Of a DNA stretch of 42,728 nt, positions 1 to 42,728 are shown one piece after another (position 1 is the first letter of the stretch; each line of letters opens with the position of its first letter). Made by a program: the position numbers and the translations under genes. The notes under the pieces were generated by a model. The model made no database searches and was not told the DNA's origin. It worked only from the letters and a program-made list of their open reading frames with translations. Origin of the DNA: Bacteroidota bacterium (GTDB lineage Bacteria; Bacteroidota; Bacteroidia; Palsa-965); assembly GCA_006218065.1 (NCBI GenBank), contig VBWE01000033.1:1-42728 (forward strand), given 5' to 3'.

Positions 1-247
1 AATTGTTTTGATCGAATCAGTCATATGTTGCGGTTTAAATGGTACATGGAAGATAGTTAAACAGTTTCTCTGAATCATTGTAAAAATAATTCCGCCGGTC
101 AGCGATAAATCGCATCGTAACAAATGGAGGCGAAACCGTAACCAACGGTGGCATTTTCGTAACCAATGGCGACGCCTGCTGCGCAGCGGGTTCCCGGCAA
201 ATTATTCGTTGTCGATCTTCTCCATGAACCTGTATATTTGATTTGCG
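1..247. other. Left-edge intergenic stretch
   Basis: I see no convincing coding region here; the short open frame starting near 166 is out of frame with, and overlaps, the real gene that starts at 248. The only recognisable element is a Bacteroidota-type promoter at the right end, listed separately. The sequence is AT-richer than the genes around it. An upstream gene may end left of the window. Confidence 0.5.
209..240 (+). promoter_or_regulatory. Putative Bacteroidota promoter of the sensor kinase gene
   Basis: TATATTTG (233-240) matches the -7 consensus TAnnTTTG of the Bacteroidota primary sigma factor. A TTG at 209-211 lies 21 bases upstream, as expected for the -33 element. The ATG at 248 follows only 7 bases after the -7 box, so the transcript would have almost no leader. 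The motif match is visible; promoter activity is inferred. Confidence 0.45.
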
Positions 248-3211
248 ATGCAGAAATTATTCACGCTGTTTTTTTTCCTGTTTTGCCCGGGTTTTTGTTT
301 TACACAGGAACCGTACTTCAGGCATTTCGGCGTGGAGCAGGGATTGCCAGGTTCTGAAGCGTATGATATCCTGCAGGACCGGGATGGATTTATCTGGATC
401 GCTACCGACCGTGGGGTAGGGCGTTATGACGGTTACTCTTTCCGCAATTTCAATTCTTCCGACGGGCTTACCGACAACACGGTATTTATCCTGGCGGAAG
501 ATAAGACCGGTAATATCTGGTGCGCCACGATGAACAGCAAACTGTGTTACTTCTCCGGTGAAAAAATAATTCCTTTTGCACACAACAGCGCCCTGGAAAA
601 ACAAGCGGAGGCCAACCGGATGATCCAGTCGCTGCATATTTCATCTTCGGGCGACGTATTTGTGGGGCACCAGCAAACCGGCTGCGTACGAATCGATCCT
701 GCGGGAAAAGTTTTCTATCCCGGCCATGCAAAAAACGATTCGACCGTTCGCCAGGAGATTTACCTTTCCGGGAATGATCTCGTTTTCGGCTCGTCGAATC
801 TTTGCAGCAAACTCAGCGTGGACAGGGGACGGAAACTTTACGCCAACGTGGACGGAAAAATTTCAGAGATCGCGCTGCCCGTGGAACAGTCGTCCTATTT
901 TATCCGCGGATTAAGAAAAAAAGACGGAACGATACTGGTCGGCACCGGCAATCTTATTTTTGAAATCGCCCCCGGCGGAACTCACAGGAAGCACATATTT
1001 GAAACCAACATTACCCAACTGAATGAAGACGCCGGCGGAAATTCCTGGATCAGCTTCAGCGGTATGGGTGTGCGCCAGTATGCTTCCGGGGCAGATCTGT
1101 CGGGAAATAATTATACGTCTTTCCTGCTGAATGAGACCGTAACGGATGTGTTGCAGGACAAAGAGGGAAGTTATTGGATGTCTACGCTTGCAAACGGTGT
1201 ATTCTACCTGGTTTCACCGCGGGTACATTGTCTTTTACCGGTAACCGGCACGGGAGGAACACCGGTAACCGCTCTTGCATTAAAAACGAACGGGCAGGTT
1301 TTGCTCGGAACATCTTCGGGAATTCTGCATACATGCACCGGCGGAAAAATCACCTCTGCGATCGCATTCAACAATACACCCGACAACCCGGATTTCATAC
1401 AGGATATCTATGCTTCCACGGAGGGAAATGACGCATGGATATGTACCAACCAGGCCCTGTTGTATATGCAGCCGGACGGCGAAGTGGTCAACCTGATCCG
1501 GAGCGGTTTCGCCAGGACGATCTGCGGCGATGATTCCGGCGGATGCTGGGCTGGCGGAACAGGCTATGTCAAACATTTCATGAAAAATAAAGGAGAAGAG
1601 GCCCCGTCGTTTTTTCTCAACAAACGGGTCGAAGAAATATTCCGGGACACTGCGACCGGGAAACTACTCGTCGGTCGCTCCGATGGTCTATACTGGTTCG
1701 ATCGAAACCAGTTGCAGCCTTATATTATCCCGGGAGAAAAAATAACGACCCGTGTCAGTGCGATCAGGCGTACGAAAAATAACCGGCTGGTGATCGGAAC
1801 GCTCGGCGCGGGCATACGCATCATAGAAGGTGCGCGGCAAATTGCGATCGGCAAAGAACAGGGTTTGTACTCATCCATCATTAATGATATCGATATCGGT
1901 GAAAACGGCGATATATGGGCAGCGACCAACGGGGGAGTTGCGCAGGTACACTGGACAGCGGATTCGTTTACCGTGCATTGTTTTTCCATTTACCACGGGC
2001 TGCCGACGAACGAGATCCGCCGGGTGCTTTGCCGGGACGATACCATATGGATCGGAACAACCCGCGGAGCCGCCTGGTTCATTCCCCGCGAACTGGAACA
2101 TATTTCTGTTGCACCCCCGGTATATATCCAGGAGATTCTTGTCAACGGAATAAAAACGGATTTTGCTGCGGCCGGCGATTTTTCCAGCGACCAGAACCAG
2201 GTGCGTTTTTCTTTCCTTGGAATTTCGTACCGGAACGGCGGCAATACGACTTACCGGTACCGGCTCGCAGGACTGGAGCAGGACTGGACTTATACGTCGA
2301 ACAGGTCGGTGGAGTATGCGTCCCTTCCGGCAGGAAATTATCGTTTCGAAGTCATGGCCAAAAACGGCGACGGTATCTGGAGCGCTTCCGCTGCTTCGTT
2401 TGCTTTTATTGTCGGGCAGCCGTTCTGGTACACCTGGTGGTTCTGGACCATGCTGGTGGTGTTGCTCTCCGCTGCGGGCTGGTGGATCGTCAGGATGCGT
2501 TTGAAAACGATCCGCAAAAATGCTATGCAGAAGGGACTGCTGGCCGAATACCAGCACCAGGCGCTCGCCGCGCAGATGAACCCGCATTTCATTTTCAATT
2601 CCCTGAGTTCCATGCAGGCATTCGTACTGGGTGATGAAAAAGAGAATGCCCTGCGGTATATCGACCGGTTTTCTTTTCTCATGCGGAAAAGCCTGGAACA
2701 TTCCATGCTGAAATTCGTCCCGCTTGAAAAAGAAATAGAATTGCTGCGCGCCTATCTCGATATCGAATCCATGCGGTTCGGCGAGAAACTCGCATACACT
2801 ATTGCATGCGAACAATCCCTGGATGCAGTAAGTATGGAAGTTCCGACCATGCTCGTGCAGCCTTTTGTCGAAAATGCCGTTCGCCACGGGCTGCTTCACC
2901 GCGAAGAACCGGGAGGAGAAGTGACGATTAATTTCGCCTGGAAAGACAATGCCCTGTGGTGCCGTGTGGAAGATAACGGCGTGGGAAGAAAACGGTCTGC
3001 TGAAATTAACCGTACACGCAAAAAACACGTTTCCTTCGGCTCTTCAATCACCGAAGAACGCCTGTGCCTGCTCTGTGATGTTACCGGCCAGCGCTATGCG
3101 ATAATCTATACCGACAAAACCGGGGAAGACGGAAACTCTCCGGGAACCATCGTTTATTTTACACTGCCTTTTCGTAAACGGGAACAACATGCTGAAAGCG
3201 CTGCTCATTGA
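248..3211 (+). CDS. Propeller/Y_Y_Y sensor histidine kinase, LytS-type
   Basis: Membrane sensor kinase with a large outside sensor. Residues 1-19 form a signal peptide or first membrane anchor. Residues about 20-640 carry regulator-propeller repeats of the form GxIWIATxxGVxRYDG. A Y_Y_Y domain follows (about 660-720; YRYRLAGLEQDW), then one membrane helix at about 726-755. The cytoplasmic part is a His_kinase (LytS/YehU-type) domain with the phosphoacceptor in MNPHFIF (His780), an N-box VENAVRHG (Asn876) and a G-box EDNGVG (908-913). There is no receiver domain or DNA-binding domain, so this is a classical kinase and not a hybrid. The next gene, a LytTR regulator, overlaps its 3' end by 23 bases and is its likely partner. 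In this phylum such propeller kinases often respond to glycans or cell-surface cues; the ligand here is unknown. Confidence 0.93.
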   Translation: MQKLFTLFFFLFCPGFCFTQEPYFRHFGVEQGLPGSEAYDILQDRDGFIWIATDRGVGRYDGYSFRNFNSSDGLTDNTVFILAEDKTGNIWCATMNSKLCYFSGEKIIPFAHNSALEKQAEANRMIQSLHISSSGDVFVGHQQTGCVRIDPAGKVFYPGHAKNDSTVRQEIYLSGNDLVFGSSNLCSKLSVDRGRKLYANVDGKISEIALPVEQSSYFIRGLRKKDGTILVGTGNLIFEIAPGGTHRKHIFETNITQLNEDAGGNSWISFSGMGVRQYASGADLSGNNYTSFLLNETVTDVLQDKEGSYWMSTLANGVFYLVSPRVHCLLPVTGTGGTPVTALALKTNGQVLLGTSSGILHTCTGGKITSAIAFNNTPDNPDFIQDIYASTEGNDAWICTNQALLYMQPDGEVVNLIRSGFARTICGDDSGGCWAGGTGYVKHFMKNKGEEAPSFFLNKRVEEIFRDTATGKLLVGRSDGLYWFDRNQLQPYIIPGEKITTRVSAIRRTKNNRLVIGTLGAGIRIIEGARQIAIGKEQGLYSSIINDIDIGENGDIWAATNGGVAQVHWTADSFTVHCFSIYHGLPTNEIRRVLCRDDTIWIGTTRGAAWFIPRELEHISVAPPVYIQEILVNGIKTDFAAAGDFSSDQNQVRFSFLGISYRNGGNTTYRYRLAGLEQDWTYTSNRSVEYASLPAGNYRFEVMAKNGDGIWSASAASFAFIVGQPFWYTWWFWTMLVVLLSAAGWWIVRMRLKTIRKNAMQKGLLAEYQHQALAAQMNPHFIFNSLSSMQAFVLGDEKENALRYIDRFSFLMRKSLEHSMLKFVPLEKEIELLRAYLDIESMRFGEKLAYTIACEQSLDAVSMEVPTMLVQPFVENAVRHGLLHREEPGGEVTINFAWKDNALWCRVEDNGVGRKRSAEINRTRKKHVSFGSSITEERLCLLCDVTGQRYAIIYTDKTGEDGNSPGTIVYFTLPFRKREQHAESAAH

Positions 3212-3896
3212 CGACGAAAAAAATGCACGGACCGCTTTGCGGAAAATGCTGGAACAGTTTTGCCCCGAAGTAACGGTCATCGGCGAAGCGCAAACCGCCG
3301 TGGAAGGTATCCGCCTGATCAGGCAGGAGGAGCCCGACCTGCTTTTTCTCGATGTGGAAATGCCGGGCGGAACAGGATTCGACCTGCTTGAAATACTGGA
3401 TGAAAAAAGATTCACGACGATTTTCACTACTGCGCACGAGCAATACACGCTTCCCGCATTGCGTTCCGGCGCGGTTGATTACCTGCTGAAACCGATAAGT
3501 CTCGATGAGCTGAGAGCCGCTATCAAACGGGCTTTCGCAGTAAAAGAAAAATACAAGGGCACATGGAAGGAAGACCTGCGCGTCAGTATTTCCAATTCCG
3601 ACGGAACTTCTTTCGTTTCCGAAACGGATATCGTTTGCATAGAAGGTGACGGCCGGTATTCCCGGTTTTATCTTACCGACGGTAAAGAACATGTCGTTTC
3701 GAAAAACCTGGGCGAACTGGAAACGGAACTCAGCCACGCGAAATTTTTCCGGGTGCATAAATCATGGTTGGTCAACTGCGGGCACGTGATGCGGATTTCA
3801 AGCGGCGACGGTGGATTCGCCGTACTGAGCAACGGGAAAGAAATTGAAATATCGAGAAGAAAGAAAGCGGAATTCATGCAGATGATGGAAGAGTAA
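3189..3896 (+). CDS. LytTR-family response regulator
   Basis: Cytoplasmic transcription regulator of 235 residues, the usual length for LytR/AlgR regulators. The receiver domain (1-120) has the acidic pair Asp8/Asp9, the phosphorylation site Asp55 in LFLDVEMPG, the Thr of FTTAH near 80 and Lys101 in YLLKP. The C-terminal half (about 130-233) is a LytTR DNA-binding domain, with the characteristic run from the ExDGRYSRFYL region to FFRVHKSWLVN. The start lies inside the 3' end of the kinase gene in another frame (23-base overlap), which argues for translational coupling and a dedicated kinase-regulator pair. Its target genes cannot be read from the window. Confidence 0.94.
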   Translation: MLKALLIDDEKNARTALRKMLEQFCPEVTVIGEAQTAVEGIRLIRQEEPDLLFLDVEMPGGTGFDLLEILDEKRFTTIFTTAHEQYTLPALRSGAVDYLLKPISLDELRAAIKRAFAVKEKYKGTWKEDLRVSISNSDGTSFVSETDIVCIEGDGRYSRFYLTDGKEHVVSKNLGELETELSHAKFFRVHKSWLVNCGHVMRISSGDGGFAVLSNGKEIEISRRKKAEFMQMMEE

Positions 3897-3946
3897 TACC
3901 GTTTTTTTCATCACGCTGTCCCTCGCTTTCGTACTTTAGCCGCGCC

Positions 3947-5149
3947 TTGAAAACAGTAGCCATCATCGGATCCGGGCCGTCAGCCCTCATGCTGGCAGCC
4001 ATGCTCGATCCCGCTTTATTTGCCGTACACATCTTCGAGAAAAATGCAGCGCCTGCGCGTAAATTTCTCGTGGCCGGCGATGGCGGACTCAATCTCAGCC
4101 ATGCAGAGCCGGTTGACGATTTTATTTCCCGCTACACACCGGCGGAATTTATCGAACCGTTCATCCGGAAATTCGATGCGGACAGTTTACGTAACTGGTT
4201 TGATGCATGCGGCATTTCCACATACGTCGGTTCCAGCCTGCGCATCTTTCCCGGCCGGGAAATAAAACCGGTGGAAGTATTGCAGGCCATGCTGCAGCGT
4301 GTGCAGGACCGTGGCGTGACCATGCACCTGAAACACCACTGGAAAGGCTGGAAGGAAAACGAACTGCTTTTTGAAACAGCGAACGAATCCGTATGCTTTG
4401 CCGCAGATATTACGGTGCTTGCGCTCGGCGGTGCGAGCTGGCCGGTAACCGGTACGGACGGAGCATGGACAAACATACTCGCCGGAAAAGGAATCAGCAT
4501 ACGGCCTTTCGAAGCATCCAACTGCGCGGTGATCACGGACTGGCCCGAAACTTTTATAAATGAACACGAAGGTGCCGTGCTCAAAGGCGTGATGCTGAAA
4601 TGCGGAAACCGCGCACGTAAAGGCGATGTGGTCATCAAACGTAACGGCATGGAAGGCGGGCCCGTTTATTTTCTTTCGCCCGAAATCCGCAGCGCGCTTA
4701 AAAATCACGGCGAAGCTATGATCACCGCCGACCTGCAGCCCGCACGCGAAACCGAAGAAATCAAACAGGCCCTCGAAACAACCGGCCGCCGCTCGAACAG
4801 CGAGATACTGAAACGGCTCGGGCTTGGGCCGGTGGCGCGGGGCATGTTACGCCAACTGGTGGATCGCGATACTTATGATGACCCGGGAAAACTGGCCGCA
4901 GCGGTCAAGGCGTTTCCGTTTCGCATTGTGGCGCTTGGCCCGGTGGAAGATGCGATTTCCACGGTCGGCGGTATTCCAACGGAAGAAGTGGATCAAAACC
5001 TGGAACTGAAAAAACTGCCGGGCTGTTTCGCGATGGGCGAAATGCTCGACTGGGATGCGCCTACCGGCGGATACCTGCTGCAGGCCTGTTTCAGTATGGG
5101 TTACACGCTTGCCGCCGCGCTGAATGAACGATACGCTGCAGGGGAGTAA
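3947..5149 (+). CDS. FAD-dependent flavoprotein, HI0933/BaiN superfamily (PP_4765-like)
   Basis: Predicted cytoplasmic flavoprotein of 400 residues. The N-terminus has the dinucleotide-binding motif VAIIGSGPSALMLA and, at about residue 45, GDGGLNLSHAEP. This second motif replaces the GGGRCN motif of the main HI0933/BaiN group and is characteristic of the PP_4765-type branch (TIGR03862, from memory). The C-terminus contains the FAD-contacting stretch GCFAMGEMLDWDAPTGGYLLQAC. The reading frame opens with TTG at 3947; no ATG in frame would keep the FAD motif, so a TTG start is likely. A weak -7-like TACTTTAG (3931-3938) ends 8 bases before the start, suggesting a near-leaderless transcript. The substrate is unknown; relatives reduce unsaturated substrates, but transfer of that function is uncertain. 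Confidence 0.85.
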   Translation: MKTVAIIGSGPSALMLAAMLDPALFAVHIFEKNAAPARKFLVAGDGGLNLSHAEPVDDFISRYTPAEFIEPFIRKFDADSLRNWFDACGISTYVGSSLRIFPGREIKPVEVLQAMLQRVQDRGVTMHLKHHWKGWKENELLFETANESVCFAADITVLALGGASWPVTGTDGAWTNILAGKGISIRPFEASNCAVITDWPETFINEHEGAVLKGVMLKCGNRARKGDVVIKRNGMEGGPVYFLSPEIRSALKNHGEAMITADLQPARETEEIKQALETTGRRSNSEILKRLGLGPVARGMLRQLVDRDTYDDPGKLAAAVKAFPFRIVALGPVEDAISTVGGIPTEEVDQNLELKKLPGCFAMGEMLDWDAPTGGYLLQACFSMGYTLAAALNERYAAGE

Positions 5150-5320
5150 AAAGCGATCGTTATTTTGCGGGATAAAATACATTTCCGGAAAGGCGAAAGC
5201 CGTAAACAATTCATGGAAGCATCAATAATTTATTTATAGCCGGTTTCCCGATCCCCGGCCGGGTAAAAAATCCAATAACTTCTTGTCTGCCAGCGGCTAA
5301 AGCATTGCCCGATATTTTAG

Positions 5321-5328
5321 TATCTTTG
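5321..5328 (+). promoter_or_regulatory. Putative -7 box upstream of the 1473-residue T9SS cargo gene
   Basis: TATCTTTG fits the TAnnTTTG consensus and lies 39 bases before the ATG at 5368. No clear -33 element was found at the expected distance. The 218-base gap before this gene otherwise holds only AT-rich sequence and minor inverted repeats. Confidence 0.42.
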
Positions 5329-5367
5329 CTTTTATCTCCCGCAAACGCATTTATTTAACATAAAAGC

Positions 5368-8300
5368 ATGAAACACTTTTTACTCGCAATCTGCGGAGTT
5401 TTTGCCGTGTCGGCAATTTCTGCCCAAACCATCGTATATCATGAAACTTTTGATCCTGCCGACAGCGTAAGCGCGACAGGAAACCCGGCATGGGCTGCAG
5501 ACAATTCGCTGCAGGTAAGCGGAACATCGAGTTTCCGGAACGCGGTGGCTTTGAACGATACTTCATGGCTGACCACCAACGCGTTTACTACAGTCGGTAA
5601 TTTCTTCGTCCAGCTCGACTTCAGCCAGATCTGCAAAATCGATTTCTTCGACCAGGCCATGATCCAGGTCTCCAACGACAACGGCACGACATGGAATACA
5701 CTGGGAACAGCGCAGTACCAGGGAACCGGGATACTGTCCAACGGCACAAGTTTCAATTCTTCTTCGTATGCGCTCTGGCAGCCCAGCAACAATGCTGTTA
5801 TACCAACCAACAGTTGGTGGATGAATGAATCGTTCGATGTTTCCGCATTTCTTGCCAATGCGCCGCAGTGCATGGTGCGCTTCAAATTATACGACGCCAA
5901 CGGGAACGGCGCTTTTTCAAACTACGGCTGGTTACTCGAAGATGTGATCGTAACCGCTGCGCCGTCGGAACTGAATCCCCCGGTGATCACGCTGCTTGCC
6001 CCGATTTACACGGCAACGGTTTACAGCCTCGGGCCTTACGCCGTTAACGCGACCATCACGGATGCTTCGGGTATTGCGCTCGCTGAAGTACACTATACGG
6101 TGAACGGCGGCCCTGTACAAATCGTAGCGATGAGCAACGTGAGCGGAAATGACTGGCTGGGCACTATTCCTGCGGTCGCTGATTCGGATACCGTCTGTTA
6201 TTTCGTTTACGCAGAAGACGCTTCTCCCAGCGCCAACAACGCACAGGCTCCCACACCGGGCTGCCAGCAGTTTGTAGCAAGCGCCGGCATCACATTCCCG
6301 TATTACGACGATTTCGAAGGAGATACTTTGTGGACTGTAGTTACTGCGCAACCGGGAAGTCCGCCTACGCAGTGGGAACTCGGCATGCCGGCTTTCGGTG
6401 CAACCACAGGCACACACTCCGGGAACAATTGCTGGGATATCAACCTCACATCAGCATACGGCAACAACGTACGCACCGCAATAGTCAGCCCGGTGTTCGA
6501 TTTCTCCAACGCCGTGAATGCGAAAATGAGTTTCTGGCAGAATTTCAATGCTGAAAACGGCTGGGACGGCGTGCGTGTGGATTATACTACCGACGGCTTT
6601 ACCTGGAATATTCTCGGCGTTGTGAATGATCCGCTGGGCGTCAACTGGTACACCGGTACACTCGCTTCAACCGGCCAGGTAGGCTGGGAGGGAAGCAGCG
6701 GCGGGTGGATCAAATCCGAATACGATCTCGCCCTCCTCAACAACGTAGTAGGTCCTGTGCAGTTCCGTTTCCTCTTCGCATCCGACGGTTCGGTTACTTC
6801 CGACGGGTATTCGATCGATGATTTCGGTATCGTGCTGCCTTCCCCGCAGGACGCCAATGCCGTGGCGATGATCACTCCCGATGTATCGAGCTGTCTTCCG
6901 CAAGGTAACGTACAGGTTTGTGTGACCATTAAAAACGTAGGCACGCAAAACATCGTCGGACCGATGGACATCACCTACGTACTTGATAACGGAACACCGG
7001 TTACCGAACAGTATACGGGCACGCTCGTTCCCGCAGCAACCGATACATTCTGCTTCACTGCACCGGTAAACAATACAGCCGGAACACATACGCTGGATAT
7101 TTATACCGGCCTGACCGGCGACGGATTTTTGTTCAACGATACGCTGCATATCACGTACAGCACTTCGCCCGGTGTCACCGTTCCGTATTTCAACGGTTTC
7201 GAAAGCGGCCCGGGCAGCCTTGCGGATTTCTGCGTGAATACGGGCACATACGGACGTGTGCAGGTCAGTACAGCGGCTGCCTATGCGGGTTCCGGCGGAC
7301 TCAGTTTCGATGCATCGAGCTCGCTTGGCTGGACTACGTTCTCGGATACGATCACCACATCGCCGACGTATATCTGGAGCAACATGGTTAATACGCAGAA
7401 CCGCGGAAACGCCCGCCTGATTGCAAATACAACAGGTTTCAACAACCTGGTGATGGAACTTTACGCCAAGCTGCTGTACCAGTATGACAACAGCTACACC
7501 AACTTCCGGATCAAAGTGAACGGGCAGATGATCACACCGCACATGCAGCCCAACTGGGTTTCCACGCCGTATGATTATTACCGTTACGATTTGTCTTCAT
7601 TCCTGCCCGCTCCGTACCTGATCATCGATTTCGAATCGAAAACGGCGTATGATTATGTTACCGGCAACGGCATATTCATGGACAACCTGTACATCTACGA
7701 ACCGGATACCATTGATCCCGGCGTGATTGCAATTACTTCTCCCGGTCCGATGGCGCCTGCGGGATCAAACGTTTCCGTATCGGTGAACATCCGCAACTTC
7801 GGTCTCGATACACTTACCTCGATTCCCGTTTTTTACAGTGTGAACAACGGACCCCCGGTAAGCGGAACCTGGACAGGTACTTTGCTGCCGAATGCCGTAA
7901 CAGCGTACACATTCGCAACACCTTTCGCTGCACCCACAGGACTGTTTGATATTTGCGCCTGGACAGCAGCCGTTGGCGACCTGAACACAACCAACGATAC
8001 GACCTGCAGAACATCAACTGGTTTACCCACGCTGGTTGCGCCCTTCCTCGACAATATGGAGACAACGGTGAACTTCGCCGCAGGAACGCCGCTTACTTCG
8101 CCTTCGTGGGAGTACGGTACTCCGCTTGCCCCTTCGATCAATGCAGCGCATAGCGGAACAAACTGCTGGGAAATTGGTCTTAATGCCGACTACCAGCTCG
8201 GCGCCAATGAAATTCTGTACTCGCCTTTCGTGGATTTTTCGAACGTTACCAATGCCGAACTGCGTTTCTGGAGCTGGATGCACGCACAGTCTTTCTACGA

Positions 8301-9789
8301 CGGCGGACGTGTTGAATATTCGACCGACGGCGGAAATACCTGGCAGATACTCGGCATGTACAACGATCCGAACGGAACGAACTGGTACAATTACTCGGCG
8401 TTGTTCTCTTCCAACCTGCCCGGCTGGATGGGCCTGAATACGGCATATACACAGTGTGCGTATAACCTGAGCATGTTCAATAATTTTCCGACACCGGTGC
8501 AGTTCCGCTTCATTTTCTCTACAGCTACGTTCAGCATTCCGAACGACGGCTGGGCGATCGACGATTTCGAAATCTGGGTGCCGATCAATGCTTCGACAAA
8601 CACGATCACGCTCGGAACGCCGAACCTGCTGCCGGTTCCAGGTAATACTACCATCACTGCACGTGTAAAGAACTCCGGCATGATTGCGCTGGGGTCGGTT
8701 GACGTAACACTGAACGTCGATGGAAACAACATCGTAACGGATAATATGATCTTCAACCCCGTGCTGAACCCGGCACAGTCGGTATCGCATACGTTCTCGC
8801 AGCAGTGGCTCAACGCCGCCCCGGGAAATCACGTCATCAAAGTATGGACGTCGAACCCGAACGGCATGACCGACACGAACCTGCCCGATGATACCACTAC
8901 CTGGAACATCACGGTATTCGATACGGTTTCGGTTTACCCGTACTGTAACAATTTTGAAACCGGTAACGGCCGCAACCCGCTCGCCGCGATGAATGCGTTC
9001 CGTTATGTCGATGTTCAGAACAGCTTCAAACTCGGAACACCGGGCAAAAACATCATCACTTCTGCACACAGCGGAACAAACTGCTGGGTAACGGAGATCG
9101 GCCTGAACTACCTCGCCAACGACAGCTCGGGACTTTTCTCGCCAGTATTTGATGTCCAGGCCAATGCCTGCTACAACCTGTACTTTTGGCACAATTACCA
9201 GACTCCGCAGAATCAGGACGGCGGCGTGGTTGAATATTCAACAGACCTGGGTGCCACCTGGACCATCCTTGGTGCACAGTATGATCCGAGCTGGTACAAC
9301 GTAACATCCGTACTCGGTTTGGGCTTCGGCACCGACGGTTTCTCGGGTAACTCGAACTTCTGGGAACTTACCGGTCACCTGGTTTCTTTCCCGCAGAACG
9401 GGCAGGTTGTATTCCGCTTCCGTTTCGGTTCCGACTTCTCTATCCAGAGCGAGGGCTGGGCGATTGACGATCTTTGCCTGGAAGAATGGCTTTCGCCCTG
9501 CGCGAACGGTATTAACGAACAAGGTCTGAACGGTCTCCAGCTCGGTGACAATATCCCGAACCCGGCCGGCAACCTGACCACGATTCAATACAGCCTGCCG
9601 GAAGAAGGAAACGTAAGCCTCAGCCTCCGCGACGTACTCGGGCGTGAAGTCCGTAGCTATGCCGGCGAAGAAGGAAAAGGCCTCCATCAGTGGAACGTAA
9701 GCGTTGCCGGCCTGCCGAACGGCGTTTACTTCTATACGCTGGATTTCAACGGCACGCAGCTCGTGAAGCGCATGGTGGTCAGCAAGTAA
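5368..9789 (+). CDS. Large T9SS-exported multi-module surface protein
   Basis: Exported protein of 1473 residues. A Sec signal peptide covers residues 1-19 (cleavage after SAISA). Five copies of a beta-sandwich module (MAM or jelly-roll-like) follow at about 20-198, 310-488, 606-779, 891-1071 and 1190-1374. Each opens with a Y-x-x-x-F-E-like stretch, contains THSG/AHSGxNCW and YSTDGxxW-type motifs, and closes with W-x-IDDxxI. The linkers are Ig-like or CARDB-like (e.g. CVTIKNVGTQNI). Residues about 1388-1473 are a T9SS type A sorting domain, with IPNPAGNLTTIQYSL, RDVLGREV and LPNGVYFYTL, ending in KRMVVSK. The sorting domain implies translocation by T9SS and anchoring at or release from the cell surface. 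No catalytic residues were recognised; an adhesin or carbohydrate-binding role is possible but unproven. Confidence 0.88.
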   Translation: MKHFLLAICGVFAVSAISAQTIVYHETFDPADSVSATGNPAWAADNSLQVSGTSSFRNAVALNDTSWLTTNAFTTVGNFFVQLDFSQICKIDFFDQAMIQVSNDNGTTWNTLGTAQYQGTGILSNGTSFNSSSYALWQPSNNAVIPTNSWWMNESFDVSAFLANAPQCMVRFKLYDANGNGAFSNYGWLLEDVIVTAAPSELNPPVITLLAPIYTATVYSLGPYAVNATITDASGIALAEVHYTVNGGPVQIVAMSNVSGNDWLGTIPAVADSDTVCYFVYAEDASPSANNAQAPTPGCQQFVASAGITFPYYDDFEGDTLWTVVTAQPGSPPTQWELGMPAFGATTGTHSGNNCWDINLTSAYGNNVRTAIVSPVFDFSNAVNAKMSFWQNFNAENGWDGVRVDYTTDGFTWNILGVVNDPLGVNWYTGTLASTGQVGWEGSSGGWIKSEYDLALLNNVVGPVQFRFLFASDGSVTSDGYSIDDFGIVLPSPQDANAVAMITPDVSSCLPQGNVQVCVTIKNVGTQNIVGPMDITYVLDNGTPVTEQYTGTLVPAATDTFCFTAPVNNTAGTHTLDIYTGLTGDGFLFNDTLHITYSTSPGVTVPYFNGFESGPGSLADFCVNTGTYGRVQVSTAAAYAGSGGLSFDASSSLGWTTFSDTITTSPTYIWSNMVNTQNRGNARLIANTTGFNNLVMELYAKLLYQYDNSYTNFRIKVNGQMITPHMQPNWVSTPYDYYRYDLSSFLPAPYLIIDFESKTAYDYVTGNGIFMDNLYIYEPDTIDPGVIAITSPGPMAPAGSNVSVSVNIRNFGLDTLTSIPVFYSVNNGPPVSGTWTGTLLPNAVTAYTFATPFAAPTGLFDICAWTAAVGDLNTTNDTTCRTSTGLPTLVAPFLDNMETTVNFAAGTPLTSPSWEYGTPLAPSINAAHSGTNCWEIGLNADYQLGANEILYSPFVDFSNVTNAELRFWSWMHAQSFYDGGRVEYSTDGGNTWQILGMYNDPNGTNWYNYSALFSSNLPGWMGLNTAYTQCAYNLSMFNNFPTPVQFRFIFSTATFSIPNDGWAIDDFEIWVPINASTNTITLGTPNLLPVPGNTTITARVKNSGMIALGSVDVTLNVDGNNIVTDNMIFNPVLNPAQSVSHTFSQQWLNAAPGNHVIKVWTSNPNGMTDTNLPDDTTTWNITVFDTVSVYPYCNNFETGNGRNPLAAMNAFRYVDVQNSFKLGTPGKNIITSAHSGTNCWVTEIGLNYLANDSSGLFSPVFDVQANACYNLYFWHNYQTPQNQDGGVVEYSTDLGATWTILGAQYDPSWYNVTSVLGLGFGTDGFSGNSNFWELTGHLVSFPQNGQVVFRFRFGSDFSIQSEGWAIDDLCLEEWLSPCANGINEQGLNGLQLGDNIPNPAGNLTTIQYSLPEEGNVSLSLRDVLGREVRSYAGEEGKGLHQWNVSVAGLPNGVYFYTLDFNGTQLVKRMVVSK

Positions 9790-9809
9790 CCCGAAAAGCA
9801 TAAGCAAGG

Positions 9810-9845
9810 AACCCGGTCCCGTTTAACGGCGACCGGGTTTTTTCT
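9810..9845 (+). terminator. Rho-independent terminator
   Basis: A perfect 9-bp stem, AACCCGGTC (9810-9818) with GACCGGGTT (9831-9839), extended inside the loop by CCG/CGG around TTTAA, is followed directly by a T run. It lies 20 bases after the T9SS cargo gene stop and insulates it from the sigma factor gene. Confidence 0.85.
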
Positions 9846-10056
9846 TGTGTATCTTTTTCGCCGGTCCGGATTATAGAGATAAACACAAGAATATGCTCGT
9901 TTTACTCGTTTTTACCCTGAAACCGGCGGAATAAGGCCCGGGACTTTTGAAACTCACTGCAAAACGTACCCGGAAAGCCTGTACAGGTCGGAGGAAATCT
10001 GTATCTTTTTGAACGTTTTGCGTTACATGGACAGAACAACCTGAAATGCAGAACAG
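9846..10056 (+). other. Leader region of the sigma factor gene
   Basis: Non-coding gap of about 210 bases between the terminator and the ECF sigma gene. TATCTTTT at 10002-10009 is a near match to the -7 consensus and is the best promoter candidate. I found no riboswitch-like structure. Confidence 0.35.
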
Positions 10057-10671
10057 ATGCGGTCAACAATAACTTTAAATGCCCCTGATATGGAGGTTGT
10101 TTCCAGGTATCATGCTTCCCAGAAGGAAATGGAGCAGGAGTACGAGCTGGTAAAAGCGGCAAAAGAGGATCCTGCTGCGTTCCGGCCCCTGTACGACCGG
10201 TATTATGAACGGATTTTCCTGTTCATTTACCAGCGTATGGACGATAAGGATATTGCGCATGATGCGGTGTCACAGGTTTTCCTGAAAGCGCTGACTAACC
10301 TGCACAAGTACGAGTTTAAAGGCGTTCCTTTTGCTTCCTGGCTTTACCGGATTGCAAAAAGCGAAGTGTACCAGATATTCCGCCAGCAACAGACCCAGCG
10401 TACGGTGAATATCGAGCGCTCGGGACTGGGCGAGATGATGGAGGAGATGGAAGATGATCCTTACGCGCCTTATGCCGCCCTGCTCGGTGAAGCTGTAGCC
10501 GAACTGGAAGAAGATGACCTGCAGCTGATCGAAATGCGTTTTTTCGAGAAACGACCCTTCAAGGAAATCGGTGATATCCTTGACATAACCGAAAACAACG
10601 CCAAAGTGAAGGTGTACAGGATTCTTGAACGACTCAGGAAAAACCTGTTAGCGAAGAAAAAAACAGCTTAA
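10057..10671 (+). CDS. ECF-type RNA polymerase sigma factor
   Basis: Sigma-70 family protein of about 204 residues with the two ECF domains. Region 2 spans about 45-115 (FRPLYDRYYERIFLFIYQ, then DIAHDAVSQVFLKA and FASWLYRIAKSEV). Region 4 spans about 145-200 (LQLIEMRFFEKRPFKEIGDIL, then NNAKVKVYRILERLRKNL). An acidic linker (EMMEEMEDD) separates them. The chosen ATG gives a slightly long N-terminus; the ATG at 10090 (MEVVSRYH) is an equally possible start. The following gene, 26 bases downstream, encodes a single-pass membrane protein that could be a sigma-regulatory partner. The regulon is unknown. Confidence 0.92.
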   Translation: MRSTITLNAPDMEVVSRYHASQKEMEQEYELVKAAKEDPAAFRPLYDRYYERIFLFIYQRMDDKDIAHDAVSQVFLKALTNLHKYEFKGVPFASWLYRIAKSEVYQIFRQQQTQRTVNIERSGLGEMMEEMEDDPYAPYAALLGEAVAELEEDDLQLIEMRFFEKRPFKEIGDILDITENNAKVKVYRILERLRKNLLAKKKTA

Positions 10672-10697
10672 CCCCCCAGATTTTAACACACACAGTC

Positions 10698-12440
10698 ATG
10701 AAAAATAAAATCAATTACGACCGTCAGAAGCCGAGCAGCGAGGAAATCAACGCAGGGAAGAATTTCGATGGGCTGCTTCAGCAGTTCCAGGCTGCAGGCG
10801 GGGCAGGTGCTGCCGCAGGCGCTTCGAAAATCAAGCCGTTGTGGAAAAAGGGCTGGTTTGCCGGTACGCTTGCCACGGCCGCTGCACTTGCAGTAGGTCT
10901 TACGCTGTATTTCAACCAAAATGAAGTAAGCGGTACAGGAAGCAAAGGTCCCGGTGTTACTGATAACAATTCCAATAATACCACGACACGCCAGCCGGAA
11001 TTCGCCAATTCCGTCCAGGCCCCGTCGGCCTGCATCGCGCCGCCGCTTGCCGGGCTCGATATTCCGTACAATACATTTAAAGTAAAAGGCGACAAAGGAT
11101 CGAAAATACAGTATTCCTCGGGCTCCAGGATCAATATCCCGGCACACGCTTTCGTGGATGAAAAAGGAAATCCCGTGAACGGCGAAGTGGATGTACGATA
11201 CCGCGAACTCCGCGACCCGGTTGACTTTTTCCTGAGCGGAATCCCGATGGCCTATGATTCCGCCGGCCAGAAATACCATTTCGAATCCGCCGGTATGATC
11301 GATATCGCTGCATTCAAAGACGGAAAAGTGGTGTACATGAATCCTTCGAAGAAAGTGGAAATCCAGCTGGCTTCGGATAATGCGTCAACAGCGTTCAACC
11401 TGTACCAGCTCGATACCGCCAAACATAACTGGACGTATCTCGGCAAAGACAAAGTAACCACCGAAAAAGCGGGCGATCCGAAAGTGGAAGCTGAAGTGAA
11501 ACTGGCCGCTAAAAAGAACGAAACGGATCAGAATATCAAACAGCTCGAAACCGATCGCGACCAGAAAGTTGCGCAGGTAGAATCGCAGATTCCTTTCCCG
11601 GCCGGCATGCCCCAGCCTCCGCGCAAAGTCAACAAAAAGAAAAACCGCTTCGACCTGGACATGAATTATACTGAATTTCCCGAAATGCAGACGTATAAAG
11701 GCGTGGTTTGGGAAGTCGATGAAAATTCGAAAAAATTCAACCGGGAGGTTTACGATATCGAATGGGAAGATGTCAAACTGATGCGCGGCGAAGTGAAAGA
11801 CAGTTACCAGATGGTCGTGAAAAAAGGACTGCGTACGGAGAAAATAGACGTTTACCCTGTTTTCGAAGGTGTGGAATACGAAAAAGCAATAGCCGATTTC
11901 AGCAAAAAATATACGCAGTATACCACTACGCTGAATAACCGTAAAGCGGAAGAAGACCGGCTGCGCAAAGAATATGAAGAGCAGATGCGCGGTCAACGCC
12001 TGGCTTACCAGAAATACCAGGACGAGATCAAACAGCAGCTGTCCTCGCTGACCATGACGGATAAAGTGTTCCGCACGTTCCAGATACTGAACTTTGGTGT
12101 GTTTAATTGCGATTCGCCGATGATGTACCCGAAAGGCGCTGATGTTATGGCGACATTCACGGATGAAAGCGGAAAACAACTTTTCTGCCAGACCAAACTG
12201 TACCTCGTGGACAAAGCGCGGAACGGACTCTTCACCTATTATGCCAACCCGGAAAAATCGTTCCGCTTCAATCCTTCGGCCAGCAATATTATCTGGACGG
12301 TATCCAACGGCAAACTGCATACGCTGATGCCCGACGAATTCGCTAAAATCGGCACGAGCGGCCGGCAGCAGGTAAAACTGAATGCCGTTGCGAAAGAGTT
12401 TGAGTCGCCTGAAGAAATGCGCGCATATTTCGGTATCTGA
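10698..12440 (+). CDS. Single-pass membrane protein, possible sigma-factor partner
   Basis: Protein of 580 residues with a cytoplasmic N-terminus of about 50 residues (polar, then Ala/Gly-rich), one membrane helix at about 54-71 (GTLATAAALAVGLTLYF) and a large periplasmic part. Residues about 125-230 contain a segment I recognise from other Bacteroidota proteins, with RINIPAHAFVDEKGNPV, VDVRYREL and FFLSGIPMAYDSAG, then ESAGMIDI. Lys/Glu-rich, probably coiled-coil stretches occur at about 260-290 and 395-445. It sits 26 bases behind the ECF sigma gene, where anti-sigma factors usually lie, but it lacks a recognisable zinc-binding anti-sigma domain. An anti-sigma or envelope-sensing role is therefore inferred from topology and position only. 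Confidence 0.72.
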   Translation: MKNKINYDRQKPSSEEINAGKNFDGLLQQFQAAGGAGAAAGASKIKPLWKKGWFAGTLATAAALAVGLTLYFNQNEVSGTGSKGPGVTDNNSNNTTTRQPEFANSVQAPSACIAPPLAGLDIPYNTFKVKGDKGSKIQYSSGSRINIPAHAFVDEKGNPVNGEVDVRYRELRDPVDFFLSGIPMAYDSAGQKYHFESAGMIDIAAFKDGKVVYMNPSKKVEIQLASDNASTAFNLYQLDTAKHNWTYLGKDKVTTEKAGDPKVEAEVKLAAKKNETDQNIKQLETDRDQKVAQVESQIPFPAGMPQPPRKVNKKKNRFDLDMNYTEFPEMQTYKGVVWEVDENSKKFNREVYDIEWEDVKLMRGEVKDSYQMVVKKGLRTEKIDVYPVFEGVEYEKAIADFSKKYTQYTTTLNNRKAEEDRLRKEYEEQMRGQRLAYQKYQDEIKQQLSSLTMTDKVFRTFQILNFGVFNCDSPMMYPKGADVMATFTDESGKQLFCQTKLYLVDKARNGLFTYYANPEKSFRFNPSASNIIWTVSNGKLHTLMPDEFAKIGTSGRQQVKLNAVAKEFESPEEMRAYFGI

Positions 12441-12476
12441 TAAGCTGACAAACTGGACTTAGTCATAAATCCTCGT

Positions 12477-12484
12477 TAGCTTTG
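12477..12484 (+). promoter_or_regulatory. Putative -7 box immediately before a start codon
   Basis: TAGCTTTG matches TAnnTTTG and ends only 4 bases before the ATG at 12489. If used, transcription would begin at or very near the start codon, giving a leaderless mRNA. No clear -33 motif is visible. Confidence 0.45.
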
Positions 12485-12488
12485 AGGT

Positions 12489-13262
12489 ATGAAATCAAGC
12501 GTTGCCGCCGTATTCCTTTTTTTTGTTGCGCATGGCAGCCTGGTTGCCCAGGACAGTGTCCCTGACACGGTTGTGGGTACGGGTGTGATCCGGGTAACGC
12601 GTAAGCCGATCTCGCCTTATTTCAAAGTAGAGTACACCATGACGCGGATGCTCGATCCGGTCAAAGCCGCCAAAAAAAACAAAAATGCCGATTCGACTGC
12701 GCAGCCGGATAACGGCGACAGCGGCTGGAAATACGAAAGAAAGAAAAGTGACGATGAAGATTCGCTGACCCTGGAACGCGGTGCCAAAGTTGTTTTCCCC
12801 ACGCGGATTACGAATATCTCGCAGCATTATATGAACGAGATTACGTACTACTACAATTTTACCGACACACCGCGGGTGGATACCATGCACGTGGGACTCT
12901 GGATCAATACGACCGGTAAGATCAGGCAGGTATATGTCCGCGAACAGGAAAAAGAAACGGTTCCGGAAAGCCTGTACGACCAGGTGATCGGCGCATCGCT
13001 GAAACTGAAAAAATGGGATGCCTACGGCGGGCACTGGCCGCGCAAGCGTTTTCTGAGGAAGCAGAAATTTGTAAAGGATCATTTCTACTGCTCCATGAAT
13101 GTGATCATCGCTTCTTTCCCGATGAGCCTGGAGCAGAAAACGTCCGGGGTTCGTTTCACTGCCAAAGATGTTTGCCTCAACGAACCGCCGCCGCCGGAGT
13201 CCAGGAAAAAACGGAGAGGCAGGGAAAAAACGGATGGCGAAGAATCTTCCGCGCAAAAGTGA
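12489..13262 (+). CDS. Exported protein with TonB-C-like domain, paralogue of the next gene
   Basis: Protein of 257 residues with a signal peptide (residues 1-20, cleavage after SLVA). The mature part opens with PDTVVGTGVIRVTRKP, close to the matching stretch of the next gene. Residues about 135-180 (HVGLWINTTGKIRQVYV, then VPESLYDQVIGASLKLKKW) resemble the strand-helix-strand pattern of TonB C-terminal domains. However, there is no N-terminal transmembrane anchor other than the signal peptide and no proline spacer, so it is not a normal TonB. The C-terminus is strongly basic (SRKKRRGREK). It does not belong to a family I can name. The TonB-C relation is inferred from residue pattern alone. 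Confidence 0.65.
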   Translation: MKSSVAAVFLFFVAHGSLVAQDSVPDTVVGTGVIRVTRKPISPYFKVEYTMTRMLDPVKAAKKNKNADSTAQPDNGDSGWKYERKKSDDEDSLTLERGAKVVFPTRITNISQHYMNEITYYYNFTDTPRVDTMHVGLWINTTGKIRQVYVREQEKETVPESLYDQVIGASLKLKKWDAYGGHWPRKRFLRKQKFVKDHFYCSMNVIIASFPMSLEQKTSGVRFTAKDVCLNEPPPPESRKKRRGREKTDGEESSAQK

Positions 13263-13284
13263 GATGCTTCTTTTTGAAAACAAA

Positions 13285-13327
13285 GGCCTGCTGCCGTGTG
13301 AAATAAATCGAACAGCGGCCCGTTTTT
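13285..13327 (+). terminator. Probable Rho-independent terminator
   Basis: GGCC-T-GCTG (13285-13293) pairs with CAGCGGCC (13313-13320), leaving a single-base bulge. The hairpin has a 19-base loop and is followed by CGTTTTT. It starts 22 bases after the stop of the 257-residue exported protein. Confidence 0.5.
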
Positions 13328-13378
13328 AACAGGACCCCCGGTTTACTGCTACCCCCGGCGATGTTCCAAAACGGAAAA

Positions 13379-14002
13379 ATGAGTCTGAAAAAACACCTGC
13401 TTGTTTTCTGTAATGTGCTTTTCGCAGTACACGCTTTCGCACAGCCTGCCGCGGATGAGCCGGATACCGTTATTATCCCGGGAACCATTTACGTGAAACG
13501 CGCGCCGATGAAAGCCATGGCCGAAGTGCGCGTGAAGTACGGGTATGATGTGAAGAAGAAAAAGAAAGCGAAATGGCGCAGCAACAGCGCCCGTTTCAAA
13601 AACGAATACCGCGCCTGGCTTGTTGAACCGGTAAAACCCCAACCCATTGTGGACAGCGCAACCGGCGCCCCGCAAACCATCCAGGCAGCCAATCTTTTCG
13701 CCGAAATGAAAGTTCCCACCCCGGTTGATTTATCTGCGCACGTGAACCGCTTCCTGAAATACACGATGTACGTCAGCAAGGAAGGCCTGTCCGAACTCAC
13801 AGAAAAAAATCCGGCGAAATTCAAACCGGCGGATGGAAGTCCGCCCGTGAAAGAAGAAATCATCGCGCAGCAGGTCACATCCGTTTTCCGGAATATGAAA
13901 AACTGGTATCCCGCGCAGTCGGTCAATCCCCGCAACGGCCGCCCGGAAATCATCGCCTGCACACTCGATATTACCGTTATCGTTTTTGCAAAACCCGATT
14001 GA
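13379..14002 (+). CDS. Small exported protein, paralogue of the preceding gene
   Basis: About 207 residues from the ATG at 13379. I prefer this start over 13361 because MSLKKHLLVFCNVLFAVHAFA is a well-formed signal peptide beginning exactly there. The mature N-terminus (EPDTVIIPGTIYVKRAP) mirrors the preceding gene (PDTVVGTGVIRVTRKP). The C-terminal part contains VTSVFRNMKNWYPAQSVNPRN and then LDITVIVF, again like the helix-W-P-A-strand pattern of TonB C-terminal domains. The two genes appear to be an old duplication with strong divergence. Function unknown; an envelope location is supported by the signal peptide. Confidence 0.62.
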   Translation: MSLKKHLLVFCNVLFAVHAFAQPAADEPDTVIIPGTIYVKRAPMKAMAEVRVKYGYDVKKKKKAKWRSNSARFKNEYRAWLVEPVKPQPIVDSATGAPQTIQAANLFAEMKVPTPVDLSAHVNRFLKYTMYVSKEGLSELTEKNPAKFKPADGSPPVKEEIIAQQVTSVFRNMKNWYPAQSVNPRNGRPEIIACTLDITVIVFAKPD

Positions 14003-14024
14003 GGAGTAAATCCGGTTTGAATAC

Positions 14025-14107
14025 TCTTTGTGATTCTTAGTGTCTTGGCGCCTTTGTGGCCGGTGTAATTTTTGCCACGAAGACAGGTACACAAAGGAAC
14101 ACCAAAC
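14025..14107. repeat. Imperfect intergenic inverted repeat of the CTTTGTG/GCCACGAAG type
   Basis: The left arm ends in GCCTTTGTGGC (14050-14060) and the right arm begins GCCACGAAGAC (14074-14084). Outside these, TTAGTGTCTTGG and ACAAAGGAACACC continue an imperfect palindrome around a T-rich loop. The same kind of CTTTGTG...CACAAAG sequence recurs between genes of many Bacteroidota and other bacteria, as I recall. It fills most of the 183-base gap between the small exported protein and the SpoIIE phosphatase. Confidence 0.55.
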
Positions 14108-14185
14108 TCCACTGATCAAACTGACCCTGTGCAGATTGATGCAGCGAGCCGTTTTTCGCTAATTTAGCCATGCAATTCCGCCTGC

Positions 14186-16315
14186 ATGCGCCTTTCGCTA
14201 CTGATTCTTATTTCCGTATTCTCGTTTTCCCTGTATGCGCAGCAGGACAGCAAGAAACGTCAGCGCAAACTGGATTCACTCGAAAAGATCGTAAAAGCCG
14301 GGCCTGAGGATACGGCGAAGGTGAATGCGTACCTGGAACTGGGCCGCATGAACCGCGATAAAGACGTGGATAAAGCTTTTGCCGACCTGACCAAAGGCGA
14401 AGAACTGGCTAAAAAAATCGGCTTCATCAAAGGTCTTGCCTGGGTTGAAAATGCCAAGGGCTACCTGTGGAAAAAGAAAGGCGACGAAGATAAAACAGTA
14501 GCTTATTGGCGCAGCGCAATTGCACATGGAAATTCCATCGGTGACACCCGCATCGTGATGGTCGTCAAAGCGCATTTCGGAAATTATTTCTACGAACATA
14601 CGCGCCCGGATTCCTCGCTGTACTATTATGTTGAGGCATATCACATGGCGGAGAAAATGGATGATAATTTCCAGATCATGAATACGCTCAACGGCATTGC
14701 CGGGGTTTATTTTGCCCAGGGCGATTACGAACGTGCCAAAGAATATTCGCTCAAACTGCTCGAGCGGGCGAAAAAAAATAAAGATCCTTATACTGAAGCC
14801 TCGGTGCTGAACAACCTCGGGAATATCGCCGACGCGCGCGACCAGCAGAAAGAAGCGGTGGCTTTTTACAGCCGGGCCATCCAATCTTTCCAGTCGCTGG
14901 GCCAGACGAGGCTTGCATTCATCTTCATGAATATATCCAGTTCGTACCTGAAGATCGGCAACAACGACAGCGCACTCTACTTCAGCCGCGAAGGATACCG
15001 GATGGCTGTGGAAGACAAAAACGAACTGCAGGAAGCCAAATGTATTTTCAACATTGCCGCGGCCGAATATTTCAAAGGTTCGAAAGACAGCGCGCTGGTC
15101 CACGCGACGACAGCGAAAGAGATTTCCGAAAAAATTAAAAACCTGCCCACCCTCGAAGACGCGTTCGGCCTGCTTTCGCTGATTTACAAGGACCGGAGAG
15201 ATTATACCACGGCCCTGTCGTACAGCGAAAAAGTGGCGGAGGTAAAAGACAGTATCCGCGTGCAGGAAACACGGAAGACTACGCACGAGATGAAAGCCCG
15301 TTTCGATACGGAGCTTAAAGACAAACAGATCGCCCTGCTCAATAAGGAAAAACAGGTAGAAGAAGAAAAAGCGAAAGTGGAGGAGGAGCGCGCCAAACGG
15401 AACCGGATCATGCTTTACGCCGCAGGCGTGGGACTATTGCTCGTGTTGCTGCTGCTCGTATTCCTTTTCCGCCGTTATCGTGAAAAACAAAAAACGAATA
15501 AACTGCTCGAGTCGCAGAACAGCGAGATCAGCCGGCAGCGCGACGAGATCGGCATCAAGAACAAGGAAATCACCGACAGCATCAACTACGCGCGGCGCAT
15601 CCAGGAGGCCATGCTGCCCGCTGCGGAGCAGTTTGCGCGCCTGCTGCCGCAGAGTTTTGTCGTGAACCTGCCGAAAGATATCGTGAGCGGTGATTTTTAC
15701 TGGGTAGCCGAAAAAGAAGGAACTGTTTTTGTTGCGGCTGTGGATTGTACGGGGCACGGCGTTCCCGGCGGCTTCATGAGCATGCTGGGCATGGAAAACC
15801 TGAACGAAGCGCTCCGCCTTTCCACCGAGCCGGGTAAAATCCTGTCGTGGATGAACCGCTTCGTGAAGAAGTCGCTGAAACAGGATGCTTCCGCAGGCGC
15901 CACGCGCGACGGGATGGATGCCGCGCTCTGCTCGATCGACTCCTCCGGGAGAACGCTGCGTTTTGCCGGCGCGTACCGGCCGCTCTGGATCATCCGGAAC
16001 GCGCAGGTGCTGGAAACGAAAGCCACGAAAATTTCGATAGGCGGGTTTACCGGCGACGACCAGGTTTTTGAAGAGCACCGCATGCAGCTCGAAGCCGGCG
16101 ATATGATCTATTTATTTTCCGACGGGTATCCCGACCAGTTCGGCGGGGAACGGAAAAAGAAACTGATGACGAAAGGTTTTCGTGAACTGCTCCTGGAAAT
16201 ACACCAGGAACCGCTGGAGCAGCAGAAAAAGTTCCTGCTGGATTTTATCATCAGCTGGCGCGGGGAGATCGAACAACTGGATGATATCCTGGTGATCGGA
16301 ATAAGAGTTTCCTGA
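14186..16315 (+). CDS. TPR-transmembrane-SpoIIE/PP2C-type serine phosphatase
   Basis: Signalling protein of 709 residues. A signal peptide (1-18) is followed by a sensor of about six tetratricopeptide repeats (residues about 40-370). Next come a charged coiled coil (about 375-405), one membrane helix at about 408-427 and a second coiled coil ending in TDSINYARRIQEAMLP. A SpoIIE-like PP2C phosphatase forms residues about 480-709. Metal-binding motifs are present: DIVSGDFYW, VAAVDCTGHGVPGGFMS, RDGMDAALC, FSDGYPDQFGG and LDDILVIGI. Proteins of this layout probably dephosphorylate anti-sigma-factor antagonists in response to an envelope signal; no such partner gene is adjacent. An alternative ATG at 14170 is out of frame. 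A weak -7-like TAATTTAG (14160-14167) precedes the start. Confidence 0.88.
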   Translation: MRLSLLILISVFSFSLYAQQDSKKRQRKLDSLEKIVKAGPEDTAKVNAYLELGRMNRDKDVDKAFADLTKGEELAKKIGFIKGLAWVENAKGYLWKKKGDEDKTVAYWRSAIAHGNSIGDTRIVMVVKAHFGNYFYEHTRPDSSLYYYVEAYHMAEKMDDNFQIMNTLNGIAGVYFAQGDYERAKEYSLKLLERAKKNKDPYTEASVLNNLGNIADARDQQKEAVAFYSRAIQSFQSLGQTRLAFIFMNISSSYLKIGNNDSALYFSREGYRMAVEDKNELQEAKCIFNIAAAEYFKGSKDSALVHATTAKEISEKIKNLPTLEDAFGLLSLIYKDRRDYTTALSYSEKVAEVKDSIRVQETRKTTHEMKARFDTELKDKQIALLNKEKQVEEEKAKVEEERAKRNRIMLYAAGVGLLLVLLLLVFLFRRYREKQKTNKLLESQNSEISRQRDEIGIKNKEITDSINYARRIQEAMLPAAEQFARLLPQSFVVNLPKDIVSGDFYWVAEKEGTVFVAAVDCTGHGVPGGFMSMLGMENLNEALRLSTEPGKILSWMNRFVKKSLKQDASAGATRDGMDAALCSIDSSGRTLRFAGAYRPLWIIRNAQVLETKATKISIGGFTGDDQVFEEHRMQLEAGDMIYLFSDGYPDQFGGERKKKLMTKGFRELLLEIHQEPLEQQKKFLLDFIISWRGEIEQLDDILVIGIRVS

Positions 16316-16324
16316 ACTTCCGGC

Positions 16325-17599
16325 TCAGTAAGCGAACAGTTTATATTTCTTCATCATCGTGTTCACTTCCTTTTTCACAGTGGCGATCTTCTGCTCGTTT
16401 TCGTGGTTCATCAGCACATGATCCATCAGTTCCACGATTTTCGGAATCTGTTTTTCTTTCAGCCCGCGGGTCGTGATGGCTGGCGTGCCCACGCGGATGC
16501 CCGAGGTAACCATCGGCGACTTATCGTCGAAAGGAACCATGTTTTTGTTCACGGTGATATCGGCTTTGCCCAGTGCGAGATCGGCCTGTTTGCCGGTGAG
16601 GTTTTTCGAACGCAGGTCGATCAGCATGCAATGGTTATCGGTTCCGCCCGAAACCACGCCGTAGCCGCGTTTTACGAATTCGGCCGCCATGATCTGCGCG
16701 TTTTTCGTTACCTGCAGCGTGTACTTCATGAAAGAATCTTCGAGCGCTTCGCCGAAAGCAACCGCCTTGGACGCGATCACGTGCTCGAGCGGCCCGCCCT
16801 GCGTGCCCGGGAAAACAGCCGAATCAAGCAGTGAGCTCATGGTACGTATTTCCCCTTTGGGCGTTTTGATTCCCCAGGGATTTTCGAAATCTTTTCCCAT
16901 CAGGATGATTCCGCCGCGCGGGCCGCGTAATGTTTTGTGCGTGGTGCTGGTGATGATATGGCAATGCGGCAGCGGGTCGTTCAGTATGCCGCGTGCGATC
17001 AGGCCTGCAGGATGCGAAATATCGGCCATGAGCAAAGCGCCCACACTATCGGCGATTTTACGCAGGCGTGCATAATCCCAGTCGCGCGAGTAGGCGGAAG
17101 CGCCGCAGATGATCAGCTTCGGTTTTTCTTTCTGCGCAACGGCTTCCACGTTATTGTAATTGATGCGGCCGGTTTCTTTTTCCACGCCGTAAAAAGTAGG
17201 ACGGTAAAGTTTACCCGAAAAATTTACCGGCGATCCGTGCGTGAGGTGCCCGCCGTGTGAAAGGTCGAAACCGAGAATGGTGTCGCCGGGTTTCAGGCAG
17301 GCCAGCATCACGGCTGCGTTTGCCTGCGCGCCACTGTGCGGCTGTACGTTGGCCCATTCGGCATTAAAAAGCGTTTTCACGCGATCGATCGCGAGTTGTT
17401 CCACCTGGTCCACGATCTCGCAGCCGCCGTAATAGCGCTTGCCGGGAAGACCTTCCGCATATTTATTGGTAAGCACGGATCCCATGGCTTTCATTACCTG
17501 GTCGCTCACGAAATTTTCGGAAGCGATGAGCTCAATTCCGTGGGTTTGACGATGCAGTTCCTTTTTGATCAGGTCGAAAACAAGGGCTTCTTTTTTCAT
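16325..17599 (-). CDS. glyA: Serine hydroxymethyltransferase
   Basis: PLP enzyme interconverting serine and glycine with tetrahydrofolate as one-carbon carrier; cytoplasmic. It starts [15 protein letters not shown], continues with [12 protein letters not shown] and GKRYYGG, and contains the PLP-lysine motif [14 protein letters not shown]. The length from the ATG at 17599 is 424 residues, typical of bacterial GlyA. A longer in-frame start at 17653 is rejected because the -7 box at 17633-17640 lies between the two starts and the extra residues do not match the family. It converges with the phosphatase gene, with only 9 bases between stops. Confidence 0.97.
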
Positions 17600-17632
17600 A
17601 CGGCTTTGGACAATAAGTTGGTTGAACGAGCG

Positions 17633-17640
17633 CAAAGTTA
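17633..17640 (-). promoter_or_regulatory. Putative -7 box of glyA
   Basis: On the minus strand the sequence reads TAACTTTG, matching TAnnTTTG, 33 bases before the glyA ATG at 17599. Its position also supports the shorter glyA start. No clear -33 element. Confidence 0.45.
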
Positions 17641-17677
17641 TAGAATTTGCCAACCGGCATGCAGTCTCTTTAAGGGA

Positions 17678-17694
17678 ATAATTCGAAGAATTAT
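17678..17694. repeat. Perfect 7-bp inverted repeat between the exosortase operon and glyA
   Basis: ATAATTC-GAA-GAATTAT. It lies about 10 bases after the last exosortase-operon gene and about 40 bases upstream of the glyA -7 box. It could be a weak hairpin at the operon end or a protein-binding site; no U run follows on the minus strand. Confidence 0.4.
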
Positions 17695-17703
17695 ATCAGC
17701 AGG

Positions 17704-18180
17704 TCACGATGCTTTATTCTCCTGGCGGAAAAGGTAGAAAGCCGGTACGAGTACGATAAGCAGGGCCGGTGTTTCGACCATGCCGGCAAGGAATCGCGCA
17801 ATCACGTAAAAGCGCTCGACCGATCCTGCTAAAACGCCGATGCCGTAAAATAAAAGCCCGGTGAAGAATACGGCCGAATAAGCGAGCAAGGTAATGATGA
17901 CCAGCCTGCGGTTCTGAAAAATCGCCCTGACGATCAATGCTGCAAAAGCGGCGAAGATGACCGTAAATAAAAAGGTAAGCGGCCATTTGGCATAATATAA
18001 AGTCCCGTATTCGAACGAATTTAAAAACTGCATCGAAGGAGCGACCTGCGAATCGTTGGTCTGATAATACGTAACGCGCATCTGCTCGTTGATATTTACG
18101 AATACGAATTCGCGGAAAAAACCGGTGGAGATATAAACCGCGGCCATCAATACGGCAAACCATATCCTGCGCGAATTCAT
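17704..18180 (-). CDS. Exosortase-associated membrane protein
   Basis: Protein of 158 residues with about four membrane helices (about 7-23, 68-87, 92-113 and 128-149). The first loop contains REFVFVNINEQ, then a short outside segment with YYQTNDSQV. Its start overlaps the exosortase stop by 4 bases (ATGA-type junction). Bacteroidota exosortases are commonly accompanied by a small membrane protein of this size (XrtF- or XrtX-associated types, from memory), and both position and topology fit. I cannot say which subtype it belongs to. It is probably an accessory or stability partner of the exosortase in the inner membrane. Confidence 0.72.
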   Translation of the reverse strand: MNSRRIWFAVLMAAVYISTGFFREFVFVNINEQMRVTYYQTNDSQVAPSMQFLNSFEYGTLYYAKWPLTFLFTVIFAAFAALIVRAIFQNRRLVIITLLAYSAVFFTGLLFYGIGVLAGSVERFYVIARFLAGMVETPALLIVLVPAFYLFRQENKAS

Positions 18181-18713
18181 GCGGCTTCTTTTTTACCGGG
18201 AGTGAATTTTTTCACCCAGAGCATCCATAAAGCGAAGATCAGCACATACATCAGGATCTGGAACGTGTATGTATGATTGAAATTCAACCATTCCGGTGAG
18301 ACTTCGACGATGATGCAGAGCCCGGTAACGCGCAGGATATTCGCGGCATGGATCAGGAGAATGCCCGAAGGAATAAACCAGGCTTTGTGTTTCCAGGAAC
18401 CCGGGTACGCAAGAATGAATGTGGAAAAAAGCGCAAAAAGAGTCAGCCCGTTGCACGGATCGCCGATCCAGAGTCCGTGCGTGCCATCCACACCGATTGT
18501 TCTTACGGTAGGGTTATTGTCGCTGAACGTGTCGTAACCGAACACCTGCAGCAGTTTTTCAGCGAGCGTGGCTGTATTGTTGATCACGAACTGGTCGAGC
18601 CTGCCCCAGGGGTGAAGCACCCATTCGTAAAGCAGGTACCAGCCGAGATACAGGCCAAGAAAAAAAGCAAGGAAGATAACCACCTTGCTTTTGAAAAAAT
18701 CTGTTTTAGCCAT
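18177..18713 (-). CDS. Exosortase family transpeptidase/protease (XrtF/XrtX-like)
   Basis: Inner-membrane protein of 178 residues, the short Bacteroidota type of exosortase. The catalytic triad expected for archaeo/exosortases is intact: Cys87 in GDPCNGL, Arg128 in NILRVTGL and His147 in FNHTYTF. Membrane helices are visible at about 11-29, 88-103, 112-140 and 150-168. Exosortases cut C-terminal sorting signals (motif, hydrophobic helix, basic tail) and are thought to pass the protein to another molecule, often in bacteria that make extracellular polysaccharide. The gene lies 4 bases after a small protein carrying exactly such a signal, and a polysaccharide locus begins 3 kb away. The subtype is uncertain. 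Confidence 0.88.
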   Translation of the reverse strand: MAKTDFFKSKVVIFLAFFLGLYLGWYLLYEWVLHPWGRLDQFVINNTATLAEKLLQVFGYDTFSDNNPTVRTIGVDGTHGLWIGDPCNGLTLFALFSTFILAYPGSWKHKAWFIPSGILLIHAANILRVTGLCIIVEVSPEWLNFNHTYTFQILMYVLIFALWMLWVKKFTPGKKEAA

Positions 18714-18717
18714 ACGG

Positions 18718-18951
18718 TCAGTTTCCTGACTTCTTCAGTGCATCGTAAACTTTTTTTCCGCCAAAAGCGGCTGCAGCAGCAAGAGCGATCGTAATTCCGC
18801 CGTCAACCGGGATGCATGGCGGGGGCCAGCAGGGTGGTCCGCCGCCGGGTGGCGGGGGAGGTGGTGGCGGCTGTGCGCTCAGTTCTCCGGCAGCCAGGAA
18901 GGCCATGAGGAAGAGCAGTACAGCGATCGATATATTCAGTTTCTTGTTCAT
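18718..18951 (-). CDS. Proline-rich mini-protein with PID-CTERM-like sorting signal, putative exosortase substrate
   Basis: Exported protein of 77 residues. A signal peptide covers about residues 1-26 (ending ELSA before Gln27). A proline tract of eight residues follows at once, then GGGPPCWPPPC with two cysteines (41 and 46). The tail is a complete sorting signal: PVDGG (48-52), an Ala-rich hydrophobic segment (53-65), then KK and a short basic tail. This corresponds to the PID-CTERM type known from Bacteroidota (motif PID or PVD followed by GG). After removal of both ends the mature chain would be only about 25 residues. It is the first gene of the exosortase operon with its own -7 box, so it is the obvious dedicated substrate. 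The role of the mature peptide is unknown. Confidence 0.82.
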   Translation of the reverse strand: MNKKLNISIAVLLFLMAFLAAGELSAQPPPPPPPPGGGPPCWPPPCIPVDGGITIALAAAAAFGGKKVYDALKKSGN

Positions 18952-18959
18952 TGCTTTTG

Positions 18960-18967
18960 CAAAGATA
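18960..18967 (-). promoter_or_regulatory. Putative -7 box of the exosortase operon
   Basis: The minus strand reads TATCTTTG, a full TAnnTTTG match, ending 8 bases before the ATG at 18951. It places the mini-protein, exosortase and partner in one transcription unit independent of the upstream T9SS gene. Confidence 0.5.
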
Positions 18968-18973
18968 TAGGAT

Positions 18974-18989
18974 GCGGGAATTCTCCCGT
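18974..18989 (-). terminator. Weak hairpin after the 890-residue T9SS gene
   Basis: CGGGA-ATTC-TCCCG (18975-18988) forms a short GC stem 8 bases after the stop at 18997, extendable by one G-T pair. No U run follows, so an intrinsic terminator is doubtful; it could slow transcription into the exosortase operon. Confidence 0.28.
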
Positions 18990-18996
18990 GAAATGA

Positions 18997-21669
18997 TTAA
19001 TAGAAAATTTTCTTTGTGATTTCTTTATCGCCCATCTGTACGCGTACCAGGTAAATTCCGTGAGACTCCGGTACATCAAGCAATAATGTTTCGTTCTGTA
19101 CGATGGCTTGTTTGTCAGCGATGATTTCCTGTCCGAGCATATTGAATACGCTCAGGCGGATATCGGTTGCTTCACTGAACCCGAATTTGGCAAACAGTCC
19201 GTTTGCATTAGCATAAACGGAAGTCTGTGCTTCCAGGTTGGCGGCCATGGCCTGGTCTGCAAGGCGGCATCCGTCGGGTGTGCGTTTGAAGTGGAGCAGG
19301 AACGTTTTTTTGCCCGTGCTGTTCACGATAAAGCTGTATTTGCTCTGCTTGCCGAGATCGATGATTTCTCCCGTCGAAGGATCTTCCAGTGTGGCGCAGC
19401 TGTAGGTATTTACAGCATTCAGGCCTTCGAAAGTGAGGTCGTGCTGACCGAATACGGCCGGCTCCACGAAAAGCGGGATGGTGATTTCGTCTTCCTGTGC
19501 GGGATCAACGTTCATCAGCAGTTCGCTGTTGTCTGCGCCTTTGGTCCAGATATTGGCGGCAAGTTCGTACGGGCTTTCAATGAAAGGAAGATCAATTCCA
19601 ATGTCGTTGTTCCTGGTCGAATTCGGGTCGAAGTTGACAACAGCCTGGCCGCCGAGCCCGTTCATCACGCTGCGGATATTGATGCGGATAAAGTTTTCGG
19701 GATCGCCGATGCGGATGATATTGGGCAATGCAGTGGTGTTCTTACATGCTTCTGTAAATGTGATAACACCGGAGCTGGTCGCCGGGCAAAGGAAGCCCTG
19801 GTTCGGGGCAATTACTCCGCCGTTCGGGTTGGTAACGTAGCTGCCGCTTTCGGATAATACCAGGAAACTGGCGCCGAGATTGCCGGAAGCAGTAACAACG
19901 GCGGAATAAGTAACCGGGCAGGCATAAGGATTACCGACCAGGTTGTACCCGCCGCCTGATCCGCCTGCAGTGATGGGAAATGTTTTGGTACTGAAGCTCG
20001 GAATGCCGCGTGAATCATAAATGAGCGGAGCAGTAAGTCCGCTCAGGTTATCCGACATCCAGATCATGAAACCGCGGCCCGGTGTAAGTGCGGTTGCAGT
20101 AGTAGTGACGTTGCTGTACGTATTGGTCGGTTCGTTGTACGTTCTTACGGAGAAGAAAGTCGGGCAGCAGGCCGTTCCGTCATTTCCACCGACAGCGCTC
20201 ATGTAAAAACGCGTATCGTTGTCCCAGTCGCTCAGGATATTTCCGTTGATGGGGGAGGAGAGATACTGCCAGTAAGCAGATGCCGGGCCGTCGATGTACG
20301 ACTGTATGATCCAGCCGGTACCGGTTAATGAACCGCTGACCGTTCCGATCCGGGCATATGATGTTGCGCCGGCGGCATTTAGTGTGAGTGTGCCTGTTCC
20401 GCTGGTTCCGAAAAGTCCTGTGGTTACGGTGAGGAGGTTGTCGAGCGTAGCGGGAGCAACGACTTCGACACCGGGGCCGCTGTTGCTGCTGGTAATATTG
20501 TAGAAAGCAGTTATGCTCGAACCGTCGATCTGCTGAACGGGCGCTGCAGTACGGCTGAAGGTTACCGTTCCCTGGCGGGCGTCGAAAGTGGCGCTGTTGG
20601 TCCAGTTACCGCGTACGTTGATGCCGAAGTTACTTGCAGAAACATCCAGGATGCCGCCCGTGAGTTTGACATCCCCGGTGCATAAAATATCGCGGGCAAG
20701 CGTTACGGTTCCCGATCCGCTGACATTGAAGTTGTTGAATGTTTCCGTGGAGGAACGGGTTACGGTTTGCGCCCCGGTGCCTGTAAAATCAATGGTACCA
20801 ATGGATACACCAGTAACGTTACTGTTATTGGTCCAGTTGCCGGCAAGATTCAGCGAGTTGTTATTCCAGTTCAATCGCACTGCACTGGAGTTCATCGTTA
20901 TGTTGCCGTTAATATTCATCGTTCCGCCGAATACACGGTTGTAAATAGTGGATCCTGTGCCGTTGAGCACAAGGTGATGATAAGTACCCGCTTTGATCGT
21001 CGTATAGGCATTTCCATTCATCGTAACGGTATTCGGACCACTGACAGAATTGATTGTGCCTGATCCGCTGATACTTTTTGTAAGCGTTACGGAACTTCCA
21101 GTCAGCATGTTGAATGTACCGGCGATATTGAAGATATTATTGCTGTTGATTGTACCGGAGTTATTGACCGTTACACCCGGTCCGACGGAAAAGTAGTAAA
21201 TCGGTATTGCAGCAGATCCGATGAGCGACCCTGCGGCAATACTGATTGTTCCCGTTTGAAAAACCAGGGAAATATTACCTGTAAAAGACGGAAAAGCTAC
21301 CGTACTTGTAAATGTACTGGTTGCATTGATGTAAATCGTGCCGTTGTAATTGATGCTTCCGCCATTGGTAAAGGTCCCGTAAACACTTACATAAAAGCCG
21401 TTCAGGTTAAAAGCCCCTGTTCCGGCGATGGTCATGGTTCTGCAAAAGCCGTTGGTATTCAGGCCGATCGTTGTTCCGGCTGCAATAACAACATCGTCGT
21501 TGCTGTCGGGGATGCCATCTGCATCCACAGGCAGGCCCGATTGCGACCAGGATGTAGTGCTGTTCCACGGTGTCGTGGCGCCTGTAGAGGTAAATGTAGT
21601 GATCGCAGAAAGCTCGCTGCTTAAAGCAAAACAAAAAACAGCTATAATTCCGAGGGTAAGTTTATGCAT
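18997..21669 (-). CDS. T9SS-exported beta-helix-like surface protein
   Basis: Protein of 890 residues with a signal peptide (1-22, cleavage after SELSA). Residues about 25-440 are rich in Gly, Asn, Thr and Ser and consist of short repeating strands such as GTINSNNIFNIAGTFN and LAGNWTNNSNV, as in right-handed beta-helix or autotransporter-like passengers. The middle (about 440-640) contains aromatic segments such as YWQYLSSPING and GYNLVGNPYACP. Residues about 800-890 are a T9SS type A sorting domain (LSVFNMLGQEI, then HGIYLVRVQMGDKEITKKIFY). A surface adhesin or matrix protein is likely from composition and export route; no enzyme motif was seen. It is transcribed divergently from the polysaccharide locus. 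Confidence 0.86.
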   Translation of the reverse strand: MHKLTLGIIAVFCFALSSELSAITTFTSTGATTPWNSTTSWSQSGLPVDADGIPDSNDDVVIAAGTTIGLNTNGFCRTMTIAGTGAFNLNGFYVSVYGTFTNGGSINYNGTIYINATSTFTSTVAFPSFTGNISLVFQTGTISIAAGSLIGSAAIPIYYFSVGPGVTVNNSGTINSNNIFNIAGTFNMLTGSSVTLTKSISGSGTINSVSGPNTVTMNGNAYTTIKAGTYHHLVLNGTGSTIYNRVFGGTMNINGNITMNSSAVRLNWNNNSLNLAGNWTNNSNVTGVSIGTIDFTGTGAQTVTRSSTETFNNFNVSGSGTVTLARDILCTGDVKLTGGILDVSASNFGINVRGNWTNSATFDARQGTVTFSRTAAPVQQIDGSSITAFYNITSSNSGPGVEVVAPATLDNLLTVTTGLFGTSGTGTLTLNAAGATSYARIGTVSGSLTGTGWIIQSYIDGPASAYWQYLSSPINGNILSDWDNDTRFYMSAVGGNDGTACCPTFFSVRTYNEPTNTYSNVTTTATALTPGRGFMIWMSDNLSGLTAPLIYDSRGIPSFSTKTFPITAGGSGGGYNLVGNPYACPVTYSAVVTASGNLGASFLVLSESGSYVTNPNGGVIAPNQGFLCPATSSGVITFTEACKNTTALPNIIRIGDPENFIRINIRSVMNGLGGQAVVNFDPNSTRNNDIGIDLPFIESPYELAANIWTKGADNSELLMNVDPAQEDEITIPLFVEPAVFGQHDLTFEGLNAVNTYSCATLEDPSTGEIIDLGKQSKYSFIVNSTGKKTFLLHFKRTPDGCRLADQAMAANLEAQTSVYANANGLFAKFGFSEATDIRLSVFNMLGQEIIADKQAIVQNETLLLDVPESHGIYLVRVQMGDKEITKKIFY

Positions 21670-21704
21670 GGGCCAGTCTTTTTATTATAGACTATCTTAA
21701 TGGG

Positions 21705-21712
21705 CAAATATA
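21705..21712 (-). promoter_or_regulatory. Putative -7 box of the 890-residue T9SS cargo gene
   Basis: The minus strand reads TATATTTG, 35 bases before the ATG at 21669. A 5-bp inverted repeat AGTCT/AGACT (21675-21693) lies in the leader. It shares the 177-base divergent region with the promoter of the polysaccharide locus. Confidence 0.45.
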
Positions 21713-21821
21713 CTGAAAACGGGAGATTTACAGGCATATCTACGTAAAAAAGGACCGGTAAGTTTCGGTAAGTTTCCAACAGCATGATTTTTATCGAACG
21801 CCCGGGCAAATGGTTATTTGC

Positions 21822-21829
21822 TAAATTTG
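21822..21829 (+). promoter_or_regulatory. Putative -7 box of the polysaccharide locus
   Basis: TAAATTTG matches TAnnTTTG, 17 bases before the ATG at 21847. It is the only promoter candidate before the first gene of the cluster. Confidence 0.45.
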
Positions 21830-21846
21830 TTCTCGTATAATCCGAT

Positions 21847-24279
21847 ATGAAGCAGGGTCAGGAAAAACAAGGCAGCATAGTCAATCTTAGTGATATCAGC
21901 CGGATTTGGAGTATTGTCCGGAAGAACTGGTGGATATTGGTCATCATGCTGATCATATCTTTTTTCTCTGCGTACCTGTATTCCTATAAAATCACGGATA
22001 TTTATTCTTCCAGCCTGCAATTGCTGCTGAAATCCAACGATCAGTACAACAGTTCGAGCCTGATTACCGACAATTACGGCGGTTTCTATGGAAATACCTA
22101 TAAAACCTACATTGATAATTCGAATGAAACCCGGGTTCTGCGTTCGTATGACCTGATTGAAAAGGCGATCGCCCGGTTGAATTTCGATGTCTCTTATTTT
22201 ATTGTGGGACGGATCAGGACACAGGAAGTGTATTCCGGGGTCCCTTTCCGGATTAATGCGCAAACTATCGGAACCTCATTGTATGAAGTTCCGATCAAAT
22301 TCAAAGTTTTGAATTACAATGAATTTGAGCTGACATACACCAAGCCCGGGGCAACGGAAGAGTCGGTGAAAAAAGGCAGTTTCGGTAAAGAAATCGTCGA
22401 TCCCGATTTTAAAATAAGCGTAACCCGCCTGTTCTCGAAAGAAGCGGAGGAAAGCATCAAAAGAATTGAATATGTAGTTCAATTACATCAGCGTAATACT
22501 GTAATTTCCAGGTATATGAATTCACTGGTAGTTACAAACCCCGAGTACACCAACATCCTGCAATTATCCGTTAACGATGAGATACCGGAAAGGGCGGTCA
22601 CCTTCCTCGATACATTGGCCCAGGTATATATTGAAAACTCGCTTACTTCCCGCCTCGACGTAAATAAGAATACGCTTTTCTTCATTGAACGGCAGATGGA
22701 AGAAGTATCCTCAATCCTGAGCAATATCGAAGATACCATGCAGCGGTATAAAGAGGACAAGGCGATTCTCGATTTACAGAAAGAAGGCGACGGGTATTTC
22801 AATAAACTGAGCCGGTATGATGCGGACAAGAACAGCCTTCGCCTGCAGGTGGAAGCCCTGAATGACCTGGAGAACTATATCATCGCAGACAAAGACCCGG
22901 AATTTCTGCCCCCGTCGATTTATGTAAACGTGACCGACAACTTTCTCCTGAAGTCCACTTCGGAACTGTACGACATGCAGATCAGGCTGAATGATGCGAT
23001 GATTTCGGCAACCCCGGATAACTTTGCCATCAGGCAGTTTAAGACCAAGATCCTTGCCCTGAAGAAAAATATGCTGACGTATATCGGCAATTCCAGGCTG
23101 GCTACCCATCAGAAAATCGAGGATGTCGAGGTTCAGATACAGGAGCAGATCGGTCACATAAAAGAACTGCCCTACAAACAGCGCGGCCTGATCAATATTC
23201 AGCGCAGGCTGAAAGTGAACGAGGATATGTACATTTTCCTGCTGCAGAAAAGAGCCAACACGATCATTTCGAGAGCCGGGATCGTACCGGAAACCAAAGT
23301 TATTGAAACTGCCCGTCCCATGGGTATTGTCAGTCCCGACAAGCCGCGGATCATGTACACTTTTGTCGCCATCGGTCTTGTTATCGGCCTTGGTATTATT
23401 GTCATCCGTGTCATGCTCTTCTCGCGCATCGAGACATACGAACAATTAAAAGCCATTACACATCTTCCCGTTGTGGGCGATGTTCTGCTTTATCCTACGG
23501 CTACGGAGCTTGTCGTAGCTGTTGAGCATGATCCCAAATCCCCGCTGGCCGAGTCATTCCGGACGATCCGGACGAATCTGCAGTTTATGGCCACCAACCA
23601 GGGACCGCAGGTTATCGTTATTACCTCGAACGGACCGGGTGAAGGAAAAACTTTTTGTTCCATCAACATTGCGGCCATCCTGGCCAAGGCCGGAAAAAAA
23701 GTACTCCTGCTGGAACTCGATCTTCATAAACCCCGTATCCAGAAAGGATTCAAGCTGGAAGCCGATGTGGGGATCAGTACTATCGTGATTGGAAAAAGCA
23801 CCATCCCGGAATCGATCAAATCAACGCAGGTTGAAAACCTGGACGTCATTCTTTCCGGTCCGCTTCCGCCGAATCCATCCGAAATGATCCTGAATCCCCG
23901 TATGCTGGAAATCTTTGATTTCGCACGGGAACATTACGAATATATTATTGTGGATACGCCCCCGGTCGGGCTCATCACCGATGCGATGGTGCTGATGAAA
24001 AACGGCGATATCAACCTGTTTGTGCTGAATACGAAATTCGCTTACCGCGATGCTGTGAGAAATGCACATGAAATCGTGGCGCTGAACAAATTCAACAATT
24101 TCGGTTTTGTCCTGAACGGCGTGAAACGACGCAGGAACAAATACTACTATAACCGCTATAACTACAACTACCAGTACGGCTACAGCGGTTATGGTTCCTA
24201 CGGATCATACGGTTCCTACGGCTCTTACGGGGACGATCCGGGCAGGCGAAAAAAGAAAAGTAAAGACCGATCTTCATGA
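21847..24279 (+). CDS. Wzc-like polysaccharide chain-length protein with BY-kinase
   Basis: Inner-membrane tyrosine autokinase of 810 residues controlling polysaccharide assembly or export. Residues 1-27 are cytoplasmic, with one helix at about 28-46. A periplasmic Wzz-type domain with long coiled-coil segments (about 270-460) follows, then a second helix at about 500-520. The BY-kinase (about 560-760) has Walker A SNGPGEGKT (Lys601), Walker A' LLLELDLHKPR and Walker B YIIVDTPPVG. The C-terminal tail has 13 tyrosines between about residues 762 and 797, ending in four GSY repeats, the usual site of autophosphorylation. A basic tail closes the protein. Its stop overlaps the next start by 4 bases, tying it to the ABC exporter. 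No outer-membrane export channel (Wza type) or BY-kinase phosphatase is in the window. Confidence 0.94.
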   Translation: MKQGQEKQGSIVNLSDISRIWSIVRKNWWILVIMLIISFFSAYLYSYKITDIYSSSLQLLLKSNDQYNSSSLITDNYGGFYGNTYKTYIDNSNETRVLRSYDLIEKAIARLNFDVSYFIVGRIRTQEVYSGVPFRINAQTIGTSLYEVPIKFKVLNYNEFELTYTKPGATEESVKKGSFGKEIVDPDFKISVTRLFSKEAEESIKRIEYVVQLHQRNTVISRYMNSLVVTNPEYTNILQLSVNDEIPERAVTFLDTLAQVYIENSLTSRLDVNKNTLFFIERQMEEVSSILSNIEDTMQRYKEDKAILDLQKEGDGYFNKLSRYDADKNSLRLQVEALNDLENYIIADKDPEFLPPSIYVNVTDNFLLKSTSELYDMQIRLNDAMISATPDNFAIRQFKTKILALKKNMLTYIGNSRLATHQKIEDVEVQIQEQIGHIKELPYKQRGLINIQRRLKVNEDMYIFLLQKRANTIISRAGIVPETKVIETARPMGIVSPDKPRIMYTFVAIGLVIGLGIIVIRVMLFSRIETYEQLKAITHLPVVGDVLLYPTATELVVAVEHDPKSPLAESFRTIRTNLQFMATNQGPQVIVITSNGPGEGKTFCSINIAAILAKAGKKVLLLELDLHKPRIQKGFKLEADVGISTIVIGKSTIPESIKSTQVENLDVILSGPLPPNPSEMILNPRMLEIFDFAREHYEYIIVDTPPVGLITDAMVLMKNGDINLFVLNTKFAYRDAVRNAHEIVALNKFNNFGFVLNGVKRRRNKYYYNRYNYNYQYGYSGYGSYGSYGSYGSYGDDPGRRKKKSKDRSS

Positions 24280-25154
24280 GTGAAGTTCAAAAACCGGACG
24301 ATACTTCCTGGGATCTGGTTATCGGCGGGCGCGAAAAGCTTTTCCGCCCGGAAATTTCAGAAATCTGGAAATACCGTGATCTCATCATCCTGCTGGTCAA
24401 ACGCGATTTCGTAGCGCAATACAAGCAAACCGTACTCGGTCCGCTGTGGCATGTTCTGCAGCCGCTTGTTCAGACCTTGCTGTACAGTATTTTTTTCGCC
24501 GGGATACTGGACGTTTCGACGGAAGGTAAACCGCGTATGTTGTATTACCTGTCCGGGATCGTGATCTGGAATGTATTCTCGATCAACCTCACGGCAACGG
24601 CTTCCACCTTTACGGCCAACGCGGGCATTTTCGGTAAAGTATATTTTCCCCGGCTGGTCATCCCGTTATCCGTACTCGTTTCCAATTTTTTCAAATTCCT
24701 GATCCAACTCGTTTTGTTCCTGGGTTTTCTCGCGTGGTATTTGATTTTTACGGATAAGGATATTCAGCCGAACCTCATCCTGCTGGTTATTCCTTTACTG
24801 CTGATCATTACCTCAATGATGAGCCTGGGAATCGGTTTAATTGTTTCGTCGCTTACAACGCGCTATCGTGATATTGGTTTGTTCCTTCCTTTTATAACGC
24901 AGGTGCTGATCTATTTTACGCCGGTGATGCTTCCCGTTTCCACCTGGGGAGAAGAATGGAGCTGGGTGCCGCGCTGGAACCCGATGACGCCGATCGTAGA
25001 AACTTTCCGGTACGGGTTCCTCGGCGGAACCGGGCCGCAAACGGCCATTGACTGGACCGGCCTGTTGTATGCTGCGGCCGTTGCCCTGGTATTGTTTTTT
25101 GCCGGGACGATCGTTTTCAAAAGAAAAGAAAAAGATTTTCTCGATACTGTTTAA
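24276..25154 (+). CDS. ABC-2 type polysaccharide export permease (Wzm-like)
   Basis: Integral membrane protein of 292 residues, the usual size for Wzm/KpsM/TagG permeases. The N-terminus contains the family stretch YRDLIILLVKRDFVAQYKQT and then LGPLWHVLQPLVQT. About six membrane helices follow, ending with a long helix near 265-282 and a basic cytoplasmic tail. It would move a lipid-linked glycan across the inner membrane with the ATPase encoded 8 bases downstream. The start overlaps the BY-kinase stop (ATGA). Confidence 0.93.
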   Translation: MSEVQKPDDTSWDLVIGGREKLFRPEISEIWKYRDLIILLVKRDFVAQYKQTVLGPLWHVLQPLVQTLLYSIFFAGILDVSTEGKPRMLYYLSGIVIWNVFSINLTATASTFTANAGIFGKVYFPRLVIPLSVLVSNFFKFLIQLVLFLGFLAWYLIFTDKDIQPNLILLVIPLLLIITSMMSLGIGLIVSSLTTRYRDIGLFLPFITQVLIYFTPVMLPVSTWGEEWSWVPRWNPMTPIVETFRYGFLGGTGPQTAIDWTGLLYAAAVALVLFFAGTIVFKRKEKDFLDTV

Positions 25155-25162
25155 GCGTCCGT

Positions 25163-26401
25163 ATGAGTGCTACCGTGATCAGCGTCAGGAATATCAGCAA
25201 AATGTACCGCCTCGGTGTATTCGGAGGAGGTACGTTCCGCCGCGACCTGGCGCAGAAACTGGGCATGAAAACAAAAGCCGCGGCAGCAGGGCCGGACGCC
25301 GATATCAACTGGGCGCTGCGCGATGTTTCATTTGACGTGGCCAAAGGAGACGTGCTGGGCATCGTCGGAAAAAACGGCGCCGGGAAATCCACGCTGCTGA
25401 AAATCATGTCACGCGTTACCGCACCTACAAGCGGGGAGATCCGTGTAAAAGGAAAAATCGCCAGCCTGCTCGAAGTGGGAACCGGTTTTCACCCGGAACT
25501 GACTGGAAAGGAAAACGTTTTCCTGAATGGCGCTATCCTCGGCATGTCGCGCTCCGAAATCAGGAAAAAATTTGATGAGATCGTCGCGTTCGCCGGCGTG
25601 GAAAAATATATCGATACACCTGTAAAGCGCTACTCAAGCGGGATGTATGTTCGCCTGGCCTTTGCCGTCGCCGCTTTTCTCGATCCGGATATCCTGATCG
25701 TGGACGAGGTGCTTGCCGTGGGCGATGCGGATTTTCAAAAAAAATGCCTCGGCCGGATGAAGGATGCCAGCCGCTATGAAGGACGTACCGTTTTGTTTGT
25801 CAGTCACCACATGCCCTCGGTGAAAACCCTGTGCAACCGCGCGGTTTTACTTAAGCACGGGCATATGGAACTGGATGCTCCGGTACAGGATGTCATCAGC
25901 CGGTATTTTTCAAAAGCATCGGAAAACAAAGGAGAAATTTCCGATACCGACCGGACGGCGAATACCGGCATCATCCGTATGACCAGTCTCGAAATGCTGG
26001 ACGCTGCGGATAAAATGGTGGATGAAGTGTTTTTCCGCCAGCCGATGCGTTTCCGCATGACCTGTAAAAGCGACCAGGCCCTGAAAGCGCTGATCGATCT
26101 GAAAGTCGTTACTCCCGACGGCATGGTGATCGCACATACGCTTAATATCGATACGGATCCCGAACCGTACAGCCTGGAAGCCGGAACGCATGTCATCGAA
26201 GTCAATCTTGCGAACAACCTCCAGCCGGGAAAATACTCCATCACTGCAGGAATTCACTCCCCGGATTTCTTCACCATGGATTACGTTGAAAACGTATATG
26301 ATTTCACCGTGCTGGCCATTTCCGCCCCGGGCGAAGAAGAAAACAGGTATCGCGTCCATTATGGTTTTATAGCTGCACAGGCTACCTGGAAACGTTGCTG
26401 A
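25163..26401 (+). CDS. Polysaccharide export ABC ATPase with C-terminal substrate-binding domain (Wzt-like)
   Basis: ATP-binding subunit of 412 residues. Walker A is GKNGAGKST (Lys75), the signature motif is YSSGMYVRLAFAVAA, Walker B is DILIVDEVLAVGD and the switch region is FVSHHMPSV. The N-terminus carries the Wzt/TagH-type insertion between the first strand and Walker A. Residues about 265-405 form a separate beta-rich domain matching Wzt C-terminal domains, which read the end group of the glycan before export. This suggests the glycan carries a specific non-reducing-end modification, such as methylation or another cap. A methyltransferase and acyltransferases occur further down the locus. 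Forms the exporter with the preceding permease. Confidence 0.93.
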   Translation: MSATVISVRNISKMYRLGVFGGGTFRRDLAQKLGMKTKAAAAGPDADINWALRDVSFDVAKGDVLGIVGKNGAGKSTLLKIMSRVTAPTSGEIRVKGKIASLLEVGTGFHPELTGKENVFLNGAILGMSRSEIRKKFDEIVAFAGVEKYIDTPVKRYSSGMYVRLAFAVAAFLDPDILIVDEVLAVGDADFQKKCLGRMKDASRYEGRTVLFVSHHMPSVKTLCNRAVLLKHGHMELDAPVQDVISRYFSKASENKGEISDTDRTANTGIIRMTSLEMLDAADKMVDEVFFRQPMRFRMTCKSDQALKALIDLKVVTPDGMVIAHTLNIDTDPEPYSLEAGTHVIEVNLANNLQPGKYSITAGIHSPDFFTMDYVENVYDFTVLAISAPGEEENRYRVHYGFIAAQATWKRC

Positions 26402-26463
26402 GTATGCGCAGGAAATGCGTCCGTCCCGCCGGAAATAGTACAATAGACCAACAATTTTCTTAC

Positions 26464-26471
26464 TATTTTTG
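26464..26471 (+). promoter_or_regulatory. Putative internal -7 box before the epimerase gene
   Basis: TATTTTTG matches TAnnTTTG and ends 4 bases before the ATG at 26476, again a near-leaderless layout. It lies in the only sizeable gap (74 bases) in the first half of the locus. Confidence 0.42.
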
Positions 26472-26475
26472 AACC

Positions 26476-27465
26476 ATGGAATTAAAAGGTAAAAAAGTAC
26501 TCGTTATCGGCGGAGCCGGTTTTATCGGCGGTTTCGTTGTGGCCGAACTGCTGAGGGAAGAGGCCGGGCAGGTGATCATTTACGACAATTTCGCCCGCGG
26601 CAAAATGGACAATATCAGGGAAAGCCTGGAAGATCCGCGCTGCACTATTCATCCCACCGGCGGTGATATCCGCGATACGGATATCCTGAACGACGCGATG
26701 CAGGGTGTGGATTACGTTTTCCATCTTTCGGCCATGTGGCTGCTGCATTGCAAGGACTATCCGCGCACGGCGTTCGACGTCAATATCCAGGGCACATTCA
26801 ACGTGCTGGAGGCCTGCGTGAAAAACAATATCAAAAAACTGATCTATTCCTCCTCGGCTTCCGTTTACGGTGATGCCGTACAGGTTCCGATGACCGAAGA
26901 ACATCCGTTCAACAACAAGAATTTTTACGGCGCCACTAAAATCGCCGGCGAAGCCATGTGTACGGCTTTCAACGACCGCTACGGCCTGAGCGTGATCGGC
27001 CTGCGGTATATGAATGTGTATGGTCCCGGCCAGGATCAGCATGCCGTTTACAGCGGTGTGGTGCCGATCATGCTGAATAAAATCGACGCCAACGAATCGC
27101 CGACGATCAATGGGGACGGCTCCCAGGCTTACGATTTTATTTACGTGGAAGATGTGGCCCGCTGCAATGTGGCTGCACTGAAAAGCGATACGGCTTTCGG
27201 AAATTACAATGTGGGAACCGGCGTGCAAACTACAATCCGCGAACTTTGCGATACCATCCTGCGGCTGAAGAACTCCAAACTGCAGGTTACGTATAAACCT
27301 TACAGCGCCGATGACGCCCGCGCACTGGTGAAAAACCGGATCGGTTCGACCGAGAAAGCGGAAAAGGAAATCGGTTTTCATTATCAGTATAACCTGGAGC
27401 AGGGACTTTTGCGCCTGATCGAATGGCGTAACCGTACGATGCGCAATGCAACGGTAACGGCATAA
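26476..27465 (+). CDS. NAD-dependent sugar-nucleotide epimerase/dehydratase
   Basis: Extended short-chain dehydrogenase of 329 residues acting on nucleotide sugars. The NAD-binding motif is GGAGFIGG (12-19). The catalytic set is Ser126-128 with Tyr151 and Lys155 in FYGATKIAGEA. The substrate-side motif RYMNVYGPGQ and the C-terminal DFIYVEDVA are typical of UDP-glucose 4-epimerase-like enzymes. Exact substrate unknown. Starts the block of precursor-synthesis genes; the aminotransferase begins 5 bases later. Confidence 0.9.
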   Translation: MELKGKKVLVIGGAGFIGGFVVAELLREEAGQVIIYDNFARGKMDNIRESLEDPRCTIHPTGGDIRDTDILNDAMQGVDYVFHLSAMWLLHCKDYPRTAFDVNIQGTFNVLEACVKNNIKKLIYSSSASVYGDAVQVPMTEEHPFNNKNFYGATKIAGEAMCTAFNDRYGLSVIGLRYMNVYGPGQDQHAVYSGVVPIMLNKIDANESPTINGDGSQAYDFIYVEDVARCNVAALKSDTAFGNYNVGTGVQTTIRELCDTILRLKNSKLQVTYKPYSADDARALVKNRIGSTEKAEKEIGFHYQYNLEQGLLRLIEWRNRTMRNATVTA

Positions 27466-27470
27466 ACTTT

Positions 27471-28554
27471 ATGGAAAAACGGACGATCCAGATATCGCAG
27501 CCTTGTCTCGGCGAGGAAGAATGGCAGGCCATCCGCGAGCCTTTGTTCAGCGGCTGGGTTACGCAGGGCCCGAAAGTAAAAGAGTTCGAACGGCTTTTTG
27601 CAGAACGCCACGGCGTAAAACATGCGATTGCCGTTTCCAATTGCACCACGGCGCTGCACCTTGCACTGCTGGCGGCCGGCGTGGGTCCCGGCGACGAAGT
27701 GCTTGTTCCTGCGTTTACCTGGGTAGCTACGGCCAATGCCGTTTTATATTGCAATGCGAAACCGGTGTTCGTGGATATCGACCCGGTAACGTTCAACATC
27801 GATCCGTCGAAAATAAAAGAGAAACTCAGCGCACGCACCAAAGCCATTATCCCCGTTCATCTTTTCGGCCTTTGTGCCGATATGGATGCGATCCGGAAAG
27901 CTGCGCCGGGAATAAAGATCGTGGAAGATGGCGCCTGCGCTGCCGGGGCAGCCTATAAAGGCGTTTCAGCGGGAAGGCGGCATGATCACCACCAACAACG
28001 ATGCTCTTGCTCATCATGCGGATGTGTTACGCAATCATGGGGCTTCGGTTTCCGAAGAGCAACGCCACAAAGGTCCGCGCCCGTATATCCTGCCCGATTT
28101 TGAAGTGATGGGGTTCAACTACCGCATGACCGATCTGCAGGGCGCAGTGGGTGTGGTACAGATCAAAAAACTGGACCAGTACATTGACGAGCGCCAGGAA
28201 CGGGCTGCGTGGTACAATGAAAAATTCAAAAACATCGCCTGGCTCCGGACACCGGCTTACAGTGCTGATTATAAACACGGCTGGCAATCGTACGTGCTTT
28301 TCATCGACGAAAAAAAATCGCCGATGAAACGGAATGATATCATGGAATACCTGCAGCAGAAAGGCATCAGCACAAGACCGGGAACACATGCCGTGCATAT
28401 GCTGACGTTTTATGCAAACTTGTACGGGCTGAAGCCTTCCGATTTTCCGGGCGCAGAAGCGGCCAACAACTTTTCGATGTCCATTCCGCTGCATAACCGC
28501 ATGTCTGAAGAAGATTATGCCTATGTTGCAGAGGCCATTCAAGCTATTTCTTAA
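27471..28554 (+). pseudogene. DegT/DnrJ/EryC1 sugar aminotransferase, frameshifted and lacking the PLP-lysine segment
   Basis: The first part (27471-27962) encodes the normal N-terminus: GWVTQGPKVKEFE, SNCTTALHLALLAAGVGPGDEV, PAFTWVATANAV, IIPVHLFG and VEDGACAAGAAYKG. The protein should continue with about 20 residues of the type VGxxGDxxxFSFHxxKxITTG, which carry the PLP lysine, and then EGGMITTNN. Here only 10 bases separate the AYKG codons from the EGG codons, which are in another frame. The rest (27973-28554) is a good C-terminal half (VLRNHGASVSE, FNYRMTDLQGAVG, STRPGTHAVH). The loss is probably about 56 bases (any 3n+2), removing the catalytic lysine and the frame. The upstream frame runs on to a stop at 28103. 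Either a real deletion or an assembly error; as read, the enzyme cannot work. Confidence 0.82.
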
Positions 28555-28566
28555 AAGGGAATTTTC

Positions 28567-30462
28567 ATGTGCGGAATCGCAGGCGTTTTTAATATCGGGG
28601 GAGATCCCGTTTCTATAAGCGATGTCAAGCAGATGACGCGTGCACTGGCGCATCGCGGCCCTGACGGAGAAGGTATTTTTGCAGACGAGAACATCGGGCT
28701 GGGGCATCGCCGGCTGGCTATCCTGGATACTTCCGAAAAAGGCGCACAGCCCATGCAGTCGCATAACGGGGAATGGATCGTCGTTTTCAACGGGTGCATT
28801 TACAATTACATGGAACTGAAGACGGAACTGAGGTCGCTCGGTCATTCTTTTGTTTCCACCACCGATACAGAAGTCATTACGGAAGGGCTGGCTGCCTGGG
28901 GACCATCGGTTTTTGAACGTTTCGACGGGATGTTTGCCGTAGGCGCCTGGCATAAACCGAGCCGCACGCTGTATCTCAGCCGCGACCGTTACGGTGTAAA
29001 ACCATTGTACTACTGGACGAACGGAAAAATTTTCCTTTTCGGATCGGAGATCAAAGCGTTTTTTCCGCACCGCGCATTTTCAGTCAGCGTAAACACCAGC
29101 GCGCTGAACGAATACTTTACATTCCAGAACCTGTTCACGTACCAGACGCTCTTTAACGGCGTGTTCAGTTTGCCGCCTGCGAATACGGTTAAAATCGACT
29201 CCGGTTTTAACGGCACCGTGAAGCATCGTCCCTGGTGGGATTATGACTTTACGAAAGTGGATAATAAAATGACTTTTGAAGATGCGAACCAGGAAACGCA
29301 GCGCCTCTTCAAAAATGCCGTTGCGCGCCAGATGATCGCCGATGTGCCTGTGGGAAGTTACCTTTCCGGGGGCATGGATTCGGCATCCATTACGGCCATC
29401 GCGAGCCGCCACGTGCCCCGCCTTGTAACGTTTACAGCAGGTTTTGACATGAGCGAGGTGACCGGCGTTGAAGCCAATTACGATGAACGGCGCGATGCAG
29501 AACTCATCGCCAACCATTTTAAAACAGAGCATTACGAACAGGTGATCAATGCCGGGGACCTGCGCTGGTCGCTTCCGCGCGTGGTCTGGCATATCGAAGA
29601 CCTTCGCGTGGGGATGAGTTACCCGAATTATTATATCAGCCGCCTCGCATCGAAATTCGTGAAGGTATGCCTGCAGGGAACCGGCGGAGACGAATTGTAC
29701 GGCGGTTATCCCTGGCGCTATTACCGTGTTTTCCAGTCGCTGGACCAGCAGTCGTTTTTCAAAAACTATTATGGATTCTGGCAACGGCTTGTCGCCGATG
29801 AGGATAAAGTGAAACTGTTTCACAGCGATGTATATAAGCAGGTGGACCTGGCTCAGCCGAGGAAAGTTTTTGAACGCGTATTTACATTCAACGACCTGCT
29901 CCGCTACGACACGCCGGAAAACCATATTGAAAACAGCCTGTACTTTGAAATAAAAACGTTTCTCCCGGGGCTGCTGCTGGTTGGCGATAAGCTGGCCATG
30001 GCCAATGGCCTCGAAGAACGGTTCCCGTTCCTGGACAACGAACTGGTCGCTTTTGCACAAACGATCCCGGCCCGGCATAAACTCGGTAACCTGGAGCAGA
30101 TGAAACGGCTCGATGAAAACGTGATGGGGCCGCAGAAAAAAGCGTACAAGGAATTCGACGACGGGAAAAGCGTACTCCGGAAAGCCATGTCCGACTTTCT
30201 GCCCGATGCCATTGTAAACAGGAAGAAGCAGGGCTTCTCGGCGCCGGATGAATCCTGGTATCGTGGGGAAAACGCCCAATATGTAAAAGAACTGCTGCTC
30301 GACAAAAAGAACGCAAGCCGTGATTATATCAACCCGGATTTTGTGGCGCATATCATCGACGAGCACATGAATAAACGGATCAACCACCGCCTGCTCATCT
30401 GGTCGCTGATGAATTTCGAATGGTGGTGCCGCCTGTTTATCCAAAATGAAAAATTTGAATGA
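28567..30462 (+). CDS. asnB: Glutamine-dependent asparagine synthetase-like amidotransferase
   Basis: Protein of 631 residues with two domains. The class II glutamine amidotransferase domain begins with the catalytic Cys2 (MCGIAGVF) and includes AHRGPDGEG and FNGCIYNY. The synthetase domain has the ATP-pyrophosphatase loop YLSGGMDSASITA and the motif GTGGDELYGGYPWRYY. Length and motifs fit AsnB. Inside a polysaccharide locus, such enzymes are often thought to amidate a sugar acid of the glycan instead of making free asparagine; that is inference from context. It follows the aminotransferase by 12 bases and overlaps the next gene by 4. Confidence 0.9.
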   Translation: MCGIAGVFNIGGDPVSISDVKQMTRALAHRGPDGEGIFADENIGLGHRRLAILDTSEKGAQPMQSHNGEWIVVFNGCIYNYMELKTELRSLGHSFVSTTDTEVITEGLAAWGPSVFERFDGMFAVGAWHKPSRTLYLSRDRYGVKPLYYWTNGKIFLFGSEIKAFFPHRAFSVSVNTSALNEYFTFQNLFTYQTLFNGVFSLPPANTVKIDSGFNGTVKHRPWWDYDFTKVDNKMTFEDANQETQRLFKNAVARQMIADVPVGSYLSGGMDSASITAIASRHVPRLVTFTAGFDMSEVTGVEANYDERRDAELIANHFKTEHYEQVINAGDLRWSLPRVVWHIEDLRVGMSYPNYYISRLASKFVKVCLQGTGGDELYGGYPWRYYRVFQSLDQQSFFKNYYGFWQRLVADEDKVKLFHSDVYKQVDLAQPRKVFERVFTFNDLLRYDTPENHIENSLYFEIKTFLPGLLLVGDKLAMANGLEERFPFLDNELVAFAQTIPARHKLGNLEQMKRLDENVMGPQKKAYKEFDDGKSVLRKAMSDFLPDAIVNRKKQGFSAPDESWYRGENAQYVKELLLDKKNASRDYINPDFVAHIIDEHMNKRINHRLLIWSLMNFEWWCRLFIQNEKFE

Positions 30463-31547
30463 ACCAGCCGCCTGACATGCGAAGCGGCGCCTGGCCGGAA
30501 GCACAAGAGGCCGTGGATTTTCTGAAGCGGAGTGAAAGCAGCCTGCTTTATGTTTCACCGGGATATCTCGGTTTGCTGGGCGAGTATCTTCAGCCGTCGA
30601 AACAGGAATTGCTTCGCTGCGTTTCCGGCGGTAAAACGGTCGGTTATTTCCCGCTTGTTTTTCGTCTCAACGAACAATTCGGCAATGTCTGCAACAGCCT
30701 GCCGTATTACGGGAGCAACGGAAGCATCATAGTTGATCCAGCGCTGGCCCCCGAAGAACGGGAAGACGTGAGGTTGCAGCTGCTGCACGAAGCGCAAAAA
30801 AAAATCAGCGATTATAACTGCGTTTCCGCTACAGTAATCACCAACCCGCTGGACCAGGAAGGGGCAGGGTGGATCCGCGATCATTTTGAGCACGATCTTA
30901 TCGATCAGCGCATCGGGCAACTGACCCCGCTTCCCGCGAAAAGTGAACGCACAGGCGAAGAGTTGCTGGAAATGTTTGATGATCCCCGCCCGCGGAATAT
31001 CCGCCGCGCGATAAAAGAAGGCATATCGGTCCGTTATACGCAGTCGCCCAAAGACATCGATTTCCTGTACGAAGTGCATCACGAAAATATTACGTCGATC
31101 GGCGGTATTCCGAAAGAGCGGCGTTTTTTTCACCTGCTGCCGAAGCATTTCGATGAAAACGGTTTTCGTATTTATATCGCCGAACTGAACGGTGAAAAAA
31201 TTGCGGCCCTGCTTCTTTTTTATTTCAACCGGACGGTCGAATATTTCACCCCGGCTGTTGTCGAAAAGCACCGGCAGCTTCAGCCTTCCGCTTTACTGAT
31301 CTATAAAGCGATGGCGGATGCGGTTGACCTGGATTACCGCTGGTGGAACTGGGGCGGAACCTGGCTTTCACAGGGTGGTGTGTATGATTTCAAGAAACGT
31401 TGGGGAACGCAGGATTACCCGTATTTTTACTACACGAAAATTTATGATGAAGGTATTCTGAGTTGCGATAAAGAAACCTTGCTTCGCGAATACCCGTACT
31501 TTTTTGTAGCGCCTTTCAACAAACTGAAACAAGCCAATCAAACCTGA
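30459..31547 (+). CDS. FemAB/GNAT-like acyltransferase
   Basis: Predicted cytoplasmic protein of 362 residues with the duplicated GNAT layout of FemAB-like proteins. The N-terminal half contains SGGKTVGYFPLVFR and NSLPYYGSNGSII. The C-terminal half contains YIAELNGEKIAALLLFYFNRTVEYFTPA, then ALLIYKAMADAV and WNWGGTW, then GVYDFKKRWGT. FemAB-related enzymes transfer an amino acid or acyl group to an amino or hydroxyl group; in a glycan locus this suggests acylation of an amino sugar. Donor and acceptor are unknown. The ATGA overlap with the preceding amidotransferase suggests coupled translation. Confidence 0.72.
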   Translation: MNQPPDMRSGAWPEAQEAVDFLKRSESSLLYVSPGYLGLLGEYLQPSKQELLRCVSGGKTVGYFPLVFRLNEQFGNVCNSLPYYGSNGSIIVDPALAPEEREDVRLQLLHEAQKKISDYNCVSATVITNPLDQEGAGWIRDHFEHDLIDQRIGQLTPLPAKSERTGEELLEMFDDPRPRNIRRAIKEGISVRYTQSPKDIDFLYEVHHENITSIGGIPKERRFFHLLPKHFDENGFRIYIAELNGEKIAALLLFYFNRTVEYFTPAVVEKHRQLQPSALLIYKAMADAVDLDYRWWNWGGTWLSQGGVYDFKKRWGTQDYPYFYYTKIYDEGILSCDKETLLREYPYFFVAPFNKLKQANQT

Positions 31548-31551
31548 TCGA

Positions 31552-32214
31552 ATGCCAGACGTACCGGTCAAAACAAAAAAAGCGATCATTTTCGGAACCT
31601 CCGGGCAGGCGGAAGTGATGGATTATCTCATTACGCACGATAGCGCATACGAAGTCGTTGCATTTACTTCCACGCGCGACTTCATCGACCGGGATACTAT
31701 TTACGGCCGCCCGCTGATCGCTTTCGAGGATATTGAAAAACAATACCCGCCGTCGGAATACGATATGCACGTGGCTATCGGCTACAACGGCCAGAATAAA
31801 ACCCGCGAACGTTTTTACAACGAAGCCAAAGCCAAAGGATACCGCCTGCTCACGTATATCAGTTCCCGGTGTACGAATTATGCGAAAAGTATCGGCGACA
31901 ATTGCTTCATCTTCGAAGACAATACGATCCAGCCCTTCGTGGAAATCGGCAACAACTGCATCCTCTGGAGCGGAAATCATATCGGCCATCATTCCAAAGT
32001 GGAAGAACATGTTTTTATTTCCTCGCACGTGGTGATCTCCGGGCATTGCAGGATCGGTCATCATGCTTTTCTCGGCGTAAACAGCACTTTGCGCGACGGT
32101 ATTAAAATCGCGCCGTTCACAACACTCGGAGCCGGCTGCCTGATCGTTAAAGACACGGAAGAAGGCCAGGTGTATATCGGGACCAAAGCAAGCGTATATT
32201 CCAAAAAAGACTGA
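31552..32214 (+). CDS. PglD/NeuD-like hexapeptide acetyltransferase
   Basis: Protein of 220 residues. The N-terminal Rossmann-like domain begins KKAIIFGTSGQAEVMDYL, as in PglD/NeuD sugar O- or N-acetyltransferases. Residues about 105-215 form a left-handed beta-helix of hexapeptide repeats (IGDNCFIFEDNTIQPFVEIGNN). The expected catalytic histidine lies in GNHIGHHS (one of the pair). It probably transfers an acetyl group from acetyl-CoA to an amino sugar nucleotide, matching the aminotransferase upstream. It lies 4 bases after the FemAB-like gene and 2 before the methyltransferase. Confidence 0.85.
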   Translation: MPDVPVKTKKAIIFGTSGQAEVMDYLITHDSAYEVVAFTSTRDFIDRDTIYGRPLIAFEDIEKQYPPSEYDMHVAIGYNGQNKTRERFYNEAKAKGYRLLTYISSRCTNYAKSIGDNCFIFEDNTIQPFVEIGNNCILWSGNHIGHHSKVEEHVFISSHVVISGHCRIGHHAFLGVNSTLRDGIKIAPFTTLGAGCLIVKDTEEGQVYIGTKASVYSKKD

Positions 32215-32216
32215 GC

Positions 32217-32828
32217 ATGGATCTTTCCAAAGTGGAGAAACTGTACACGGAGAATATCGAAAAATTCGGTATCGACTCGCGCAGCGTGGGCTGGAACAGT
32301 CCCGAATCGCAAAACCTGCGTTTCTCGAAATTGCTCGAAATGGTCACCGATCCGGAAACACCTTTTTCGATCAACGAAGTCGGCTGCGGGTACGGTGAAC
32401 TTTATAAATACATGCTCACGCATGCGTATGCGGTAAATAAATTCACCGGTTACGATATCAGCGACAAGATGCTGGAAAACGCGCGGATCTATTTAGGTAA
32501 CGACAGCCGCGTCGATCTGCGCAAAGCCGCTGCTATCGATACTGAAGCCGATTACTCGGCCACCTCCGGAATATTCAACGTGAAATTCGATGAGCAGGCC
32601 GACCGCTGGGAAGATTATATCAAAGAAATGATCCTGAATATGCATCGTTTCTCCCGGAAAGGTTTTTCGTTCAACCTGCTTACTTCGTACGTGGACTTTC
32701 ATGCGCCCGACCTGTATTATGCCGATCCCGCCGTGTTTTTCGATTTCTGCAAACGGGAATGTTCGAAGAAGGTCGCGCTTTTGCACGATTACCCGTTGTA
32801 TGAGTGGACGATCATAGTTCGGAAATAA
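32217..32828 (+). CDS. SAM-dependent class I methyltransferase
   Basis: Protein of 203 residues with the SAM-binding motif I INEVGCGYGELYKYM (52-66), followed by TGYDISDKMLENAR (motif II region). The rest of the fold is present but short. It probably methylates a sugar or a precursor of the glycan. A methyl cap would fit the C-terminal reader domain of the Wzt-like ATPase, but this link is only an inference. The next gene begins 1 base after its stop. Confidence 0.82.
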   Translation: MDLSKVEKLYTENIEKFGIDSRSVGWNSPESQNLRFSKLLEMVTDPETPFSINEVGCGYGELYKYMLTHAYAVNKFTGYDISDKMLENARIYLGNDSRVDLRKAAAIDTEADYSATSGIFNVKFDEQADRWEDYIKEMILNMHRFSRKGFSFNLLTSYVDFHAPDLYYADPAVFFDFCKRECSKKVALLHDYPLYEWTIIVRK

Positions 32829-32829
32829 G

Positions 32830-33750
32830 ATGCAGCACTGGAAGAAACTCGGTCTTGTTTTTCAACCCGACAGCCGGTTGTACTGGCAGCGTTCGCATGC
32901 CGCGCTTCCCACGCACCTGCACCTGCACGACGATATTTTCCGGATATATTTCACCAGCCGCGATGAGCATAATTGTACGTACACGGGCTGGTTCGAAATC
33001 GATATTACACAACCGCATAATATCCTGCGTAAAAGCGAGGAGCCGGTTTTATCGCCCGGCCCCCTTGGTTTTTTCGACGATCACGGCGTGCAGACCACGA
33101 GTATCGTGAAGCATGGCGACCGGCTTTACCTGTATTATTTAGGCTGGAACCCGGGACTGACAGCGCCGCTGTTTTATACGTCTATCGGGTTGGCTACCAG
33201 CGACGACGGCGGGCTTACTTTTCAGAAATATTCGCCGGCCCCGGTCATGGAACGCAGCAAACACGATCCCTGGATGGTTTCCGGCGGAACGGTTAGACTG
33301 GAAAACGGCGTTTGGCGCATGTGGTACATTTCCGGTCAGAAATTTGAGCTGACTGCAACCGGTGCGAAATCGTATTATGATATCCGTTACGCGGAATCTG
33401 CCGACGGGATAAACTGGAAACGGGAAGGATATATTTGCCTGCCGCTCCGCGAAAATGAAACGAATATTTCGAGACCGGCTATCATCCTGGAAAACGGCGT
33501 TTACAAAAGCTGGTTCCCGGTAAAAAAAGAAGGGAGCGGTTATCGCATCGGTTACGCGGAATCGCCCGACGGGCTGAACTGGAAACGGCTGGATGAACTT
33601 GCGGGTATCACTGTTTCTGCCGAAGGCTGGGATTCGGAAGCGCTCGACAAAGTGGACATCATATTGCACAAAGGGAAAAAATACATGCTGTATAATGGCA
33701 ACCGCTTCGGCTTCGACGGTATCGGCATGGCTGTGGAGGAAGCACGATGA
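32830..33750 (+). CDS. GH43/GH32-like five-bladed propeller protein without signal peptide
   Basis: Protein of 306 residues built of repeats with sugar-propeller signatures: LHLHDDIFRIYFTSRD, GVQTTSIVKHGDRLYLYYLGW, KHDPWMVSGGTVRLENGVWRMWY, RYAESADGINWKREG and GYAESPDGLNWKRLD. These resemble the GH43/GH32/GH130 propeller group, where blades are formed from SxDGxxW-type motifs. There is no signal peptide or membrane helix, so it should stay in the cytoplasm, unusual for a glycan-degrading enzyme. It may be a glycoside phosphorylase-like or non-catalytic sugar-binding protein. Catalytic residues cannot be assigned with confidence. Confidence 0.7.
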   Translation: MQHWKKLGLVFQPDSRLYWQRSHAALPTHLHLHDDIFRIYFTSRDEHNCTYTGWFEIDITQPHNILRKSEEPVLSPGPLGFFDDHGVQTTSIVKHGDRLYLYYLGWNPGLTAPLFYTSIGLATSDDGGLTFQKYSPAPVMERSKHDPWMVSGGTVRLENGVWRMWYISGQKFELTATGAKSYYDIRYAESADGINWKREGYICLPLRENETNISRPAIILENGVYKSWFPVKKEGSGYRIGYAESPDGLNWKRLDELAGITVSAEGWDSEALDKVDIILHKGKKYMLYNGNRFGFDGIGMAVEEAR

Positions 33751-34478
33751 ACCCGATGGAAAATTTCCTGGTTACGCTGGATATCGACTGGGCGCCGGAT
33801 TATATGCTGGACGAAATTTCCGCTTTGCTGGAAGCCAAAAAAGTCCGTGCCACCTGGTTTGTAACACACGACAGTCCTTCCGTCAGGCGGATCGCGGCTC
33901 ACCCGCTTTTCGAAGCAGGTATCCATCCTAATTTTCTTCCGGGATCATCTCACGGCAACACGACGGAGCAGGTGCTGGCGCATCTTCTTCAAATTATTCC
34001 CGGCGCAGTGAGTACACGTTCGCATGCCGTAGTCCAGTCGGGCCCGGTGCTGCATGCACTTTCGGAACGGCTGAAAATCGATTCGACTATTTTCCTCCCG
34101 GAAATGCCGGGCATAAAACCGGTGCGGCATCTCGGCCATAACAACAGCCTGCTGCGCGTTCCGTTTTACTGGGCCGACGATTATGAATTATGCAAAACCG
34201 ATCGCTGGACGGCCCCCGAGAAACTCGCTGCAAAAGAAGGACTCAAGGTGGTGATGTTTCACCCGGTTCATATATTTTACAATACGCCGGATATCGCGTT
34301 TTACAATGAGCTGAGAACACGGTTCCCGGATTTGCTCAACCTGCCGTATGATAATGCAAAAATCCTGCGTCATCAAGGACAAGGATCAGGTTCCTTTTTC
34401 ACCGATTTGGTTACATTTACCGGCAACAATGCGTCATACCGGATGAAAGATATTCCTGCGTTTTACCCGGAAATCTGA
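33747..34478 (+). CDS. Polysaccharide-deacetylase-like protein, cytoplasmic
   Basis: Protein of 243 residues of the NodB/deacetylase fold. The first strand ends in VTLDIDWAPD (Asp12, Asp14), where the family has its catalytic/metal-binding aspartates. The candidate metal-binding histidines are His60 and His69 in GIHPNFLPGSSHG. A later motif STRSHAVVQSGP (Arg91, His93) fits the next conserved region. The C-terminal half includes LKVVMFHPVHIF. Without a signal peptide it would act on a nucleotide- or lipid-linked sugar before export. It overlaps the propeller gene by 4 bases, suggesting joint action. Confidence 0.75.
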   Translation: MNPMENFLVTLDIDWAPDYMLDEISALLEAKKVRATWFVTHDSPSVRRIAAHPLFEAGIHPNFLPGSSHGNTTEQVLAHLLQIIPGAVSTRSHAVVQSGPVLHALSERLKIDSTIFLPEMPGIKPVRHLGHNNSLLRVPFYWADDYELCKTDRWTAPEKLAAKEGLKVVMFHPVHIFYNTPDIAFYNELRTRFPDLLNLPYDNAKILRHQGQGSGSFFTDLVTFTGNNASYRMKDIPAFYPEI

Positions 34479-34495
34479 ACCGTTTCGTTTTATTT

Positions 34496-35590
34496 ATGAA
34501 TCAGTCCGACCGACAGCGCGTTTTGCATATCGCCCGCAGCCTTGTTAAAAGGCTGCAACTCAATCTCGACGGACTCCGGGTAGTTACCGAATGTGCAAGC
34601 GGGTCGTATGCCCTGACGCCGGTGATGGCCCTGATGGCCGGGGCGAAAGTATACAGCATCGGCCGCGATACGCGTTACGGAAAATTTTCCGACCTGTCGG
34701 AACAGGTAGGCTTGTTGTGCAGCGAAGCCGGTTTACAAACGCAACCGGAGTTTTCGGAAAAAGAAAATTTCACCGGCTGGCCCGATGCCGACATCGTACT
34801 CAATTCCGGCATGATCCGCCCGATCACGGCAGACGTCATAAACCGGATGAAATCTACAGCCGTTATTCCGCTGATGTGGGAAACCTGGGAATTCCGTCCC
34901 GGCGAAATCGATCTTTCCGCCTGCAGAAAAAAAAATATTCCCGTGATCGGCACCAACGAAAATTACCCGCTGGCCGATATGTACAAATACCCGGGCATGC
35001 TGGCCATCCGGCTGATGTTCGATCTGAAAATCGATGTGGCCAATAACCGGATTGCCTTGCTGGGCGGGGCGCTGACGGGCAGGCTGATCGCGGATACGTT
35101 CCGGAAACTGGGCCTGGAATATGCCTGGTTTACTTCCGGCGGAAAAGAAAACGATCCGGATTGTTTTTCATACGAACAGATGCCCGCGAAACTGAAAACA
35201 TTCGAACCGGACGTGATTCTTTTCGCAGAGCATCATGACCGGCGGCAACTGTTCGGAAAAGAAGCGGAACTGGGCTTTGAAAAACTCGCGCAGGATTTTC
35301 CCGATGTCCGGATCGGGCATATCTGCGGAAACATCGATGCGGACGATTTACAAAAAAGCGGGCTTGTTTTCGCGCCGGAAATAATCGCTCCGTTCGGTTA
35401 TATGAGCTACCTGCCCGAAGTACTCGGTCCAAAACCCGGTATGGTACTCAGTATCGCAGGACTCAAAGTGGGAGAGATCGCGGCACGTGCGCGGCTGAGC
35501 GGGGCAAGTGCGGAAGAAGCGATCCGGGCAACGGTGCAACACGGTGTGGGACAGGATTTCGAAGGCGGTTTTTTTAATCTTACGATATGA
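34496..35590 (+). CDS. Uncharacterised Rossmann-fold enzyme of the polysaccharide locus
   Basis: Protein of 364 residues that I do not recognise by name. It appears to have two alpha/beta domains. The first (about 1-140) contains RVVTECASGSYALTPVMALM and IPLMWETWEFRPGEIDL. The second begins with a glycine-rich nucleotide-binding motif RIALLGGALTGRLIADTF (from about residue 185) and continues to about 330. The layout recalls 2-hydroxyacid dehydrogenases or adenosylhomocysteinase-like proteins, with the cofactor domain in the second half. The catalytic histidine-acid pair of those families is not clearly visible. It overlaps the next gene by 4 bases. Its role in glycan synthesis is unknown. Confidence 0.6.
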   Translation: MNQSDRQRVLHIARSLVKRLQLNLDGLRVVTECASGSYALTPVMALMAGAKVYSIGRDTRYGKFSDLSEQVGLLCSEAGLQTQPEFSEKENFTGWPDADIVLNSGMIRPITADVINRMKSTAVIPLMWETWEFRPGEIDLSACRKKNIPVIGTNENYPLADMYKYPGMLAIRLMFDLKIDVANNRIALLGGALTGRLIADTFRKLGLEYAWFTSGGKENDPDCFSYEQMPAKLKTFEPDVILFAEHHDRRQLFGKEAELGFEKLAQDFPDVRIGHICGNIDADDLQKSGLVFAPEIIAPFGYMSYLPEVLGPKPGMVLSIAGLKVGEIAARARLSGASAEEAIRATVQHGVGQDFEGGFFNLTI

Positions 35591-37461
35591 TCAGGCGTTT
35601 CTGGCATAGCCTTGAAGGAAGAAGAACCTGGTTTTTTCTTTTTGCCGCACTGGCGCTCGTCGGTGCAGAGTATGCGGTTGATGTACTGATCGGTGACGGT
35701 GACGGGCGGCTGACCCAGCCGCTGGTCCTGTTATTGCTGAACGGAATTTTCTATTTCCTGCTGGCCTGCGCGGTTTTCTGTTTTTCATTTGAGTTTGAAA
35801 AAACATCCGGGCGTATTTCGGACTGGTTCGGGCGTTTTTTTTCGGAAACGATGAACCCGCAGTTCCTCGGCATATTCCGGATCAGTTTTGCCATCCTCGC
35901 TTTAATCCTGCTGTTTACCTCGCACCAGCTCATCGGTTTTATCAATTACGCCGCTAGTACGGAAGAACTGGAACGGCTGCACCTGTTTTTTTATTTTGAA
36001 ATCGCGAGCCTGGTACTGATCCTCTTCGGCATCGGTGGGCGGATCCCGTATATCTTCAGTTTCATTTACGGCAGCCAGTACCTGCACGGCGATGTAGGTA
36101 CGCACCTGTTCAACATGATCAGTTTCTGGAGTATTTTCATGGGACTCGACCGGGGACTGGCGATCCGGTTTACGATCCCGGTAAAAGCGCTCGATGTTTT
36201 ATTCAATCTCCGTTTGCCCGCCCTGAAATGGCCCGTGATCCTGATGGCGCTGAACCTGGGCTATACGGTAACCACAGCGGGCGTTTCCAAGGCGTTCGAC
36301 CCGGTCTGGCTGCACCACATGGGTTTTTATTACACGTACCTGCAACCCTGGCTGCACGGCGATACGTTTGACTTTATCGTGGATCAGAAATGGCTTATGG
36401 TTACCATGAACTGGCTCACTATTATTTCGGAGAGCATAGCTTTCCCGTTACTTCTTTTTCGCCGCACGCGCCTGGCGGGAGCAATCTGCATGGTGCTTAT
36501 GTTCATGCTGCTTACGTACCCGTTCCGGATCGATGCCATCGGACCCTTCGGCCTGATCATGAGCCTGCTTGTACTGGCTGCCTGCACACGGTTCGACAAT
36601 TTCCGTTTCCGTTTTCTGCCCTCCTCCGAGCCGATCAGCGAAGAAGGAAAAAGATCGGCATTGCTTGCGGTTTACGGGGCCTTCGGTTTCCTGCTCGGGA
36701 CGTGGATATGGTTGTCTGTTTATTACGATGTATGCCGTGAATATGCCAAAGGCGGATTCAAATACCCGCGTGCCGAATACCCGTATTACGTACAGGGCAG
36801 ACCGGCAATACCGCAATATCCTAAAGCGCCCGACCTGTTCAGGCTTCCGTTCCTCGATCGTTTATCGCCCGCATTCATTTACGATACCGGGAATAAACTG
36901 ACATTTTACAAAGTCGGTCCCGGCTGGTATGCGCCGTTCAATTTTCAGCACGTGATCGGGCGCTGCTATTTTCGGGTGATCGCCGTGAAAGATGGAAAAG
37001 AGCAGGAACTCATCCCGGTATTCAGCGAGCAGGGAAATCTCAATTCCACCCCGTTTTCCGGGCGCGTCTTGCAGGAACGTGCGGTATCAAACAGGATATG
37101 GCTTTTCGGGCTGATCGGGCATAAGCTCGCTTCCCGGTTCGATCGTACGGTTATTAATCCGCAGCAGGAAAAAGAAGCGCTGGCATTTTTCAGGTTTTTC
37201 AGTGAAAAATATGGTGAACTAAAAGGCTGGGAAGGATGCGATATCCGTTTGGATATCCGTTTCATCGACCTTCCGCCCCGGTACGAAGGATTAAAAAAGA
37301 CCTGGCTGCAGTCGCCCTGGACAAAACTGTTGTACTATTCATCGGCCGCCGGCACCATGGATATTATGGAACAACCGCCCCGGCTGGATCTGCGTGCGTA
37401 TGATTTCCCATATTTGCGTGACGGGAAAATTTATTTTGCTCCATTGACACCATATCCTTAA
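35587..37461 (+). CDS. HTTM-like multi-pass membrane protein
   Basis: Protein of 624 residues with about nine or ten membrane helices in the first 385 residues. The segment FLGIFRISFAILALILLF (about 97-114) and the later helix LKWPVILMALNLGYTVTTAGVSK match the HTTM (vitamin-K carboxylase-related) membrane fold as I remember it. A C-terminal soluble part of about 240 residues (about 385-624) is rich in aromatic residues and contains no motif I know. In other bacteria HTTM proteins are mostly uncharacterised. In this position it may modify a lipid-linked or membrane-bound glycan intermediate. Family assignment is moderate. Confidence 0.58.
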   Translation: MIRRFWHSLEGRRTWFFLFAALALVGAEYAVDVLIGDGDGRLTQPLVLLLLNGIFYFLLACAVFCFSFEFEKTSGRISDWFGRFFSETMNPQFLGIFRISFAILALILLFTSHQLIGFINYAASTEELERLHLFFYFEIASLVLILFGIGGRIPYIFSFIYGSQYLHGDVGTHLFNMISFWSIFMGLDRGLAIRFTIPVKALDVLFNLRLPALKWPVILMALNLGYTVTTAGVSKAFDPVWLHHMGFYYTYLQPWLHGDTFDFIVDQKWLMVTMNWLTIISESIAFPLLLFRRTRLAGAICMVLMFMLLTYPFRIDAIGPFGLIMSLLVLAACTRFDNFRFRFLPSSEPISEEGKRSALLAVYGAFGFLLGTWIWLSVYYDVCREYAKGGFKYPRAEYPYYVQGRPAIPQYPKAPDLFRLPFLDRLSPAFIYDTGNKLTFYKVGPGWYAPFNFQHVIGRCYFRVIAVKDGKEQELIPVFSEQGNLNSTPFSGRVLQERAVSNRIWLFGLIGHKLASRFDRTVINPQQEKEALAFFRFFSEKYGELKGWEGCDIRLDIRFIDLPPRYEGLKKTWLQSPWTKLLYYSSAAGTMDIMEQPPRLDLRAYDFPYLRDGKIYFAPLTPYP

Positions 37462-37467
37462 ACGATC

Positions 37468-38079
37468 ATGAAACTGGAAGAAATTCTGCAGCAGGAACCT
37501 TTTCGTTCGGATGCCGCTTTGTCCGAGCTGCTGTGCAATGTGCACAAGCTTCGCGATGCGCTCCGTTCGCTCACGAAGGAAAAATACGCGCGTATCAACC
37601 CGTTTATCGAAAGTGTATTCGACTGGAAAGAAAAAGGCGCCGTGATTTTCGGAAAGGATAAGAACATTACCGTTTATGATACCTGCACGCTTGTCGGGAA
37701 TGTCGAAGTCGGAGAAAATACCTGGATCGGCCCATATTCCGCGTTGGACGGAACAGCCGGAATCCGCATCGGGAAAAATTGTTCCATTTCGTCGGGTGTG
37801 CAAATTCTGACGCATGATACCGTCAAATGGGCGGTTTCCGGGGGAAAGGCGGAATACGAGTATGCGCCTGTCGAAATCGGCGACAATTGTTTTATCGGTA
37901 CAAACGCAGTGATTATGAAAGGAGTGAAAATAGGCAATCACTGCGTGATCGGCGCGGGAGCGATTGTAACCGCGGACGTGCCCGGTTTTCATGTGGCCAG
38001 CGGAGTTCCTGCAAAAATTCGCGCGAAAGTCATCGTCAGCGATGACGGGGTTTCATTCGAGCCTGTCGGCGCGGATTGA
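37468..38079 (+). CDS. Hexapeptide-repeat acyltransferase (WbbJ/Maa-like)
   Basis: Protein of 203 residues with a short helical N-terminus and a left-handed beta-helix from about residue 70. Motifs: CTLVGNVEVGENTWIGPYS, GKNCSISSGVQILTHDTVKW (with the probable catalytic His) and IGDNCFIGTNAVIMKGVKIG, closing with GVPAKI. This is the pattern of O-acetyltransferases acting on sugars. It is separate from the PglD-like enzyme upstream, so the glycan may be acetylated at two places. Confidence 0.83.
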   Translation: MKLEEILQQEPFRSDAALSELLCNVHKLRDALRSLTKEKYARINPFIESVFDWKEKGAVIFGKDKNITVYDTCTLVGNVEVGENTWIGPYSALDGTAGIRIGKNCSISSGVQILTHDTVKWAVSGGKAEYEYAPVEIGDNCFIGTNAVIMKGVKIGNHCVIGAGAIVTADVPGFHVASGVPAKIRAKVIVSDDGVSFEPVGAD

Positions 38080-38112
38080 TCCGCCGGGAACTGCTGTTCT
38101 GAAACAGCTTGT

Positions 38113-38120
38113 TATCTTTG
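38113..38120 (+). promoter_or_regulatory. Putative internal -7 box before the first glycosyltransferase
   Basis: TATCTTTG matches TAnnTTTG, 16 bases before the ATG at 38137, in a 57-base gap. A 6-bp hairpin GCTGTT/AACAGC (38093-38108) lies just upstream. Confidence 0.42.
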
Positions 38121-38136
38121 TTTTTCCTGCCACCGC

Positions 38137-39522
38137 ATGCTGAAAACCTTTTTCCATAAACTGTCCGATTTGTATTACGCCGTTGCGGAAACGCTGGTAT
38201 TCAAATTCCTCGTTTTTCGCTGGAGTTTTTTCCAGGCGCCTGCGCTGAACCGGAACCGCCCGGCCAAACCGCGCCTGCTTTTCGGCACGATGCCCATCAT
38301 CAACAATAAATTCTGGGCCCAGGCCATGCGGGAAGCCGGATATGAAGCAAAATCGGTTACCGTTTACGGGCATTTCGAATCCATCAGCGACAAGCAGGAT
38401 TTCGATGTTTACCTGAACGAAATTTTCCCGGAGAAAAAAGGACGCATCGCCGAAATCAAACGCCGTTTCCGGATGATGCACTACGTAGCCCGGGAATTCG
38501 ATGTACTTACGATCAGTTGTATCGGCGCAGTGCTTGGGGATTCTTCGTACCTGCACCAGGATACGCATATTGAAAAATACGCCAACCGCGAAGCTTTCCT
38601 GCTGAAAAGAGCCGGCTGCAAAATCGTTGTGATTCCCTTCGGCGGAGATTTTTACCGCTATTCGGAGATCAATAACCTGTCTATCCGCCATGCTTTCCAG
38701 GTCAATTATCCTGCGCTGGCGCTGCGCGAACGTAAGGTCCGCGACCGTGTGCAATACTGGGTGGAGCAGGCGGATGTGTTTTTCTCCGGTTTCCAGATCG
38801 ACGGTATCGGGCGCTGGGACCTGCTTCCGTTCAACATGATCATTACCGACACGGAACGCTGGCGCCCGCGCGGATCATATTCTGCACACGACGGGATCAG
38901 CGGCCCCGTGGTGGTGGTGCATACGCCCAATCATCGCGGCGTGAAAGGAACGGAATTCCTGGTCAAAGCGGTGGAAGAACTGAAAGAGGAAGGTATCCTG
39001 ATCGATTTCCGGCTGATCGAGAAAATGAAAAACACCGAAGTTCACCGGATACTGACCACGGAAGCCGATATACTTGTTGAACAACTGATCGGTGGAGCGT
39101 ACGGCATGAGCGGGGTGGAAGGGATGTCGTGCGGGCTGGCCGTGATGACGAACCTGGAAGTAGAGGATTACTCGCGGATTTTCCGCCGGTATTCCTACCT
39201 GAACGAATGCCCCATCGTTTCGGTTACCCCGGAAAGCATCAAGGAACGGCTCCGGATTTTAATATTGAATCCCGCTTTGCGCGAAGAACTGGGCCAGGCA
39301 GCCCGAAAGTATGCCGAGAAATATCACGCGCATCGTACCGCGCAGTATATGTTCGGTAAAATCTGCGAAAGAGCCTGGGCGAAAAAAGAAGTCAACCTGA
39401 TCGATATGTTTCACCCGCTTTCGCCGGAATCGTACAATAATTCGCTCCCGGTTGTTGAACATCCGCTCCTGGAGAACCAGCTTCCGGGTGCACTGATGAA
39501 TAAGCTGCGCCGTTCAGTATGA
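38137..39522 (+). CDS. GT4-like glycosyltransferase
   Basis: Protein of 461 residues with a GT-B layout. The N-terminal half has LLFGTMPIINNKFWAQAMREAGY, parallel to the LGPxPLINNVYHKRALxxYGY motif of the next two genes. The C-terminal half has HTPNHRGVKGTEFLVKAVEEL and the acidic nucleotide-binding region GGAYGMSGVEGMSCGLAVMTN. It is longer than its two paralogues and more divergent. Donor and acceptor sugars unknown; probably acts at the cytoplasmic face of the inner membrane. Confidence 0.85.
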   Translation: MLKTFFHKLSDLYYAVAETLVFKFLVFRWSFFQAPALNRNRPAKPRLLFGTMPIINNKFWAQAMREAGYEAKSVTVYGHFESISDKQDFDVYLNEIFPEKKGRIAEIKRRFRMMHYVAREFDVLTISCIGAVLGDSSYLHQDTHIEKYANREAFLLKRAGCKIVVIPFGGDFYRYSEINNLSIRHAFQVNYPALALRERKVRDRVQYWVEQADVFFSGFQIDGIGRWDLLPFNMIITDTERWRPRGSYSAHDGISGPVVVVHTPNHRGVKGTEFLVKAVEELKEEGILIDFRLIEKMKNTEVHRILTTEADILVEQLIGGAYGMSGVEGMSCGLAVMTNLEVEDYSRIFRRYSYLNECPIVSVTPESIKERLRILILNPALREELGQAARKYAEKYHAHRTAQYMFGKICERAWAKKEVNLIDMFHPLSPESYNNSLPVVEHPLLENQLPGALMNKLRRSV

Positions 39523-39536
39523 ACACTGCAAAAGCG

Positions 39537-39544
39537 TATTTTTG
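39537..39544 (+). promoter_or_regulatory. Putative internal -7 box before the second glycosyltransferase
   Basis: TATTTTTG matches TAnnTTTG, 21 bases before the ATG at 39566. A TTG at 39542 that could be read as an upstream start lies inside this box and is therefore unlikely to be used. Confidence 0.42.
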
Positions 39545-39565
39545 AGCCTGATTTCTGCGCCGGGA

Positions 39566-40807
39566 ATGAAAATCTTAAAAAGCATCTGGTATAAAATTTA
39601 TTACCCGCTCCGGGATATCTGGCGCTGGTTTGCACGCTGGACCAGTAACCTGTTTATGCTGGGTTTCTGTTTTACCGCGGCGTTCATCTGCCGGCACAGG
39701 AAAAAACGGTTTGATGTCGGCCTGGGACCGCTGCCGCTGATCAACAATGTGTATCATAAACGGGCGCTGAAAAAATACGGCTATACGGCGAAGACATTCT
39801 GCAACGAAGTTTTTTTCATCAACGACGATTACGACTACATCGCTTCCCGCAGCCTGCCGAAATTCCTGGCTAAAAAATTCATCTACGGAAGTCTTTTCCT
39901 GCATACTATCCGGAACTACCGGTGCATTTATATCTATTTCAACGGCGGTATTCTCGGTTTTCATCCTTTTCTCTGGCGTTTTGAAGCACGGCTGTACAAA
40001 ATTGCGCGGGTTAAAACCGTGGTGACCGGTTACGGCGCGGATGTGCATGACATGACGCGATCGCCCAACCTGCTTTTCAAAAATGCAATGTCCCATGATT
40101 ACCCGAAGCACCGGTTTTCTCGCAAAAGCATTATCCGCTCGGTCGATCTGTGGAGCCTGAAGGCCGATCATATTATCAGCGGCAACGACTGGGTGGATTA
40201 TTTGTATCACTGGGATACGCTTATGATCGCGCATTTCTCGATCGATACCGAGCAATGGAAACCGGCAGAAACCGTTCCGCCCGAACTGCAGGGCGAAAAC
40301 CGGCCGCTGCGCATTTTTCATGCGCCGAACCACAAAACGATCAAAGGATCGAAGCACTTTATACGTGCAGTGGAAGAACTGAAAAACGAAGGACTGAACA
40401 TCGAACTGGTCATGCTGCAGAAAGTACCGAACCACGTGATCCGGGAAACTATTCTTACCGTGGATGTGGTTGCCGACCAGATCATCATGGGCTGGTATGC
40501 CATGTTCGCCCTCGAAGCGATGAGCATGGGCAAACCCGTTATCTGCTCGGTGCTTCCCGCTTACGAAGAACTGTTTATCGAAGAAGGTTTGCTGGAGCCG
40601 GGTGAATTGCCGCTGATCCGGTGCACGCATTTAACGGTCAAAGAAACCATCCGCGACCTGTACAACCGCAGGGCCGAACTGCCTGAAATCGGCCGCCGTT
40701 CGCGCGAATACGTGCAGAAACATCATTCGCTGGAATATGTCGGCAGCGTATTTGATAAAATCAACCGCTCCATCGGAATCAGCCCATCTCAATCACCGGA
40801 ATCCTGA
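39566..40807 (+). CDS. GT4-like glycosyltransferase, tandem paralogue A
   Basis: About 413 residues from the ATG at 39566, chosen because the upstream TTG at 39542 falls in a promoter motif. A membrane-associating N-terminus (about 15-45) precedes FDVGLGPLPLINNVYHKRALKKYGY. Central motifs include FNGGILGFHPFLWRFEARLYK, GADVHDMTRSPNLLFKNAM and HIISGNDWVDYLYHWDTLMIAHFS. The C-terminal nucleotide-sugar domain contains HAPNHKTIKGSKHFIRAVEEL and ALEAMSMGKPVIC. It is closely related to the next gene along its whole length, so the two arose by tandem duplication. Its stop shares one base with the next start. Confidence 0.87.
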   Translation: MKILKSIWYKIYYPLRDIWRWFARWTSNLFMLGFCFTAAFICRHRKKRFDVGLGPLPLINNVYHKRALKKYGYTAKTFCNEVFFINDDYDYIASRSLPKFLAKKFIYGSLFLHTIRNYRCIYIYFNGGILGFHPFLWRFEARLYKIARVKTVVTGYGADVHDMTRSPNLLFKNAMSHDYPKHRFSRKSIIRSVDLWSLKADHIISGNDWVDYLYHWDTLMIAHFSIDTEQWKPAETVPPELQGENRPLRIFHAPNHKTIKGSKHFIRAVEELKNEGLNIELVMLQKVPNHVIRETILTVDVVADQIIMGWYAMFALEAMSMGKPVICSVLPAYEELFIEEGLLEPGELPLIRCTHLTVKETIRDLYNRRAELPEIGRRSREYVQKHHSLEYVGSVFDKINRSIGISPSQSPES

Positions 40808-42033
40808 TGAGAATTCTGCCATACCGCATATTCCGTTTCTGCATCCGCTATATCGGGAGGCCATTGGGTTATCTCTTTTTCCCGCTGACTTTTTTTTCTT
40901 TTATAATCCTGGCCTGGTTATCGAAGCTGCGCAAAAACAAACCGTTCGATATCGGACTGGGTCCGGATCCGCTGATCAATAACGTTTATCATAAGCGTGC
41001 GCTCCGGGAATACGGGTACCGTGCCGAAACCTTTGTCCGTTTTGTTTATCATATCACATCGGAGTTTGACGTGCGCGGCGACAAGCGGGTGGGGGGATGG
41101 TGGATTGATTTTGTGGATTATTACCTGTTCGTGCGTGCGCTGTTCAGTTACCGCTGTCTTTATTTTTATTTCAATGGCGGGCCGCTCAGCCGGACCATGT
41201 TTGCGCGCTGGGAACCGAAGTTTTATAAAATAGCAGGAATTAAAACGGTCGTCATGCCGTACGGTTCCGATGTACAGGATTTCACACGTACGCAAAACCT
41301 CATTTTCGTCAACGCCATGCGGAAAGACTACCCGCAGCACCGTTTCGACCGTAAAAAAATCGCCCGGCAGATCGACCGCTGGACGCTGAAAGGCGATCAT
41401 ATCATTTCCGGCTGCGACTGGGTGGATTATATGTACCACTGGGATACGCTGATGCTTGCGCATTTTTCCATCGATATGGCCCAGTGGGCGCCGGAAACTA
41501 TTCCCGCGGAAGAGAATCGTCCCTTGCGGATTCTGCACGCACCGAATCACCGCAATATCAAAGGCACCAAACATTTCGTGAAAGCAGTGGAGGAATTACG
41601 GCAGGAAGGACTCCACATGGAAATCGTATTGCTCGAGAAAGTACCCAACTCCGAAGTGAAAAGGGTAATGGCCTCCTGCGACATTATTGCCGATCAGCTG
41701 ATCGTGGGCGGATACGCCATGTTCACGCTTGAAGGCATGAGCATGGGAAAGCCGGTTTTGTGTTATCTTCGGAAAGATTTGGAAGAAATGTTTATCGAAG
41801 CGGGATTGGTCGCCGAAGGAGAAATTCCGCTGATCAATTGCACGCCTTTTAATGTGAAAGAAGTGATCAGAAATTTGTACTTCCGCCGCTCCGAATTGCC
41901 GGAGATAGGCCGCCGGTCCAGGGCTTTTGTTGAGAAACACCATTCGCTGGCCAGCGTCGGTAAAGTATTTGATGCTATTAACCGCGGGCTTGGCATAACA
42001 CCAGCCGGGAAAGGAGCGCAGCATGGCGGGTAA
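40807..42033 (+). CDS. GT4-like glycosyltransferase, tandem paralogue B
   Basis: Protein of 408 residues, a full-length paralogue of the preceding gene. It has a membrane helix at about 19-37, then FDIGLGPDPLINNVYHKRALREYGY, GSDVQDFTRTQNLIFVNAM and HIISGCDWVDYMYHWDTLMLAHFS. The C-terminal domain has HAPNHRNIKGTKHFVKAVEEL and LEGMSMGKPVLC. The two enzymes probably add similar or identical residues in successive steps. The following epimerase starts 11 bases before this gene ends. Confidence 0.88.
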   Translation: MRILPYRIFRFCIRYIGRPLGYLFFPLTFFSFIILAWLSKLRKNKPFDIGLGPDPLINNVYHKRALREYGYRAETFVRFVYHITSEFDVRGDKRVGGWWIDFVDYYLFVRALFSYRCLYFYFNGGPLSRTMFARWEPKFYKIAGIKTVVMPYGSDVQDFTRTQNLIFVNAMRKDYPQHRFDRKKIARQIDRWTLKGDHIISGCDWVDYMYHWDTLMLAHFSIDMAQWAPETIPAEENRPLRILHAPNHRNIKGTKHFVKAVEELRQEGLHMEIVLLEKVPNSEVKRVMASCDIIADQLIVGGYAMFTLEGMSMGKPVLCYLRKDLEEMFIEAGLVAEGEIPLINCTPFNVKEVIRNLYFRRSELPEIGRRSRAFVEKHHSLASVGKVFDAINRGLGITPAGKGAQHGG

Positions 42034-42728
42034 ACCGGTATGCCTGGTCACAGGCGGTAACGGGCTCATCGGGGGCGAACTGCTCGGCCTGCTTTCAGAC
42101 CGTTACGATGTTCATGCGGCTGTGCGAACGGTTCCTGCCGGGGTGCACTCCGTTGTCCGTTATTTTCCCTTTGATCTCGCGGCGCCCTGGAATGTAAACG
42201 CGCTTCCGGCAAAAGCCGATATCGTTATTCACCTGGCACAATCCGAAAAATTCCGCGAGTTCCCGGAGAAAGCGGAAGAAGTTTTCCAGGTCAATACACA
42301 GAGTACGCTGCACCTGCTGGATTATGCACGCAAAACCGGCGTCCGCAAATTCATCTATGCTTCTTCCGGCGGCATATACGGCAGCAGCAATTCCGGTTTC
42401 ACCGAAGATGCGCAGGTATTATCCGCCAGCGAACTCGGCTTTTACCTCGGCACCAAGCTCTGCTCGGAAATCCTGGTGGAGAATTACACGAAATTTTTCG
42501 ATGTGGATATCGTCCGTTTTTTTTTCGTTTACGGTCCCCGGCAACGGCGCAGCATGCTGATCCCGCGCCTGGTCGACAATGTGCGCGAAGGTCGCCCCAT
42601 CGGTCTCGTGGGAAAAGACGGTATCCGGATCAACCCGATACACGTGAGTGACGCCGCCAGCGTGCTCGCCAGGTGCATCGAACTTCCGGGAAGCCAGAAA
42701 ATAAATATCGGCGGTTCCGAAGTACTTT
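42023..42728 (+). CDS. NAD-dependent epimerase/dehydratase, 3' end beyond the window
   Basis: The frame opens with ATG at 42023 and runs to the window edge without a stop (235 complete codons visible). The N-terminus has VTGGNGLIGGELLGLL (NAD-binding). Later come IVIHLAQSE, the catalytic-site strand FIYASSGGIYG, the Tyr-Lys pair FYLGTKLCSEI and VRFFFVYGPRQR, then NPIHVSDAA. It belongs to the extended SDR family acting on nucleotide sugars but differs clearly from the enzyme at 26476. It overlaps the preceding glycosyltransferase by 11 bases. The polysaccharide locus therefore continues to the right. Confidence 0.88.
   Translation, partial: MAGKPVCLVTGGNGLIGGELLGLLSDRYDVHAAVRTVPAGVHSVVRYFPFDLAAPWNVNALPAKADIVIHLAQSEKFREFPEKAEEVFQVNTQSTLHLLDYARKTGVRKFIYASSGGIYGSSNSGFTEDAQVLSASELGFYLGTKLCSEILVENYTKFFDVDIVRFFFVYGPRQRRSMLIPRLVDNVREGRPIGLVGKDGIRINPIHVSDAASVLARCIELPGSQKINIGGSEVL

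Follow-up and report, generated by a model that had tools for sequence, protein, structure and literature searches.

At least one species of Bacteroidota needs its exosortase to form biofilms (PMC10936215), and for the exosortases of this phylum substrates and purpose have been reported as unknown (PMC10936215; PMC12188702). A locus in the genome of a Bacteroidota bacterium (contig VBWE01000033.1) raises the question of what an exosortase might do with a single, very small substrate. We analyzed the whole 42,728-nucleotide stretch of DNA around this locus, hereafter called the window. A preliminary description of the stretch had proposed a self-contained exosortase operon of three tightly spaced genes, and the genes and their spacing were borne out. 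The mini-protein, exosortase and membrane-partner genes abut on the minus strand of the window, with a gap of 4 nt between the first two and an overlap of 4 nt between the last two:

18718 to 18951, minus strand: PID-CTERM mini-protein, 77 aa (NF046080, 27.9 bits, cut-off 26; the sole match above the cut-off in the genome)
18814 to 18831, minus strand: CWPPPC motif, residues 41-46 of the mini-protein (exact in 65 of 100 pattern hits, 3 spurious)
18721 to 18810, minus strand: C-terminal sorting signal of the mini-protein, residues 48-77, consisting of PVDGG, a hydrophobic segment and a basic tail (NF046080 matches residues 48-70)
18177 to 18713, minus strand: exosortase X (XrtX), 178 aa, with Cys87, Arg128 and His147 (NF046081, 196.6 bits, cut-off 170)
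17704 to 18180, minus strand: XrtX-associated membrane protein, 158 aa, 4 TM (NF046082, 62.6 bits, below the cut-off of 75)

Since all three proteins fall in named NCBIfam families (PID_CTERM, XrtX and XrtX-associated), the trio belongs to a known kind. It shares families, gene order and type of sorting signal with the set NF046081, NF046080 and NF046082, of which it is an ordinary member with a single two-Cys substrate. The score of the exosortase against NF046081 was far above chance. The enzyme also narrowly passed the XrtF model TIGR04128 (92.1 bits, cut-off 90), but the XrtX model fits far better, and genuine XrtF genomes score about 211-222 bits. With the motif PVDGG, an XrtX-type enzyme and one substrate in the genome, the locus falls outside the PEP-CTERM/XrtA group. 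The third gene had been taken for a small membrane partner; its position, length and TM content fit this, and from its score we regard it as a homologue in the same position rather than a formal member of NF046082. Cys87, Arg128 and His147 of the exosortase are located where they had been placed and never vary in two alignments, one of 31 and one of 40 sequences, and the family predicts a protease/transpeptidase activity. The predicted structure of XrtX is confident (pLDDT 92.6), and no related solved structure was found by sequence or by the fold of this model. Our literature search returned no use of the term "PID-CTERM", and its matches for XrtX were unrelated.

The mini-protein carries a signal peptide that, read by eye, ends in ...ELSA, and its predicted mature part spans Q27-G52. 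At 26 aa, this is close to the chain of about 25 residues expected from the preliminary description, as is the overall picture of a Pro-rich protein with a complete sorting signal: PVDGG occupies residues 48-52, and a hydrophobic stretch rich in Ala leads from it to a KK tail. Membership in PID-CTERM is thus indicated by the score and by the motif at the C-terminus, followed by a helix and a basic tail. A Cys pair just ahead of the sorting motif, most often in the form CWPPPC, was present in 91 of the 96 XrtX-linked mini-proteins of the tree set. Of the five exceptions, L065, L067, L094 and L114 fall outside the main XrtX clade, whereas L237 sits within it and looks like a case of secondary loss. 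Genomes with other exosortases were also sampled, and nearly all of the PID-CTERM proteins taken from them lacked the pair. The best-scoring XrtX genomes, G065 and G175 (249 bits), encode 4-5 PID-CTERM proteins each, and those read have no Cys pair, whereas the type found in the window is a single CWPPPC substrate. In G175, one PID-CTERM match (L141, C1:2167132-2167203) lies inside a 995-codon open frame and possibly belongs to a large protein with the same tail. The strict conservation of such a tiny Pro/Gly stretch fits the earlier suggestion that the peptide is a carrier or attachment point rather than an enzyme.

We then asked how closely the enzyme and the mini-protein are linked. The source genome (G000, 5.26 Mb) encodes one exosortase and, in a search for further tails of this type, one PID-CTERM protein above the cut-off. 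A survey of 396 genomes of the class, in which "XrtX proper" was defined by an E value below about 1e-38 and not by the curated cut-off, found XrtX proper in 127. PID-CTERM proteins were also present in 122 of these 127, and exactly one was found in 108. Gene order was likewise kept across the class: among 116 non-redundant XrtX loci, the mini-gene lay at most 300 nt upstream of XrtX in 92, and a homologue of the membrane partner lay at most 100 nt directly downstream in 101. Six loci that had apparently lost the mini-gene (L106, L167, L100, L090, L225 and L113) proved to contain it with a D to N or similar change, the search pattern having been too narrow. The preliminary description had named mini-proteins without the tail, and genomes with a mini-protein and no exosortase, as observations that would speak against a substrate relation. 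The tail persists in homologues, altered no further than by D to N or comparable substitutions (a slightly changed motif is seen, for example, in CWPPPCVPVNGG), and only 7 of 191 PID-CTERM genomes had no match to the exosortase model. Because the tail is kept and such genomes are rare, the relation survives both tests. A single dedicated substrate encoded in cis is thus well supported.

The claim that the operon is self-contained did not hold. Directly upstream of the mini-gene lies a gene for a protein exported by type IX secretion (T9SS):

18997 to 21669, minus strand: T9SS-exported protein, 890 aa, with a signal peptide, a beta-rich body, an un-named domain and a T9SS type A C-terminal domain (TIGR04183, 34.3 bits, cut-off 23)
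19006 to 19218, minus strand: T9SS type A C-terminal sorting domain, residues 818-888 (TIGR04183)
19225 to 19764, minus strand: un-named domain ahead of the T9SS signal, 180 residues, with Cys758 and Cys801 (alignment A6)

The TIGR04183 score above the cut-off, together with a signal peptide read by eye, places the protein among T9SS type A cargo. Its gene ends 45 nt upstream of the mini-gene, and gaps of 1-51 nt separate the two genes in the set that was measured. A T9SS homologue was found directly upstream of the module in 22 of 61 loci (window included) and in 36 of the 116 XrtX loci. Nine other genomes of the order gave a best match to the 890-aa protein with E below 1e-40. In 8 of them this match was on the XrtX/PID contig, mostly directly adjoining, and identity was 33-48% in the best-matching genomes. 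Judged by this gene order, the T9SS gene is a conserved fourth member of the unit. The partner in cis is not obligatory, since 80 of the 116 XrtX modules have no T9SS homologue directly upstream; many of them have a divergent Wzc gene there.

The family definitions NF046081, NF046080 and NF046082 apparently do not include the T9SS gene, and it might be a chance neighbor of an ordinary XrtX/PID-CTERM system. T9SS cargo genes are frequent in the source genome, with at least 150 type A matches. Chance is nonetheless already disfavored, and we consider it very improbable, given the orthologues in the equivalent position within the order and a test on a second batch of genes. For this batch, 35 PID genes were retrieved as a fixed list prior to any inspection and scored blind with a profile trained on the first batch. 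A T9SS gene was located directly upstream of 20 of the 35 PID genes as opposed to 6 of 706 control genes (Fisher p = 8e-25), a ratio that is only approximate because the controls came from XrtX loci instead of complete genomes.

The pairing extends to mini-genes that are not close to an exosortase gene. Among PID-CTERM genes mostly located away from XrtX, the next upstream gene on the same strand ended in a T9SS sorting domain in 48 of 72 cases. In genomes with multiple PID genes, each mini-gene that was fetched (L137-L149) had its own T9SS gene ahead of it, and one of these genomes contained a tandem array of the form T9SS-PID-T9SS-PID (L148). In two loci (L080 and L219) the T9SS/PID pair sat together on the strand opposite XrtX. 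A family with a different exosortase had five mini-genes, each behind a gene with the partner domain. The mini-gene thus stays with T9SS genes even far from the exosortase. The three families of the module are already named. What is new here, and can be tested, is this conserved pairing of mini-substrate and T9SS cargo gene. No description of it was found in the literature searched, which included passages from papers covering both type IX secretion and exosortases.

The tight operon order and the presence of one mini-gene per cargo gene recall T9SS type B cargo with its PorP/SprF shuttles (PMC12618676). By analogy, the mini-protein could act as a membrane-tethered periplasmic chaperone or export aid for the T9SS protein, which cleavage by XrtX would release or remove. 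We consider this quite unlikely: a folded domain is not expected in a Pro/Gly peptide of about 26 residues, and the partner carries a type A signal, all of which are recognized by PorV (PMC12618676).

The fourth gene also bears on where transcription starts. Two candidate promoter elements were noted:

18960 to 18967, minus strand: TATCTTTG, the -7 box of the preliminary description (pattern match; it begins 16 nt upstream of the mini-gene's ATG)
21705 to 21712, minus strand: TATATTTG, putative -7 box for all four genes (fits TAnnTTTG and lies 43 nt upstream of the T9SS gene's ATG)

The three genes had been thought to share the first of these boxes. The box is present, and its position implies an almost leaderless message for the mini-gene. 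It is poorly conserved, however: of 10 loci checked within the order, only L108, a locus without an upstream T9SS gene, had a -7 box ahead of the mini-gene. TATCTTTG was therefore rejected as the main promoter. The transcription unit probably begins one gene upstream and comprises, in order, the T9SS gene, the mini-gene, xrtX and the membrane-partner gene.

The four genes are flanked as follows:

21847 to 24279, plus strand: Wzc-like polysaccharide co-polymerase/tyrosine kinase, divergent neighbor (TIGR01007, 172 bits)
16325 to 17653, minus strand: glyA (SHMT), conserved downstream neighbor (SHMT accounts for 15 of 53 next-downstream genes and occurs within 54 of 116 loci)

Across the class, glyA often follows the exosortase module in the same orientation, as part of the operon or by mere synteny. 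A Wzc homologue was found within 73 of the 116 XrtX loci. The divergent Wzc kinase was the first upstream gene in 18 of the 61 loci; in the window, it lies beyond the T9SS gene. Past Wzc, the other strand carries an ABC-2/Wzt export pair, sugar enzymes, an asparagine-synthase-like gene and a FemAB-like gene. A DegT/PseC-like sugar aminotransferase in this region (27471-28554) is split over two frames, with the N-terminal half at 27471-28103 and the C-terminal half at 27928-28554, which represents a frameshift, a pseudogene or an assembly error. Within the polysaccharide cluster, 32217-32828 and 33747-34478 had no match in NCBIfam, 34496-35590 had none in Pfam and NCBIfam, and 35587-37461 had none in Pfam.

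The asparagine-synthase-like and FemAB-like genes adjoin each other at 28567-31547 and match models associated with XrtA/PEP-CTERM below the curated cut-offs. They thus resemble, below cut-off, genes connected with exosortase systems and with the linking sugar of T9SS. Comparable side-by-side loci are discussed in PMC7468200, and the two genes recall the VimA/WbpS link proposed there between T9SS and CTERM systems. A linking-sugar pathway of this kind as a constant neighbor was rejected and kept as a lead only: the other XrtX loci fetched, of a few kilobases each, contained no homologue.

As a rule, exosortases are associated with clusters of polysaccharide genes (PMC1569441; PMC12188702). The Wzc, ABC-2, Wzt, asparagine-synthase-like and FemAB-like genes on the other strand, with Wzc in 73 loci, could therefore mean that the peptide decorates or anchors an exopolysaccharide and makes no direct contact with the T9SS protein, the cluster merely collecting envelope genes. 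This reading is unlikely in our estimate, as the mini-gene trails T9SS genes also where XrtX is distant and where a genome has several copies, and the T9SS partner has a characteristic domain.

That domain lies just ahead of the T9SS signal, and a Pfam search with the window member gave no match. In a search of the 396 genomes, 34 of the 38 best matches (at least 130 bits; some are part of the profile itself, others are not) were located directly upstream of a PID or XrtX gene. Weaker matches occurred in long T9SS-like proteins that do not adjoin PID genes. The Cys pair of the domain is invariant in alignment A6, whose 24 partners were chosen for that pair. Among domain-matching partners, those of two-Cys mini-proteins had the first Cys in 37 of 45 cases, as opposed to 1 of 34 for those of other mini-proteins. 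This co-variation tracks clades, and its one phylogenetically independent case is L237, where Cys is missing in both mini-protein and partner. The second Cys column was unaligned in 32 of the 34 Cys-less partners. Five two-Cys mini-proteins (L069, L074, L092, L124 and L125) have partners without the Cys pair, which speaks against an obligatory intermolecular disulfide. The Cys pairs of domain and mini-protein largely co-vary; given the five exceptions and the distribution by clade, this supports a relation between the two proteins and does not prove a disulfide.

These observations suggest a four-gene surface-protein module, a reading to which we give about an even chance. The mini-protein would be exported by Sec and stay anchored in the inner membrane through its C-terminal helix. 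XrtX would cut it near PVDGG by means of its Cys/Arg/His site, and the new C-terminus would probably be transferred onto a lipid or glycan produced by the adjoining polysaccharide cluster. For exosortases in general, PMC7468200 summarizes cleavage near the motif and a proposal that some compound of unknown nature receives the new C-terminus. The freed peptide of about 26 residues, a Pro/Gly rod with a CWPPPC loop, may then serve as a dedicated, non-enzymatic adaptor or anchor of the T9SS partner. The un-named domain just ahead of the T9SS signal would recognize it, with the peptide QPPPPPPPPGGGPPCWPPPCIPVDGG as the candidate ligand of the domain at 19225-19764. Since the peptide is short and exported, has a conserved motif and comes with a protease of its own, it might instead be a secreted signal. 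We judge this highly improbable: the Cys/Pro motif is conserved across many families and does not show strain-specific variation, and no receptor or regulator gene recurred in the neighbor tallies made.

Known systems resemble this module in part. The XrtF system of Flavobacterium johnsoniae (TIGR04128, TIGR04127) likewise has an exosortase followed by a small membrane partner. Deletion of xrtF or of the partner gene abolishes biofilm, and these deletions cause the same biofilm and colonization defects as deletions of porU and porZ (PMC10936215). The shared phenotypes would fit a common surface pathway, though the exosortase is of another type. Two genomes with a genuine XrtF enzyme (L305 and L308) encode Pro-rich mini-proteins that end in PIDNG or PIDGH plus a hydrophobic tail; these are candidate XrtF substrates and have no adjacent T9SS gene. 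XrtA-type genomes encode many, usually larger, substrates with a PEP motif. In contrast, the window has one mature peptide of about 26 residues with P[IVL]DGG; a membrane exosortase, a tripartite C-terminal signal and a polysaccharide neighborhood are shared with the PEP-CTERM/EpsH (XrtA) system (PMC1569441). The type A signal of the window partner is common to cargo anchored by PorU and A-LPS in Porphyromonas gingivalis, for which no exosortase peptide was found described in the accessible text of PMC7468200. Rhombosortase/GlyGly-CTERM and myxosortase also involve a membrane protease that cuts a C-terminal signal, but they differ from XrtX in an unrelated protease family, larger substrates and type II secretion. 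In Vibrio, a moiety containing glycerophosphoethanolamine is added and is required for surface anchoring (quoted in PMC7468200).

The T9SS pairing gives exosortase mini-substrates a concrete, testable role and names a candidate partner and a candidate binding domain. It also ties exosortase processing to T9SS surface proteins, a link posed as an open question in PMC7468200. More broadly, and tentatively, since we put the chance at somewhat less than even, the exosortase system and T9SS, so far regarded as separate sorting systems, may form one surface-display pathway in Bacteroidota, in which a C-terminally conjugated peptide made by an exosortase would be the dedicated receptor or anchor of a T9SS protein with the matching un-named domain.
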